Part shown: one piece after another, positions 1-64,000 of the stretch
Numbering within the stretch: the first letter of the stretch is position 1
How the letters are laid out: every line of letters starts with the position of its first letter
NCBI RefSeq assembly: GCF_004352845.1
Contig: NZ_SJRX01000006.1
Location: 62,001-126,000, forward strand
DNA: 64,000 bases
Reading direction: 5' to 3'
Source of the DNA: Luteimonas terricola
GTDB taxonomy: Bacteria; Pseudomonadota; Gammaproteobacteria; Xanthomonadales; Xanthomonadaceae
Translations under genes and position numbers: made by a program
Notes under the pieces: generated by a model
What the model was told of the DNA's origin: nothing
The model's database searches: none
Seen by the model: only the letters and a program-made list of their open reading frames with translations

Positions 1-1
1 G

Positions 2-1366
2 TTCGCGCGGCTCGCGCCGGGAAGCTATCGGCTCGACGTGCAGGCCCGCACCGCGGACGACGAATGGACGCCGGTGCAAAGCCTGCGGCTGGCCGTGGAG
101 CCGCCCTGGTGGAAGGCATCCTGGGCGGTGGCGATGTTCGCCGTGGCCTGCGTGCTGCTCATGCTGTGGGTCGTGCACCTCTACCGCATACGCCTGAAGC
201 GTCGCCACGCCTGGCAGCTCAACAAGCAGAAGCGCGAACTCGCCGAGCAGGCCTCGGAGGCCAAGACGCGCTTCCTGGCCACCCTTGGCCACGAGGTGCG
301 CACACCGATGACCGGCGTGCTGGGCATGAGCGAGCTCCTGCTGGATACCGGCCTGGACAAGCGACAGCGCGGCTATGCCGTCGCCATCCGCCGCGCCGGG
401 GAACACCTGATGCGGCTGGTGAACGATGCGCTCGACCTGGCGCGGATCGAGGCCGGCAAGCTGGAGCTCGTGGCGCAGCCCTTCGACCTCGCGGCCGTAC
501 TCGACGAGGTCGGCGGCCTGGTGGAGCCAATGGCCCGGCAGCGTGGCCTCGGGTTCCGCTGCCACGTCGATGCGCAGACACCGCGCTGGCTGCTTGGCGA
601 CGCCGGGCGCGTGCGCCAGATCCTGCTCAACCTGCTCGGCAATGCGGTCAAGTTCACCGAGGAGGGCAGCGTCTCGATGCAGGTCGCGCCGATAGCCTCG
701 GGCGGCGTGCGCCTGGTGGTGTCCGACACCGGTCCGGGTCTCAACGAAGAGCAGCAGGCGCACCTGTTCCAGCGCTTCGAGCAGGCCGATGGCGCGCGCA
801 CCGCGGCGCGCTACGGCGGCAGCGGCCTGGGCCTGGCGATCTGCCAGGAGCTGGCGGTGGCGATGGGCGGTCGCATCGAACTCGACAGCACGCCGGGGCA
901 TGGCACGGACTTCACCGTCGACCTGCCGCTGCCGGCGGCGTCGCCCCCGGTGCAGACTGCGGTCGCGACCCTGGTCCCCAGGCGCGATCCGACCGGCGGA
1001 CTGTCGCTGCTGCTGGTCGAGGACGACGCCACCGTCGCCGAGGTCATCACCGGCCTGCTGCGCGCGCAGGGCCACGATGTGGTCCATGTGCCACACGGGC
1101 TGGCCGCGCTGACCGAAGCGGCGAATGCGGTGTTCGACATGGCGCTGCTCGACCTCGACCTCCCGGGCATCACCGGCCTGGCGCTTGCGAGGCAGCTGCG
1201 TGCGGGAGGGTTCGACGTGCCACTGCTCGCGATCACCGCCCGCGCCGACGCAGAGGCCGAGCCGCTGGCGCGCAGCGCGGGCTTCGACGGATTCCTGCGC
1301 AAGCCGATGACCGGTGCGATGCTGGCCGAAGCGATCGACGCGCTGCGACCCGGGGCGGTGGAGTGA
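2..1366 (+). CDS. Hybrid sensor histidine kinase, 3' part (5' end outside window)
   Basis: The frame is already open at the first complete codon, so the gene begins upstream of the window; an internal GTG at 38 is not the true start. The visible product is 454 aa. The first residues (FARLAPGSYRLDVQAR...) look like the end of a Y_Y_Y domain, the extracytoplasmic module that follows beta-propeller sensor repeats. A membrane helix follows (WAVAMFAVACVLLMLW), then a short coiled linker, HisKA with the phosphoacceptor His in LGHEVRTPM, HATPase_c (N box near LLNLLGNAVKF, G box DTGPGL, GGSGLGLAI) and a C-terminal receiver domain (LLLVEDD, phosphoacceptor Asp in LLDLDLPG, KPM lysine). It should autophosphorylate on His and pass phosphate to its own receiver. 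The ligand cannot be seen. Its stop overlaps the next start by one base. Confidence 0.9.
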   Translation, partial: FARLAPGSYRLDVQARTADDEWTPVQSLRLAVEPPWWKASWAVAMFAVACVLLMLWVVHLYRIRLKRRHAWQLNKQKRELAEQASEAKTRFLATLGHEVRTPMTGVLGMSELLLDTGLDKRQRGYAVAIRRAGEHLMRLVNDALDLARIEAGKLELVAQPFDLAAVLDEVGGLVEPMARQRGLGFRCHVDAQTPRWLLGDAGRVRQILLNLLGNAVKFTEEGSVSMQVAPIASGGVRLVVSDTGPGLNEEQQAHLFQRFEQADGARTAARYGGSGLGLAICQELAVAMGGRIELDSTPGHGTDFTVDLPLPAASPPVQTAVATLVPRRDPTGGLSLLLVEDDATVAEVITGLLRAQGHDVVHVPHGLAALTEAANAVFDMALLDLDLPGITGLALARQLRAGGFDVPLLAITARADAEAEPLARSAGFDGFLRKPMTGAMLAEAIDALRPGAVE

Positions 1367-2244
1367 TGACGATGGGGACGAGCGCCCGGAAGGCGATTCT
1401 TGCGGGACTGGGACTGATGGCGTTCGCGGTCACGGCACAGGCTGCACCGGACGCTGGTGAAGCATCCGGGCCTTTCCTCGGCGGCTTCCTGAAGGAGACG
1501 CGCATCGTCTATCCGCTGCAGCTCGGCGAATGGGAGGCAGTGGGTGAACAGTTGTACGACGCCGTCGAACTGGGCGCTTCGGTGCGTTACCAGTCGGGCG
1601 ACAGCCTGGATCGCTGGATCGACGTCTACTTCTATCCCGTCGGCGTGGTGCCCGGTTCACATCTCCAGCAGGCCGCGCTGGCCACGCTGCAGGACATCGA
1701 ATCCAACGTCGGCAGGCCGGGCGGCTACGTCGATGCCGAGCTCGGGGAGCTGCGCCGCTTCCAGGTGGGGCGGGTCGACGACAAGGCGGAGGCGATCCCG
1801 GCCCTGTCGGCCGACATGCGCCTGGTGCGCGAAGAGGGCGACTACCACTCGGCGGTGACGCTGCTGATCGACCGCCTGTACTACGTGAAGGGGCGCTACA
1901 GCGTTGCGGCTGGCGCAATGGATCGCAGCGCGGTCCGCGGCGCGCTGGAGGCCTTCATCGCCGAACTGGTCAGCGGGACCTACATCGGCAGCACAGGGAG
2001 CTGCTGGTCCCCGGCACCGGTCGAAGCGCCGCCGGCAGGCGCCGCCGTGCCCGCGGAGTCGCGGTTGTCGATCACGTCCGAGGGCGGCAACGGCCGCCTG
2101 TACCCGGGCTGCGTCGGCGCCGAGCCACACAATCCCGACGTGCCCGAAGGCCACCGCGAAATCCGTTTCGAGTACCGCGCGCCCGGCGACGTGCGCGGTG
2201 ACGGCAGTCGCAGGCTGCTGCCGCCACGGGCCGGCCTGGGCTGA
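1366..2244 (+). CDS. Secreted protein of unknown function
   Basis: 292 aa. ATG at 1366 overlaps the kinase stop by one base (TGATG); a second ATG two codons later is possible. The N-terminus has a basic stretch, a hydrophobic core and an AQA-A cleavage site, so the product should be exported. The mature part begins with an ETRIVYPLQLGEWEA segment and ends with a Pro/Ala-rich linker and a basic tail. I do not recognise the family. The tight coupling to the sensor kinase suggests a periplasmic partner or a co-regulated envelope protein, which is inference. It is followed 21 bases later by the convergent end of hemE. Confidence 0.7.
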   Translation: MTMGTSARKAILAGLGLMAFAVTAQAAPDAGEASGPFLGGFLKETRIVYPLQLGEWEAVGEQLYDAVELGASVRYQSGDSLDRWIDVYFYPVGVVPGSHLQQAALATLQDIESNVGRPGGYVDAELGELRRFQVGRVDDKAEAIPALSADMRLVREEGDYHSAVTLLIDRLYYVKGRYSVAAGAMDRSAVRGALEAFIAELVSGTYIGSTGSCWSPAPVEAPPAGAAVPAESRLSITSEGGNGRLYPGCVGAEPHNPDVPEGHREIRFEYRAPGDVRGDGSRRLLPPRAGLG

Positions 2245-2265
2245 CAGGCCGACCCGTACGACCGC

Positions 2266-3339
2266 TCAGCGCCGGCTGTGCGCGTGCACCTCGTCGACCA
2301 GCACGCGCACGTGCTCCGGATCCATGTCCGGCGACATGCCGTGGCCGAGGTTGAAGACGTGGCCCTCGCGCGAGCCGCCGTTGCCGTCCCGGTAGCTGTC
2401 GAGCGCGCGCCGCACTTCGCTGCGGATCGCATCGGGCGAGCCGTACAGCGTGGTCGGGTCGAGGTTGCCCTGCAGCGCGACCTTGCCGCCGGTGCGCTGC
2501 GCGGCCTCGCCCAGTTCGATCAGCCAGTCCACGCCCACGCCTTCGGCGCCTGAATCGGCCAGGTCTTCCAGGTACGCGGCATTGCCCCTGCCGAACACGA
2601 TCAGCGGGGTGCGTTCGGGGCCTTCGCCACGCTCCAGCTCGCGTGCGATGCGGGTCAGGTAGGGCAGCGAGAACTCGCGGTACATCGCCGGCGACAGCAC
2701 CCCGCCCCAGGTGTCGAACACCTGCAGCGCCTGGGCGCCGGCCGCGCGCTGCGCGGCGAGGTAGGCGATCACCGCATCCGTGTTGACCGACAGCAGCGCG
2801 TGCAGCGCCTTGGGGTCGTTGTGCGCCATCGCCTTGATGATGGAGAAGGCCTTGCTGCCGCCGCCTTCGACCATGTAGCAGGCCAGCGTCCACGGGCTGC
2901 CGGAGAACCCGATCAGCGGTACGCGGCCGTCGAGCTCGCGGCGGATCACGCGTACCGCGTCGGTCACGTAGCGCAGCTCGGTCTCCATGTCCGGCACGCC
3001 GAGCTTTGCGATCGACGCCGCGTCACGCAGCGGGCGCTCGAACTTCGGGCCCTCGCCATCGACGAAGTACAGGCCCAGGCCCATGGCATCGGGAATGGTG
3101 AGGATGTCGGAGAACAGGATCGCGGCGTCGAGATCGAAGCGCTCCAGCGGCTGCAGCGTGACCTCGCAGGCAAGTTCCGGGTTCTTGGCCATCGCCAGGA
3201 AGCTGCCGGCCTTCGCACGGCTGGCGCGGTACTCGGGCAGGTAGCGCCCGGCCTGGCGCATGAGCCATACCGGCGTGCAGTCCACGGGCTCGCGGCGCAG
3301 GGCGCGGAGGAAACGGTCGTTGCGAAGGGTCTGGGGCAA
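2266..3339 (-). CDS. hemE: Uroporphyrinogen decarboxylase
   Basis: 357 aa, usual length for HemE. It decarboxylates the four acetate side chains of uroporphyrinogen III to give coproporphyrinogen III in cytosolic heme synthesis. The N-terminal signature [16 protein letters not shown] is present with its substrate-binding arginines, followed by the conserved [15 protein letters not shown] segment with the catalytic Asp and by [20 protein letters not shown]. The C-terminal [16 protein letters not shown] motif is typical. It is the last gene of a minus-strand run with aroK, aroB and a small WGR protein, 37 bases after the latter. Start is ATG at 3339. Confidence 0.97.
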
Positions 3340-3376
3340 TGCTCTGGTCCTGTGTCTTGGGCGCCGCGGCGCGGGG

Positions 3377-3634
3377 TCAGGCGCGGCGGCCGTCCGCGCC
3401 CTGGGTGAACATCAGCTGGAAGCCACGCTTGATCTGCTGGTCGCGCGCCTGCTCGAGCGCGGCGACCGCCGAGGCCTGGTCGAGGAACTGCTCGCGGCGC
3501 ACGCTGCTGCGGCCGCCGATATGCCCGGTTTCGCGGACCAGGGTCCAGCCGCCGAGCAGGTCCGGCTGCAGCATCAGCTGCACGAAGCGGGGGGCGTCGT
3601 GGCCGTCCGGGCGTTGTTGCAGGAGCAGGCGCAT
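3377..3634 (-). CDS. Small WGR-domain protein
   Basis: 85 aa. The sequence is a minimal WGR domain: a strand-rich start (MRLLLQQR), then [14 protein letters not shown], which resembles the Trp-Gly-Arg core with partial degeneration, then a helical segment ([14 protein letters not shown]) and a C-terminal RGFQLMF strand. WGR domains occur in nucleic-acid-linked proteins such as PARPs, but free-standing small versions have no settled function. It lies 30 bases after aroB and 37 before hemE on the same strand, so it is probably co-transcribed. Confidence 0.75.
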
Positions 3635-3664
3635 GGGACCGCGATTCTACGCGAGATACGGCCC

Positions 3665-4756
3665 TCAGCGCCCCTGCAGGACTGCCATGACCGCCTCTTC
3701 CGGCACGTCCGCGACCACGCGCGCGCGACCCGGGCCGTCCCAGAGCACGAAGCGCAGGCCGCCGGCCAGCGCCTTCTTGTCCAGGCGCATGCGTTCGACC
3801 AGGGCACCCGGGTCGAGCCCGCGTGGCAGCGTGACCGGCAATCCGAAGCGCTCAAGCAGGTGGCACAGCGCGTCCGCGTCGCCGTCGCCGGCCAGCCCGA
3901 GCCGCGCGGACAGACGCGCGGCCAGCACCATGCCCACCGCCACCGCCTCGCCGTGGTTGAGGCCGTCGTAGGCCTGCTCGACCTCGATCGCATGGGCGAA
4001 GGTGTGGCCGAAGTTGAGCAGGGCGCGTTCGCCATGCTCGAAAGGGTCGCGCTCGACAATCGCTGCCTTGTGCGCGCAGCTGCGGGCGATGGCTTCGGCC
4101 AGCGCGGCGTCCTCGCGCTCCAGCAGCGCGCCGGCGTGGCCGGCCAGCCAGTGGAGGAAGCCGTCGTCGACGATCGCGCCGTACTTCACCACCTCGGCCA
4201 GGCCCGCGCGCAGCTCGCGGTCGGGCAGGCTGCGCAGGGTCGAGGTATCGGCGAACACCGCGCGCGGCGGATGGAAGGCACCGACCAGGTTCTTGCCGGC
4301 GGGCAGGTCGACGGCGGTCTTGCCGCCGACCGAGGAATCGACCATCGCCAGCAGCGTGGTCGGCAGCTGCACGCAGTCGATGCCGCGCATCCAGCAGGCC
4401 GCGGCGAATCCGGCGAGGTCGCCGACGACCCCGCCGCCCAGGGCGTAGACGCAGGCATCGCGGGTCGCGCCGAGCGCGGTCAGGGCGTCGATGGCCACGC
4501 CGAAGCCGGCCAGCGTCTTGCTGGCTTCGCCGGCGGGAAGCACGCAGGTCTCGACGCGTGCGTCGGGCCGCGCGGCACGCAGGGCGTCGCATACGGTGCC
4601 TGCATACAGCGGCGCGACCTGGCTGTCGCTGGCCACCAGGGCCTGGCGGCCGCGCAGCGGTGCGGCCAGCGCCGCGCCGTCGGCGAGCAGGCCGTGGCCG
4701 ATGGTGATGGTGTACGGCGCGCTGCCGCCGACGTCGATGCGCTGTGGCGCGTTCAT
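3665..4756 (-). CDS. aroB: 3-dehydroquinate synthase
   Basis: 363 aa from ATG at 4756. It converts DAHP to 3-dehydroquinate (NAD+ and divalent-metal dependent), the second shikimate-pathway step. NAD-binding and active-site signatures are clear: [34 protein letters not shown] and [10 protein letters not shown]. Metal ligands are expected in the Glu of AEVVKYG and the histidines of [12 protein letters not shown] and [11 protein letters not shown]. An upstream in-frame start at 4798 would add 14 residues with no family similarity. The chosen start forms an ATGA overlap with the aroK stop at 4753-4756, so the two should be translationally coupled. Confidence 0.97.
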
Positions 4757-5340
4757 GCCGCGGGCTCCGGGTGGATGTGGGACGCAGCGCGGCGCCACTG
4801 CGACTCCAGCAGCGCCGCAAGCCGGCGTGCGGCGTCCGCGGCCGAGAGCGCCCGGGTGTCGAAGGCGAGGTCGGCGATGTCCGCGTACAGGGGTTCGCGT
4901 TCCGTGGCCAGGCGGTGCAGGGTGGCCTCGCGGTCGCCGCCCGACAGCAAGGGGCGGCTGCGGTCGCGCGCAAGGCGTTCGATCTGCGCCGGCACGTCCG
5001 CGCGCAGGTGCACCACGAAGCCGCTGGCGGCCAGCAGGCTGCGGTTGCCGGGGTCCAGCACCGCGCCGCCGCCGGTGGCGATCACGGCGTCGGGGCCTGC
5101 CAGGACCGCCGCCAGTGCGTCGCGCTCGCGCGTGCGGAAGCCGCCTTCACCCTCGCATTCGAAAATGGTCGGGATTCCGGCGCCGGTACGCCGCTCGATC
5201 TCATGGTCGCTGTCGGCGAACGCCAGGCCGAAGTGCCGCGCCAGGCAGCGCCCGATCGAGGTCTTGCCGGCGCCCATGGGGCCGACGAGCACGAGATGGC
5301 GGGCAGGATTCATCGGGCGGGCGCGTTTGCTGCGGGACAT
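4753..5340 (-). CDS. aroK: Shikimate kinase
   Basis: 195 aa (186 if translation begins at the second ATG, 5313). It phosphorylates shikimate at the 3-OH using ATP. Walker A is GPMGAGKTS, the shikimate-binding DSDHEIE segment follows, then the second substrate motif with [11 protein letters not shown], the Gly-rich ATGGGAVL loop and the LID region ([14 protein letters not shown]). It starts the aroK-aroB-WGR-hemE run. Neither candidate start has a strong ribosome binding site; the shorter form fits the usual aroK N-terminus better. It is divergent from the dodecin gene. Confidence 0.96.
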
Positions 5341-5447
5341 GGGGATGCTAGCAGCCGGCGGCGTGGCGAAGGCGCGGTCTTAACGCGTCGCCGCAGAAGA
5401 TGGCGGTTCCGGTCGCCGCCCCGGCGGCCCAGCGAAAGGAGTCCGCC

Positions 5448-5651
5448 ATGTCGGTCGCCAAGGTCATCGAAGTCAATGCCTCATCGCCCACCAGCGTCGA
5501 GGACGCCGTGCGCAAGGGGCTCGCCAAGTGCGCGGAGACGGTCAAGAACATGAAGGGCGCGTGGATCAATGAAACCAAGGTCGTCACCGACGGCGACGGC
5601 AACATCACCGAGTGGCGGGTGAACCTCCGGGTCAGCTTCATCGTCGAATAA
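5448..5651 (+). CDS. Dodecin
   Basis: 67 aa, the normal length of this flavin-binding dodecamer subunit, which stores or buffers FMN/riboflavin in the cytoplasm. The start is fixed by a strong ribosome binding site (AAAGGAG) seven bases upstream of ATG 5448; the longer frame from 5400 is not needed. Family features are the opening [13 protein letters not shown], the amphipathic helix [18 protein letters not shown], and the strand with the conserved Trp in [10 protein letters not shown] that stacks on flavin. Its last 14 bases overlap the end of the convergent kinase gene. Confidence 0.93.
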
Positions 5652-6471
5652 GGGCGTCGGGCGCGTCGACCGGTCGGCGCCTCGCATCCAGGGCAATGAT
5701 CCGGTCGGCAAGGGCCGGCAAGCTGCGCAGGGCCTGGCGGCCGGTGCGCTCGTAGTGCTGCACGAACCGGTCGACGGCCGAGCGGTTCATGGCGGATGCG
5801 CCAGGCCGCGTTGCCTGCAGCGCCTGTTCGGCCTGCCAGCGCCATTCCGGCACGACCTCGAACGAGGGCGCCTGCAGCAGGAGCAGGCGGTCGATGCGCC
5901 TCCAGAGGTCCGGGTAGTCGCGGGCCAGCGCGGCGTTGCACCAGCGTCGCCAGCGGCCGTCCGCGTCCTCCTCGCGCTCAAGCGTATTGACCGGCGCCCG
6001 GAGCGCGGCCGCATCCTCGGCGGGCGTGCCCAGGAACCAGCCTTCGAACAGCACGAGGTCCACTCCGCGCATGCGCGGCCACTGCGTTCGCGGCAGGCGG
6101 TCGTCGTCGAGCTTGTCGAAGCGGGGCAGGGCGACATCGCGGCCTTCGCGCAGCGCGTCGAGCACCTCGATCGCAAGCGCGACATCATGCGTGCCCGGCG
6201 GTCCGCGGGTGGCCAGCAGCGGGTGCACTTCGCGTGCCAGTCGCAGGCGCTCCGCGCGCGGCAGGTAGACATCGTCGATGGACAGCAGGGCGCAGCGCAG
6301 GCCGCGGCCCGTGGCCTCGGTGGCCAGCTGTGCCGCGAGCGTCGACTTGCCGCTGCCCTGCAGCCCGCTGATGCCGTATACGCGGGCCCCGGAGCGCAGC
6401 GCGTCGTCCAGCGTCGTGGACACGAGCGTGGCGTCGAATCCCTCCGCGGACATGTGCATCGGCGTCGCCAT
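5638..6471 (-). CDS. P-loop kinase, D-glycerate 3-kinase-like
   Basis: 277 aa from ATG 6471; ATGs at 6459 and 6453 are alternatives. Walker A is [12 protein letters not shown], followed by [34 protein letters not shown] and [12 protein letters not shown], the pattern of the GLYK/uridine-kinase-like P-loop family. Plant and yeast members phosphorylate D-glycerate, so glycerate is the most likely substrate, but bacterial members are little tested and the exact substrate is not certain. It is transcribed divergently from pdxH, with 75 bases between the starts. Confidence 0.75.
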
Positions 6472-6546
6472 CCGGGCACGATAGCGCAGGCGTGGGCACA
6501 TCCCGCGCATGACGACGATCTGCACGACCGCGGAGCCTGCAAGCCG

Positions 6547-7143
6547 ATGACCGACCTTTACGCCGAAGCCCTCCACACCTTCGACACCCTGTTCGACGAA
6601 GCCCTGGCCGCCGGCGAGCCCGACCGCACCGCGATGCAGCTGGCCACGGCCACGCCCGACGGCCGGCCTTCGCTGCGCACGGTGCTGCTCAAGGCGCACG
6701 ATGCCCGCGGCTTCGTGTTCTACACCCACCTCGACGGCCGCAAGGGCTGTGAGCTCAAGTCCAACCCGCGGGCGGCGCTGCTGTTCCACTGGCCGCGGGT
6801 CCGGCAGGGCGTGCAGGTGCGGATCGAGGGCGGTGTGGCGATCGTCGACGAGGCCGAGGCCGACGCCTATTTCGCCAGCCGGCCGCGCGGCAGCCAGGTC
6901 GGTGCCTGGGCCTCGCTGCAGTCGGAGGTGCTGGAGTCGCGCGGGGAGTTCGACCGCCGCCTGGCCGAGTGCGAGCGCGAGTTCGAGGGCCGCGACGTGC
7001 CGCGGCCGCCACGCTGGACCGGGCTGCGCGTGGATCCCGAGCGCATCGAGTTCTGGTACGGCGCCGAGTACCGCTGGCACGAGCGCTGGCTGTACGAGCG
7101 CGACCTCGCCGGCGACTGCAGCAAGCGGATGCTGTACCCGTGA
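6547..7143 (+). CDS. pdxH: Pyridoxamine/pyridoxine 5'-phosphate oxidase
   Basis: 198 aa. This FMN enzyme oxidises PNP or PMP to pyridoxal 5'-phosphate, the last step of de novo and salvage B6 synthesis. The sequence follows the family throughout: [66 protein letters not shown] with the FMN-phosphate contacts, and the C-terminal RLYP-type end, here KRMLYP. Length is slightly under the E. coli enzyme (218 aa) because of a shorter N-terminus. The stop shares a GTGA overlap with the following gene. Confidence 0.96.
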
Positions 7144-7976
7144 GCGGCGCGCCCGCGCCGATGCGCGGCCCGCGGCGCATCGTCTGCCTGACCGAAGAGC
7201 CCACCGAGACGCTGTACGCACTGGGCGAGCAGGACCGCATCGTCGGCATCAGCGGCTTCACCGTGCGGCCGCCACGGGCCCGGCGCGAAAAGCCCAAGGT
7301 CAGCGCCTTCACCAGCGCGAAGATCGAGGAGATCCTGAAGCTCCAGCCGGACCTCGCGATCGGTTTCTCCGACATCCAGGCCGACATCGCCGCCGAACTG
7401 GTGCGCCGCGGCGTGGAGGTCTGGATCAGCAACCATCGCAGCGTCGAGGGCATCGTCGACTACGTGCGCAGGCTGGGTGCGCTCGTGGGCGTGCCGGCGC
7501 GCGCGGATGCCTACGCCGACGGGCTGGCGCGCGGGCTCGAGGCCATCGAGGCGGAGGCGGCGACGCTGCCGCGGCGTCCGCGCATGTACTTCGAGGAGTG
7601 GGACGATCCGCCGATCACGGGCATCCGCTGGGTCGCCGAACTCATGCGCATCGCCGGCGGCGACGACATCTTCCCGGAGCTGGCGGCCGAACCGCTGGCG
7701 AAGCAGCGCATCCTCGCCGACGCAAGCGAAGTCGTGCGCCGCGCACCGGACATCATCGTCGGCTCCTGGTGCGGCAAGAAGTTCCGGCCCGACAAGGTGG
7801 CTGCGCGGCCCGGCTGGGACGCGATCCCCGCGGTGCGCGACGGCGAGCTGCACGAGGTGAAATCGCCGCTGATCCTGCAGCCCGGGCCGGCCGCACTGAC
7901 CGACGGCGTGCGGGCGCTGGCGGAGATCGTGCAGGCCTGGTCCCGGCGGCAGCACGGCACTGCGCGGGGCAGCTGA
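7140..7976 (+). CDS. Cobalamin/heme-type periplasmic-binding-protein fold, apparently cytoplasmic
   Basis: 278 aa from GTG 7140, which forms GTGA with the pdxH stop; ATG 7161 is an alternative giving 271 aa. The fold is that of BtuF/FhuD (helical-backbone metal receptor): an opening [35 protein letters not shown], a long helix and a C-terminal [13 protein letters not shown]. BtuF homologues carry a signal peptide and are followed by permease genes. This one has neither a visible signal peptide nor transporter neighbours. It may bind a corrinoid or other ligand in the cytoplasm; function is unknown. Confidence 0.75.
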
Positions 7977-8029
7977 CGCGCCGGCTGGCCTCTGCCATGA
8001 TCCGCGTTCCATCCACTCGGGACACCGCC

Positions 8030-8425
8030 ATGAACCAGGCTGCGATGCACGACCTCGGCCGGCTGCTGCTGCGCATCGCGCTCGGCGCGCTGATCCTGCT
8101 GCACGGCATCACAAAGCTGCGCGGCGGCATGTCGGGCATCGAGGGCATGGTCGAAGCGCAGGGCCTGCCCGGCGTCCTTGCCTACGGCGTGCTGATTGGC
8201 GAGGTGCTGGCGCCGCTGATGCTGCTGGCCGGCTTCCACGCCCGCATCGGCGCGGCGCTGGTCGCGGTCAACATGCTGTTCGCGATCGCGTTGGCGCACC
8301 TGGGCGAGCTCGGCCAGCTCAACGCCAGCGGCGGCTGGGCGCTCGAGCTGCAGGGCATGTTCCTCGCCACCGCGGTGGCCATCGCGCTGCTCGGCCCCGG
8401 CCGGTACGGCATCAACCAGCGCTGA
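8030..8425 (+). CDS. DoxX family membrane protein
   Basis: 131 aa with four predicted membrane helices: LLLRIALGALILLHGITKL, AYGVLIGEVLAPLMLLAG, ALVAVNMLFAIALAHL and MFLATAVAIALLG. The N-terminal R...G..L..HG..K pattern is the DoxX hallmark. DoxX proteins are associated with redox or thiol-stress systems but their activity is poorly defined. ATG 8030 follows a short GGGA; an upstream ATG at 7997 would add 11 hydrophilic residues. It converges on proC with nine bases between the stops. Confidence 0.88.
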   Translation: MNQAAMHDLGRLLLRIALGALILLHGITKLRGGMSGIEGMVEAQGLPGVLAYGVLIGEVLAPLMLLAGFHARIGAALVAVNMLFAIALAHLGELGQLNASGGWALELQGMFLATAVAIALLGPGRYGINQR

Positions 8426-8434
8426 GGCGCGACC

Positions 8435-9274
8435 TCAGTCGTTGGCGGCCGACAGTTCGCGGCCGCGCACGGCGGCGGCGTCGATCGCCGAGGCGACCAG
8501 CGCGCGCAGGCCGCCGGCCTCGAAGGTTTCGATTGCCGCCTGCGTGGTGCCGCCGGGCGAGGTGACCCGGCGGCGCAGTTCGGCCGGCGCTTCCGTGGAG
8601 TCGGTGAGCATGCGCGCGGCACCAAACAGGGTCTGCTGCACCAGGGTGCGCGCGGTGTCGGCCGGCAGGCCCTGGGCGCGCGCGGCGTCCTCCATCGCCT
8701 CGGCCAGCAGGAACACATAGGCCGGGCCGCTGCCGGACACGGCGGTGACCGCGTCCATCAGCGCCTCGTCCTCGATCCAGACGGTCTCGCCGGCGGCGGC
8801 CAGCAGTGCCTGCGCGCGCTCGCGCCCGGCCGCATCCACGCCGGCGTTGGCGTGCAGGCCGGTCATGCCGGCACCGAGCAGGGAGGGCGTGTTGGGCATG
8901 GCGCGGACCACGGCCGCATCGCCACCGAGCCAGGTCGAAAGCTGGCCGGCGGTGATGCCCGCGGCGATCGATACCGCCAGCGGTCGGGTGGCGCGGGCGC
9001 GATCGGCAAGATCCTTGCAGACGCTGCGCATGACCTGCGGCTTGACCGCGAACACCCAGGTGCCGGCGGCTGCGGCTGCCGCCGCCGCGTCGGCGTGGAC
9101 CTGGATGCCGAAGTCGCGGGCCAGCGCTTCGCGCAGCGCGTCCACCGGTTCGGCCACGTGGATGCCGGCGGGGTCCGCGCCGCGCGACACCATGCCGCCG
9201 ATCAGGCTGCGCGCCATGTTGCCGCCGCCGATGAAGGCGATGCTGTCCGCAGTGGCGGTTCCGGAATGGGTCAT
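8435..9274 (-). CDS. proC: Pyrroline-5-carboxylate reductase
   Basis: 279 aa. It reduces 1-pyrroline-5-carboxylate to proline with NAD(P)H. The Rossmann motif is FIGGGNMARSLIGG. The middle shows FAVKPQVM, RAMPNTPSLLGAG and the C-terminal signature around TAVSGSGPAYVFLLAEAM, ARTLVQQTLFGAARM and RRRVTSPGGTTQAAI. An alanine run at residues 62-70 (ADAAAAAAAAG) lies in the first domain. It sits downstream of yggS on the same strand, an arrangement common in gammaproteobacteria, with 116 bases between them. Confidence 0.97.
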   Translation of the reverse strand: MTHSGTATADSIAFIGGGNMARSLIGGMVSRGADPAGIHVAEPVDALREALARDFGIQVHADAAAAAAAAGTWVFAVKPQVMRSVCKDLADRARATRPLAVSIAAGITAGQLSTWLGGDAAVVRAMPNTPSLLGAGMTGLHANAGVDAAGRERAQALLAAAGETVWIEDEALMDAVTAVSGSGPAYVFLLAEAMEDAARAQGLPADTARTLVQQTLFGAARMLTDSTEAPAELRRRVTSPGGTTQAAIETFEAGGLRALVASAIDAAAVRGRELSAAND

Positions 9275-9390
9275 GGCGCGGGCCTCGTGCGGTGGCGTGG
9301 CCGGCCATTGTCGCCGAGTGCGACGGACACCGCGACCGCGGCGGGGCCGGTGCGACCGCCGGGCTGCCGGTCGCCGCCGGTCCCGATCGC

Positions 9391-10089
9391 TCAGGCCGCC
9401 TGGCGCGGCCCGAACAGCGCGGTGCCGATGCGGACCATGGTCGCGCCCTCGGCGATCGCAAGCGCGTAGTCCTCGCTCATCCCCATCGACAGGACGTCGG
9501 CATCGGGATGGTCCGCGCGCAGCGCGTCATGCAGCGCGCGCATGGCGGCGAACGCGTCGCGGCGGCGGGCCAGGTCCGGATGCGGTTCAGGGATGGCCAT
9601 CAGGCCGCGCAGCGCCAGCGTCGGCTCGGCGGCGATGGCCGCGGCCAGCGACGGCACGTCATCGGGCGTGCAGCCGTGCTTGCCGGCCTCGCCGTCGACG
9701 TTGACCTGGATGAGCACATTCAATGGCGGATGATCCGGATTGCGGGCAGACGCCAGGGCCGCGACCAGCTTGGGACGGTCGACCGACTGCACCCAATCGA
9801 ACAGCGCCGCGGCCTGGACGGCCTTGTTCGACTGCAGGTGGCCGATGAGGTGCCATTCGATGCCGCTGCCCTCGAGCGCGGCGATCTTCGATGACGCCTC
9901 CTGCACGTAGTTCTCGCCGAAGGCCAGCGTGGCTCCGGGGCGCAGGCCGGCCCACTCCGCGGCCAGGCTTGCGATCTCGCCAGCCTCGCGGCTCTTGCCC
10001 ACGGCGAGCAGGCGCGCGGCTGGCCGCGTCGCTGTGCCGGTGACGTTTTCGATCGATTCAAGGACGCGCGCGAGGGGTCCGGTCGGCAT
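9391..10089 (-). CDS. yggS: PLP homeostasis protein (YggS/PROSC family)
   Basis: 232 aa. This single-domain TIM-barrel protein binds PLP and buffers the cofactor without a known enzymatic reaction. The PLP lysine lies in RLLAVGKSR (usually AVSK). Other conserved blocks are FGENYVQEASSKI, EWHLIGHLQSNKA, QVNVDGEAGKHGC, LRGLMAIPEP and the phosphate-binding LSMGMSEDYALAIAEGATMVR. It precedes proC and diverges from pilT, the usual pilT neighbourhood. Start is ATG at 10089. Confidence 0.95.
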   Translation of the reverse strand: MPTGPLARVLESIENVTGTATRPAARLLAVGKSREAGEIASLAAEWAGLRPGATLAFGENYVQEASSKIAALEGSGIEWHLIGHLQSNKAVQAAALFDWVQSVDRPKLVAALASARNPDHPPLNVLIQVNVDGEAGKHGCTPDDVPSLAAAIAAEPTLALRGLMAIPEPHPDLARRRDAFAAMRALHDALRADHPDADVLSMGMSEDYALAIAEGATMVRIGTALFGPRQAA

Positions 10090-10114
10090 CTGCCTGCTCC
10101 TCCAGTACCGCTGG

Positions 10115-10142
10115 TTCTGTGACGCGGATACGGGGCTATACT
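10115..10142 (+). promoter_or_regulatory. Possible sigma-70 promoter for pilT-pilU
   Basis: In the yggS-pilT gap, TATACT at 10137-10142 is a good -10 hexamer. A weak -35 (TTCTGT, 10115-10120) lies 16 bases upstream. The distance to the pilT ATG is about 80 bases. Assigned by eye only. Confidence 0.3.
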
Positions 10143-10225
10143 GCCCCCGGGGAGTACTCTGGCGCCAGCCGCGACGATGGTCGGGCGTCCGCCATCAACT
10201 TGTGCACTGCCGCTGGGGAGCATGC

Positions 10226-11263
<1,038 letters not shown>

Positions 11264-11275
11264 CCGGAGCACCAC

Positions 11276-12406
11276 ATGAGCGCCATCGATTTCACCTCCT
11301 ACCTCAAGCTGATGGCCCATCAGAAGGCCTCGGACCTGTTCATCACCGCCGGCATGCCGCCGTCGATGAAGGTCCATGGCAAGATCTCGCCGATCACCCA
11401 GAACCCGCTGACGCCACAGCAGGCGCGCGACCTGGTGCTCAACGTGATGACGCCGCCGCAGCGCGAGGAGTTCGAGCGCACGCACGAGTGCAACTTCGCC
11501 ATCGGCGTCTCGGGTGTCGGCCGCTTCCGCGTGAGCTGCTTCTACCAGCGCAACCAGGTCGGCATGGTCCTGCGCCGGATCGAGACCCGCATCCCGACGA
11601 TCGAAGAGCTCAACCTGCCGCCGATCATCAAGACGCTGGCGATGACCAAGCGCGGCATGATCATCTTCGTCGGCGCCACCGGCACGGGTAAATCCACGTC
11701 GCTGGCGTCGATGATCGGCTACCGCAACCAGAACTCGACCGGCCACATCATCACCATCGAGGACCCGATCGAGTTCGTGCACAAGCACGAGGGCTGCATC
11801 ATCACCCAGCGCGAGGTCGGCATCGACACCGACAGCTGGGAGAACGCACTGAAGAACACGCTGCGCCAGGCGCCGGACGTGATCATGATCGGCGAGGTGC
11901 GCACCCGCGAGGGCATGGACCACGCGATCGCCTTCGCCGAGACCGGGCATCTCGTGCTCTGCACGCTGCACGCCAACAACGCCAACCAGGCGATGGACCG
12001 CATCATCAACTTCTTCCCCGAGGACCGCCGCGGCCAGCTGCTGATGGACCTGTCGCTCAACCTCAAGGGCGTGGTCGCGCAGCAGCTGATCCCGACGCCG
12101 GACGGCAAGGGGCGTCGCGTGGCGATGGAGATCCTGCTGGGCACGCCGCTGATTCAGGACTACATCCGCGACGGCGAGATCCACAAGATCAAGGAAGTGA
12201 TGAAGGAGTCCACCAACCTCGGCATGAAGACCTTCGACCAGAGCCTGTTCGAGCTCTACCAGGCAGGCGAGATCTCCTACGAGGACGCGCTGCGCTACGC
12301 GGATTCGGCCAACGAGGTGCGCCTGCGCATCAAGCTGGCGCAGGGCGGCGACGCGCGCACGCTGGCGCAGGGCCTGGACGGCGTCGAGGTTGCCGAGGCG
12401 ACCTGA
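11276..12406 (+). CDS. pilU: PilT-like ATPase PilU
   Basis: 376 aa. PilU is a PilT paralogue that assists retraction, mainly under load, and acts together with PilT. It carries Walker A (GATGTGKST), the Asp box ([10 protein letters not shown]), Walker B ([10 protein letters not shown]) and the His box ([10 protein letters not shown]), plus the longer C-terminal tail that separates PilU from PilT. A short CGGAG lies before ATG 11276. It ends in a hairpin terminator. Confidence 0.97.
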
Positions 12407-12432
12407 GACGCAGTGTTCCGCGGCTTTCCGGC

Positions 12433-12460
12433 AAGGGCGCCCGCGTGGCGCCCTTTCCTT
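12433..12460 (+). terminator. Intrinsic terminator after pilU
   Basis: A 9-bp perfect stem, AAGGGCGCC (12433-12441) and GGCGCCCTT (12447-12455), with a 5-base loop (CGCGT), followed by TCCTT. The position 26 bases after the pilU stop fits the end of the pilTU transcript. Confidence 0.75.
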
Positions 12461-12525
12461 TGCGCACTTTTTACCTTGCAGCGGCGACAATGGCTGGCCG
12501 ATCCATCCACCTTCTGGAGATCCCC

Positions 12526-13152
12526 ATGGCTTTTACCCTGCCCAAGCTTTCCTATGCGTATGACGCGCTCGAGCCGCACATCGACGCGCAGACGATGGAA
12601 ATCCACCACACCAAGCACCACCAGACCTACATCAACAACGCCAACGCCGCGCTCGAGGGCACGGAGTGGGCCGACAAGAGCGCCGAGGAGATCATCGCCA
12701 AGCTCGACAAGCTGCCCGAGGACAAGCGCGGCCCGCTGCGCAACAACGCCGGTGGCCATGCCAACCACTCGCTGTTCTGGACGGTGATGTCGCCCAAGGG
12801 CGGCGGCAACCCGGTGGGCGAAGTGGCCAAGCACATCGACAGCGACCTCGGCGGCTTCGACGCGTTCAAGGAAGCCTTCACCAAGGCCGCGCTGACGCGC
12901 TTCGGCAGCGGCTGGGCGTGGCTGTCGACCGACAGCTCCGGCAAGCTCCTGGTCGAAAGCAGCGCCAACCAGGACAACCCGCTCATGAAGGGCGTCGGCT
13001 CGGGCAACACCCCGATCCTGGGCCTGGACGTGTGGGAACACGCCTACTACCTGAAGTACCAGAACCGCCGCCCGGACTACATCGCCGCGTTCTACAACGT
13101 GGTCGACTGGAACGAAGTCGAGCGCCGCTACCAGGAAGCCATCGCCGGCTGA
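12526..13152 (+). CDS. sodA: Superoxide dismutase, Mn type
   Basis: 208 aa. It dismutates superoxide to oxygen and peroxide in the cytoplasm. The metal ligands are visible: His in [12 protein letters not shown], His in [10 protein letters not shown], and Asp and His in [19 protein letters not shown]. The [10 protein letters not shown] segment carries the Gln typical of Mn enzymes rather than the Fe pattern. ATG 12526 is preceded by CTGGAGA; a longer frame from 12445 is not needed. A terminator hairpin lies about 50 bases downstream, at the edge of a repeat element. Confidence 0.97.
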
Positions 13153-13164
13153 GTCACGCGCGCC

Positions 13165-13411
13165 TTCCCCTGCAGTGGGGAGAAGCTGGCTCCGATCTGA
13201 AAGACCCCGCAGCAATGCGGGGTTTTCTGTGTGGCCTGGGGGGTCCCGGCCACTACGGGGCTCCGCGCTGGCGGGTGCCAAGGCCCTTGAGGACGAAGTC
13301 AAGGAGGAGGCGATGGACGCAAGGCCATCGCCGGGGGACATGAGTCCTCAAGGGCCTTGGCACCCGACGCCCCGTATCAGCGCCGCGCTCTTTCTCCAAT
13401 GCGAGAAGAAT
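13165..13411 (-). repeat. Composite palindromic repeat, copy A
   Basis: This fills most of the 356-base gap between sodA and the FKBP gene. Its core is a perfect 22-bp inverted repeat, 13273-13294 against 13344-13365, containing CCAAGGCCCTTGAGG. Inside lies AAGTCAAGGAGGAGG, an 8-bp hairpin (GGCGATGG 13309-13316 with CCATCGCC 13325-13332) and CCGGGGGACATGA. The outer right flank, read on the minus strand (TTCTTCTCGCATTGGAG then GCGCGGCGCTGATACGG), matches the left flanks of copies B and C, so this copy is inverted relative to them. TTCCCCTGCAGTGGGGAG at 13165-13182 resembles the other family end. No protein gene is visible in the gap. Confidence 0.85.
13205..13226 (+). terminator. Intrinsic terminator after sodA
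   Basis: CCCCGC (13205-13210) pairs with GCGGGG (13217-13222) around AGCAAT, followed by TTTT. It lies inside the left flank of repeat copy A, so the repeat may supply or share the terminator. Confidence 0.75.
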
Positions 13412-13508
13412 CACAAGAGTTGCCCATCACACCGTGGCGCGCCCGGGGTTGCGCGGCGACGCCGTGCTGGCGACGATGCGGCGACACCCTTTCAGGACCG
13501 CGCCGACG

Positions 13509-13970
13509 ATGGATATCGCAGACCGCCGCATCGCCACCGTGCACTTCACGCTCACCGACGCCGACAGCGGCGCGCCGATCACCAGCACCCGCGGCCACGC
13601 GCCGCTGACCTACATGCACGGCAGCGGGGGCATCGCGCGCGGCTTGGAGCAGGCGCTGGAAGGACGCCGCGCGGGCGACCGCTTCGAAGTGGTGGTGGCG
13701 CCGGAGGACGGCTTCGGTCCGCGCCACGAAGCGCTGGTGCAGACCCTGCCGCGCAGCATGTGGCGCGCGCCCTCGGAGCCCAAGCTGGGCGACAAGCTGG
13801 AAACGACCACCGCAAAGGGGCCGCTGGACGTGGTGGTGACCGCGATCGGCGCCGACACCCTCACCGTCGACGGCAACCATCCGCTGGCCGGGCGCCGCGT
13901 CCGCGCCGACCTCGAAGTGCTCTCGGTACGCGTGCCCACGCCTGAAGAAGTGCAGTTCGGCCTCGGCTGA
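13509..13970 (+). CDS. FKBP-type peptidyl-prolyl isomerase, SlyD-like
   Basis: 153 aa. The order is that of SlyD-type FKBPs: an FKBP strand (ATVHFTLTDADSGAPI), the PLTYMHGSGGIARGLEQALEG segment that lines the active site, an inserted flap (PEDGFGPRHEALVQTLPRSM) and a return to FKBP with DGNHPLAGRRVRADLEV. It lacks the His/Cys-rich metal-binding tail of E. coli SlyD. It probably acts as a cytoplasmic folding helper. ATG 13509 is used; ATG 13476 would add 11 residues. It follows repeat copy A and converges on the DUF4153 gene. Confidence 0.9.
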   Translation: MDIADRRIATVHFTLTDADSGAPITSTRGHAPLTYMHGSGGIARGLEQALEGRRAGDRFEVVVAPEDGFGPRHEALVQTLPRSMWRAPSEPKLGDKLETTTAKGPLDVVVTAIGADTLTVDGNHPLAGRRVRADLEVLSVRVPTPEEVQFGLG

Positions 13971-13991
13971 GGCCGGAACCGCACCGCCGCC

Positions 13992-15872
13992 TCAGGGTTC
14001 GACGGGCTCTGCAGGAGCCTCGGCCGCGGTGGCCGCCTCGACCGCCGCATGCGCGGCCTCGGCCGCGTGCGTGCGTGCCCCTTCGAACGTACTGAACTCG
14101 CGCGGCCTGTCGTCTCCGATCCGAAGGTCCGGCCAGCGCTGTGGCGCCGCCTGCACGCGCCCGCCGAGCAGGTCGCCGCGCAGCTTGCGGCGCCAGGCCT
14201 GTTCGGGCGTCCGGCCGGGCCACATGTGAAGGCTGGCCGCGGCGCTCCACGCGCCCCGGGCGTCGCGTGCAAACAGCGCGCAGCGCGCGCCGGGATCGGT
14301 GCCCAGCGTGCACAGCAGGGGGTCTGCGGCGCCGTCGCCGTCGAGGTCGGGCGTGAGCAGGATGCATTCGTCGGTCGCGCCGCTGCAGTCCTGCTTTCCG
14401 AAGCGTCCCGCGGCCAGCGCATCCCACCAAGAGTCGTCGGGCGCGACGGCCCCTTCGGCCAGCCGGACCTGGGCGCGCAGCTGCGACGAGTCGCGCGTCG
14501 GGCTTTCGGCTTCGGCCTCCCGAGCCGTGCCCCAACGGCTCGGGCGGGCGATGACGCGCTCGAGCTCCGCAAGCCGCTCGGCGTCGCCGGCCCAGGATGG
14601 ATGGTCGCGCAGCGAAAGCGTGGCCTCGTAGCCGCGGCGGCCGCTGTCGTGGCGGAGCCAGGCGAGGTCGAAGTCGTCCGCCGCGGTGCGACCGTCGGCC
14701 AGGCGCTGCAGCTGGCTGCCGACCGCGATCCGGTGCGGGTCGAGCAGCGGCGTGTTGGCAAGCAGCGCCAGCGTCACCACCGCCAGCGACATCACCCGGT
14801 TCACCGGCCTGATCGCAGCCAGCCAGTTGTCGCGCCCGCGCAGTACCGCCCATGCATAGCCGAAGGCGTAGCCGGCCACGATCACGGCCAGCAGCACCGC
14901 CCAGACCCGGTCCGTCGTCCAGCCGTGCTGGTGGATGCGCAGCCACAGCGCGTACAGCGCCAGCAGTGCGTACAGGGGCAGGACCACCAGGCCGGCATCG
15001 ACGAGCCGCCGCAGCCAGGCCGGGTAGGGCCGCTCGCCCTCGCCGTCCTGCAGCACCGAGTTCGTGAACGCCACCAGCAGCGCGACGACGGCGATGAGGG
15101 TGCTTGCCGCCGAACGCATCTCCCACAGCGGCGCGAGTCCGGTGAACGGCAGGCTCACCACGAACAGCACCGCGATGAAGGCCAGCAGCGGCAGCAGGCC
15201 GGTGAAGATCGCGAACAGGATCTGGCGCGCCACCTGCACCGCGCGGTGCTGGGTGCGGCCGATGAGCACGCCCAGGCCGGCCATGGCGCCGGTGGCCAGG
15301 TAGATGAAGGCCTCCTCGCGGAACAGCTCGCGGAAGAAGGTGATATCCACCAGCGCGAACAGCGCGCCCCACAGCACCAGCACCAGCCAGCAGATGCCGG
15401 TGAACAGCAGCGCCAGCGCCAGCGTCAGCGCGTTCTGCCAGGCGTGCCCGAACAGGCAGGGATAGGGCGCGCGCCAGTGGCCCTTGGCCAGCCGGCACTG
15501 CAGCCAGGGCAGGGCGACGAACAGGCCGATGGCGATCGAGGCGCCGAAGGGCCCGAGCACGTGGTCGGCGCGGATGCCCGGACCGCCGGTGGCGTTCCAG
15601 GCACCCCAGGCCGCGAGCGCGCCGAAGACCACGAAGGCACCCACCGCGTGCTGCCAGAAACGGGCGTCGCGCAGCCGCACCACGCTCAGCGCCATCATCG
15701 TCGGCACGGTGAGCACCAGGGTGTACCAGCAGACCCGCCCCCCGAGCCCGGCGAACGGCCACCAGCCGGCGTCGTGGCCTTTCTGCGCGAGGTACATCAG
15801 CCCGCCCTGGAGCACGGCCAGCAGCACGATGAAGGCGCGTTCGTTGCGCGGGAGCGGTGCGTCTGTGGACAT
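13992..15872 (-). CDS. DUF4153 multi-pass membrane protein
   Basis: 626 aa from ATG 15872; ATG 15905 would add 11 residues. The first ~400 residues form about ten membrane helices with DUF4153 character (for example FIVLLAVLQGGLMYLAQKG, WLVLVLWGALFALVDITFF and GVLIGRTQH). A soluble C-terminal region of about 230 residues follows and contains LLTPDLDGDGAADPLLC, a calcium-loop motif of the FG-GAP/VCBS kind, before an Ala/Glu-rich end. Function is not established for the family. It is divergent from yqgE (81 bases apart). Confidence 0.8.
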   Translation of the reverse strand: MSTDAPLPRNERAFIVLLAVLQGGLMYLAQKGHDAGWWPFAGLGGRVCWYTLVLTVPTMMALSVVRLRDARFWQHAVGAFVVFGALAAWGAWNATGGPGIRADHVLGPFGASIAIGLFVALPWLQCRLAKGHWRAPYPCLFGHAWQNALTLALALLFTGICWLVLVLWGALFALVDITFFRELFREEAFIYLATGAMAGLGVLIGRTQHRAVQVARQILFAIFTGLLPLLAFIAVLFVVSLPFTGLAPLWEMRSAASTLIAVVALLVAFTNSVLQDGEGERPYPAWLRRLVDAGLVVLPLYALLALYALWLRIHQHGWTTDRVWAVLLAVIVAGYAFGYAWAVLRGRDNWLAAIRPVNRVMSLAVVTLALLANTPLLDPHRIAVGSQLQRLADGRTAADDFDLAWLRHDSGRRGYEATLSLRDHPSWAGDAERLAELERVIARPSRWGTAREAEAESPTRDSSQLRAQVRLAEGAVAPDDSWWDALAAGRFGKQDCSGATDECILLTPDLDGDGAADPLLCTLGTDPGARCALFARDARGAWSAAASLHMWPGRTPEQAWRRKLRGDLLGGRVQAAPQRWPDLRIGDDRPREFSTFEGARTHAAEAAHAAVEAATAAEAPAEPVEP

Positions 15873-15953
15873 GGCGGGTCCCACGGCGGTGGCGATGCCG
15901 CCCATGGTAGCCGCGGCCGGGCGCGATGCACCGGCACTGGATAGAATGGCGCC

Positions 15954-16520
15954 ATGTCCCCGCAGTCCACACCGCTTGCCAACCAGCTGCTGGTCGCGCT
16001 GCCGTCGCTGGCCGATCCCCATTTCGCGCGCACGGTGTCGCTGCTGTGCCAGCACGATGCCGGTGGCGCAATGGGCGTGGTGGTCAACCGGCGCTCCGAC
16101 TACACGCTGGGCGAGATCTTTTCGCAGATGGGCATCGCCTGCGAGAACGACGTGCTGTGCGCGACGCCGGTGCTTGCCGGCGGCCCGGTGCATCCCGAAC
16201 GCGGCTTCGTGATCCACGACGGTGAGCGCGGCTGGGATTCCAGCCTCACCGTCGCCGACGGCCTGCGCGTGACCACGTCGCGCGACGTGCTCGAGGCCAT
16301 GGCCCGTGGAGACGGGCCTGGCAGGGCCGTGGTCGCCCTGGGCTGCGCGGGTTGGAGCGCCGGCCAGCTCGACGCGGAACTGGGCGAGAACAGCTGGCTG
16401 ACCGTGCCGTCCGACGACGAGATACTGTACGCGCTGCCGCTGGACGCCCGTTGGCAGGCCGCCGCCGGCAGCATCGGCGTCGACCTGGCCCACATGCCCG
16501 GCTACGCCGGACACGCCTGA
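15954..16520 (+). CDS. yqgE: UPF0301 protein YqgE (AlgH family)
   Basis: 188 aa. Conserved blocks are [52 protein letters not shown] and the C-terminal [20 protein letters not shown]. Homologues sit next to ruvX in many proteobacteria, as here; the biochemical role is unknown. The stop overlaps the ruvX ATG by one base. Confidence 0.95.
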
Positions 16521-17008
16521 TGGCCGCCATCCGCGCCGACGGCACGGTGCTTGGCTTCGACGTCGGCGCGCGCCGCATCGGCGTGGCCATCGGCAGCACC
16601 TTCGGCCACGGTGCGCGCGCGCTGGCGGTGGTCGACGTGCACGCCGACCAGGTCGACTGGTCCGCGGTCGACCGTTTGCAGAAGGAGTGGCGCCCCGACG
16701 GCTGCGTGGTCGGCGACCCGATGACGCTCGACGGCGGCGACCAGCCGATCCGCAAGCGTGCGCGCGCCTTCGCGCTCGAGCTCGCGCGCCGCTATCGCTT
16801 GCCGGTGGTGATGGTCGACGAGCGCTCGAGTTCGATCGAGGCCGCGCAGCGCTTCGCCGTCGATCGCGCCGAGGGCCGCCGTCGCCGGCGCGATGCCGCG
16901 GCGCTCGACGCGGTCGCCGCCGCGATCATCGTCGAGCGCTGGCTGGCCGCGCCCGGCGACGCCGTCCCGGTCGAACCCGACCTGCCACCAACCGATGCCC
17001 CTGCATGA
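16520..17008 (+). CDS. ruvX: Putative Holliday junction resolvase / pre-16S rRNA nuclease
   Basis: 162 aa. The RNase H-like fold is shown by GFDVGARRIGVAIG (first catalytic Asp), VVGDPMTLDGG, VVMVDERSSSIEA and the late Asp of RRDAAALDAVAAAIIV. YqgF of E. coli matures the 5' end of 16S rRNA; older annotation calls the family a resolvase. It overlaps yqgE by one base and pyrB by four (ATGA), so the three genes form one coupled operon. Confidence 0.94.
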   Translation: MAAIRADGTVLGFDVGARRIGVAIGSTFGHGARALAVVDVHADQVDWSAVDRLQKEWRPDGCVVGDPMTLDGGDQPIRKRARAFALELARRYRLPVVMVDERSSSIEAAQRFAVDRAEGRRRRRDAAALDAVAAAIIVERWLAAPGDAVPVEPDLPPTDAPA

Positions 17009-17946
17009 ACCTGCAATCCAGCGAAGACGGGCGCCTGCGCCACCTGCTCACCCTGGAAGGCCTGCCGCGCGCTGCGCTGGTGGCGCTGCTGGACCGCGCC
17101 CAGGCGTTCCTCGATGGCCACGGCGCCGCCGACCCGCGCATGGCGCTTGCCGGCACCGCGGTGTGCACCCTGTTCTTCGAACCCTCCACGCGCACGCGGC
17201 TGTCGTTCCAGCGCGCCGCGCAGCGGCTGGGCGCGGACGTGCTCGGCTTCGACGCCTCGACCTCGTCCACCAGCAAGGGCGAGACCGCGCTCGACACCCT
17301 GCGCAACATCGAGGCCATGGGCGTGCGCGGCTTCGTGGTGCGCCATCGCGAAGATGGCGCCGCGGCCATGCTCGCCGCCTGTGCGGCGCATGACACTGCG
17401 GTGGTGAACGCCGGCGACGGCCGCAGCGCGCATCCCACGCAGGGCCTGCTCGATGTGTTGACGCTGCGGCAGGCCAAGGGTGCGGATTTTTCGCGGCTGA
17501 AGGTCGCCATCGTTGGCGACATCCGCCACTCGCGGGTGGCGCGTTCGGAGCTGCACGCGTTGCGCACGCTGGGCATCGGCGAGGTCCGCGCCTGCGGCCC
17601 GACCGGCCTGCTGCCCGACGACGCCACGCTCGACGGCTGCATCGTCGGCAGCGACCTCGACGCCGCGCTCGATGGCGTGGACGCGGTGTTCATGCTGCGC
17701 CTGCAGCGCGAGCGCATGGTCGAAGGCCTGGTGTCGTCGCTGGAGGACTACCACCGCGACTACGGCCTGACCGCTGTGCGCCTGCGGCGTGCCGCGCCGG
17801 ACGCCGTGGTGCTGCATCCGGGGCCGATGAACCGCGGCGTGGAGATCAGCGACGAGGTGGCCGATGGGCCGCAGTCGCTGGTGCTGCGCCAGGTCGCCAA
17901 CGGCGTCGTCGTCCGCATGGCCGTTCTCGAAACCCTGCTGGCCTGA
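17005..17946 (+). CDS. pyrB: Aspartate carbamoyltransferase catalytic subunit
   Basis: 313 aa. It condenses carbamoyl phosphate and aspartate in pyrimidine synthesis. The carbamoyl-phosphate loop FFEPSTRTRLSFQ, the STSSTSKGETALDT loop with the active-site Ser and Lys, HPTQGLLDVLTL and the aspartate-binding MLRLQRERM and LHPGPMNRG are all present. No pyrI gene follows, as in many bacteria that use other ATCase assemblies. ATG 17005 overlaps the ruvX stop. Confidence 0.97.
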   Translation: MNLQSSEDGRLRHLLTLEGLPRAALVALLDRAQAFLDGHGAADPRMALAGTAVCTLFFEPSTRTRLSFQRAAQRLGADVLGFDASTSSTSKGETALDTLRNIEAMGVRGFVVRHREDGAAAMLAACAAHDTAVVNAGDGRSAHPTQGLLDVLTLRQAKGADFSRLKVAIVGDIRHSRVARSELHALRTLGIGEVRACGPTGLLPDDATLDGCIVGSDLDAALDGVDAVFMLRLQRERMVEGLVSSLEDYHRDYGLTAVRLRRAAPDAVVLHPGPMNRGVEISDEVADGPQSLVLRQVANGVVVRMAVLETLLA

Positions 17947-17972
17947 CCCGTAAGCCCGGGTGGAGGCCGCAC

Positions 17973-19334
17973 TCAGCGCAACAACACCACCGTCGCCAGC
18001 CCGAGGAAACTGAAGAATCCGACAACGTCGGTGACCGCCGTGACCACCACGCCGCCCGCCACCGCTGGATCCACGTTCGCCCGCTTCATCGCCAGCGGCA
18101 CCAGTACCCCGGCCAGCGCCGCAGATGCAAAGTTGATCACCAGCGCGGAGGTGATCACCACGCCCAGCAGCCAGTCATGGAACCAGGCGAAGGCGACCAG
18201 CCCGACGAAGCCGCCGATCAGCAGCCCGTTGATCAGCGCCACCCGCAGCTCCTTCCACAGCAGCACGCTGGCGTTGCTCGCGCCCACCTGGCCCAGGGCG
18301 AGGCCGCGCACCATCAGCGTCAGCACCTGCATGCCGGCATTGCCGCCGATGCCGGCGACGATCGGCATCAGCACCGCCAGCGCCACGATCTGTTCGATCG
18401 TGGCTTCGAAGCGCCCGATCACCCCCGCCGCCATGAACGCGGTGGCCAGGTTCACGCCCAGCCACACGATGCGGCCGCGCACCGCGCGCCGCACCGGCGA
18501 GAACAGGTCTTCGTCCTCGTCCAGGCCGGCGGCGCCCAGCGCCTGGTGCTCGGCCTGCTCGCGGATGATGTCGACCACGTCGTCGATGGTGATGCGGCCA
18601 AGCAGCACGTTGCCCTCGTCGACCACGGGTGCGGACACCCAGTCGTGGTCCGAGAACTGCCGCGCCACCGACTCGGCCGACTCGCCGACGTGGATGGCCG
18701 TGAGTTCGTCGTCGATCAGCTTGTTGATCGGGTTGCCCGGCTCGCTGGTCACCAGGTTCTGCAGCGCCACCCAGCCCAGCAGCTGGTGGCGGCGGTTGAC
18801 CACGTACAGGTGGTCGGTGTGTTCGGGCAGCTCCCCGCGCAGGCGCAGGAAGCGCAGCACCACGTCGACGGTGGTGTCGGCGCGCACCGTCACCACGTCG
18901 GGGTTCATCAGGCGGCCGGCGGTGTCTTCGGCGTAGGACAGGGCCTGTTCCAGGCGCTCGCGGTTCTCGCGGTCCATCGACTTCAGGACTTCGTCGATCA
19001 CCGTGCCCGGCAGGTCCTCGACGAGGTCGGCGAGGTCGTCGATGTCGAGGTCTTCGACCGCGGCGACGATCTCGTCGGTATCCATGTCCGCGAGCAGGCT
19101 CTCGCGCACCTCGTCGCCGACGTGGACCAGCACCTCGCCGTCGTCGTCTGGATCGACCAGGCCCCAGACCACCATGCGGCGGTCGGGCGGCAGCGATTCG
19201 AGCAGGTTGCCGATCTCGGCCGGGGCCAGGGTGTTGACCAGCCGGCGCACGGGCCCGAGGCGGCCGCTGTCCAGGGCATCGGACAGCAGGCGCAGCTGGC
19301 GCGCGGTCTTGTCGTGGCGGACGGCTTCGGCCAT
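17973..19334 (-). CDS. mgtE: Magnesium transporter MgtE
   Basis: 453 aa, standard length. The cytosolic N domain (residues 1-130, superhelical, acidic: DTDEIVAAVEDLDIDDLADL) is followed by two CBS domains (about 135-255, with HTDHLYVVNRRHQLLGWVAL and GRITIDDVVDII) and five membrane helices with the signature MPIVAGIGGNAGMQ, which forms the pore. Mg2+ binding to the CBS and N domains closes the channel in known members. It converges on pyrB; the start is 102 bases from the ptsI stop. Confidence 0.97.
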   Translation of the reverse strand: MAEAVRHDKTARQLRLLSDALDSGRLGPVRRLVNTLAPAEIGNLLESLPPDRRMVVWGLVDPDDDGEVLVHVGDEVRESLLADMDTDEIVAAVEDLDIDDLADLVEDLPGTVIDEVLKSMDRENRERLEQALSYAEDTAGRLMNPDVVTVRADTTVDVVLRFLRLRGELPEHTDHLYVVNRRHQLLGWVALQNLVTSEPGNPINKLIDDELTAIHVGESAESVARQFSDHDWVSAPVVDEGNVLLGRITIDDVVDIIREQAEHQALGAAGLDEDEDLFSPVRRAVRGRIVWLGVNLATAFMAAGVIGRFEATIEQIVALAVLMPIVAGIGGNAGMQVLTLMVRGLALGQVGASNASVLLWKELRVALINGLLIGGFVGLVAFAWFHDWLLGVVITSALVINFASAALAGVLVPLAMKRANVDPAVAGGVVVTAVTDVVGFFSFLGLATVVLLR

Positions 19335-19436
19335 GGAATGCTTCCGAGGAGCGCGTCGCGCGACGGGAGGCGCGACAGGGATCAGGCGTTCATGCGCGCA
19401 TTATCGCCCGCGCCGCCACTGCTGCACAGCCCGCGC

Positions 19437-21164
19437 TCAGGCCACGGTCGACGGGACGCTCGCCAGCCAGCGCTCGATGCCGGCCCGGTCGCGCGCGCGC
19501 AGCAGCGCCGGCGCGCGCCGGCGCAGCGCCGAAAGATCGTGCGCGCGAAGTTCGCGGCGCACCTCGAGCAGGGTGCCGGGATGCACGCTGAATTCCTCAA
19601 GTCCAAGCGCGAGCAGCAGCGGCGTGAACAAGGGATCGCCCGCCATCTCGCCGCAGACCGCCGCCGGCCGGCCGTGGGCCTGGGCGGTTGTCAGCACCTG
19701 GTGCAGCAGTTGCATGACCGCCGGGTGCAGCGGACTGTGCAGCTCCTGCAGGGCGTCGTTCCCGCGGTCGGCGGCAAGCAGGTACTGCACCAGGTCGTTG
19801 GTGCCGATGGAAATGAAGTCGACCAGGTCGATCAGCGCCGGCAGGGCGATGGCCGCGGCCGGGACTTCGATCATCGCGCCCAGTGCGATCCCGTCAGCGA
19901 CCGCGTGGCCTTCGCGGCGCAGCTTGGCGGCGGCCTGGCGCAGCAGCCGGCGGGTGGCCACCAGGTCCTCGCGCCGCGCGACCATCGGCAGCAGGATCCG
20001 CAGCGGTCCGTAGCCCGATGCGCGCAGGATCGCGCGCAGCTGGGTGTTGAACACCCCGCGCTGGCGCAGGGCCAGGCGCACGCCGCGCACGCCCAGCGCG
20101 GGGTTGGGCTCGTCTGGAAGCGCGAGTCCGCTGCCGTCGGCCTTGTCGGCGCCGACGTCCAGGGTGCGGATGGTGGCGATGCGCCCGGTCAGGCCCAGCA
20201 CGAGGTCGCGGTAGGCGACGAACTGCTCCTCCTCCGAGGGCAACTCGTCGCGCTGCAGGAACAGGAACTCGGTGCGGTACAGGCCGACGCCGGCGGCGCC
20301 CAGGGCATGGGCCTCGGCCACGTCCTCGCGGGTCTCGGCGTTGGCATACAGGCGGATGTCGACCCCGTCGAGCGTGCGCGAGGGTTCGCGGCGCAGGCGG
20401 TGCAGCTGGCGCCGCTCGCGCTTGCCTTCGCGCACGCGCTCGCGGTGCGCGCGCAGGTCGTCGGCGGCGGGGTCCACGATCACCAGCCCCGTGGTGCCGT
20501 CGATCATCAGCACGTCGCCGTCGTTCACCTGCGCCAGCGCCTGCGCGGCCCCCACCACCAGCGGAAGGTGCAGGCTGCGCGCGAGGATCGCGCTGTGCGA
20601 AAGCATGCTGCCGCCGGCGGTCACGACGCCGAGCACGCCGCGCGCGTGCAGCCGCGCGACCTCCGACGGCGCCAGCGCGTCGGTGACGATGATCTCGCCG
20701 GCGAGGCCGGTGACCTGCGCATCGTGGCGATGCAGCGCGGCGTGGATACGGCCGATGACATGGTCGATGTCCTCGACGCGGCTGCGGAAGTAGGGGTCGT
20801 CCATGCTTTCGAACACGGCCGCCAGCCGGTTGCGCTGCATCCGCAGCGCGTAGTCGGCGCCGTAGCGCTCCCTGGTGATCAGGCCATCGAGGCCCTGCAG
20901 CAGCTCGGGATCGTCAAGCAGCAGGGCGTGCAGGTCGAGGAACTCGCCGACCTCGTTGGCCAGCGCGCCGTGCAGGCGCGAGCGCAGGTCGCGCAGCTCC
21001 GTGCGCACCATGCCGATGGCCTCGTGCAGGCGTACGATCTCCGCGGGCACGGCGGATCGCGCGATGCGTTCTTCCGCGACCTCCAGCGCGTGCGGCTGGC
21101 GCACGCGCGCCCGGCCCAGGGCATTGCCCCGCGATGCGCCCTGGCCGGGGAACAGCTGGCGCAT
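19437..21164 (-). CDS. ptsI: PTS enzyme I (phosphoenolpyruvate-protein phosphotransferase)
   Basis: 575 aa from ATG 21164. It takes phosphate from PEP and passes it to HPr. The phospho-His lies in TAGGSMLSHSAILARS; the PEP site shows GVGLYRTEFLFL, GVRGVRLAL, LLPMVARREDL, IEVPAAAI, GTNDLVQY and the terminal Cys motif VCGEMAGDP. A longer frame from 21203 would add 13 residues, but the chosen start overlaps the HPr stop by one base and gives the usual N-terminus. No sugar permease gene is nearby, so it feeds a regulatory rather than a transport chain. Confidence 0.97.
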   Translation of the reverse strand: MRQLFPGQGASRGNALGRARVRQPHALEVAEERIARSAVPAEIVRLHEAIGMVRTELRDLRSRLHGALANEVGEFLDLHALLLDDPELLQGLDGLITRERYGADYALRMQRNRLAAVFESMDDPYFRSRVEDIDHVIGRIHAALHRHDAQVTGLAGEIIVTDALAPSEVARLHARGVLGVVTAGGSMLSHSAILARSLHLPLVVGAAQALAQVNDGDVLMIDGTTGLVIVDPAADDLRAHRERVREGKRERRQLHRLRREPSRTLDGVDIRLYANAETREDVAEAHALGAAGVGLYRTEFLFLQRDELPSEEEQFVAYRDLVLGLTGRIATIRTLDVGADKADGSGLALPDEPNPALGVRGVRLALRQRGVFNTQLRAILRASGYGPLRILLPMVARREDLVATRRLLRQAAAKLRREGHAVADGIALGAMIEVPAAAIALPALIDLVDFISIGTNDLVQYLLAADRGNDALQELHSPLHPAVMQLLHQVLTTAQAHGRPAAVCGEMAGDPLFTPLLLALGLEEFSVHPGTLLEVRRELRAHDLSALRRRAPALLRARDRAGIERWLASVPSTVA

Positions 21165-21433
21165 CAGCTGTCCTCGTCGAATCGTCGCTCGAACAGCGCG
21201 CACACGTCCTCGGCGGCGGCCGCCTCGTCGGCGCCCTCGATCCGCAGCGTGACCGCGGTGCCGGTGCCCGCGGCGAGCAGCATGACGCCCATGATGCTCT
21301 TGGCGTTGACCTCGCGGCCCTTGGCGGTGAGGGTCGCGTTGACGTCATAGCCCGACAGCAGCTGCACCAGCCGCGCGGTTGCGCGCGCGTGCAGGCCGAG
21401 CCGGTTGGCCACGGTGAGTTCGCGTTCGATCAT
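21164..21433 (-). CDS. ptsH: Phosphocarrier protein HPr
   Basis: 89 aa. The phosphoacceptor His lies in GLHARATARLV and the regulatory serine in NAKSIMGVMLLAAG. With hprK in the same cluster, Ser phosphorylation is expected to gate phosphotransfer. It is coupled to ptsI by a one-base overlap and follows the EIIA-Man-type gene after 12 bases. Confidence 0.97.
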   Translation of the reverse strand: MIERELTVANRLGLHARATARLVQLLSGYDVNATLTAKGREVNAKSIMGVMLLAAGTGTAVTLRIEGADEAAAAEDVCALFERRFDEDS

Positions 21434-21445
21434 GGCAGCCCCGCC

Positions 21446-21838
21446 TCAAGCGTCATCGTGCACCACCCCGTTGCGTGCGCCCGCGGCCGCCACCGCAGGC
21501 AGTTCGTCGAGCGGAAGCTCGGGATAGTTGAGCACCCGCAGCAGCATCGGCAGGCTGAGCGCCGAGACCCGGCGCACCGGCGTGCCCAGGCGCGCCAGGC
21601 GCGAGGCGATATTGGCCGGGGTGGCGCCGTAGAGGTCGGTCAGCAGCAGCACCCCGTCGCCACCGTCGGCGCGACGCAGCGCCGCGCTTGCCGCCGGCAG
21701 CACCGCGTCGGGATCGGCGTCGAAGGAGACCTCGAAGACCTCCACCGCCAGCGGCAGCGAACCCAGCAGCCGGCCCGCCACCGCCGCCAGCGCGGTGCCG
21801 ATGCCAATGTGGGTGACGAGAAGAATGCCGACGGCCAT
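21446..21838 (-). CDS. PTS EIIA component, mannose/fructose type
   Basis: 130 aa. Fold and active site match EIIA-Man: MAVGILLVTHIGIGTAL with the phospho-His at position 10, then VLLLTDLYGATPANIA and the C-terminal YPELPLDELPAVAAAG. No IIB, IIC or IID partner is present, so it probably serves as a phosphorylation-dependent regulator fed by HPr. It precedes HPr in the operon. Confidence 0.92.
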   Translation of the reverse strand: MAVGILLVTHIGIGTALAAVAGRLLGSLPLAVEVFEVSFDADPDAVLPAASAALRRADGGDGVLLLTDLYGATPANIASRLARLGTPVRRVSALSLPMLLRVLNYPELPLDELPAVAAAGARNGVVHDDA

Positions 21839-21905
21839 CGGTACAAATTAGCAGAGCGGCACGACCCTCAGGTAGCTCCGGCTGCGCCGGTCCCCGCCGC
21901 CGTGC

Positions 21906-22775
21906 TCAGTCGAGTTCGCGGTGGTGGGTGGCGACCTCGCTCCAGCCCTGCGTGCGGGCATGGGCCGCGGCGGCTTCGGCGAGGTAGACCGAACGGTGCC
22001 GGCCACCGGTGCAGCCGAAGGCCACGGTGACGTAGCTGCGCGTGGATGAATGCATGCGCGGCAGCCAGGTGTCGAGGAAGGCGGTGACCTGCTGCAGGAA
22101 CTCGCCGACATCGGCCTCCTTCCCGAAATACTCGCGTACCGGCGCATCCCGGCCCGACAGCGGCCGCAGGCGGGCGTCCCAGTGCGGGTTGGGCAGCGCC
22201 CGCGCGTCGAACACGAAGTCCGCGTCCGGCGGCACCCCGCGGCGGTAGGCGAAGGACTCGAACAGCAGCGACAGCGACGAATCCATCCCGAGCCCGAGAT
22301 CGGTCAGCACCCGGCGCCGCAGCTGGTGCACGTTGAGGTCGCTGGTGTCGATGATGACGTCGGCCAGCGAACTCAGCGGACGCAGCACCTGGCGCTCCAG
22401 CGCGATCGCGTCGGACAGCGCCAGGCCCAGGCGGGTGAGTGGATGCCGGCGGCGGGTGTCGGCGTAGCGCTTGAGCAGCACGGCGTCGGCGGTGTCGAAG
22501 AACACCAGCTTCGGGTCGAATCCCATCGCACCCACCGCGGACAGCCACTCCGGGATGTTGGCGAGGTCGCCGCGGCTGCGCACGTCGATGCCCACCGCCA
22601 GCTTCTGCGACGCCCGTTCGGGATGGGTGGCGCTGCGCACGAAGTCCGGCAGCAGCTCCGCGGGGAGGTTGTCGACGCAGTAGAAGTCGAGGTCTTCGAA
22701 GGTGTTCAGGGCGACGGTCTTGCCGCTCCCGGACATGCCGCTGACGATGATCAGCGAATTTCCGGCGGCGTTCAT
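21906..22775 (-). CDS. rapZ: RNase adapter RapZ
   Basis: 289 aa. Walker A is [10 protein letters not shown], then [20 protein letters not shown], the RRRHPL region and the C-terminal IGCTGG-type motif, here [15 protein letters not shown]. In enterobacteria RapZ binds GlmZ/GlmY sRNAs and directs RNase E to control glmS, linking amino-sugar supply to the PTS. Its start forms ATGA with the hprK stop. Confidence 0.96.
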
Positions 22776-23731
22776 GGCGTGCTCCGTTCCAGGAAGTGCG
22801 TATGGCGGGCGAGGAAGGCCGCGGCGGGGTCCACGCCCTTGGCGCGCAGCACGTGCACGCGCGTGGCGGCCTCGGTCAGGACCGCGAGATTGCGGCCGGG
22901 CATCACCGGCAGCGTGATCATCGGCACGTCCAGGTCAAGCACCCGGCGCGAGCCGAGGTCGCCGGTGAGCCGGACCATGCCGCTGGCGTCGCGGGCTTCG
23001 TGGGCGCTGTCCGGACGCGCCAGGTGGACGACCAGGCGCAGGTACTTGTTCCGCTTCACCGCGGTGTCGCCGAACATCTCGCGGATGTTGAGCACGCCCA
23101 GGCCGCGCAGTTCGAGCAGGTCCTGAAGGAGCTCCGGGCAGGTGCCGTCGAGCACGTCCGGCGCGATCTGCGCGAACTCCGGCGCGTCGTCGGCGACCAG
23201 GCGGTGGCCGCGGGTGACCAGCTCCAGCGCGAGCTCGCTCTTGCCGGTGCCGGACTCGCCGGTGATCAGCACGCCGATGGAATAGATCTCCATGAAGACG
23301 CCGTGCAGCGTGACCCGCGGCGCCAGCGCGCCGGCGAGGTGGTACTGCAGGACGTTGTAGAGCTCGTGGCCCCGACGTTGCGACGCCCAGAGCGCGATGC
23401 CCGACTCCTCGGCCATCTCGATGAGGTCCTCGGGGCAGGGCTGGCCCTTGTTGACCACCAGCGCCAGCGGTCCGAACTGGAGGATCTTCTCCAGCGTTTC
23501 CCAGCGCTGCCGGGGCTCCAGGCTGTCGAGCCAGGCAAGCTCCTCGCCGCCGAAGATCTGCACCTTGTTGGGATAGATGATGTTGAGGTAGCCGGCCAGC
23601 GACGGCCGTCGCGATACGGCATCGATCGATTCCAGCTGCCGCGAGGCGCCGCCCTGGCCGGCCAGCCAGCGCAGGTCCAGGCGATCCTTGAGCTGGTCGA
23701 ACAGGTCCTGCGCGGTGACCGCCGCCTTCAT
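22772..23731 (-). CDS. hprK: HPr kinase/phosphorylase
   Basis: 319 aa. It phosphorylates and dephosphorylates the regulatory Ser of HPr. The P-loop [15 protein letters not shown], the acidic ADDAPEF segment and the C-terminal K4-loop region ([22 protein letters not shown]-type end) are recognisable. The N-terminal domain covers about 130 residues. ATGA overlaps link it to ptsN upstream and rapZ downstream, so the three should be made together. Confidence 0.96.
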
Positions 23732-24204
23732 GCCCGTCGTACCCGCTGCGGTGCCCCGTGCTGCAGCAGCAGGTTGCGCAGCGCGGTGATGTCGGGCGCG
23801 TCGCGCACCGATTCGCGGAAGTCGGCATCGGCGAAGCGGCCGGCCAGCTCCGACAGGGTGTCGAGGTGCTGCTGCTGCCCGTGGTCGCCGGGCACTGCCA
23901 TCGCGAAGACCAGATCCACAGGCTCGCCATCGCGGGCGTCGAAGTCCACCGGTTTGGCCAGCCGCAGGAAGGCCGCGCGCGGTTCGCCGCAGGCATCGCT
24001 GCGGCAGTGGGGAATCGCCACGCCGCGGCCGATGCCGGTGCTGCCGACCGCTTCGCGCCGACGCAGGCCGTCGGCGATGGCCGGGGTCAGCCCGGGGGAG
24101 TCGCCGCCCAGCAGGCGGGCGGCCGCGTCCAGCACCTGGTCGCGGCTGCCGGGTTCCATCATCTGCACGATGCGGCCGGCGGCAAGCAGGTCGGTGTAGG
24201 GCAT
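23728..24204 (-). CDS. ptsN: PTS EIIA-Ntr
   Basis: 158 aa. The phospho-His lies in [12 protein letters not shown], followed by [26 protein letters not shown], typical of the nitrogen-PTS EIIA. In other bacteria it controls potassium uptake and related processes through its phosphorylation state. It sits between hpf and hprK in the order known from many rpoN clusters. Confidence 0.96.
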
Positions 24205-24229
24205 CCCCGGGGCCTTCGAAGCGCCGGCG

Positions 24230-24559
24230 TCAGCCGAACTCGCCGTCGCGCACCGGATTCCCGCCGCGACGGTGCTGGTCGATCATCTTCTTCTTTTCCT
24301 TGACCAGCATGCGGTCGAGCTTGTCGGCGAGGAGGTCGATGGCGGCGTACATGTCGGCCGCGCGGGCGTCGGCGTGGAGGGACTTGCCGGCCACGATGAC
24401 CGTGGCCTCGGCGCGGTGGTCGGGCTTGTCGATGCTGAGCTGGGTGCGGAGCTGCAGCGGCGGATCGTAGAGCCGCGACAGGCGGCCGAGCTTGTTCTCG
24501 ACGTAGTCGCGCAGCGCAGGGGTGACGTCCATCTGCTGGCCGTGGGTCTCGATGAGCAT
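24230..24559 (-). CDS. hpf: Ribosome hibernation promoting factor
   Basis: 109 aa from ATG 24559. The start is fixed by AAAGGAGGT five bases upstream; the longer frame from 24598 would bypass it. The HPF/YfiA fold is seen in METHGQQMDVTPAL-like N-terminal residues (MLIETHGQQMDVTPALRD), AEATVIVAGKSLHADA and DMYAAIDLLADKLDRMLVK. It is a short-form HPF that promotes 100S ribosome dimers in stationary phase. Confidence 0.95.
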   Translation of the reverse strand: MLIETHGQQMDVTPALRDYVENKLGRLSRLYDPPLQLRTQLSIDKPDHRAEATVIVAGKSLHADARAADMYAAIDLLADKLDRMLVKEKKKMIDQHRRGGNPVRDGEFG

Positions 24560-24666
24560 CGCAACCTCCTTTCTCCGTGGGACCACAGCATCGCGCATGG
24601 CGGCGCGGTGGTTGTCACGGACAGGTTAACCCAGCCCCCCGGGGGCGGGAAGCGTCCACCGGGCGT

Positions 24667-26097
24667 TCAGGCCATGCGCACGCGCTCGTGCGAAGAAGGG
24701 ATGTTCAGGGCTTCGCGGTACTTGGCCACGGTGCGCCTGGCCACCGGGATGCCACTGTCCTTGAGCCTGTCCGCCAGGCGCGCGTCGGACAGCGGCTTGC
24801 GCGGGTCTTCGGCTTCGACCAGGCGGCGGATCATGTCCTGGATGGCGATGCTCGAGGCCTCGCCGCCGCCGCCGGTGTCGATGCCCGAGGCGAAGAAGGC
24901 GCGCAGGGGGATGGTGCCGCGCGGCGTGTGCACGTACTTGCGCGACACCGCGCGCGAGACGGTGGATTCGTGCATGCCGATCTGTGCGGCGACCTCGCGC
25001 AGGGTCAGCGGGCGCAGCGCCTGGGCGCCGAACTCGAGGAAACCCGACTGCTCGCGCACCAGGCAGCGGACCACCTTGAGCAGGGTCTCGCCGCGCGCCT
25101 CGAGGTTCTTCAGCAGCCAGCGCGCTTCCTGCAGGCGGCCGCGCAGGTAGCCGGCGTCGGCGCCCGAGGTGTGCTGCAGCATCTGTTCATAGCCGCGGTG
25201 GATGGTGAGCCGGGAATGGCGGCTGCCGGCAAGCGTGACCCGCCAGACCCCGTTCTGGCGGGAAATGCTGCAGTCGGGCACCACGTAGGTGTCGTGCGGC
25301 ATGCCGCCAATGCCGGCGCCGGGGCGCGGCTCGAGGCTTTTGATCAGCTGCAGCGCAGTATTCGCTTCTTCCCCGCTGCAGCCCAGGGCATCGGCGACGC
25401 CCTCGATGCCGAGCCTGGCCAGGCGCTCGATCAGCGTCGCCACCGCGCGCCGGGCGAGGTCGCGCCCGGGGGTGTCGTCCGGCAGCGCGTCGAGCTGGAG
25501 CAGCAGGCATTCGCCGAGGTCGCGCGCGCCCACACCGGTCGGGTCCAGGCGCTGCACCGTTCGCAGCGCCGCGGCGATCTCGCCCTCGCTGCAGCGCAGT
25601 TCGGGGGCCAGCGCCTCGGCGATCGCCGACAGCGGTTCGCGCAGGTAGCCGTCGTCGTCGATGGCGTCGACCAGCGCCTCGCCGATGGCGAGTTCGCGCG
25701 GCGACAGGTGGCTGAGGTTGAGCTGCCAGGTGAGGTGGTCGCGCAGGGTTTCGGACTGGGCGATGCGCTCGGAGGCGTCGCCGTCCTGGTCGTCGCCGCC
25801 ACCGCCACTGCCGCCTTGGCTCTCGCCCCAGGCAACGTCCCGATCGTCGTCCCAGGCGTCGTGGCCGGCGTCGTCATCGCGCTCGCCGCGGGGGTCGTCG
25901 CCATCAGGCCCGGATTCTCCGTCCGAGGCCGAAAGGGCGGACGGTTCCTCCCATTCCAGCAGCGGGTTGCTCTCGACCGCCTCGGTGATCTCGAGCTCGA
26001 GTTCCGGCATCGACAGCTGCAGCAGGTGCAGGGCCTGGCGCAGTTGCGGCGTCAGTACCAGGTGCTGTCCCAGCGATGTCTGCAGGCGAGGTTTCAC
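24667..26097 (-). CDS. rpoN: RNA polymerase sigma-54 factor
   Basis: 476 aa from GTG 26097. The N-terminal Gln/Leu-rich activator region (LQTSLGQHLVLTPQLRQALH), an acidic linker (about residues 75-115, Asp/Gly-rich), the core-binding domain, the HTH and the RpoN box ARRTVAKYREALNIP are all present. It directs transcription from -24/-12 promoters with AAA+ activators. The open frame runs upstream to 26223, but only the GTG gives the family N-terminus. It follows lptB by 34 bases. Confidence 0.97.
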   Translation of the reverse strand: MKPRLQTSLGQHLVLTPQLRQALHLLQLSMPELELEITEAVESNPLLEWEEPSALSASDGESGPDGDDPRGERDDDAGHDAWDDDRDVAWGESQGGSGGGGDDQDGDASERIAQSETLRDHLTWQLNLSHLSPRELAIGEALVDAIDDDGYLREPLSAIAEALAPELRCSEGEIAAALRTVQRLDPTGVGARDLGECLLLQLDALPDDTPGRDLARRAVATLIERLARLGIEGVADALGCSGEEANTALQLIKSLEPRPGAGIGGMPHDTYVVPDCSISRQNGVWRVTLAGSRHSRLTIHRGYEQMLQHTSGADAGYLRGRLQEARWLLKNLEARGETLLKVVRCLVREQSGFLEFGAQALRPLTLREVAAQIGMHESTVSRAVSRKYVHTPRGTIPLRAFFASGIDTGGGGEASSIAIQDMIRRLVEAEDPRKPLSDARLADRLKDSGIPVARRTVAKYREALNIPSSHERVRMA

Positions 26098-26131
26098 GGC
26101 GTCCCCGGTCAGGCGGGATCGCCCCGCCGGC

Positions 26132-26850
<719 letters not shown>

Positions 26851-26851
<1 letters not shown>

Positions 26852-27378
26852 CAGTTGCCGTCCTGGTCGGCCTTGGCGCCCCTGGGGAGGATGCGGGTGC
26901 GGACCTGGCCGCCTTCCTCGCCACCACCCTGCACCCGGCCGGTGGCCATGTTGTAGACGATGCGCCCGCCGCCCATGGTGCCGCGGCCCGGCTGGTCGAT
27001 CTCGACGTTTCCGGTGAAGACCACGGTCTCGGTCTGCAGGTTGTAGTCGACGTTGTTGGCGGTGGCGTCGATCGAGCCGCCGCCATCGAGGTCCTGCTTC
27101 AGGCGCACCGGCGACCCGGTGAGGATCACCTTCTGGATGTCGCCGCCGCCGCGACGCACGTCGGCCTTGGCGGCGCGCACGTCGAGCGTGCCCTGCACGA
27201 TGCGCACGTTTCCGGTGAAGACGCAGGGGCCGCCGTCGTCGCCCACCGAGCAGTCGTTGCTGTTGGAGGTCAGGTCCATGGGCTGGCTGCGGTCGCTGGA
27301 TTTCGCCCAGGCGGGCGCCACGGCGACGGCCGCGACCAGTGCCAGGAGCGTCATGAGGCTAGCGGCGCGTGGGGACAT
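26851..27378 (-). CDS. lptA: LPS transport periplasmic protein LptA
   Basis: 175 aa with a signal peptide ending near PAWA-KSS. The OstA/LptA beta-jellyroll segments are visible: [50 protein letters not shown]. It bridges LptC and LptD across the periplasm. Its start lies 20 bases inside the end of lptC. Confidence 0.95.
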
Positions 27379-27922
27379 AGCGGGTATGGACCTTGGAGGT
27401 GAGCTGGAAGCGCTTGTCGGCCAGGTCGATTTCCATGCCGGTGCCGCGCATTGTAGTGCCGGGCTCGGTGATGGTCACGGCGACGTCGCTGCGCGCCCGG
27501 CGCGCGCGCGGCAGGACTTCGAGGGCTTCGGTCTCGAGGCGCATCGCGCGGCTGTCCGCGGGATCGGAAACGGCGACCACGTCGCCTTCCAGGCGCATCT
27601 GTTCGCTGTCGGCGCTGATCCATCCGGTGGCCGCGCGCAGGTCCCAGTAGAACTCCCCGCCGTCCTCGGGGAGCAGGAACAGCGGCTCGCGCAGGGACAT
27701 CGTGTCGTCCACCGGGTCGCGCTGCAGGTGCGGCGCGCGCAGGGTAAAGGCCTCGCTGCCGTCCTTGTCGAGCGACACCAGTTCGAAGTCCTCGAGCACG
27801 TAATCGGAGCGGTCGCTGGCGCTGGCGGCCTCCGGGGCCTCGGCCCGCTGGCGCCAGGCCGACCAGCCGCTGGCGATCGCGGCCACCAGCAGCACGATGA
27901 TCAGGGCGCCGCGCCAGCTCAC
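27359..27922 (-). CDS. lptC: LPS export protein LptC
   Basis: 187 aa from GTG 27922, which forms GTGA with the kdsC stop. One N-terminal membrane helix (GALIIVLLVAAIASGW) anchors the periplasmic jellyroll (YVLEDFELVSLDKDG, LRAPHLQRDP, YVPTRR end). An in-frame upstream extension to 28033 is the shadow of kdsC and lacks similarity. Confidence 0.93.
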   Translation of the reverse strand: MSWRGALIIVLLVAAIASGWSAWRQRAEAPEAASASDRSDYVLEDFELVSLDKDGSEAFTLRAPHLQRDPVDDTMSLREPLFLLPEDGGEFYWDLRAATGWISADSEQMRLEGDVVAVSDPADSRAMRLETEALEVLPRARRARSDVAVTITEPGTTMRGTGMEIDLADKRFQLTSKVHTRYVPTRR

Positions 27923-28488
27923 TGGCGCGCACCCGCGGCATCGCCATCCGACGCGGCATCGCCGCGCGCGACCAGCAGCAGGTCGCAGAATTCGCGCGCC
28001 GCGCCCGCGCCGCCGCGGTGCAGGGATTGCCAATGGACGTGGCCTAGGATCGCCGGCTGCGCATCGGCGGGCGCGGCGGCCAGGCCGGCGGCGGACAGCA
28101 CCGCCAGGTCGGTGAGGTCGTCACCCATGAAGGCAACCTCCTCGCGGGACAGGCCGAGGCGTTCGCGCAGCCCATCGACGCAGGCGAGCTTGTCCTTGAT
28201 GCCGGTGTGCGCCTCGACGCCGAGGTCGCGGGCGCGGATTTCAGCGGCCGGACTGGTACGCGCGGTGACGAAGGCCACGGCGATGCCGGCGCGCTTCAGC
28301 AGCGACAGGCCCAGCCCGTCGTGGACGTGGAAGGCCTTGGTCTCGGTGCCGTCGCCGGCGATGTACAGGCGGCCGTCGGTCAGGGTGCCGTCGACGTCGA
28401 AACAGGCCAGGCGGATGCGCGCGGCGCGCGCGAGCAGTTCGGTGGACGGGGCGGGGCGGCTGGCGGTAGGCATGGGACGCGCGATCAC
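27919..28488 (-). CDS. kdsC: 3-deoxy-D-manno-octulosonate 8-phosphate phosphatase
   Basis: 189 aa. HAD-superfamily C0 type: nucleophile motif CFDVDGTLTDG, then VTARTSPAAEIRARDLG, Lys of GIKDKL and MGDDLTDLAVL. It releases Kdo from Kdo-8-P. GTG 28488 overlaps the kdsD stop (GTGA); ATG 28473 is an alternative start. Confidence 0.96.
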   Translation of the reverse strand: MIARPMPTASRPAPSTELLARAARIRLACFDVDGTLTDGRLYIAGDGTETKAFHVHDGLGLSLLKRAGIAVAFVTARTSPAAEIRARDLGVEAHTGIKDKLACVDGLRERLGLSREEVAFMGDDLTDLAVLSAAGLAAAPADAQPAILGHVHWQSLHRGGAGAAREFCDLLLVARGDAASDGDAAGARQ

Positions 28489-29489
28489 ACCACGCGCGCG
28501 CGCAACAGGTCGTGAATGTTCAGGGCACCGGCCACGTGGCCGTCGCCATCCACCACCACCAGGCCGCCGATCTTGTGCGCCTCCATCAGCTGTGCGGCCT
28601 CGACGGCCAGCGCGTCGGCGCCGATGGTGCGCGGGCTGCGCGTCATCACCTCGGAGATCGGCGTGGTGCGCACGTCGATGCCGGCGTCCAGGCTGCGGCG
28701 CAGGTCGCCGTCGGTGTACAGGCCGAGCAGGCGGCCATCGCCGTCGACCACCGCGGTCATGCCCAGCATCTTGCGGCTGATCTCCGCCAGCGCCTCGCTG
28801 ACGGTGGCGTCGGCGCGCACGCTGGGCACCGCGTCGCCGGTGTGCATGACGTCGGCGATGTGCAGCAGCAGGCGGCGGCCGAGCGCGCCGGCCGGGTGCG
28901 AGCGCGCGAAGTCGTCGGCGGTGAAGCCGCGGGCCTCGAGCAGGGCGACGGCCAGGGCGTCGCCCAGGGCCAGCGACGCAGTGGTGCTGGCGGTCGGTGC
29001 CAGGTGCAGCGGGCAGGCCTCCTCGGGCACGCTGACGTCCAGGTGCACGGCCGCGGCGCGGGCCAGGGTCGAGTCGGGGCGCCCGGTCATCGACACCAGC
29101 GCATTGCCCTGGCGCTTGAGCACCGGCAGCAGCTGCAGCACCTCGTCGGATTCGCCCGAGTACGACAGCGCCAGTACCACGTCGGCGTCGGTGACCATGC
29201 CCAGGTCGCCGTGGCCGGCTTCACCCGGATGGACGAAAAATGCGGGCGTGCCGGTGGAAGCCAGGGTGGCGGCGATCTTGCGCGCCACGTGGCCGGACTT
29301 GCCCATGCCGGTGCAGACCACGCGGCCGTGGCAGGCCAGCAGCAGGGCACAGGCGCGGGAGAAGTCGCCGTCGATGCGCGCGGCCACGGCGGCCAGGCCC
29401 CGGCCCTCGATCTCGAATACCCGCCGGCCGGTGGCCGCGAAGTCGTGTGCGCCGACGGCGCTGGCTGGCGTGTGGCTGCTGCCGGACAT
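28485..29489 (-). CDS. kdsD: D-arabinose 5-phosphate isomerase
   Basis: 334 aa. An N-terminal SIS domain (VVCTGMGKSGHVARKIAATL, ALSYSGESDEVL, HLAPTASTT) is followed by two CBS domains (VMHTGDAVPSV... and VMTRSPRTIG...). It converts ribulose 5-phosphate to arabinose 5-phosphate for Kdo. It heads the kdsD-kdsC-lptCAB-rpoN-hpf-ptsN-hprK-rapZ series on the minus strand. It is divergent from ibaG; the 124-base gap carries the interrupted palindrome GTTAGGCTAAC at 29511-29521. Confidence 0.97.
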   Translation of the reverse strand: MSGSSHTPASAVGAHDFAATGRRVFEIEGRGLAAVAARIDGDFSRACALLLACHGRVVCTGMGKSGHVARKIAATLASTGTPAFFVHPGEAGHGDLGMVTDADVVLALSYSGESDEVLQLLPVLKRQGNALVSMTGRPDSTLARAAAVHLDVSVPEEACPLHLAPTASTTASLALGDALAVALLEARGFTADDFARSHPAGALGRRLLLHIADVMHTGDAVPSVRADATVSEALAEISRKMLGMTAVVDGDGRLLGLYTDGDLRRSLDAGIDVRTTPISEVMTRSPRTIGADALAVEAAQLMEAHKIGGLVVVDGDGHVAGALNIHDLLRARVV

Positions 29490-29501
29490 TTCCGGACCTG
29501 A

Positions 29502-31109
<1,608 letters not shown>

Positions 31110-31126
31110 CCCGGCAACAAAAAGGG

Positions 31127-31424
31127 TTTTTTCCGATTGGAGGGAAAGCGCGGCGCTGATAGACGCGGGCGCCGGGTGCCAAGGCCCTTGAGTGCTCATG
31201 TCCCCCGGCGCTGGCCTGCGGCCATCGCCTCCTCCTTGACTTCGCTCTCAAGGGCCTTGGCCCCCGGTGCGCAGCAGTACGCGGTGGCCCGGGAGCAAAA
31301 GCCGGGCATCGTGCGTACTCCAGCCGAAGCCGCGAAGGCCTCCCGGCCGCGGCGGGGCCCTCCAAGTCATAGCGAAGACGCAGACACTCCTTGTCGAAAT
31401 CCCTTCCCCGCAACCGGGAGGAGA
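31127..31424 (+). repeat. Composite palindromic repeat, copy B
   Basis: This occupies most of the 366-base gap between murA and the convergent DUF3108 gene. The left end TTTTTTCCGATTGGAGGGAA (31127-31146) leads through GCGCGGCGCTGATA to unit 1: arms 31174-31192 and 31247-31265 (18 of 19 bp pair), enclosing CATGTCCCCCGGCG, a GC-rich hairpin and CGCCTCCTCCTTGACTTCG, the complement of copy A's interior. Downstream only the right half of unit 2 remains (31329-31348, GCCGCGAAGGCCTCCCGGCC), followed by a stretch like copy C and an end with TTCCCC...GGGAGGAGA. No coding potential is evident. Confidence 0.85.
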
Positions 31425-31430
31425 GCCAAT

Positions 31431-31453
31431 AAAAAGCCCCGCGATGCGGGGCT
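31431..31453 (-). terminator. Intrinsic terminator after the DUF3108/purMN operon
   Basis: AGCCCCGC and GCGGGGCT (31435-31442 and 31446-31453) pair around GAT. Read on the minus strand the stem is followed by TTTTT. It lies 22 bases after the DUF3108 stop, at the edge of repeat copy B. Confidence 0.8.
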
Positions 31454-31475
31454 TCTGTCTGCAGCGTGGCCCTGC

Positions 31476-32192
31476 TCAGTTCACCGCAGTGAGCCGCAGG
31501 TCGATGTGGTCCTTGCCGTCGCGCCGTTGCAGCACGCGCGCCGGGACCGGCAGGCCGTCCACGACCCAGGCGATGATCTCGCGCTTGCCGTCCTTGCGTA
31601 CCACGCGGGTGGCTTCGTGCGACTTGCCGCCGACCTCGATGGCCTCCTTGCCGGCGACCTGGAAGCTCTGGCGCTTGACCCGCCCGTCTTCGACCAGGCG
31701 GTACTCGAGCGGCTTGCCTGCGGCAACGTCGCGCACCAGCACCAGGTTCATCAGCATGCCGTCGAGGTCGCCTTCGCGCAGCTTCACCGGGCCGGCCCGG
31801 TCGGCCTTCACGTCGCCGGTCCAGCGTGCTTCGCCGCGGGTCCAGTCGTAGTCGGCGGTAACCGTCTTGCGCTTGACCAGCATGGCTGCCAGGCCGCTGG
31901 TGCCGCGCTGGCTGTCGACGCTCTTCAGCGGTCGCCACTGCTTGCCGTCGATTTCGAACACCGTGCTCTGCTCGAGTTCGGCGCCCATGCCGCCGATGTC
32001 GATGCGGTACTGCCAGCGGTCCTTGCCGGCGCTGGCGAGGCTCATGGTCGCCTTCGCTTCCATGCCCATGTAGTTGGCCTGGTAGTCGGCGTTGAACGCT
32101 TCGATCGCAAGCGCGGGCGCGGCCGACAGGGCCAGCAGCAGGCTCGAGGCTACGAGCGCGGCGCGGCCGCGGATGGAGTTCAGGTTCTGCAT
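31476..32192 (-). CDS. DUF3108 periplasmic protein (first paralogue)
   Basis: 238 aa with a signal peptide (cleavage near ALA-IEAF). The mature part follows DUF3108: FNADYQANYMGMEAKATMSL, WQYRIDIGGMG, DYDWTRGEARWTGDVK, MLMNLVLVRDVAAGKPLEYRLV and a C-terminal strand pair ending HIDLRL. The function is unknown; the beta-rich fold resembles periplasmic lipid-handling proteins, which is inference. It is immediately adjacent to the second paralogue, whose stop abuts its ATG. Confidence 0.85.
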   Translation of the reverse strand: MQNLNSIRGRAALVASSLLLALSAAPALAIEAFNADYQANYMGMEAKATMSLASAGKDRWQYRIDIGGMGAELEQSTVFEIDGKQWRPLKSVDSQRGTSGLAAMLVKRKTVTADYDWTRGEARWTGDVKADRAGPVKLREGDLDGMLMNLVLVRDVAAGKPLEYRLVEDGRVKRQSFQVAGKEAIEVGGKSHEATRVVRKDGKREIIAWVVDGLPVPARVLQRRDGKDHIDLRLTAVN

Positions 32193-33041
32193 CTATGGGG
32201 CTCCTTGATATGCGACCAGGCGCAGGTCGATGGTGTCTTCGCCGTTTTCGCGCTGCAGGATGCGAATGGGCGTCGGCACGCCGCGCGCCACCCAGACGAT
32301 GGTTTCATCATTGCCGCCGTTGGTGCGTGAAACCCGCATCGCCTCGTACGACAGGCCGTCGACCTCGATGTATTCGGTGGCCCCGGCCACGGCGTACTCG
32401 TGCTGGCGCACGCGGCCGCCGTCGACGAAGCGATAGCTCAGGCTGTGCCCGGGGCGGGCGTCGCGGATGATGGCCAGGTTGATCAGCAGCCCGCTCATGT
32501 CGCCGTCCTGCAGCGGCACGGGCTCCTGGCGCTCGTCCTTGATGTCACCGGTCCAGCGTGCCTCGCGCGTGTCCCAGTCGTAGACGCCTTCGATCTCGCG
32601 GCCCATGAACAGCGCCTTGCGCTGCGTGTCCTGCCGCAGCGGCCGGTACGCGCCGTCGACCTCGTCGAACACCGTGCCCTGGTCGATGTCCAGGCGGACC
32701 CAGCGCGCCAGGCCGCGCTTGCCGACGATGCCGAGATCGATTCGCCAGTGCCCGTCCTCGCGGACCAGCTCCATGCTGGCGGCGCCAGCGAGCTTGCCCT
32801 TGTTCCAGGCGTCGTAGGTGGCGAGGAAGGGCTGCAGCGCGGCGGCCTCTTCGACGGCGGCAGCATCCAGAGGGGCCGCATTGACGCTGGCGTCGTCGGC
32901 AGCGATGGCTGCCGGCACGTCGGTGGCCCCCGCGACAGCCGCCTGCGCCACGACGGGCGCAGCCGTGAACGCAGTCGCGAGGCTGGCCGCCAGGGCCAGC
33001 AAGAGGTTGTGGGGGCGGGTGTCCATGTCTGGCGGGATCAT
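32193..33041 (-). CDS. DUF3108 periplasmic protein (second paralogue)
   Basis: 282 aa from ATG 33041, which overlaps the purN stop (ATGA); ATG 33026 gives a cleaner signal peptide and may be the real start. After the signal and an Ala-rich spacer, the DUF3108 domain shows FLATYDAWNKGKLAGAASMEL, YDWDTREARWTGDIKDE, GLLINLAIIRDARPG and EDTIDLRLVAY. It parallels the first paralogue segment by segment, so the pair arose by tandem duplication and diverged. Confidence 0.85.
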   Translation of the reverse strand: MIPPDMDTRPHNLLLALAASLATAFTAAPVVAQAAVAGATDVPAAIAADDASVNAAPLDAAAVEEAAALQPFLATYDAWNKGKLAGAASMELVREDGHWRIDLGIVGKRGLARWVRLDIDQGTVFDEVDGAYRPLRQDTQRKALFMGREIEGVYDWDTREARWTGDIKDERQEPVPLQDGDMSGLLINLAIIRDARPGHSLSYRFVDGGRVRQHEYAVAGATEYIEVDGLSYEAMRVSRTNGGNDETIVWVARGVPTPIRILQRENGEDTIDLRLVAYQGAP

Positions 33042-33709
33042 GCCCGCAGGCGGTTGGATGCCAGCTGAAGCGGTGCCTGGAGCGGCTGTCCGTCGAGTTC
33101 CACCCTTGTGTCTCGCAAGTTGACGCGACCGGCGCAAAGCAGCTGCAGGGTCGCCAGCATGAGCGGGTGCTCGACTGCCAGCACCCGCGCGGCCAGCGCA
33201 TCGGCATCGTCTCCGTGATGCACGGCTACCCGCGCCTGCGCGATCACCGGGCCGCCGTCGAGGTCGGCGGTGACGTAGTGCAGGCTGGCGCCGTGCTCGG
33301 CGACGCCGGCCTCCAGCGCCCGCGCGTGCGTGTCCAGTCCCTTGAAGGCCGGCAGCAGGGAAGGGTGGATGTTGATGATCCGTCCCTGCCAGGGTTCGAT
33401 CGCCGCGGCACCGAGCAGGCGCATGTAGCCGGCGCAGACGATGAGGTCGGGCTCGACCGCCGCGATCGCGGCGAACAGCGCGGCGTCGTAGTCCTGGCGA
33501 CTGGCGAAGTCGCGGGGACGCAGGCCGCGGGCCGGGATGCCGGCATCGCGCGCGCGCTCCAGTGCCAGTGCCTTGGGACGGTCGCCGAAGACGCCGGCCA
33601 CGCGCGCGTCCAGGCGGCCGTCGCCGATCGCGTCGAGGATGGCCTGCAGGTTGCTGCCGCGCCCCGAGGCCAGCACTGCCAGGCGCGGGGTCGTGGGGAC
33701 TGCTGCCAT
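33038..33709 (-). CDS. purN: Phosphoribosylglycinamide formyltransferase
   Basis: 223 aa. It transfers formyl from 10-formyl-THF to GAR. VLASGRGSNLQAILDAI binds substrate; LIVCAGYMRLLG, IINIHPSLLPAFKGLDTHARAL (with catalytic Asn and His) and the late Asp in LHYVTADLDGGPVI are conserved. It follows purM after five bases. Confidence 0.97.
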   Translation of the reverse strand: MAAVPTTPRLAVLASGRGSNLQAILDAIGDGRLDARVAGVFGDRPKALALERARDAGIPARGLRPRDFASRQDYDAALFAAIAAVEPDLIVCAGYMRLLGAAAIEPWQGRIINIHPSLLPAFKGLDTHARALEAGVAEHGASLHYVTADLDGGPVIAQARVAVHHGDDADALAARVLAVEHPLMLATLQLLCAGRVNLRDTRVELDGQPLQAPLQLASNRLRA

Positions 33710-33714
33710 CGTGC

Positions 33715-34761
33715 TCAGCCGATGCGCACGCGCGCCGTGCCGGCGGTTTCCGGCACCACGCTGCCGACCGTCCAGTGCGCCAGCCCCAGCGCGTCGAGCG
33801 CCGTGGACACCGCCGCCGCCCGCGCGGGATCGACCACGAGCACGAAGCCGATGCCGCAGTTGAAGGTGCGCCACATCTCTTCGCGCGCCACCGCGCCTTC
33901 GCGCTGCAGCCAGTCGAACACCGCCGGCATCGCCCAGGCGCCGGCATCGATGTCCAGGGCCAGGCCATCGGGCACCACGCGGATGATGTTCTCCGTCAGG
34001 CCGCCGCCGGTGATGTGCGCCATGGCGTGGATCGATCCGCCTTCGGCGCCGCGCAGCAGTTCCAGCACCGGCTTCACGTACAGCGCGGTCGGCGCCATCA
34101 GCGCGTCTTCCAGGCGTACGCCGCCAAGATCGGTGTCGCCGGGGCGGCCGGCGCGCTCGTAGATGCGGCGGACCAGCGAATAACCGTTGGAATGCGGGCC
34201 GCTGGAGGCGATGCCGATCAGCACGTCGCCCGCGGCAACGCGGCCGCCATCGCGCAGTTCGGACTTCTCCACTGCGCCGACGGTGAAGCCGGCCAGGTCG
34301 TACTCGCCCGGACCGTACATGTCCGGCATCTCGGCGGTCTCGCCGCCGATCAGCGCGCAGCCGGCCAGCTCGCAGCCCCTGGCGATGCCGCCGACCACGG
34401 CCACGGTGGTGTCGATGTCGAGCTTGCCGGTGGCGAAGTAGTCGAGGAAGAACAGCGGTTCGGCGCCCTGTACCAGCACGTCGTTGACGCACATGCCGAC
34501 CAGATCGATGCCGATCGTGTCGTGGCGGCCGAGCTGCTGCGCGAGCTTGAGCTTGGTGCCGACGCCGTCGGTGCCCGAGACCAGCACCGGCTCGCGGTAC
34601 TTGCCCGACAGGTCGAACAGCGCGCCGAAGCCGCCCAGGCCGCCCATCACCTCCGGGCGGAAGGTCCGCTTCACCAGCGGCTTGATGCGTTCGACGACTT
34701 CATTGCCGGCATCGATATCGACGCCTGCATCACGGTAGGTCAGCGGAGTGGGGCTGTTCAC
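33715..34761 (-). CDS. purM: Phosphoribosylformylglycinamidine cyclo-ligase
   Basis: 348 aa from GTG 34761. It makes AIR from FGAM with [20 protein letters not shown] is the usual N-terminus; [39 protein letters not shown] and [20 protein letters not shown] are signatures. The in-frame extension to 34845 is not supported. It begins the purM-purN-DUF3108-DUF3108 operon and is divergent from the DUF2066 gene (110 bases apart). Confidence 0.97.
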
Positions 34762-34871
34762 GATGGCTCGCCGGCGCGGGAAAGCGTCGATTTTAGCAGT
34801 CCCGGAGCCGTCTTCATGGACGCGGGGGCGCCGCTGCGGCACCATTCCGGCCTGACACGGTCCAGGGAACG

Positions 34872-35942
34872 ATGATGCCCAAGGCGTTGCTGATCACGCT
34901 GTTGCTCGCGCTGCTGCTCCCCGGCGGGGCGCATGCGCAGCGCATGGAGGGCGATCGCGCCGGTGCCAGCGGCATGTACCAGGCCGAAGTCGCGGTCGGC
35001 AGCCAGGCCGAATCCGCGCGCCAGTCGGGCTTTGCCCGCGCGCTGGCCCAGGTGCTGGGCAAGATGTCCGGCGACGCCGGGGTCGCCAACCGGCCCGGGG
35101 TCTCGCGCGAGCTGCGCCGCGCCGGCGATTTCGTCGAGGGCTACGACTACCGCCAGGACGAGGGCCGTTCGGCCGCGGGTTCGCCCACCTACACCACGAT
35201 GCTGGTGGTGCGCTTCCGCGAGGACGAGGTCAACGCCATCGCGGGCGCCCTGGGCCTGCCGGTCTGGCCGGAGCCCCGTCCCAAGCCGGTGCTGTGGCTG
35301 GCGATCGATGACGGCAGCGGTCCGCGCCTGGTGGCGGTCGGGCAGAGCAACGTCGCGCGGCCGGTACTCGACCGCGCCACCGAGCGCGGCTACCGCCTGG
35401 GCCTGCCCGGCGGCAGCGCCGCGGAGCAGGCCGCCGTGGGCGCGATCTGGCGCGGCGACACCGCCGCCATATCGCGCCTGTCCGCGCGCTACCGCCCACC
35501 GATGCAGCTGATCGGCAAGCTCTACCGCGCAGGTCCGGGCTGGAAGGCCGACTGGAGCTTCGTCGACGATGGGCGCGTGCTTGCGACCTGGTCGAACGAA
35601 GACGCCGTCGCGCGCCGCGTCATCGCTTCGGGCGCTGACGGCGCGGCCGATGCCCTGGTGCGGCGCTACGCCAAGGCCAGTACGGTCGGCGAGCCCGCCG
35701 TCGAGCACGTGGTGGTGACGGGGATCAACAGCAGCAACGACTTCGTGCGCCTGTCCTCGTGGCTCCAGTCCAGCTCGGTGGTGCGCGGGATCCGCCCCCT
35801 GCGGGCGACGCCGAACAGCCTGGAACTGGAACTCGACCTGCTGACCGGGCTCGAAGGCTTCCGCCGCGTGCTCGATGACTCGATCCTGGTCGAGTCCGGC
35901 GCCAACATCGAGGGCGTGACGCCCGAGTTCCACCTGCGCTGA
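34872..35942 (+). CDS. DUF2066 secreted protein
   Basis: 356 aa with a clear signal peptide ([18 protein letters not shown]). The mature domain, [33 protein letters not shown], is the DUF2066 hallmark found upstream of perM and hda in gammaproteobacteria. The function is unknown. It lies 11 bases before the permease gene and is probably co-transcribed. Confidence 0.88.
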
Positions 35943-35953
35943 GGCCCGGATCC

Positions 35954-37099
35954 ATGAACGAACACGCCGACCAGGTTGTTTCGCGCTTCATCATGCGCCT
36001 GCAATGGGCGTTGCTGCTGTTCGCGATCGGCTGGCTGGTATGGCGGCTGGGCACGGTGCTGACGCCGTTCGTGCTCGCCGCGCTGCTGGCCTGGATGGGC
36101 GATCCGCTGGTCGACCGCCTCGAGCAGTCGGGGCGCTCGCGAAACATCGCCGTGGTGATGGTGTTCACGGTGATGCTGCTGTTCCTGGTGCTTGCGCTGG
36201 TGATCCTGGTGCCGATGATCGTGGCCCAGGTCCGGATCCTGGGCGAGTCGATGCCCGGCTATCGCGACTGGGTGCTGCAGACCGCGCTGCCGTGGCTGGA
36301 GGCGCGCACCGGGATCGACATCGACGGCTGGATGGATCCGGTGCGGCTGATGGATTTCTTCCGGGAGCATTCCGAGCGTGCCGGCGGCATCGTCGCGACC
36401 GCGCTGGGCGTGGTGTCGCGTTCGGGCTTCACGGTGCTGGCGTGGGTGGCCAACATCGTGCTGCTGCCGGTGATCACCTTCTTCTTCCTGCGCGACTGGG
36501 ACCGCATGGTGGAGCGCGTGGAATCGATCATCCCGCGCGACCACGTCGACACCGTGACGCGACTGGCGCGCGAATCCAGCGAAGTGCTCGGCGGCTTCCT
36601 GCGCGGGCAGTTCCTGGTGATGGTGATCCTGGGCGTGATGTACGGCATCGGCCTGTGGCTGGTGGGCCTCGAGCTGGGCCTGCTGATCGGGCTGATCGCG
36701 GGGCTGTTCACCTTCATTCCCTACATCGGTCCCGCCACGGGCATCGTGCTCGGGGTGGTCGCGGCCCTGATCGAATACGGGGACTGGCAGCACCTGCTCG
36801 GCGTGGCGGTGGTGTTCACCCTCGGCCAGGTGATCGAGAGCTACTGGCTGACGCCGAAGCTGGTCGGCGACCGCATCGGCCTGCATCCGGTGGCGGTGAT
36901 CTTCGCGGTCATGGCCGGCGGCGTGCTGTTCGGCTTCGTCGGCATGCTGATCGCGCTGCCGGCGGCGGCGGTGGTCAACGTGATGCTGCGCTTCGCGCAC
37001 GAGCGCTATACCGCGAGCCGGCTCTATGCGGGACGCACGGCAGAGGCCGCGGAAATCCTGGTGGGCACCGCGTCCGGACCGGGCCGCGACGGGGCGTGA
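35954..37099 (+). CDS. perM: AI-2E family transporter (PerM-like)
   Basis: 381 aa with eight predicted membrane helices and the AI-2E domain: PFVLAALLAWMGDPLVDRLE near the start, TFIPYIGPATGIVLG and the C-terminal GDRIGLHPVAVIFAVMAGG. Members have been linked to autoinducer export or Na+/H+ antiport, and the substrate here is not determined. The stop forms GTGA with hda. Confidence 0.9.
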   Translation: MNEHADQVVSRFIMRLQWALLLFAIGWLVWRLGTVLTPFVLAALLAWMGDPLVDRLEQSGRSRNIAVVMVFTVMLLFLVLALVILVPMIVAQVRILGESMPGYRDWVLQTALPWLEARTGIDIDGWMDPVRLMDFFREHSERAGGIVATALGVVSRSGFTVLAWVANIVLLPVITFFFLRDWDRMVERVESIIPRDHVDTVTRLARESSEVLGGFLRGQFLVMVILGVMYGIGLWLVGLELGLLIGLIAGLFTFIPYIGPATGIVLGVVAALIEYGDWQHLLGVAVVFTLGQVIESYWLTPKLVGDRIGLHPVAVIFAVMAGGVLFGFVGMLIALPAAAVVNVMLRFAHERYTASRLYAGRTAEAAEILVGTASGPGRDGA

Positions 37100-37791
37100 G
37101 CAGGCAGCTGCCGCTGGCGCTGCGCTATCCACCCGACCAGCGTTTCGAGACCTTCGTCGGCGCGCCGTCCGGCGCACTTGAGCAGTTGCAGGCGCTGGCC
37201 GCAGGCAGCGGCGGCTGGCTGTACGTGGACGGGGCGCCGGGCACCGGCAAGACGCATCTGGCGCTGGCCGCCTGCGCCGCGGCCGAGACGTCCGGACGCG
37301 GCGCGGCCTACCTGCCGCTGGCGACCGCGGCCGGACGCCTGAACGAGGCCCTGGATGCGCTGGATGGCCTGGGGCTGGTGGCGCTGGACGGGCTCGAAGC
37401 GATCGCAGGCCGCCGTGACGACGAACTCGCGCTGTTCGATTTCCACAACCGCGCGCGCGCCGCGGGTGGCGGCGTGCTCTATGCAGCGACGGCAGCACCC
37501 GCGACGCTGCCGCTCGGGCTCCCCGACCTGCGCTCGCGCCTGGCGCAGTGCGCACGCATCGCCCTGCAGCCGCTGGACGATACCGGCCGCGCCGAGGTCC
37601 TGCGCCTGCGCGCACGGCGCCGCGGCCTGCAGTTCGACGAGGCCGCGATCATGTGGCTGCTGCGCCACGCGGGGCGCGACCTGGCAGGGCTCACCGCCCG
37701 GCTGGACGCCCTGGATCGGGCGTCATTGGTCGCGCAGCGGCGGGTGACGGTGCCCTTCCTGCGCGAGGTCCTGGGCGTCGCGGGCGCTTGA
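37096..37791 (+). CDS. hda: DnaA regulatory inactivator Hda
   Basis: 231 aa, DnaA-like AAA+ without the DNA-binding domain. The N-terminal QLPLAL is the beta-clamp binding motif needed to promote DnaA-ATP hydrolysis. Walker A is VDGAPGTGKTHLAL, Walker B LVALDGLEAI, followed by DLRSRLAQCARI and the lid. GTG 37096 overlaps the permease stop. Confidence 0.94.
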   Translation: MSRQLPLALRYPPDQRFETFVGAPSGALEQLQALAAGSGGWLYVDGAPGTGKTHLALAACAAAETSGRGAAYLPLATAAGRLNEALDALDGLGLVALDGLEAIAGRRDDELALFDFHNRARAAGGGVLYAATAAPATLPLGLPDLRSRLAQCARIALQPLDDTGRAEVLRLRARRRGLQFDEAAIMWLLRHAGRDLAGLTARLDALDRASLVAQRRVTVPFLREVLGVAGA

Positions 37792-37823
37792 CCCGTGCCC
37801 ACCGCGTGCCGGCCGGGCCGGCC

Positions 37824-38234
37824 TCAGCGGTGGTACTCGCCGGCGCGCTCGGGCTGGTAGGTGACTTCCTCGATCAGCACCTTGATGCTGCCGCCGCCGG
37901 GCTTGGGCCATTCCATTTCGTCGCCCTGCGACAGGCCGAGCAGGGCGCTGCCCACGGGCGCCAGCACCGAGATGCGGTCGGCGCTGCCGTTCGCGTCGCG
38001 CGGGTAGACCAGGGTGAGCAGGAAGCTCTCGTCCGGGCCCACGCGGAAGCGGACCGTCGAATTCATGGTGACCGTGGTGGCCGGGACGTCCTTGGGCGGA
38101 ACCACGTCGGCGCGCAGCAACTCGGCCTCGAGTGCGTCGCGGCCGGGGAAGGCGCCGTCGGGAAGGGATTCGAGCAGCGCCTCCAGGCGCTCCGAGTCCA
38201 GCGTCGAGATGGTGATTTTGGGTCGGGTGTTCAC
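37824..38234 (-). CDS. rnk: Rnk-like transcription elongation factor (GreA/GreB C-terminal domain)
   Basis: 136 aa. A short N-terminal helical part (LDSERLEALLESLPDG) precedes the GreA/B C-terminal FKBP-like domain: TVTMNSTVRFRVGPDESFLLTLVYP, ISVLAPVGSALLGLSQGDEMEW, ending YQPERAGEYHR. Rnk regulates nucleoside diphosphate kinase in enterobacteria and binds RNA polymerase. It lacks the long Gre coiled coil. It is preceded by a large hairpin in its 5' region. Confidence 0.88.
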   Translation of the reverse strand: MNTRPKITISTLDSERLEALLESLPDGAFPGRDALEAELLRADVVPPKDVPATTVTMNSTVRFRVGPDESFLLTLVYPRDANGSADRISVLAPVGSALLGLSQGDEMEWPKPGGGSIKVLIEEVTYQPERAGEYHR

Positions 38235-38268
38235 GCGTGCGTCTCCTGCAATGCGTTTGCCGCAGCAA

Positions 38269-38302
38269 CGCGCCCCGGGCGACTCGCGTCGGCCGGGGCG
38301 CG
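38269..38302. other. GC-rich hairpin upstream of the rnk-like gene
   Basis: CGCGCCCCGG (38269-38278) pairs perfectly with CCGGGGCGCG (38293-38302) around a 14-base loop. It lies about 35 bases upstream of the rnk-like start, in the likely 5' leader, without a T-run on either side. It may be a leader structure or simply the end of the M15 peptidase transcript. Confidence 0.45.
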
Positions 38303-38362
38303 GGGGTACTGGTGGCTACGATGTTTCCTTGGCATCCAATGTAGCTGCAGCCGGCCGCATTC

Positions 38363-39181
38363 TCAATCGTCGCGCGCGGTGCCTCCGAAGCGCCAGTGCC
38401 AGGGTTCGTAGACGATGCCATGGGGGTTGCCCCGGGGGTAGCTCATGGCGAAGCCGAGCGCGGCGGCGTTGGCCTGGAGCCAGGCGGATGCGCGGGTGGC
38501 TTCGAAGGACTCCTCGGCCGCGGGTTCGCCGGGGGCACTGATGTCGATGGCGCAGCCGGAATGGTGCTCCGACCAGCCCGGCGCGGCGTTGACGGCAAGG
38601 ATCCCCTCGATCCCCAGCCCCCGGGCGAGCTTCCGCTCGATGATGCCGGCCTGGTAATCGTGGCTGCGATAGCCGGACACGGCCTCCAGCACGATACCGT
38701 CGCGGCCCGCGGCCTCGACCAGGCGGCGCCAGCCGCGGGCCGCATCCACGCGCAGCCACAGGGCGCGCCGGTAGCGGTCGTGGCCGGCCGATGCCAGCCA
38801 CGCCGGCTCCGGTTCCAGCGCAAGCCCCGTGCGTGCCGCGTAGGCGTCGCCGTCGATGCCCAGGGCGTCGAGGCGCGAGGCCAGGCGGGTGGGCGGCAGG
38901 CTGGGGACGGCGTCGATGCCGTTGCGCGTCGCGACGTGCGGCGGGTGCTCGAGGGCCGCGAGGGCGGCGTCCAGGCCGGGCTCGCGGGCCAGGCGCGGTA
39001 CCAGCGGCAGCAGGCCCTCCGGCAGGTCGGCGGCCAGCAGGGTGCCGTCGCGCTTTCGCCGCAGGACGGTGCGTGCGCGGGCCAGGGCCCGCGCATCGCG
39101 GTTGCCGCGCGCGCGCAGCACGCCGCCCGGCCAGAGTTCGATGTCCGGGGTGTTGGCGAGGATGGCGTCGCGGCCGCGCAT
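38363..39181 (-). CDS. D-alanyl-D-alanine carboxypeptidase, VanY/M15B type
   Basis: 272 aa. The C-terminal half is an M15B peptidase: SGYRSHDYQAGIIERK, SEHHSGCAIDIS with the zinc His and Asp, and YEPWHWRFGG with the catalytic Glu and third ligand His. The N-terminal ~110 residues (ILANTPDIELWPGGVLRARG...) are not recognised. No signal peptide is evident, so a cytoplasmic tetrapeptide-type activity is possible. It lies 10 bases after the PH-like membrane protein gene on the same strand. Confidence 0.88.
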   Translation of the reverse strand: MRGRDAILANTPDIELWPGGVLRARGNRDARALARARTVLRRKRDGTLLAADLPEGLLPLVPRLAREPGLDAALAALEHPPHVATRNGIDAVPSLPPTRLASRLDALGIDGDAYAARTGLALEPEPAWLASAGHDRYRRALWLRVDAARGWRRLVEAAGRDGIVLEAVSGYRSHDYQAGIIERKLARGLGIEGILAVNAAPGWSEHHSGCAIDISAPGEPAAEESFEATRASAWLQANAAALGFAMSYPRGNPHGIVYEPWHWRFGGTARDD

Positions 39182-39191
39182 GGCGACGAGG

Positions 39192-39797
39192 CTAACGGCT
39201 CGCGGCGGCCGCTGCCATCGCGCGCAGGCGTTCGAGGAGCGCCTGCGGGTCCCTTGGCTGCAGCAGCAGGTCGTGGCCGGCGGCGGTCGGGATCCACAGC
39301 AGGTGCCGTCCGCCGGCGCTGGCCACCAGGGCACGGTGGCCGTTGCGCAGGCGGTACCAGCCGCTGCGGAAGCCCGGAACGGCGAGGCCGTTGGTACGCA
39401 GCATCGGCCGGAACTCCGGGCGCTCATCGAGATTGACCACGCGCGCGGCGTCGAGGCCGAGTTCGGCGAGGCGGAACTGCCGGTTGTAGAAGGTGGTGGC
39501 GACCTCGATTCCGCCAGCATCGAAGCGCAGCCGGTGGCGGCGGACCAGGGCCGCCAGCGCGCCCCACAACAGCAGGCAGAAGCCGGCCACGCCGGCAGCC
39601 GCGCGCCAGGCCACGCTGGCGCCTGCCTCCGCGGCACCGCCGCCGCCCGACAGTTCGACGATGCCGATGAGCAGCAGCGGCAGCGCGACCACCAGCGCGA
39701 ACAGCCAGGCCCCGGTGCGCGCGGAGGCCGGGACCAGGGCCAGGGGGCCGCCGCCCGCGGTGGTGGCGTCGCGATGGTCCCGGTGCGCAGCGTTCAT
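39192..39797 (-). CDS. Membrane protein with bacterial PH-like domain
   Basis: 201 aa. Two membrane helices (AWLFALVVALPLLLIGIVEL and AGVAGFCLLLWGALAALV) are followed by a PH-like beta domain starting RHRLRFDAGGIEVATTFYNRQFRL and ending in a helix (DPQALLERLRAMA). The arrangement matches small bacterial proteins annotated as PH-domain or DUF3093-like; I cannot name the family exactly. AGGGGA precedes ATG 39797. It is probably co-transcribed with the M15 peptidase. Confidence 0.65.
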   Translation of the reverse strand: MNAAHRDHRDATTAGGGPLALVPASARTGAWLFALVVALPLLLIGIVELSGGGGAAEAGASVAWRAAAGVAGFCLLLWGALAALVRRHRLRFDAGGIEVATTFYNRQFRLAELGLDAARVVNLDERPEFRPMLRTNGLAVPGFRSGWYRLRNGHRALVASAGGRHLLWIPTAAGHDLLLQPRDPQALLERLRAMAAAAASR

Positions 39798-40039
39798 TGG
39801 CGATCCCCTGTTTTCTTTGCGCCGGATCCGGGCAGCCCGTCGGCCTTGCGCTCCCTGTCGAGCGCGGCCACGTCGCTCTTCCAGCGTGATATCAGAGTAT
39901 CAATCTCTCGGAGATTTTCGCGGGCTTGCCCCGTCTGCTCCGAAGGGGCGGCAGGAGGCGAAGCTTGCGGGGCCGCTTCCTGCGAAGATGGCTGCTCCTC
40001 GATCCCCGGGAGCCAAGCATCGATGAAAGGCCGTGACGG
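39794..40039 (-). other. Open frame without canonical start, possible small coiled-coil protein
   Basis: This frame is open for 81 codons after a TAG at 40040-40042 and ends with a TGA that makes an ATGA overlap with the next gene's start. Its translation has a Pro/Ala-rich first half and then a convincing amphipathic helix, ARENLREIDTLISRWKSDV, followed by AALDRERKADGLPG. No ATG, GTG or TTG precedes codon 57; only CTG or ATT could start the helix. It overlaps the first 17 bases of the plus-strand gene at 40023, so the region may instead be that gene's promoter. Coding status is uncertain. Confidence 0.3.
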
Positions 40040-40457
40040 CTATGCCGTGTTCTTCTTCCCGCAGGCGCTTGAAGCCCTGGGGGACGCCATCAAACCGTAT
40101 CTCCAGGACAGCCCCGTGGTGGGGCCGCACGTGCCCTGCGACGAGATCGACACCGGCGGCGCGCTGATCGAACTGACGATGAAGGGCCGGATGCCGACCG
40201 GCGAGGACATCACGCTGGAGCTGATGGTGCCCTCGTCGATGGTGCGGATGATCGTGTCGCGCGAAAGCGGCGGCATGTTCGGCTTCGGGCCGCGCAGCTA
40301 CGAGGCGCCTCCACCGGTGGTGGCGCTGCCCGCGACCGGTGCCTCCGCCCCCGCGGCGGAGACGCCTGCGCAGGCGGTGCCGGACAGTGACGCGGCCGGA
40401 TCGCCGGCGGTGGAAGCGGCCCCCGCCGGGGACGCTGCGGCCAAGCCCGCCCCATAG
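40023..40457 (+). CDS. Hypothetical protein with globular N-terminus and Ala/Pro tail
   Basis: 144 aa. Residues 1-90 look folded (AVFFFPQALEALGDAIKPYL, IDTGGALIELTMKG, ITLELMVPSSMVRMIVS), with a Gly/Phe-rich turn GGMFGFGPR. The remainder is an Ala/Pro/Glu low-complexity tail. I do not recognise the family. No signal peptide is present. The 225 bases upstream (39798-40022) contain an AT-richer stretch near 39888-39915 that could hold its promoter, or the small minus-strand frame described separately. Confidence 0.65.
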   Translation: MKGRDGYAVFFFPQALEALGDAIKPYLQDSPVVGPHVPCDEIDTGGALIELTMKGRMPTGEDITLELMVPSSMVRMIVSRESGGMFGFGPRSYEAPPPVVALPATGASAPAAETPAQAVPDSDAAGSPAVEAAPAGDAAAKPAP

Positions 40458-40480
40458 CCAGGGAGCTGCCGTGACTCCAT

Positions 40481-40497
40481 CCCCCGCCCTGCGGGGG
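40481..40497. terminator. Short GC hairpin between convergent genes
   Basis: CCCCCGC and GCGGGGG pair around CCT in the 51-base gap between two convergent stops. There is no T-run on either strand, so any terminator activity is uncertain. Confidence 0.35.
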
Positions 40498-40508
40498 AAG
40501 AGGTTCGG

Positions 40509-41741
40509 TCAGTTGGCCAGATCGACCCACACCAGGCGGTGGTCGCTGCCGTCGACGATGTCTGCGCCGTCCTCGCCCGGGGCGGGCCAGAACACCGCGG
40601 ATTCGAGCATGCGGAAGCCCGTGGAGGGCAGGGCGTAGTCCAGCCGCAGCGGACCCACGCGCGGGCCGAAGTCGCCGGTGGCGTGGGCCACGCTGCCGCG
40701 GCGGCCTGGCCGATCGGCACCCGGGGCGTGCGCGGCGCCCGCGCTGCGCGGGGTGGCCATCCGCAGCACGCGCGGATGCTGGAGCAGTTCGACGATCGCC
40801 TCGTGCCTGCCGTCGCCGTCGGCGGGATCGTTGTTGAGGTCGCCCAGGATCACGAAGCGGGCCTCCTCCGCCAGGCCGCCGCAGCGGCCGGCGTCGTCGC
40901 ACAGCCAGGGCTTGTCGCCAACGCCGATGTACTCGTTCCACAGCCGGATCTCATCGTGGTTGCGTGCGCCGTTGCGGTCCTCGGGGCCGTCGAAGACCGG
41001 CGGTGTGGGATGCGAAGCGAGCATGTGCACGGTGCCCAGCGGGGTGCGTACCGGCACGTCCCAGTGCGATTTCGACGACAGCCGCAGCCGTGCCCAGGTC
41101 GCATCGTCATGCCATGGCGCACCGGTGTCCGGATCGACAGGACGCGCAGCGCCGGGCAGGGCGCTCCACGGCAGCAGCTGGAACGTGCGCGCGGCCTCCG
41201 CATCGATCGGGTGCATCGACAGCAGCAGCATTCCGTATTGACCCGGGTGCAGACCGTAGCCCCAGGCGTCGTTGCCGCGTCCGCGCGCGGCGGCCGCGTC
41301 CTCGCCGGGCACCGGTGCGGCGGCGCCGACGTGGCCGCTGCGATCGAGGTCGAGGCCGCTGGGCACGCCGGTGTTCACCGGCGCCATGTAGCGGTAGGGA
41401 TAGCGCAGCGCGGCGCCGCCGCCGGCCTGCGGGACTTCGAGGTAGCCGCGCTGGAAGGCGTCGGCGGCGCGGCCGGACGCGTCGTGGTCGAACTCGTTGA
41501 CGAGCACCACGTCCGGGCGCACGCGCTGCAGCACCGCCGCGACCTTGCGCGCGTCGGCATCGTCGGACTGGAGCCGCCGCAACAGGCCGCCGGCTTCGTC
41601 GGAATAGAGCGAGGCGTTGTAGCTGGCAACGCGCAATGTGCTGGTCCGGGTCATGTACTGGTCGGGATCCCCGTGGACGTTGACCTGCACGCAGCCGGCA
41701 AGGAGCGCGCAGCAGGACAGGGCGGAAAGACGCATGCTCAT
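40509..41741 (-). CDS. Lipoprotein of the endonuclease/exonuclease/phosphatase family
   Basis: 410 aa from ATG 41741 (ATGA overlap with bpt); ATG 41735 is two codons on. A lipobox LLAGC follows a short signal, so the protein is lipid-anchored. The EEP fold is shown by [20 protein letters not shown] (metal-binding Glu), [28 protein letters not shown] and the terminal [13 protein letters not shown] (Asp-His). Substrate could be nucleic acid, a nucleotide or a phospholipid headgroup; location outside the cytoplasm favours extracellular phosphodiesterase activity. This is inference. Confidence 0.85.
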
Positions 41742-42460
41742 GCCTCGCCGCCGCGCGGGAGGGGTCGCCATCCGTGACCGTCGAATTGTTCGAGGGGCTG
41801 GAACCTGCGCTTGTAATCCATCTTCACGTGTCCTGAAATCCAGTAGCCGAGGTAGAGGTGGCGACGCCCGTCGCGCCGGGCCCAGTCGATCTGCTGCAGG
41901 ATCGCCAGCGTGCCCAGGCCGCGCGCGGCCTGGTCGGGATCGTAGAAGGTGTAGACCGCCGACAGCGCATCATCCACCAGGTCGGTGACAGCCACCGCCA
42001 GCAGGCGTCCTCCCGCGCGCAGCTCCATGAAGCGGCCCTGTGACCAGCTGCCGACCAGGAACTGCGCGAACTCCGCCTTGCCGTGGTCGTCCATGCCGCC
42101 ACCGGGGTGGCGGCCGGTGAGGTAGCGACGGTAGAGCTCGAAGCGCTCCGCGCTTTCCCCGGCTGGCAGTATCCGCGCCTGCACGTCGGCGTTGCGCGCC
42201 AGGCAGCGGCGCTGGCTGCGGTCGGGCACGAAGTCGGCAACGGGCAGTCGCACCGCCACGCAAGCGCGGCAGCCGTGGCAGTGCGGGCGGTAGACGATGT
42301 CGCCGGAGCGGCGGAAGCCCCACTGCAGCGCACGCGCGTAGTTATCCGCCAGGCGCGGGTCGCCGGGGTCGAGCACCAGGTCGCGCGCGGCGCGTTCGGG
42401 CCAGTAGCCGCAGGCGTGTGCGGCGGTATGGAACAGGCGCAGCGGTGCGGGCTCAGCCAT
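41738..42460 (-). CDS. bpt: Aspartate/glutamate leucyltransferase
   Basis: 240 aa from ATG 42460. It transfers Leu from Leu-tRNA to N-terminal Asp or Glu, making an N-degron for ClpSP. The N-terminal Cys-containing [34 protein letters not shown] and the C-terminal [38 protein letters not shown] are family signatures. The frame extends upstream to 42643 but without similarity. It is divergent from the EF-hand gene (181 bases, containing no other gene). Confidence 0.95.
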
Positions 42461-42641
42461 GGCGGGCCCGGCGTGGCGAAACGTCGACGGCGCGGTGCAT
42501 GCGTGCAGGATACTGCGCCGCGTCGCAGTCGCTGCGAACCGGCTGGCAGCTGAATCCCCCGGCCCGCCGGTCAACCTCATCGGGCGCCACGCGTTGACCT
42601 GGGCACCTGCAGCAATGCCGCTGCCAGTCAAGGAGTCACGC

Positions 42642-43328
42642 ATGAAGCGTCATGCCCTGTTCTTCGCCACCGCCCTGGCCGTGGCTTCTCTTGGTACCGC
42701 CGGCCTGGCGGCCGCCCAGTCGTCCGCGCCCGCCGCCCCGGCGGCCGATGCCGCCACCGACGCCCCGCGCGCCGCCGGCAAAAGTGAGCGCGCCAGGCGC
42801 CACGGCAAGGGCCACTTCGGCCACCGTGGTGGCCATGCCATGCGCGGCGGCATCGAGCGCATGGATGCCGACGAGGATGGCCGCATCAGCCGCGCCGAGT
42901 TCGACGCCGCCAAGGCCGCCCGCGAAGAAGCACATGCGAAGCGCATCGCCGAGCGCGAGCAGGCCGGCACCGGCGAAACCCCGCGCCGCGCGCGCGCCGA
43001 TCGTCCCGGACGTCCCGCCCGTGACGACATGGCGCGCGGCCCGCTCATGGCTTTGGACTTCGACGCCATCGATGCCGACAAGGATGGCTACATCGTCCGC
43101 AGCGAAGTGATGGCCCATCGCGACGGCATGCAGCAGCAGATGCGCGAGAAGCGCGCTGAACGCTTCGCCGAAGCCTTCGCCGCGGCCGACCTCAACAAGG
43201 ACGGCAAGCTCAGCCGGGTGGAGGTCGACGAGAAGATGCCGCGCCTGTCCAAGCGTTTCGCGTGGATGGACGACAACCGCGACGGCTTCCTGAGCCGCGC
43301 CGAACTCGAGGCCGGCAAGCGCCGCTGA
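42642..43328 (+). CDS. Secreted EF-hand calcium-binding protein
   Basis: 228 aa. A signal peptide ([20 protein letters not shown]) precedes an Ala-rich spacer and four EF-hand loops: [39 protein letters not shown] and [13 protein letters not shown]. The first pair is separated by a charged Arg/Glu/Ala-rich linker. It should bind calcium in the periplasm; partner unknown. AAGGAG at 42630 precedes ATG 42642. A strong terminator lies about 50 bases downstream. Confidence 0.92.
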
Positions 43329-43375
43329 GTGAAGCGTTCCCGTTGATGGGGTGGCGCCGGTTCGTCCGGTGCCGG

Positions 43376-43404
43376 GCCCGCGCCTCACGGCGCGGGCTTT
43401 TTTT
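43376..43404 (+). terminator. Strong intrinsic terminator after the EF-hand gene
   Basis: GCCCGCGCC (43376-43384) pairs perfectly with GGCGCGGGC (43389-43397) around TCAC, followed by seven T. It abuts the left end of repeat copy C. Confidence 0.92.
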
Positions 43405-43812
43405 GGTTCTTCTCCCAACTGAGGGAATGGCGCGCCATTGATACAGCGCGTGATACGGCGCGGGTGCCGGATGCCAAGGCCCTTGAGGACTCATGTCCCC
43501 CGGCGCTGGCCTTGCGGCCATCGCCTCCTCCTTGACTTCGCCCTCAAGGGCCTTGGCACCCGGTGCGCAGCAATACGCGGTGCCCCCACGGGCAAAGCCG
43601 GTATCCCGCGCGGCTGCAACAACGCCGAGCCCCGTCGTGGCCGGGAGGCCTTCGCGGGGAAGTAAAGGAGGAGGCATCCGCCGCCAGGCGGATGCCGGGG
43701 GACATGAGCCGCGAAGGCCTCCCGGCCGCGGCGGGGCCCTCCAGATCACGGCGAGGCGTAGCGAGCAGACACTCCTCGTCGATACCGTTTTCCCTGAGTT
43801 GGGAGATGAACC
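43405..43812 (+). repeat. Composite palindromic repeat, copy C, with terminal inverted repeats
   Basis: A 408-base element in the 510-base gap between the EF-hand gene and the convergent sigma-factor gene. Its ends (43405-43427 and 43790-43812) are inverted repeats matching at 21 of 23 positions (GGTTCTTCTCCCAACT... and its complement). Inside are unit 1 (arms 43472-43487 and 43543-43558, perfect 16 bp, TGCCAAGGCCCTTGAG) and unit 2 (arms 43639-43657 and 43709-43727, perfect 19 bp, GGCCGGGAGGCCTTCGCGG). The units lie in opposite orientation with respect to the AAGGAGGAGG core. Nothing else was seen in the gap. Confidence 0.85.
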
Positions 43813-43838
43813 TCTTTTTGTCGGCCGCGCGGCGCGGC

Positions 43839-44972
43839 TCAGCCCTTCAGGTACAGCAGCACCAGTCCGCCGATGATCGCGAGGTTGCTGATCGCCACCC
43901 CGCTGGGGCCGAAGGTCAGGCGGTACAGCAGCTGCCGCGAGCGCGCGCCTTCGGGATTGCGGATGGCGTCGCGGCGCAGCAGCGGCCGCATCGTGCGCGC
44001 CAGCGGGCCGAGCAGCTGGTAGTTGAGGATCGCGATCGCTGCCAGCGCCAGGGCATACGTCGGTACCAGGCTGTCGAACGCGAAGGCCGATCCCAGGGTC
44101 AGGCCGATGGCCACCAGCGACGTCCAGAGATAGGTGTGGTACACGGCCAGGATCCCGGCGCGCTCGGCCTCGTCGTCGGCGTAGGCGGTGAGCATCTTCC
44201 GGCACAGCCAGGCGGTGACCAGGCCGGCGAGCAGGCCGCCGCCGAGTGCGCCGGCGGTGCCGAGCACGCCCTTGCCGAGCACGCCGCCGAGCACGCCGCC
44301 GCCGACCTTTGCGAAGCCGGCCGCCGCCGCAGGACGGCTGAGGCCGAGCATGGCGGTGACGCCGATCGCGAACGCCGTGCCGGGCGCGGTGGCGCGGGCG
44401 AAATCGCTGAAGCGCGTGAGCAGGTCCTCGCGCAGGCTCTTGCGCGCGCGCGACAGGCGCTTGCGCACCGCGGCGTCGGACAGGCCGAGCAGTTCGGCCA
44501 CCTGGCGCGAGTTCTGGCCTTCCCGGTAGTACAGCAGCAGCACTTCTCGGCTCTCCTCGGGAAGCTCGGAAATCAGCTCCGCGGCCATGCGCTCGCGCTC
44601 GGCGTCGATCAGCTGTTCTTCGGGAAGCGCCGAGGGGTCGGCGGCGTGGTTGATGGCGATTTCCGCGGCTTCCCCATCGACCGCGCGCTGGCGGTGCCGG
44701 CGCAGGTGGTCGTAGGCGAGGTTGCGGGTGATCTGGCGCAGCCAGGGCAGGAAGCTGGACGGGTTCTGCAGGCGCTTGAGGTTCTGCCACGCGGAGAGGA
44801 AGGCCTCCTGGGCGATGTCCTCGCTGGCGGTCGGATCGCGGGTGATGGCAAGCGCGACCGCGGTCACCGTGTTCTGGCTGGCGACGATGATGCGGGTATA
44901 GGCCAGCTCGCAGCCGCCGGCCGCGGCGGGGAGCTCCCGGTGGATGAGGGTGTCGATGGCGCAGGTGGTCAT
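43839..44972 (-). CDS. ECF-type sigma factor with C-terminal membrane domain
   Basis: 377 aa. Residues about 25-95 are sigma region 2 (DIAQEAFLSAWQNLKRL, FLPWLRQITRNLAYDHLRRH) and about 130-185 region 4 (ISELPEESREVLLLYYREGQ, VAELLGLSDAAVRKRLSRAR). The remaining ~190 residues, absent from ordinary ECF factors, hold a Gly/Ala-rich stretch and about four hydrophobic segments (LLAGLVTAWLCRKM, LWTSLVAIGLTLGSAFAF, YALALAAIAILNYQLLG, ISNLAIIGGLVLLYL). The protein is therefore probably membrane-tethered. No separate anti-sigma gene is adjacent. Confidence 0.85.
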   Translation of the reverse strand: MTTCAIDTLIHRELPAAAGGCELAYTRIIVASQNTVTAVALAITRDPTASEDIAQEAFLSAWQNLKRLQNPSSFLPWLRQITRNLAYDHLRRHRQRAVDGEAAEIAINHAADPSALPEEQLIDAERERMAAELISELPEESREVLLLYYREGQNSRQVAELLGLSDAAVRKRLSRARKSLREDLLTRFSDFARATAPGTAFAIGVTAMLGLSRPAAAAGFAKVGGGVLGGVLGKGVLGTAGALGGGLLAGLVTAWLCRKMLTAYADDEAERAGILAVYHTYLWTSLVAIGLTLGSAFAFDSLVPTYALALAAIAILNYQLLGPLARTMRPLLRRDAIRNPEGARSRQLLYRLTFGPSGVAISNLAIIGGLVLLYLKG

Positions 44973-45070
44973 GGGCGTGCTCGCGCGGCGGCGCCGTGGA
45001 GCGCCAATCCTACCCAGACGCCCCGGGACGGGAAACGTGACTCCTGGCGGGTGGGCGCGGGAAGCGTGCC

Positions 45071-45922
45071 TCAGCGCGGGGCGTCGATCAGCCAGTCGCG
45101 GCCTTCGCGGCGCACCTCCCGCGCCTGCGGCTCGCCGCTGCCGGCCGCCAGCTGGACGGTGCCGCTGCCGCTGCCGTCGGTGGCGTAGTCCGAGACCGCA
45201 ATGGCCAGGCGATCGTCGGTGCAGGCCGAGGCGGGTGTCACGTCGAAGCCTTCGGTGGCGAGCTGCTGCAGCAGGAGCGGGTCCGGGTCGGCGCCGTCGA
45301 TCGCCAGGCAGCCGCGCCGCGTGCCGGCGGCGGCCAGTTCGGCGCGCAGCAGCGCGACGGCCAGCGCCGGCGGGGTTGCGATCACGAAGGCGTCGTCGGG
45401 CTGGGAGGCAACCAGGGACATGCCGGACGCGTCGGGGCGCTGCGCGGGGGCGGCCACGGCTGCGGGCGCGGGCACGGAGGCGGCGGGCACCGTCGCCAGG
45501 CCGGGGTCGGCATCGCCATCGCCGCGGCTGGCGCGCCAGGCGATCATCACCAGCGCCACCATCACCGCAACCCCCAGCAGCAGGCCGTAGCGGAAACGCC
45601 CGCCGCCGCGCGCGGCCAGCGGCGAGCCGCCGCCCACCAGCGACGCCGGCGGCGGCAGGAAGTTGTCGTTGCGCTGCGTGGTCTGCTGCAGCAGGCCGGC
45701 TTCGCGCAGCATGAGCCGCGCCTCGGGCTGCTGGTCGGAGCGGATCACCCACACCGCCGGGCGCGGGGCGCTGCTGGCACCCTCGCGATAGCTGAAATTG
45801 CCGCGGATGGCGCCGCGATAGGAGCGGCCGTTGGTGATCCGGACCTCGATGCCGGCTTCTTCAAGCAGCCGGGCCACCGCTTCGACGTTCTCGATGCGGG
45901 CGCTGGAAAACAGCTGGCGCAT
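45071..45922 (-). CDS. Membrane protein with N-terminal DUF2007-like domain
   Basis: 283 aa. The first ~75 residues (MRQLFSSARIENVEAVARLL, EEAGIEVRITN, AVWVIRSDQQPEARLMLREA) resemble the DUF2007 putative signal-transducing domain, a GlnB-like fold. A single membrane helix (GLLLGVAVMVALVMIAW) and an Ala/Pro linker lead to an unrecognised C-terminal region. It lies four bases after tesB and 98 before the sigma-factor gene on the same strand. Confidence 0.7.
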   Translation of the reverse strand: MRQLFSSARIENVEAVARLLEEAGIEVRITNGRSYRGAIRGNFSYREGASSAPRPAVWVIRSDQQPEARLMLREAGLLQQTTQRNDNFLPPPASLVGGGSPLAARGGGRFRYGLLLGVAVMVALVMIAWRASRGDGDADPGLATVPAASVPAPAAVAAPAQRPDASGMSLVASQPDDAFVIATPPALAVALLRAELAAAGTRRGCLAIDGADPDPLLLQQLATEGFDVTPASACTDDRLAIAVSDYATDGSGSGTVQLAAGSGEPQAREVRREGRDWLIDAPR

Positions 45923-45926
45923 GCCG

Positions 45927-46832
45927 TCAGTCCCGGGCCGGAACGTGTCCGGCCCTGCCTTCGTCGACCACGCGGATCATGCCTTCCTGCGCGGTGCTCG
46001 CCACCAGGCGGCCGGCGCGGTCGTAGATCATGCCGCGGGCCAGGCCGCGCGAACCCTGCGCGCTGGGGCTGTCGATGGAGTACAGCAGCCAGTCGTCGAC
46101 GCGGAAGGGGCGGTGGAACCAGAGCGCGTGGTCGAGCGAGGCCATCTGCACGTTCGGCTGGTAGTAGCTGATGCCGTGCGGGAACGTGGCGGTGCCGAGC
46201 AGGTGGAAGTCCGAGGCATAGGCCAGCAGGGCCCGGTGCAGCTCGGGCGCATCGTCCACTTTCTCGGCCAGCCGGAACCAGACCTGCTGGTAGGGCGGGC
46301 GCTTGGGCGGATTGAGTTCGTCGCGCGGATAGACGTGGCGGAATTCGAACGGCCCGCTGCGGTCGAGCCAGCGCTGGATCTTGGTGGGCAGGGAGGCGAG
46401 CACCTTGTCCGGGATCGCCGGCGCCGGCTCGAGGTCCTCGGGCTGCGGGACTTCGGGCATGGTCAGCTGGTGCTCGGCGCTGTCCTCGGTGTCCTGGAAG
46501 GATGCCGCGCAGAAGAAGATCACCTTGCCGTGCTGGATCGCGGTCACCCGGCGCACGGAGAAGCTGCCGCCGTCGCGGGTGCGGTCGACGTCGTAGACGA
46601 TCGGGTGGTCGATGTCGCCGGCGCGCAGGAAGTAGGCGTGCAGCGAATGCGCGGTGCGCGCTTGCGTCAGCGTCGCCTGCGCGGCCGACAGTGCCTGGCC
46701 CAGCACCTGGCCACCGAACACGTACTTGGTGCCGATGTCGCGGCTCTGGCCGCGGAACAGGTTGTCCTCGAGGCGCTCGAGCGTGAGCAGGTCCAGGAGT
46801 TCGGAGGCAGGGGCGGGGGTGCGGTCGGGCAT
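45927..46832 (-). CDS. tesB: Acyl-CoA thioesterase II
   Basis: 301 aa from ATG 46832. Double hotdog fold: N-terminal LLTLERLEDNLFRGQS, FGGQVLGQALSAA, LHAYFLRAGD; C-terminal MASLDHALWFHRPFRVDDWLLY with the catalytic Asp, then GLARGMIYDRAGRLVAST. It hydrolyses medium- and long-chain acyl-CoA in the cytoplasm. The frame is open further upstream without similarity. Confidence 0.95.
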   Translation of the reverse strand: MPDRTPAPASELLDLLTLERLEDNLFRGQSRDIGTKYVFGGQVLGQALSAAQATLTQARTAHSLHAYFLRAGDIDHPIVYDVDRTRDGGSFSVRRVTAIQHGKVIFFCAASFQDTEDSAEHQLTMPEVPQPEDLEPAPAIPDKVLASLPTKIQRWLDRSGPFEFRHVYPRDELNPPKRPPYQQVWFRLAEKVDDAPELHRALLAYASDFHLLGTATFPHGISYYQPNVQMASLDHALWFHRPFRVDDWLLYSIDSPSAQGSRGLARGMIYDRAGRLVASTAQEGMIRVVDEGRAGHVPARD

Positions 46833-46923
46833 CCGCCTGATTATACGGGGCGTGGCAGTCCATCCATCGGCCGTGCGATGGCCGGAACACACGACGCACG
46901 CAGTCGCGTTCATGTAGGAGTGG

Positions 46924-47511
46924 CTACAGCCGCTCCAGCGGAGGCAGCGCATCGAGCACGCGCTGCCAGGGGAACATCGGGCCGGGGTCGCGCTTGCGGC
47001 GGACCTGGACAGCGGCGTCGTCGCTGGCCGCCACCAGCTCGACGTCGAGGTCTTCGTGGCCGGCGATCCAGCGCAGCGCCGGCAGTTCGGCAGCAAGCGT
47101 CTCCAGCAGGCCGATCAAGGCCACGACCTGCGCCTCGGGGTAGGCCTCCGCCATCGCCTGGTGGCGCGAATCCAGCCAGCGCGGCCAGCGGCCGGTATTC
47201 ACCAGTTCGATCCCCACCGAGCGCGGGTTATGGCCCCGCACGTGGTGCGCGATGCGCGCCGGATCCACCCAACGCTCGACGCTGCCGTCGCGGTCGATGT
47301 ACCAGTGGCCGCTGTTGCCGGTGCCGCTGGCTTCGTACAGCAGGCGCTCGCCATAGTCCCGCGCGGTGGCGAGGTCGGGCAGCTCGGTGCAGTGGACCAC
47401 CACCAGGTCGACCTGCGACAGCGGCCGCGGTTCCAGCAGGTGCTCGTAGGGCAGGGGGTCGATGCGCACGTCGCGGCCGGGGCTGGGGTCGGCGGCGATG
47501 CTAGCATTCAC
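46924..47511 (-). CDS. N-acetylmuramoyl-L-alanine amidase (amidase_2/PGRP-like)
   Basis: 195 aa from GTG 47511. The amidase_2 zinc site is visible: first His in LVVVHCTELPDL, SGHWYIDRDGSVERWVD, HHVRGHNPRSVGIELVN, and IAGHEDLD near the end. No signal peptide is evident, as in AmpD, so it may cleave anhydro-muropeptides in the cytoplasm; overall it is more like the AmiD/PGRP group than classic AmpD. It is divergent from the esterase gene (24 bases). Confidence 0.88.
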   Translation of the reverse strand: MNASIAADPSPGRDVRIDPLPYEHLLEPRPLSQVDLVVVHCTELPDLATARDYGERLLYEASGTGNSGHWYIDRDGSVERWVDPARIAHHVRGHNPRSVGIELVNTGRWPRWLDSRHQAMAEAYPEAQVVALIGLLETLAAELPALRWIAGHEDLDVELVAASDDAAVQVRRKRDPGPMFPWQRVLDALPPLERL

Positions 47512-47535
47512 GGTTCTTCCGGCATCGGCGAAACG

Positions 47536-48072
47536 ATGAGCGTCCGCGGTCACTGCATCCTCTCCCACGGCTTTGAAAGCGGCCCCGACGCGACCAAGGT
47601 GACCGCGCTCGCCGACGTCGCCGAAGGCCTGGGCTGGAGCCATGAACGCCCCGACTACACCGCCTTCGATGCCAGGCACGACATGGGCCGGCACGGCGAC
47701 GTCGCCGCGCGCCTGGCGCAGCTGCAGGCGCTCGCGTCGGGGCGTGCGGCCGACGGCCCGCTGGTGCTGGCCGGCTCCAGCCTGGGTGCCTGGATTTCCG
47801 GCAGGGTATCGCTGCAGGTTCCAGTGCGCGCGCTGTTCCTGATGGCCCCGCCGATCAACCTCGTCAGCGAATACCCGCTCGAGGCCGCCGCCGTGCCAAC
47901 CGCGATCATCCACGGCTGGGACGATGAGCTGATCCCCGCCGCCGACGTCTTTGCCTGGGCTGCGCCGCGTCGCGACCGATTGCTGCTGGTCGACGATGAT
48001 CACCGCCTGTCCGATCACGTCGAAGCCTCGGCCGCGCTGTTCGCCGGGCTGCTGGGCGCGCTCGCGTCGTGA
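47536..48072 (+). CDS. Alpha/beta-hydrolase (YqiA-like esterase)
   Basis: 178 aa. [18 protein letters not shown] near the start, nucleophile elbow LAGSSLGAW, Asp in [11 protein letters not shown] and His in [10 protein letters not shown] complete a Ser-Asp-His triad. The substrate is unknown. Its stop forms GTGA with rlmKL. Confidence 0.87.
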
Positions 48073-50222
48073 GGTTCTTCGCGAGCTGCGGCAAGGGCCT
48101 GGAATACCTGCTGGCCGATGAACTGGCGGCGCTCGGCTGCGTGCGTGCCACCGCCACCGTCGCCGGCGTCAACGTCGAGGGCGAACTGGCCGATGCGCAG
48201 CGCGCGGTGATGTGGTCGCGCCTGGCCAGCCGGGTGCTGTGGCCGCTGGCCGAGTTCTACTGCGACAGCGAGGACGTGCTCTACCGGACCATCGTCGAGC
48301 TTCCCTGGAGCACGCACCTGGCCCCCGGGCGCACGCTGGCGGTGGATGCGCGCGTGTCCGGCGACGGCATCACCCACGCGCGCTATGCCGCGCAGCGGGT
48401 GAAGGACGCGGTCGTCGACAGCCTGCGCCGCGAGACCGGCGCACGGCCGGACGTCGATCTGGAATCGCCCGACCTGCTGCTCAACCTGGTGGTGCGCAAG
48501 GGGCGCGCGGTGCTGTCGGTGGACCTTGGCGGCGGCGCGCTGCACCGTCGTGGCTGGCGCCGCGCGCAGGGCGACGCACCGCTGAAGGAGAACCTGGCTG
48601 CCGCCGTGCTGCTGCGCGGCCAGTGGCCGCAGGTGTACGCCGAAGGCGGCGCCCTGCTCGATCCCATGTGCGGCAGCGGCACCCTGCTGGTGGAGGGCGC
48701 TGCGATCGCCGCCGACGTTGCGCCGGGCCTGCTGCGCCATGGTGAAACGCCGCCGTCGCGCTGGAGCGGCTTCGATGCCGCCGCCTGGGATTCGCTGCGC
48801 CAGGACGCGCTGGAGCGCGAGCGTGCCGGCCGCGCCGCGTTGCGCCCCGTGTTTTTCGGTAGCGACGTCGATCCGGCGGCGCTGGAATCGGTGCGCGCGA
48901 ACGCGGCCGCGGCCGGCTTCGGCGATGCGATCCAGCTGGAGGAGCGCCAGGTCGCCGCGCTGCGGCCGATGACCCAGCTGCGCGGCCTGGTCGCCAGCAA
49001 CCCGCCCTACGATGCGCGCCTGGCCGCCGACGCCCAGCTCTACCGCGGCCTGGGCGACGCCCTGCGCCGGATCGCGCCGTACTGGCGCGCCAGCCTGCTG
49101 TGCGGCAGCCCCGAGCTTGCGCGCGCCACCGGCCTGCGGGCGCAGAAGGTCTACCAGGTGTTCAACGGCGCGCTCGAGTGCGTGCTGCTGGTGGCCGACC
49201 CGGTGCAGCCGCCGCTGCGCGAGGACGCCGGGCCGCGGCCGCTGTCGCCGGGCGCGCAGATGCTCGCCAACCGCCTGCGCAAGAACCTGCGTGCGTCCAA
49301 GTCCTGGCGCACCCGCGAGGGCGTGGACTGCTATCGCGCCTACGACGCCGACCTGCCCGAGTACGCGGTCGCGATCGACGTCTACACCGAGGCCGACGAC
49401 CCCGATGCCACCTGGCTGCACGTGCAGGAATACGCCGCGCCGGCCGACATCCCCGATGCCGACGTGCGCCGCCGCTTCGGCGAGGTGCTGGGCGCCGCGC
49501 GCGAAGTGTTCGGCGTACCGCGCGAACGCCTGGCGACGAAGGTGCGTGCACGCGGCAAGGGCGGCAGCAAGTACGGCGCCGCCGTGGAGCGCCGTGGCGA
49601 GTTCATCACCGTGCGCGAAGGGGCTGCGCGGCTGCGCGTGAACCTGTTCGATTACCTCGACACCGGGCTGTTCCTCGACCACCGCCCGCTGCGCACGCGC
49701 ATGCAGCGCGAGGCGCGCGGCAAGCGTTTCCTCAACCTGTTCTGCTACACCGGCGCGGCCACGGTGCACGCTGCCGTCGGCGGTGCCGCGAGCACCACCA
49801 GCGTCGACCTCTCGGGAACCTACCTGCAGTGGGCCGCGGACAACCTGCGCGGCAACCGCGTCGACGGCCGGGCCCTGGGCGGCAGCGCCCATCGCATGGT
49901 GCAGGCCGACGCGGTGTCCTGGCTGGAGGCCGACACCGGCGAGTACGACCTGGTGTTCTGCGATCCGCCAACCTTCTCCAACTCCGCGCGCGCCGACGAC
50001 TTCGACATGCAGCTCCAGCACGTGCGCCTGCTGCGGGCCGCGGTGGCGCGGCTGGCGCCGGGCGGGGTGCTGTACTTCTCGAACAACTACCGGCGCTTCA
50101 AGCTCGACGAGGAGGCGGTGGCGGCGTTCGCCCGGTGCGACGACATCACCGCGGAGACGATTCCCCCGGACTTCGCGCGCAATCCGCGCATCCATCGGGC
50201 GTGGAGGCTGCGGCGGAGGTAG
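48069..50222 (+). CDS. rlmL: Bifunctional 23S rRNA methyltransferase RlmKL
   Basis: 717 aa, the fused form. The N-terminal half has a THUMP domain (about 45-155) and the m2G2445 methyltransferase ([19 protein letters not shown], catalytic [12 protein letters not shown]). The C-terminal half is the m7G2069 enzyme ([33 protein letters not shown]). The start is GTG 48069, overlapping the esterase stop. A GC hairpin follows in the 170-base gap before pirin. Confidence 0.97.
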
Positions 50223-50230
50223 GAGCCCGC

Positions 50231-50266
50231 CGCGCGGGGTGGCCGCCACGGGCCGCTCCCCGCGCG
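50231..50266. other. GC hairpin between rlmKL and pirin
   Basis: CGCGCGGGG (50231-50239) pairs with CCCCGCGCG (50258-50266) around 18 bases. No T-run follows. The rest of the 170-base gap shows nothing assignable. Confidence 0.35.
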
Positions 50267-50392
50267 ATCCGCCGCCATGGTGGCTCCAGCGCGGTGCTGG
50301 CCGCTGCAAGGGAACCGCAGCGTTGCGCCGGCGGGGCTGTCGCGGGCGCCCTGCGGCACCATGATATGGGGAGTACCTTCGAGGAACCCGCC

Positions 50393-51265
50393 ATGACCAA
50401 TGCCCAGTTCGATTCCACCCGCGTCCTGCGCAAGGTGCGCGGCCGCGCGGCCTCCGACGGCGCCGGCGTGAAGCTGACGCGCGTGATCGGCGGCCCCGAC
50501 CTGCCCGACATGGATCCCTTCCTGCTGCTCGACGAGTTCGGCACCGATCGCGCCGAGGACTACCTCGCCGGCTTCCCGGACCATCCGCACCGCGGCTTCG
50601 AGACCGTCACCTACATGCTCGACGGACGCATGCGCCACCGCGACAACCACGGCAACGAGGGCCTGCTGGTTCCCGGCAGCGTGCAGTGGATGACCGCCGG
50701 CCGCGGCCTGGTGCACTCGGAAATGCCCGAACAGGAGGAGGGCCGCATGCGCGGCTTCCAGCTGTGGGTGAACCTGCCGGCCAGGGACAAGATGGTCGAG
50801 CCGCGCTACCAGGAGTTCGCGCCCGACCGGATCCCGCTGGTGCGGCCCGCCGACGGCGTCGAAGTGCGCGTGATCGCCGGCGAGGTCACCTCGGCTGACG
50901 GCACGCGCGTGCGCGGTCCGATCGACCAGCCGGCCACCTCCCCGCTGTACCTGGACGTGTCGCTGGCGCCGGGCGCGGCCTGGGAGCACAGGCTGCCGGA
51001 AGGCCAAAGCGCCTTCGCCTACATGTTCGAGGGCGGGGCCTGCCTGGGCTGCGGAGACGAGGCGCGCCAGCTTGCCAGCCACGAGCTCGGCATCCTCGGC
51101 GGCGGCGACCTGCTGCGCGTCGAGGCCGGCGAGGCCGGTGCGCGCCTGCTGCTGGTCTCGGGCCGCCCGCTGCGCGAGGCGGTGGTGCGCCACGGGCCCT
51201 TCGTGATGAACACGAAGCAGGAGATCATGCAGGCCTTTGTCGATTTCCAGGAAGGCCGCTTCTGA
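50393..51265 (+). CDS. Pirin family protein
   Basis: 290 aa from ATG 50393, with GAGGAA upstream; ATG 50366 would add nine residues. The pirin N-domain metal site is shown by FPDHPHRGFETVTYMLDG and GLVHSEMP, after DMDPFLLLDEFG. The C-domain (AFAYMFEGGACLGC...) completes the bicupin. Bacterial pirins include quercetinases and regulators of metabolic enzymes; the role here cannot be decided. Confidence 0.93.
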   Translation: MTNAQFDSTRVLRKVRGRAASDGAGVKLTRVIGGPDLPDMDPFLLLDEFGTDRAEDYLAGFPDHPHRGFETVTYMLDGRMRHRDNHGNEGLLVPGSVQWMTAGRGLVHSEMPEQEEGRMRGFQLWVNLPARDKMVEPRYQEFAPDRIPLVRPADGVEVRVIAGEVTSADGTRVRGPIDQPATSPLYLDVSLAPGAAWEHRLPEGQSAFAYMFEGGACLGCGDEARQLASHELGILGGGDLLRVEAGEAGARLLLVSGRPLREAVVRHGPFVMNTKQEIMQAFVDFQEGRF

Positions 51266-51292
51266 CGTTCGCGGTGCCCGGGCATCCGCAAT

Positions 51293-51330
51293 GAAGAAGG
51301 GCGGCGCTGATGCGCCGCCCTTCTTCGTTC
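51293..51330 (+). terminator. Terminator hairpin after pirin
   Basis: A perfect 15-bp stem (GAAGAAGGGCGGCGC, 51293-51307, with its complement at 51312-51326) around TGAT. A T-containing tail (GTTC) follows. It sits between pirin and a convergent gene and could work on both strands. Confidence 0.8.
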
Positions 51331-51405
51331 AATGGTGTCATCCCGCGCTGGTCAGCTGCCCGCCGCGGGCTCGCGGCCAAGCCAGCCGTAGATGCCTCCG
51401 CCGGC

Positions 51406-51852
51406 TCAGCGGATCGAGACCCGCACGTCGTCGAAGCGCAGCGATTCCGCCAGCGATATCGCCTGCGACAGTTCCTGCTCGCTGCGCCCGCGCAACGAGA
51501 TGTGGGCGACGTGGGCGCGGTCGAGCTCCACCAGGGTCTCGCGCACCTCGACCCCGACCATCCCGGAAAGCTCGCTGCGGTACCACCAGTTCTGGGTTCC
51601 GTCGATCAGGGTTTCCTGGGTGCGGTTGGCGCGGCGGGGACGAAATGGCGCCTCGGTGGTGATCATCACCGCCAGCACCTGGTGGCCGTCGCTGTCGCGG
51701 AGAGCCTTGCAGAAGGTGTATCCCGCGCCGTCGAGCTTCTCCCATGCCAGCTCGCTGCCGGCCGGAAGCGTCGGGCAATCGCTGCCCGACTGGGCGTGGA
51801 CGCCGCCTGCCGCAAGCAGCATGGCGATGGCCAGCGCAGTGGTCGCTTTCAT
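51406..51852 (-). CDS. Small exported protein of unknown function
   Basis: 148 aa with a signal peptide (ALAIAMLLAAGGVHAQ). The mature part contains two cysteines (SDCPTLPAG and YTFCKAL) that could form a disulfide, and ends with an amphipathic helix (EQELSQAISLAESLRF). The family was not recognised. GGGGG lies ahead of ATG 51852, followed by a run of A. The 105 bases upstream show no further gene. Confidence 0.7.
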   Translation of the reverse strand: MKATTALAIAMLLAAGGVHAQSGSDCPTLPAGSELAWEKLDGAGYTFCKALRDSDGHQVLAVMITTEAPFRPRRANRTQETLIDGTQNWWYRSELSGMVGVEVRETLVELDRAHVAHISLRGRSEQELSQAISLAESLRFDDVRVSIR

Positions 51853-51957
51853 TTTTTTCCCCCTGGACAGGCGCTGAACGAAGATGCGCCTTGCCCGATG
51901 CTGCTTTGTGCGTCGCGGAAAAGTCTGTGATGTTCGTCACGCTTTGTTGGGTTGCCT

Positions 51958-52692
51958 TCAGATTTCCGTGGAATTTGCCGCATCCAGGCGCGAAGCCAGC
52001 AGTTCCGCGAGCCGCGTCGGCTCGGGCAGGCGGTGGTCGCGGGTGAAGCGCATGACCAGGTCCGCGGCCGATGCCAGGGCCACGCGATGCCCGGGGGACA
52101 CCACCAGGGGCAGGCAGCCGGGCCGGCTGCGCAACAGCCAGCCAAGCTGCCGGCGCTCGCGGTTGCGCAATGCGGTGTAGGCGCCGCGGGTTTCGTGCGG
52201 CTCGGGGCCGGATCCGGTCAGGATGGCCCTTGCCACGCCGATGCAGGGCAGCCCGCTGGCGACCCCGAAATGGGCGGCGATCCCCAGGCCCTGCGGGTGC
52301 GCGATGCCATGGCCGTCGACGAAGGCCAGGTCGGGTGGCCGCGGCAGCGCCGCCAGCGCCGCCCGCAGCGCAGGCAGCGCGCGGAACGGGAGCAGTTCGG
52401 GCAGGTCGGACACGGGCGTGGGCAGGGAGACCGATTCGCTGGCCAGCACCTCGAGGGTCCCCGCGTCCAGGAGTATCGCGGTCGCGTGCACGACTGCGCC
52501 GTCATCGCTGAAGTCGGTGCGGAACCCGCCGATGGTGGCCAGGTCCCTGGGGAAGCGGTCGCGCAGCTCCAGCTGGCCGGCCAGCCGGGACCGCAGCAGG
52601 CGCGCCTGTTCCAGTGTTCCGTCCTGGTCGATGGGAGCGGCGCAGGCCGCGGGGCCGGGCCGGCCTGCAAGGGAAGGGGGTGGGAGGGGCAT
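51958..52692 (-). CDS. Endonuclease V homologue with altered active site
   Basis: 244 aa. Endonuclease V cuts near deoxyinosine in DNA. Family identity rests on LAFVDGHGIAHP, AAHFGVASGLPCIGVAR, PLVVSPGHRVALASA and HRLPEPTRLAELLAS. Set against the E. coli pattern, however, the first catalytic Asp (GADVGF) aligns with Arg58 in GGFRTDF, and the catalytic Glu (FREYPAL) aligns with Ala105 in FRALPAL; only Asp126 of VDGHG remains. The enzyme may be inactive or changed in function. It precedes murU by 27 bases. Confidence 0.82.
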   Translation of the reverse strand: MPLPPPSLAGRPGPAACAAPIDQDGTLEQARLLRSRLAGQLELRDRFPRDLATIGGFRTDFSDDGAVVHATAILLDAGTLEVLASESVSLPTPVSDLPELLPFRALPALRAALAALPRPPDLAFVDGHGIAHPQGLGIAAHFGVASGLPCIGVARAILTGSGPEPHETRGAYTALRNRERRQLGWLLRSRPGCLPLVVSPGHRVALASAADLVMRFTRDHRLPEPTRLAELLASRLDAANSTEI

Positions 52693-52719
52693 CGTGTGGC
52701 AGAGGATACGCCCCGCGCT

Positions 52720-54458
<1,739 letters not shown>

Positions 54459-54538
54459 GCGGTCTCCAGGCCGGCGGGGCGGCGGTGTGCACAGGGTAAA
54501 CTTCGCGCTGGTCCTTTAGACAGCGCAGGCCCCGCCAC

Positions 54539-55942
54539 ATGATCCAGCTGCAACCCGTGCTCCTGTCAGGCGGCTCCGGCACGCGCCTGTGGCCGCTGTC
54601 GCGCGAGGCCTATCCCAAGCAGTTCCTGGCGCTGGCCGGTGAGCACACCATGCTGCAGGACACCTGGCTGCGCGTGGCGCCGCTGGACGCGCTGGCGCCG
54701 ATCGTGGTCGCCAACGAGGAGCACCGCTTCCTGGCCGGCGAGCAGCTGCGCCAGGTGGGCGTGGAGGCCGCGGCGATCATGCTCGAACCGGTCGGTCGCA
54801 ACACCGCCCCGGCCATCGCCGCCGCGGCCCTGCAGGCCACCGCTGCCGGCGCCGACCCGCTGCTGCTGGTGCTGCCATCCGACCACGTCGTCCGCGACGC
54901 CGACGCGTTCCGTGCTGCCGTGCGCGAGGCGACGCCGGCGGCCGAGGGCGGCGCGCTGGTGACCTTCGGTATCGTCGCCGAGGCCCCGGAAACCGGCTTC
55001 GGCTACATCCAGGCCGGCCCGGGTGAGGGCGTGCGCGAGGTGCTGCGCTTCGTCGAGAAGCCCGACGCCGCCACCGCGCAGGGCTACCTCGATGCCGGCG
55101 GGTACTACTGGAACAGCGGCATGTTCCTGTTCCGCGCGTCGCGCTACCTCGAGGAGCTCGGCCGCTTCCGTCCGGAGATGCTGGATGCCGTGCGCAAGGC
55201 CTTCGAAAGCGCCGCGCGCGACGGCGACTTCGTCCGCCTGGACCGGGACGCCTTCGCCACCGCGCCATCGGATTCGATCGACTACGCGGTGATGGAGCGG
55301 ACCGATCGCGCGATGGTGCTGCCGGTGGACATCGGCTGGAACGACGTCGGCTCCTGGTCGGCGCTGTGGGCGGTGAGCCCGCAGGACGCCGACGGCAACG
55401 CCCACCACGGCGAGGTGATCGCCGTCGACAGCCGCGGCAGCTATGTCTGGTCGCGGCGCATGGTGGCCCTGGTCGGCGTCGAGGATCTGGTGGTGGTGGA
55501 GACCGATGACGCGGTGCTGGTCGCGAAGAAGGACCGCGTGCAGCAGGTCAAGGAAGTGGTCGCCCGGCTGAAGGCCGACGACCGCAGCCATGCCGTGCTC
55601 CACCGCGAGGTGCATCGTCCCTGGGGCAGCTACGACTCGATCGACCAGGACGAGGGCTTCCAGGTCAAGCGCATCAAGGTCAAGCCCGGCGGTCGCCTGT
55701 CGCTGCAGTCGCACAAGTGCCGCGCCGAGCACTGGATCGTGGTCCGCGGCACCGCGCGCGTGACCCGCGACAACGACGTGTTCGAGCTGCACGCGAACCA
55801 GTCGACCTACATCCCGCTGGGCGCGAAGCACCGGCTGGAGAATCCCGGCACCGAAGTGCTGGAACTGATCGAAGTGCAGTCGGGCGACTACCTCGGCGAA
55901 GACGACATCGTCCGCTACGAGGACGTGTACGGCCGTTCATGA
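54539..55942 (+). CDS. xanB: Mannose-1-phosphate guanylyltransferase / mannose-6-phosphate isomerase
   Basis: 467 aa, the bifunctional type II enzyme. The N-terminal guanylyltransferase has [20 protein letters not shown] and FVEKPD; the C-terminal cupin isomerase has [19 protein letters not shown] and [12 protein letters not shown]. It supplies GDP-mannose for exopolysaccharide or LPS. Its stop overlaps cysD (ATGA), which is an unusual partner. Confidence 0.96.
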
Positions 55943-56853
55943 GCGGCGTTGGCGCGATCGATCGCCAGCTGGATCGCCTCGAGGCGGAAAGCCTGCACAT
56001 CCTGCGCGAGGTTGCGGGCCAGTGCCGCAGCCCGGTGATGCTGTATTCCATCGGCAAGGACAGCTCGGTGCTGCTGCACCTGTTGCTGAAGGCCTTCGCG
56101 CCCGCGCGGCCGACGGTCCCGCTGCTGCACGTCGACACCACCTGGAAGTTCAGGGAGATGATCGCGTTCCGTGACCGGCGCGCGGCGGAGACCGGCGTGG
56201 ACCTGCGCGTGCACGTGAACCCGGACGGCGTGCGCGAGGGCATCGGCCCGCAGAGCCATGGTGCCAGCCGCCACACCGAGGTGATGAAGACGCTGGCGCT
56301 GAAGCAGGCGATCGCCGCCGGTGGCTACGACGCCGCGATCGGCGGTGCGCGTCGCGACGAAGAGAAATCGCGCGCCAAGGAGCGCGTGTTCTCGTTCCGC
56401 GACGCCCACCAGCGCTGGGATCCGCGCCGCCAGCGCCCGGAGCTGTGGAACCTGTACAACGCGCGCGTGAATGCCGGCGAGAGCATGCGCGTGTTCCCGC
56501 TGTCGAACTGGACCGAGCTCGATGTCTGGCGCTACATCCGCCGCGAGGGCATCCCGGTGGTGCCGCTGTACTTCGCCGCGCCGCGCCCGGTGGTCGAGCG
56601 CGAAGGATCGCTGGTGATGGTCGACGACGAACGCTTCCAGCTGCGGCCCGGCGAAACGCCGACGATGCGCCGGGTGCGCTTCCGCACCCTGGGCTGCTAT
56701 CCGCTGACCGGCGCGGTGGAGTCGGAGGCCACCGACCTCGATGCGATCATCGCCGAGATGGAAGCGGGCACGCAGTCCGAGCGCGCCGGCCGCCTGATCG
56801 ACCACGCCGTGGGAGATTCCATGGAGAGGAAGAAGCGCGAGGGTTATTTCTGA
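55939..56853 (+). CDS. cysD: Sulfate adenylyltransferase small subunit
   Basis: 304 aa. PP-loop ATP pyrophosphatase: [66 protein letters not shown] and the end ERKKREGYF. It makes APS with CysN. It is coupled to xanB upstream and overlaps cysNC by one base downstream. Confidence 0.97.
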
Positions 56854-58682
56854 TGGCGCGCGACTTCCTGCGCGTCGTCGCCTGCGGCAGCGTCGACGAC
56901 GGCAAGAGCACCCTGATCGGACGCCTGCTGGCCGAAGCCGGGCGCGTGCCCGACGACGAGCGCGCGGCGTTGGCCAAGGCCAGCGTCGTGCACGGCACCC
57001 GCGGCGAGGACATCGATTACGCCCTGCTGCTCGACGGTCTCGAGGCCGAGCGCGAGCAGGGCATCACCATCGACGTCGCCTGGCGCCACCTGGACACGCC
57101 GCGGCGCCGCTTCCTGATCGCCGACTGCCCGGGGCACGTGCAGTACACGCGCAACATGGCCACCGGCGCGTCAGTGGCGGACCTTGCGATCGTGCTGGTC
57201 GATGCCACTCGCGGGTTACTGCCGCAGACGTTCCGCCACACCGCGATCGCCGCCATGTTCGGCGTGCGCCACGTACTGCTGGCGGTGAACAAGATGGATC
57301 GCACGGGATACGACCGGGCCATCTTCGACGCCATTGCCGGTGCCTACCGCGAGCATGCCGCGAAGCTCGGCATCGCCGACGCCACGGCGATCCCGCTTGC
57401 CGCGGCGACGGGCGACAACGTCACCACGCCTTCGGGCGCGATGGACTGGTACAGCGGCCCCACCGTGCTCGGGCACCTGGAATCGGTACGGGTCGAAACC
57501 CGCGATGCCGAGCTGCCGGTGCGGCTGCCGGTGCAGCTGGTGCTGCGCAACGGCGACGCGGGGCGCTGGCTGGCCGGCACCCTGGCCTCGGGCACCCTGC
57601 GCGTGGGCGATGCGCTGCGCGTCGAGCCCGACGGCGTGGCCGCCACCGTCGCCGGCCTGCGCCTTGCCGGTGAGGAAGCACGCGAAGTGCGCGCCGGAAG
57701 CGCCGTCTCCGTGCGCCTGGCCGAAGACGTCGATGCCGCGCGCGGCGACGTGCTGGCCGCGGCCGGTGCGCCGCTGGCGGCGACCGACCAGTTCGTCGCC
57801 GACCTGCTGTGGTTCGACGAGGCCGCGCTGCTTCCCGGGCGGCGCTACCAGCTGCAGGCGGGCACCCGCGTGGTCGGCGCGCGCGTGGGCGAGATCAAGC
57901 ACCTGCTCGATCCCGAAACCCTGCAGCCGCTGGCGGCCAAGCGCCTGCAGGCCAACGACATCGGCGAGGTCGCCCTGGCGCTCGACGCGCCGATCCCGTA
58001 CGCGCACTACGCCGACGAGCCCGCGATGGGCAGCTTCGTGCTGGTCGACCTGCTCAGCCGCACGACCGTCGGCGCGGGCATGATCCGCCACGGCCTGCGC
58101 CGCGCCGACAACATCCACTGGCAGGCGCTGGACGTCGACCGCGACGTGCGCGCCGCGCTCAAGGGCCAGCGCCCGCGCTGCGTCTGGTTCACCGGCCTGT
58201 CCGGCGCCGGCAAGTCGACCATCGCCAACCTGGTCGAGCGCGGCCTGGTCGCGCGCGGCTGCCACACCTACCTGCTCGACGGCGACAACGTCCGCCACGG
58301 CCTCAACCGCGACCTCGGCTTCACCGAAGAGGACCGCGTCGAGAACATGCGCCGCGTCGCCCACGTCGCGCGGCTGATGACCGACGCCGGCCTGATCGTG
58401 CTGGTGAGCTTCATCTCCCCGTTCCGCGCCGAGCGCGCATCGGCGCGCGCGCTGTTCGCCGACGGCGACTTCATCGAGGTCTTCGTCGACACCCCGCTGG
58501 CCGAGGCCGAGCGCCGCGACGCCAAGGGCCTCTACGCCAAGGCGCGCCGTGGCGAGCTTCCGAACTTCACCGGCATCGACTCGCCCTATGAGCCGCCTGG
58601 GTCGCCGGAACTGGTGCTGGACACGATGTCGGCGACGCCCGAGGCGCTTGCGGAACAGGTCGTCTCCCTGCTTCGCGCCTGA
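56853..58682 (+). CDS. cysN: Bifunctional sulfate adenylyltransferase large subunit / APS kinase
   Basis: 609 aa, a CysN-CysC fusion. The GTPase part has GSVDDGKSTLIGRLL, DCPGHVQYTRNM and NKMD, followed by beta-barrels. The C-terminal APS kinase (from about 440) has FTGLSGAGKSTIANL and LLDGDNVRHGLNRDLGF, RAERASARALF and YEPP. Together with CysD it yields PAPS. The cysH, cysI, cysJ and cysG genes of assimilatory reduction are absent here. Confidence 0.96.
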   Translation: MARDFLRVVACGSVDDGKSTLIGRLLAEAGRVPDDERAALAKASVVHGTRGEDIDYALLLDGLEAEREQGITIDVAWRHLDTPRRRFLIADCPGHVQYTRNMATGASVADLAIVLVDATRGLLPQTFRHTAIAAMFGVRHVLLAVNKMDRTGYDRAIFDAIAGAYREHAAKLGIADATAIPLAAATGDNVTTPSGAMDWYSGPTVLGHLESVRVETRDAELPVRLPVQLVLRNGDAGRWLAGTLASGTLRVGDALRVEPDGVAATVAGLRLAGEEAREVRAGSAVSVRLAEDVDAARGDVLAAAGAPLAATDQFVADLLWFDEAALLPGRRYQLQAGTRVVGARVGEIKHLLDPETLQPLAAKRLQANDIGEVALALDAPIPYAHYADEPAMGSFVLVDLLSRTTVGAGMIRHGLRRADNIHWQALDVDRDVRAALKGQRPRCVWFTGLSGAGKSTIANLVERGLVARGCHTYLLDGDNVRHGLNRDLGFTEEDRVENMRRVAHVARLMTDAGLIVLVSFISPFRAERASARALFADGDFIEVFVDTPLAEAERRDAKGLYAKARRGELPNFTGIDSPYEPPGSPELVLDTMSATPEALAEQVVSLLRA

Positions 58683-58869
58683 TTGTCCGGGACGCGCTAC
58701 GGCGTTGGCGGTTCTCCAACCAGGTGATAGACGCAACTCCGCCGATACACGGGCAGCCTTGCATTTCCCCCAACCCGGTGGTAACACACCCCCATGCGCC
58801 CGGCGGAGTCCGATCAGGCGCCACCAGTCCAAGGACCTTGGCCCGCAACGGGCCGGACGGGAGGGGGTA

Positions 58870-61800
58870 ATGGCAGTGCGCATGGTTGCGGCCGCGGTGC
58901 TGTGGCTGCTGGGAAGCATGGGAGTCGCGCAGGCACAGAACTACGGCCTGCACCAGAAGTCGCTGGAACGGATCAACGCCGCGCAGGCTGTCGCGCCATT
59001 GAGCGTGGACACTGCCTTCGGCGAGCAGGTCAGCCACTACAACGGCAGCGTGCAGTTCGCCAACGTCGACATTTCCATCCCGGGCAACACCTCGATTCCC
59101 GTCGAACTGCGCCGCCGTTTTGCGGTGCAGGGCCACAAGGGCCCCTCGGGCCTGCTGGGCGGCATGGGCGAGTGGGACATCGACCTGCCGCACCTGAAGG
59201 GCACCTTTTCCTCGGCCGCGGGCTGGAAGGTCGGGCCGTCAAACTCCGTCCAGCGCTGCAGCACCACCAGCGCACCGCAGGACACGCCGCTGTTCCAGTC
59301 GCACGACTATTGGGACGGCTACCACCTGCACGTGCCCGGGGCGGTCGACGAGATGCTGCTGCACACCCCCAGCAGCCTGATCCCGGCGCCTGGCAGCGGC
59401 AGCTACCCGTGGATCACCAAGGGCATGTGGCGGATCAGCTGCAAGGCCTCCACCAAGAACGACTATGGCGGCGAAGGCTTCATCGCCCATTCGCCCGACG
59501 GCCTGAAGTACCACCTCGACTGGGTGGTGACACGCGCCTACCCCTCGGCGAAGTCTGGCTGGACTTCGGGTCCGGGGTCTTCGATTTCCCGCAGCGTGGT
59601 GTACTTCCTGGTGTCGCGCGTGGAGGACCGCTTCGGCAACTGGGTCGACTACACATACTCCGGCGACAAACTCACCGGGATCAGCTCCAACGACTTGCGC
59701 CAGATCAGCCTGACCTGGAGCGGCGCCAACGTGGTCACGGCGACCTCGAGCGTGGGGACCTGGAGCTATACCTATGCAAGCGGGCGGCTGTCACAGGTCA
59801 CGCAGCCCGATGCAAGCAAATGGACCTACACGCCCACTGGCAATCTCGTGATCGAGACCACCGATCCCGAACCGATCGACGATCCGTTCAACAACTGCCT
59901 GGAAGGCATCGTCGACTGGACCGGCAATTTCGCCTACGGCGTGACCGCGCCCTCGGGCGCCAAGGCGCAATATGCCTTCACCATCCTGAAACACTATCGC
60001 CACAACGTCCCGAAGATCTGCGTCAAGCCCACAACCACGTACCAGTACCTGGAGATCCCGAACAGCACGCTGAACTTTACCGTGAGCCAGAAGACGGTGA
60101 CAGGGCCGGGATTGCCCACGATGACGTGGGCGTACAGCTACGACACCGGACACAGCCTCGGCTTTGCCGACATGTGCGCCTCCAACCCCCTGATCTGCCC
60201 GCCCATGAAGGGAAACATCGTCACCGGCCCGGGTGGCACCTGGACGCGCTACTCCTACGGCATGCTCTACGGGGTCAACGAAGGCCAACTGCTGAAGGTC
60301 GAGCAGGGCGGTGGTCCCTCGGCGATCCTGCGCACGCAGGTCAACACCCACGTCGCGAATGCCGAGGCGGCAGGCCAGAATTTCCCGGCCAGCGTGGGCA
60401 TCAACCCACTGGGCTACTCCGACCAGCTCTCGAGCAACTGGCTGCGCCCGTTGCGGCAATCGGTGACCACGCAGCAGGGGGTGAACTTCACCTGGCAGGC
60501 CGGCAGCGCGTGCTCGGGCAAGCTCTGCTTCGACGCCTTCGCGCGCCCCACACAGGTGACAAAGTCCAGCACGGTGACGGGTAACCCCACACGCACCGAG
60601 CAGACCAGCTACCACGACAACACCAGCCTCTGGGCGCTGGGTCAGGTGGCGCAGGTGAAGTGCGTGGCACCGACCACCGCGCTGCCGGCGGGCTGCGGGT
60701 CCGCGGGGGTGGTGATGTCGGAGACGAGCTACCAGGCCGCCTTCGCGCTGCCGCTGGTGAGCAAGCGCTTCGGCAAGACCATGCAGACGCTGGGGTGGGA
60801 CACTACCTCGACGGTCGCCAGCGGCAAGCGTGGCACGGTGAAGACCGTTGCCGACGGCAAGGGCAACACCATCACCCTGAGCAGCTGGAAGCGCGGCATT
60901 CCGCAGTCGATCAAGTATCCCGCTACGCCTGAGGCGCCCACGGGAGCCACGCAGTCGGCAGTGGTCAGCAACGCCGGCTGGATCACCTCGGTTACCGACG
61001 AGAACAGCTTTGTCACCGGCTACACCTATGACGCCATGGGCCGACTGGCGGGCATCGTGTACCCGACCGGCGACAGCACGGCCTGGAACACCACCACCCA
61101 GGCCTTCCAGCAGGTGACCAGTGCCGAATACGGCATCCCGGCCGGTCACTGGCGCCAGACCGTCAGCACCGGCAATGGCCGCAAGGTCACGTACTTCGAC
61201 GGCCTGTGGCGGCCGCTGGTCACGCGCGAGTACGACACCGCCAACGAGGCGGGCACCCAGCGCTTCCAGCGCTTCACCTACGACCATGCCGGGCGCACCA
61301 CGTTCGCGTCCTATCCGGCCACGGTGCACAACCCCACAACGGGCAGCTGGAACGAGTACGACACCCTGGGCCGACCCACTTCAGCCTCGCAGGACAGCGA
61401 ACTCGGCCTGCTGACGACAATGACGACCTACCTCACCGGGTTCCAGACCCGGGTGACCAGCCCGAAGCTTTACCAGACCACCATGCGCTTCCTGGCGTGG
61501 GACCAACCGACAAGCGACTTCCCGGTCCAGGTCACGCATCCCGAAGGTGCCTTCACCCACATCACCCGCGACGTGTTCGGCAAGCCCACCGTTCTCAGGC
61601 GCAGCAACAACAGCAGCCCGACCGGCGGCACGGTCGCGCTCAACCGCAGCTATACCTACAACGCCCACCAGGAGCTGTGCCGCAGCGTGGAGCCGGAGAC
61701 TGGCGCCACGCTGATGGGCTATGACCTGGCCGGCAACCTCAGCTGGTCGGCCGCGGGCCTGCCGGCGGCCACCGCCTGCCATGCCACGGGCGAACACGCG

Positions 61801-63885
61801 ACCATCAACCCGCGCAAGGTCAGCCGCGCCTACGACGCCCGCAACCGCCTGACGGCGCTCGGCTTCGCCAACGGCATCGGCAACCAGGCCTGGACGTACA
61901 CGCCTGACGGCCTGCCGGCGACGATCGCCACCTACAACACCAGCGGCGGCACGTTGGTCACCAATGCCTACACGTACAACAAGCGCCGGATGCAGACCGG
62001 TGAAAGCGTGAAGCGCGGCACGGCCGCGGCCTGGGCCGTGGGCTACGGCTACAACGCCAACGGCTTCCTGAGCAGCCTGGTCTATCCCTCGGGCCTGACC
62101 GTGAACCATGCCCCCAACGCGCTGGGCCAGCCGACGCAGGCCGGCAGCTACGCCACCGGCGTGAGCTACTTCCCCAACGGCGCGATCAAGCAGTTCACCT
62201 ATGGCAACGGCGTGGTGCACACGCTGAGCCAGAACGCCCGCGGGCTGCCGGCGCGCAGCACCGACTGCACGCTTGCGGGCACCTGTGCTTCAGCCAACCG
62301 GCGGCTGGACCTGCAGTACGCCTACGACGAGCACGGCAACGTCAGTGACATCACCGACCACGCCCTGGGCGGGCGGCAGACGCGCGGCATGAGTTACGAC
62401 GCCCTGGACCGGTTGATCCAGACCACGTCGGGCAGCACGGTCTTCGATACCGCCAGCTACGCCTACGACGTGCTGGACAACCTGAGCACGGTGCACGTGA
62501 GCGGAGGCAGCCAGAGCCGGAACCATACCTATGCCTACGACCCGGCGACCTGGCGGCTGAGCCAGGTGAAGAACACGGTCGGCGGCACGGTGGTGGCGAA
62601 CCTGACGTATGACGTACAAGGGAACTTGGCCACCAAGGGTGCGCAGACCTATCAGTTCGACCTGGGCAACCGCCTGCGCAGCGTGCCGGGGAAGGAGGCG
62701 AGCTATGAGTACGACGGCCATGGCCGGCGGGTGTACGCGCAGACGGTGGGCAGCGGGCAGATCGTGTCGCAGTACGCCGGCTCCGGGCCGCTGCTGTACC
62801 AGGAGAACCACAAACAGGCCAAGCGGATCGACTACGTATACATGGGCAGCAGCCTGGTCGCGTTCCGGGAGCGGCCGTTGTCGGGGACTACGGCGACAGT
62901 GAAGTACCAGCACACCGATGCGCTGGGGTCACCGGTGGCGGTGACGAATGCGGCGAAGGTGCTGATCGAGAGCAGCGAGTACGAGCCATACGGCCAAGTT
63001 GTGAACAAGCCGCTGTTCGACGGGCCGGGCTACACCGGGCATGTGCAGGATGCCGCGACCGGCCTGACGTATATGCAGCAGCGCTATTACGATCCGCAGC
63101 TCGGAGTGTTTCTATCCGTCGATCCGGTGACTGCTTACTCAAATCCGGTCGGGCAATTTAATCGCTACAGATACGCAAATAACAACCCGTACTCTATTAC
63201 AGATCCTGACGGTCGATGCGGCACCCGCATTCCAGGGCGGGCCGCGCCAAATTGCATAAGTAATGGAACTGGAAATATATCAGTGGAAAGTCAGAACATC
63301 GACATTAAAGCACGACGAGCGGCGGGCGCGGGAGCGACTGTCATAGGAGCAAGTTCGGCTACAGGGGGCGGGGGAACGGCGAGTGGCGCATTGCAAACCG
63401 CTGGGAGGATACTCGCTGGAATGGTTAGTGCACCAGTTGCTGCCATTGTTGTGGGGATAAGCGCGGCGGTCTATTCCTCGGAGGCTGGGGCTGGTAGTGA
63501 TGATGTTTCGTCGCCGTACACCTTGTATCATGGCACCTCCGAAGCGCACGCGCTTGCGTTCTTGAATGGTATGGTTCTCTCGTCAAGTGGCGCTACAGAA
63601 AACCATATTCATGGTCAGATTGGGTTCTATTTGGCAACGGACCCAGGCGCCGCGTTGGCATTCAGTACTTATCACTCTGACAGATATGCAGTGCTACAGT
63701 TCACGATAAGCAAGGAGGCTATGTCCAGTTTAATACAATCTGGGGCGAGATTTCAGCCCATCCCCCAAGGAGGCCTGAGGATGACTGGAGTCGAGTTCTA
63801 TGTACCAGTTTCTTCATTCGGAACATTCAATGGGATGATCGGCTCAGGCGGTATACTTATAACGCCGTATGAAGGAGGATTTTGA
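58870..63885 (+). CDS. Exported RHS-repeat protein with C-terminal ADP-ribosyltransferase-like tip
   Basis: 1671 aa from ATG 58870 (GAGGGGG just upstream). A signal peptide (AAAVLWLLGSMGVAQAQ) is followed by a long RHS/YD region with repeats such as YTYDAMGRLAGIVYP, FTYDHAGRTTF, MSYDALDRLI and YEYDGHGRRVYAQT. The core ends with HTDALGSPVAV, EYEPYGQVV, GLTYMQQRYYDPQLGVFLS and TDPDGRCG. The variable tip has a hydrophobic stretch and then LYHGTSEAHA (His1554), IGFYLATDPGAALAF (Tyr1587) and TGVEFYVP (Glu1642), a His-Tyr-Glu pattern of PARP-like ADP-ribosyltransferases. It is likely a contact toxin. The tip is AT-rich. In the 187 bases upstream a weak TTGCAT-17-TAACAC pair begins at 58759. Confidence 0.88.
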   Translation: MAVRMVAAAVLWLLGSMGVAQAQNYGLHQKSLERINAAQAVAPLSVDTAFGEQVSHYNGSVQFANVDISIPGNTSIPVELRRRFAVQGHKGPSGLLGGMGEWDIDLPHLKGTFSSAAGWKVGPSNSVQRCSTTSAPQDTPLFQSHDYWDGYHLHVPGAVDEMLLHTPSSLIPAPGSGSYPWITKGMWRISCKASTKNDYGGEGFIAHSPDGLKYHLDWVVTRAYPSAKSGWTSGPGSSISRSVVYFLVSRVEDRFGNWVDYTYSGDKLTGISSNDLRQISLTWSGANVVTATSSVGTWSYTYASGRLSQVTQPDASKWTYTPTGNLVIETTDPEPIDDPFNNCLEGIVDWTGNFAYGVTAPSGAKAQYAFTILKHYRHNVPKICVKPTTTYQYLEIPNSTLNFTVSQKTVTGPGLPTMTWAYSYDTGHSLGFADMCASNPLICPPMKGNIVTGPGGTWTRYSYGMLYGVNEGQLLKVEQGGGPSAILRTQVNTHVANAEAAGQNFPASVGINPLGYSDQLSSNWLRPLRQSVTTQQGVNFTWQAGSACSGKLCFDAFARPTQVTKSSTVTGNPTRTEQTSYHDNTSLWALGQVAQVKCVAPTTALPAGCGSAGVVMSETSYQAAFALPLVSKRFGKTMQTLGWDTTSTVASGKRGTVKTVADGKGNTITLSSWKRGIPQSIKYPATPEAPTGATQSAVVSNAGWITSVTDENSFVTGYTYDAMGRLAGIVYPTGDSTAWNTTTQAFQQVTSAEYGIPAGHWRQTVSTGNGRKVTYFDGLWRPLVTREYDTANEAGTQRFQRFTYDHAGRTTFASYPATVHNPTTGSWNEYDTLGRPTSASQDSELGLLTTMTTYLTGFQTRVTSPKLYQTTMRFLAWDQPTSDFPVQVTHPEGAFTHITRDVFGKPTVLRRSNNSSPTGGTVALNRSYTYNAHQELCRSVEPETGATLMGYDLAGNLSWSAAGLPAATACHATGEHATINPRKVSRAYDARNRLTALGFANGIGNQAWTYTPDGLPATIATYNTSGGTLVTNAYTYNKRRMQTGESVKRGTAAAWAVGYGYNANGFLSSLVYPSGLTVNHAPNALGQPTQAGSYATGVSYFPNGAIKQFTYGNGVVHTLSQNARGLPARSTDCTLAGTCASANRRLDLQYAYDEHGNVSDITDHALGGRQTRGMSYDALDRLIQTTSGSTVFDTASYAYDVLDNLSTVHVSGGSQSRNHTYAYDPATWRLSQVKNTVGGTVVANLTYDVQGNLATKGAQTYQFDLGNRLRSVPGKEASYEYDGHGRRVYAQTVGSGQIVSQYAGSGPLLYQENHKQAKRIDYVYMGSSLVAFRERPLSGTTATVKYQHTDALGSPVAVTNAAKVLIESSEYEPYGQVVNKPLFDGPGYTGHVQDAATGLTYMQQRYYDPQLGVFLSVDPVTAYSNPVGQFNRYRYANNNPYSITDPDGRCGTRIPGRAAPNCISNGTGNISVESQNIDIKARRAAGAGATVIGASSATGGGGTASGALQTAGRILAGMVSAPVAAIVVGISAAVYSSEAGAGSDDVSSPYTLYHGTSEAHALAFLNGMVLSSSGATENHIHGQIGFYLATDPGAALAFSTYHSDRYAVLQFTISKEAMSSLIQSGARFQPIPQGGLRMTGVEFYVPVSSFGTFNGMIGSGGILITPYEGGF

Positions 63886-63886
63886 A

Positions 63887-64000
63887 GTGAAAGTTTACAG
63901 AGGAATGGATGCACTGAGAATTTCTCCACATATTTTCCTTCGAGATAAGATTTCTGCTAATCAATCTATTTCTTTGTCGTTAATTGAAACGGCATTTTAC
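63887..64000 (+). CDS. Start of a gene after the RHS toxin, candidate immunity protein (3' end outside window)
   Basis: GTG 63887 follows the RHS stop by one base and is preceded by AAGGAGGA with good spacing. The frame stays open for all 38 codons to the window edge, beginning VKVYRGMDALRISPHIFLR. The fragment is AT-rich like the toxin tip. Position directly after a polymorphic toxin suggests an immunity gene. This is inference; the family is not recognisable from 38 residues. Confidence 0.55.
   Translation, partial: MKVYRGMDALRISPHIFLRDKISANQSISLSLIETAFY

Follow-up and report, generated by a model that had tools for sequence, protein, structure and literature searches.

The window analysed here, a stretch of 64,000 nucleotides from Luteimonas terricola, contains at positions 43405 to 43812 (copy C) a whole MITE-like mobile element of 408 bp, which runs from terminal repeat to terminal repeat and is delimited by this repeat pair, by similar ends on other copies and by an empty orthologous site in a second Luteimonas genome, G003. 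The left terminal inverted repeat, GGTTCTTCTCCCAACTGAGGGAA (43405 to 43427, plus strand), shares its first 22 bases with the right end of an ISL3-family element found at locus L289, while the right one (43790 to 43812), reading GGTTCATCTCCCAACTCAGGGAA on the minus strand, resembles the left end of the same ISL3-family element. On direct reading, a terminator-like hairpin with its T tract (43376 to 43404, plus strand) belongs to the upstream gene, and the element begins right after this T tract; a similar hairpin and T tract occur at the empty site of G003.

Inside the element lie two mutually inverted units, each composed of an outer stem, an internal loop and an apical hairpin: unit 1, of type Y (43465 to 43565, minus strand), and unit 2, of type Z (43631 to 43735, plus strand). 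The covariance model R1, whose own alignment includes both of them, scores these units at 78.1 bits (E 3.1e-15) and 82.7 bits (E 2.6e-16), respectively. As single strands, under DNA parameters, they fold at -40.0 kcal/mol (z -9.2) and -47.0 kcal/mol (z -8.3), with 0 of 200 shuffles as good in either case. The arms of the two units are unrelated but each set is complementary to itself. Thus, on direct reading of the plus strand, the unit 1 sequence TGCCAAGGCCCTTGAG (43472 to 43487), the 3' arm of this minus-strand unit, has its exact reverse complement at 43543 to 43558, the 5' arm; the 5' arm of unit 2, GGCCGGGAGGCCTTCGCGG (43639 to 43657), is matched in the same way by its 3' arm at 43709 to 43727. 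The apical hairpins are also unrelated, and what both units have in common is the internal loop, GAAGTM-AAGGAGGAG / CGGGGGACATGA. A motif search of the window placed the conserved 5' side of the loop, AAGGAGGAG, at 43525 to 43533 (minus strand) in unit 1 and 43665 to 43673 (plus strand) in unit 2, and the conserved 3' side, GGGGGACATGA, at 43491 to 43501 (minus strand) and 43697 to 43707 (plus strand). The sequence-only reading had described stems that change between the units of copy C yet stay complementary, and internal hairpins that differ while AAGGAGGAG and GGGGGACATGA are kept; both descriptions hold at both units.

Four such units exist in the window, with one AAGGAGGAG and one GGGGGACATGA apiece. 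The former motif occurs 4 times, against a mean of 0.15 in shuffles, and the latter, with up to one mismatch allowed, also 4 times, all exact, against a shuffle mean of 1.00. The two further units are both of type Y, at 13267 to 13371 (plus strand, 80.2 bits with model R1) and 31168 to 31271 (minus strand, 83.3 bits). Near the latter, a remnant Z-type arm was observed at 31330 to 31350, and at locus L019 a chimeric unit has a Z-type 5' arm and a Y-type 3' arm; both probably reflect deletions internal to a pair, between its two units. Chimeric or damaged units were also found at L349 and L360.

The genome to which the window belongs (G000) is rich in these units. Exact core matches number 77, against 0 for a reversed control pattern, and matches to the covariance model 88 (E up to 0.001); since many contigs end no more than about 250 bp from a core, the unit count is possibly a minimum. 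When 25 Y/Z pairs of this genome were aligned in one orientation, the Y and Z arms were near-constant and the outer flanks mostly shared. The stems therefore recur within the genome as types Y and Z, spread together by the MITE of about 408 bp, and local units prove little. The covariation that had been claimed for copy C must be divided accordingly: the complementary stems are there, but two units alone, belonging to recurring types, are no evidence of it, and the local two-type pattern is the effect of a MITE. Moreover, an A.G mismatch is present in 24 of the 39 Y hairpins of G000 (the commonest Y hairpins), which indicates that recent copies drift and that local copies are not visibly policed. 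As a general caution, covariation should not be read from two repeat types within one genome.

As regards the outer shell, an 8-bp target duplication is typical of ISL3 elements. Among the 25 elements of G000 and G003 with both terminal repeats, the T-rich or A-rich orientation is alike on both sides in 23, and the 8-bp flanks agree at 7 or more of 8 positions in 9 (swap control mean 2.3, P 0.0005); they are exact in 3 and absent in 2 (0 and 1 of 8), and those of the window copy agree at only 5 of 8 positions. The orthologous site of G003 is empty, with 97 bp between the genes, and that of a third Luteimonas genome, G036, holds a pair in the opposite order and without terminal repeats. A relative of the same genus, G029, carries at L289 an element of 1309 bp whose two ends both resemble those of the window element, whose 407-aa protein matches DDE_Tnp_ISL3 (PF01610, E 1.5e-69) together with the ISL3 helix-turn-helix and zinc ribbon, and which is flanked by an exact 8-bp duplication, CAACTTTT. 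The ends of the 25 elements are identical to those of this element at 37 to 45 of 48 positions, and a search of G000 for the ISL3 transposase (PF01610) gave no match. Given the matching ends, the 8-bp duplications, the empty site and the autonomous relative, the most fitting reading of the window element is that it derives from an ISL3-family element, is non-autonomous and carries the unit pair as cargo. More generally, the Y/Z pair in Luteimonas was shown to be carried by a non-autonomous ISL3-family element, dozens of copies of which lie beside terminator T/A tracts, an example of a structured site turned transposon cargo.

Outside Luteimonas, none of the Burkholderiales pairs listed in the end comparison has an ISL3-type shell; among the pairs compared, end similarity clearly above shuffles was restricted to the Luteimonas loci plus L095 and L098. 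Other arrangements were seen in passing. In Caldimonas (L365, L368-L370) a longer block is shared around the pair, extending about 25 nt to the left and 36 nt to the right in L368-L370; this block, with ends weakly similar by eye, is possibly a different mobile shell. L275, in G003, has both ISL3-type terminal repeats within 121 bp, a length that leaves no room for a unit pair; one end bears a T tract and the opposite end an A tract. In G029, around position 1467 of L291, a second ISL3-family element, with the end GGTTCATCGCTGAATACCG, starts right after AAGTAAAG of unit-like sequence, which suggests that it was inserted into a unit.

The unit itself is about 102 nt long. A variable outer stem of about 21 pairs is followed by G.A, C-G and A.G steps and then by G-C and C-G pairs, leading to a highly conserved internal loop rich in purines, in which GAAGTM-AAGGAGGA faces GGGGGACATGA. 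Beyond it the apical hairpin is again variable, and in 36 of 62 units it ends in a C(GNA)G triloop. A scan of public genomes with the core pattern returned at least 111 stretches, mostly from Burkholderiales; some other betaproteobacterial and Xanthomonadaceae records (Luteimonas, Pseudoxanthomonas, Lysobacter) were among the matches listed, and L106 and L162 are chance matches. The Burkholderiales arms are unlike Y and Z, yet complementary. With the covariance model R1, built from 62 units, matches were found in 116 of 250 genomes from the family of Hydrogenophaga pseudoflava (Burkholderiales; 16 candidates scored per genome) and in 4 of 369 genomes sampled across the class of the window's organism (10 candidates scored per genome, strict filters), 3 of which, including G000, are in its family. 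Deeper scoring of 7 carrier genomes outside Luteimonas gave 2 to 25 matches each.

Regarding their arrangement, the pattern finds one inverted pair and nothing else in 50 of 114 loci and a lone unit in 58, a few of the 114 being chance matches (L106, L162, L166, L168); by model, both-strand matches are present in 60 of 100 loci. Wherever units of the 114 loci are close neighbours, they are inverted (55 of 55 cases), with their 5' sides facing and a core-to-core distance of mostly 100-120 bp; at other loci, G066 has a close ++ pair and G358 a --+ triple, both exceptions. Several similar pairs per genome occur in Luteimonas, Caldimonas and Ramlibacter, and in Hydrogenophaga elements are found at shared loci of two or three species. 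The sole conserved neighbourhood noticed is that of pccB- and pccA-type genes, which have a unit or pair between them in 5 of the 6 loci holding both genes, all of these loci having been fetched for holding a unit; the intergenic cases are L087, L093, L120, L134 and L163, from different genomes, and L123 has both genes and none between them. Other repeats and structures were also met with: in Pseudoxanthomonas (L388, L390, L393, L396) a GTAGGAGCCGGTCTTGCCGGCGACCG-type REP-like sequence lies in or near the element, and the L388 copy apparently has its core split by it, as would result from insertion of a classical REP into a member of this family; at L062 (1438-1631) a pair of oppositely oriented xanthine riboswitch aptamers (RF03054) is separated by about 80 bp. 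In the open literature, with the terms used, no paper was recognised as describing these pairs.

The test of covariation was based on 163 units with an exact extended core, reduced to 62 with less than 70% identity in the 5' arm. The alignment was composed of 60 of these (L087 and L094 were omitted for their odd hairpin length) and the two units of copy C, to which the two Luteimonas rows, L002 and L044, are similar. Units were picked by exact core and arm pairing was no criterion, so the way of choosing them accounts in part for the core being invariant among the aligned rows; core counts are, furthermore, biased upward, since the fetching of a locus needed at least one exact core. In the 62 units, the pairing rate over the 24 outer positions is 0.859, which falls to 0.515 with 3' arms swapped (maximum of 1000 swaps, 0.554) and to 0.392 when slid by one. 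In the alignment (33 pairs in 62 sequences), 90.5% of 2005 cells are paired, against 59.5% in shuffled and about 40% in slid controls, and 602 cells are changed on both sides, against 179 in shuffles. The covariation score was 0.767, compared with 0.193 for shuffles and 0.116-0.145 for slid registers. RNAalifold, with no structure supplied, recovered the outer stem, with double changes in 26 of 27 pairs, and the apical hairpin at its base only. Of 8 units folded individually, one (L093) departed from the consensus fold, with a z of only -3.0.

Shared loci of three Hydrogenophaga species allow the same question to be asked position by position. In 17 unit comparisons, 276 positions were unchanged, 49 had changed on both sides and were still standard pairs, 47 had changed on one side and were standard, and 36 were others, 23 of the latter coming from two comparisons in which units were damaged or mismatched. 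The three-way comparisons are not independent, and one comparison, contributing 12 of the 49 double changes, has 52% arm identity and is possibly not orthologous. The check that had been proposed, covariation above phylogenetic background, thus came out positive both in the score and in these compensatory changes, the background being controlled by shuffles, slides and shared-locus comparisons only. Selection on structure, as suggested at the outset, is supported by covariation far above the controls and coming from other genomes; the first reading is right in essence, on grounds that lie outside the window. What is conserved, as was shown, is base pairing and not arm sequence, on the unit's own strand and whichever way the neighbouring genes run. 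The family is widespread and supplies natural compensatory pairs for testing.

On balance, and with a little better than even confidence, we regard the unit as a strand-specific folded nucleic-acid site whose working form is folded single-stranded DNA, REP/BIME-like and served by a putative reader protein. The strand would fold while exposed in replication, repair or transient melting, and the internal loop may then serve as the binding or cleavage site of a protein from the host or a mobile element, by analogy with the reading of REPs by TnpA-REP. An inverted pair would present one readable unit on either strand, and in Luteimonas the mover would be an ISL3 transposase acting in trans, now or formerly. 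This reading of folded single-stranded DNA is preferred because of the G.T:A.C asymmetry on the unit's own strand in sense and antisense units alike, the C(GNA)G loops, the absence of signs of small-RNA genes and the avoidance of divergent gene pairs. A structure clearly selected on its own strand regardless of gene direction offers a rare handle on single-stranded DNA folded in vivo. As for the reader, no candidate protein was found among Y1 transposases and nine clusters of neighbouring ORFs. The neighbour-gene test compared 880 crude ORF products from 168 loci all against all, and members of nine of the 25 clusters listed were scanned; they correspond to an ABC transporter, a carboxyl transferase, a propionyl-CoA carboxylase of alpha type, an AMP-binding enzyme, an aldehyde dehydrogenase, a short-chain dehydrogenase, a histidine kinase, LigB and a 130-aa ORF without Pfam match, with no transposase among the nine.

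Unlikely, though deserving of attention, is the possibility that the units act as RNA, both strands being transcribed by convergent read-through or pervasive antisense transcription, so as to form an exonuclease barrier, an RNase target or a protein site at mRNA 3' ends. The genomic context fits this, since 88 of 93 elements follow the end of a gene, in convergent or tandem arrangement. Regions between divergent genes, whose avoidance was counted above for the DNA reading, hold 5 of the 93 elements and make up 43 of the 203 intergenic regions in these loci (P 0.0003; the 203 include those holding elements, and gene calls followed a crude ORF heuristic). These counts cover L055-L165 minus L106 and L162, nine gamma/Xanthomonadaceae loci and L340-L379, and are restricted to elements for which two neighbouring genes were called within 600 bp. 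Stem cells, moreover, show G.T far above A.C, as RNA helices do, G.T making up 8-10% of them, and an RNA helix would show the same. The core is slightly better kept in sense units (core-perfect in 40 of 49, against 27 of 45 antisense; P 0.024), a hint of either an RNA role or sampling bias, and AAGGAGGAG resembles a Shine-Dalgarno sequence. However, in tandem contexts the G.T:A.C ratio on the unit's own strand is 95:3 for sense units (n=46) and 73:3 for antisense units (n=43), 5 of 94 tandem units being left out of the count for loss of the stem register. The antisense units are thus structured opposite to the genes' mRNA strand, and their outer pairing is like that of sense units (23.0 against 22.5 of 26, P 0.19). 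As selection on the genes' mRNA would be expected to reverse the G.T excess in antisense units, read-through mRNA of the neighbours alone is insufficient. Signs of transcription are also scarce: -10-like boxes upstream of 61 units are no better than in shuffled sequence, and one of the 61 is followed by a T run, by which a small-RNA gene with its own promoter and terminator is disfavoured, and no Rfam match at a unit reached the gathering score in the whole window, the element and 7 loci. GNA loops are described as extraordinarily stable DNA mini-hairpins in the available part of PMC4686876, which favours DNA over RNA.

Still less probable, in our opinion, is a selfish palindromic DNA without host function, that is, a MITE-like family whose units are needed for their own movement only. 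The repeated occurrence of like pairs within genomes of Luteimonas, Caldimonas and Ramlibacter would be expected of it, as would the orthologous site that is occupied, empty or in opposite order across three Luteimonas genomes; yet in Luteimonas the movement is explained by the outer ISL3-type repeats and not by the units, and the shared Hydrogenophaga loci with their compensatory changes, as well as the recurrent pccB-pccA-type position (in loci fetched for holding a unit), speak against it. Finally, covariation might be made by mutation, through template switching or quasi-palindrome correction that copies one arm onto the other, long near-perfect palindromes being known substrates of template switching. 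The sequence-only reading had allowed for spread by this route, but as the sole cause it is disfavoured and we hold it to be very improbable. The non-Watson-Crick steps near the stem foot are kept (A.G in 52 of 62 units and G.A in 46 of 62), and arm-to-arm copying would not leave such steps; nor is the excess of G.T over A.C stem cells (107:22) expected from a strand-symmetric correction.

The reading of the units as folded single-stranded DNA invites comparison with several known systems. Where ISL3-family MITEs are concerned, the outer shell of the window element is similar in its terminal repeats and 8-bp T/A-tract duplications, which match the relative's ISL3 element, and differs in its cargo, a structured unit pair present also in Burkholderiales. 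Integron attC sites are folded single strands with variable stems and few conserved positions, among them the R/L boxes; the units share the folded strand and variable stems, but their conserved sequence is the internal loop, and no GTTRRRY attC core was seen by eye in the consensus of the 62 aligned units. The Burkholderiales-1 motif (Weinberg et al. 2010, PMC2864571), for which the table entry lists no Rfam accession, is alike in taxon and, judged on that entry alone, could possibly be an earlier sighting of the units. The Beta-proteobacterial repeat element, BRE (Hot et al. 2011, PMC3110155), is reported in the section available as being of about 90 bp, with an average of 69% GC in Bordetella, mostly intergenic, and present in Comamonadaceae, Bordetella and Azoarcus in tandem arrays of variable number; that section describes no structure. 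By description only, it overlaps with the units in taxa, size and GC, and differs in forming tandem arrays where the units are inverted pairs or singles (with the exceptions of G066 and G358). BRE might be related to the units and, if identical, part of the family was named in 2011.

The closest resemblance is to REP, BIME and REPIN sequences with their TnpA-REP (RAYT) proteins, which are likewise intergenic palindromes, often in inverted pairs. REPs avoid divergent gene pairs, as the units do. The available part of PMC8266576 describes REPs as strand-specific folded single-stranded DNA with a conserved irregular part. The units differ in their length of about 102 nt, against 20-50 for REPs, in the long variable outer stem around the internal loop, and in having before the apical hairpin AAGGAGGAG (62 of 62 rows, selected by this motif) in place of the GTAG of REPs, it being a matter of definition whether the GGAG part of AAGGAGGAG is counted as a REP-type tag. 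Mobilisation by RAYT was rejected: no Y1 transposase was found in G000, and, although 13 of 20 carrier genomes have Y1 transposases (PF01797), a unit lies within about 1.5 kb at 0 of 15 such loci. The units therefore work most like REP pairs, and fail as members of that group on the GTAG tag and the linked transposase. Taken further, and with somewhat less than even confidence, they may represent a new class of paired strand-specific folded single-stranded DNA elements common to Burkholderiales and Xanthomonadaceae, distinct from REP/RAYT, attC and IS200/IS605, whose internal loop would be recognised by a putative DNA-processing or chromosome-organising protein.
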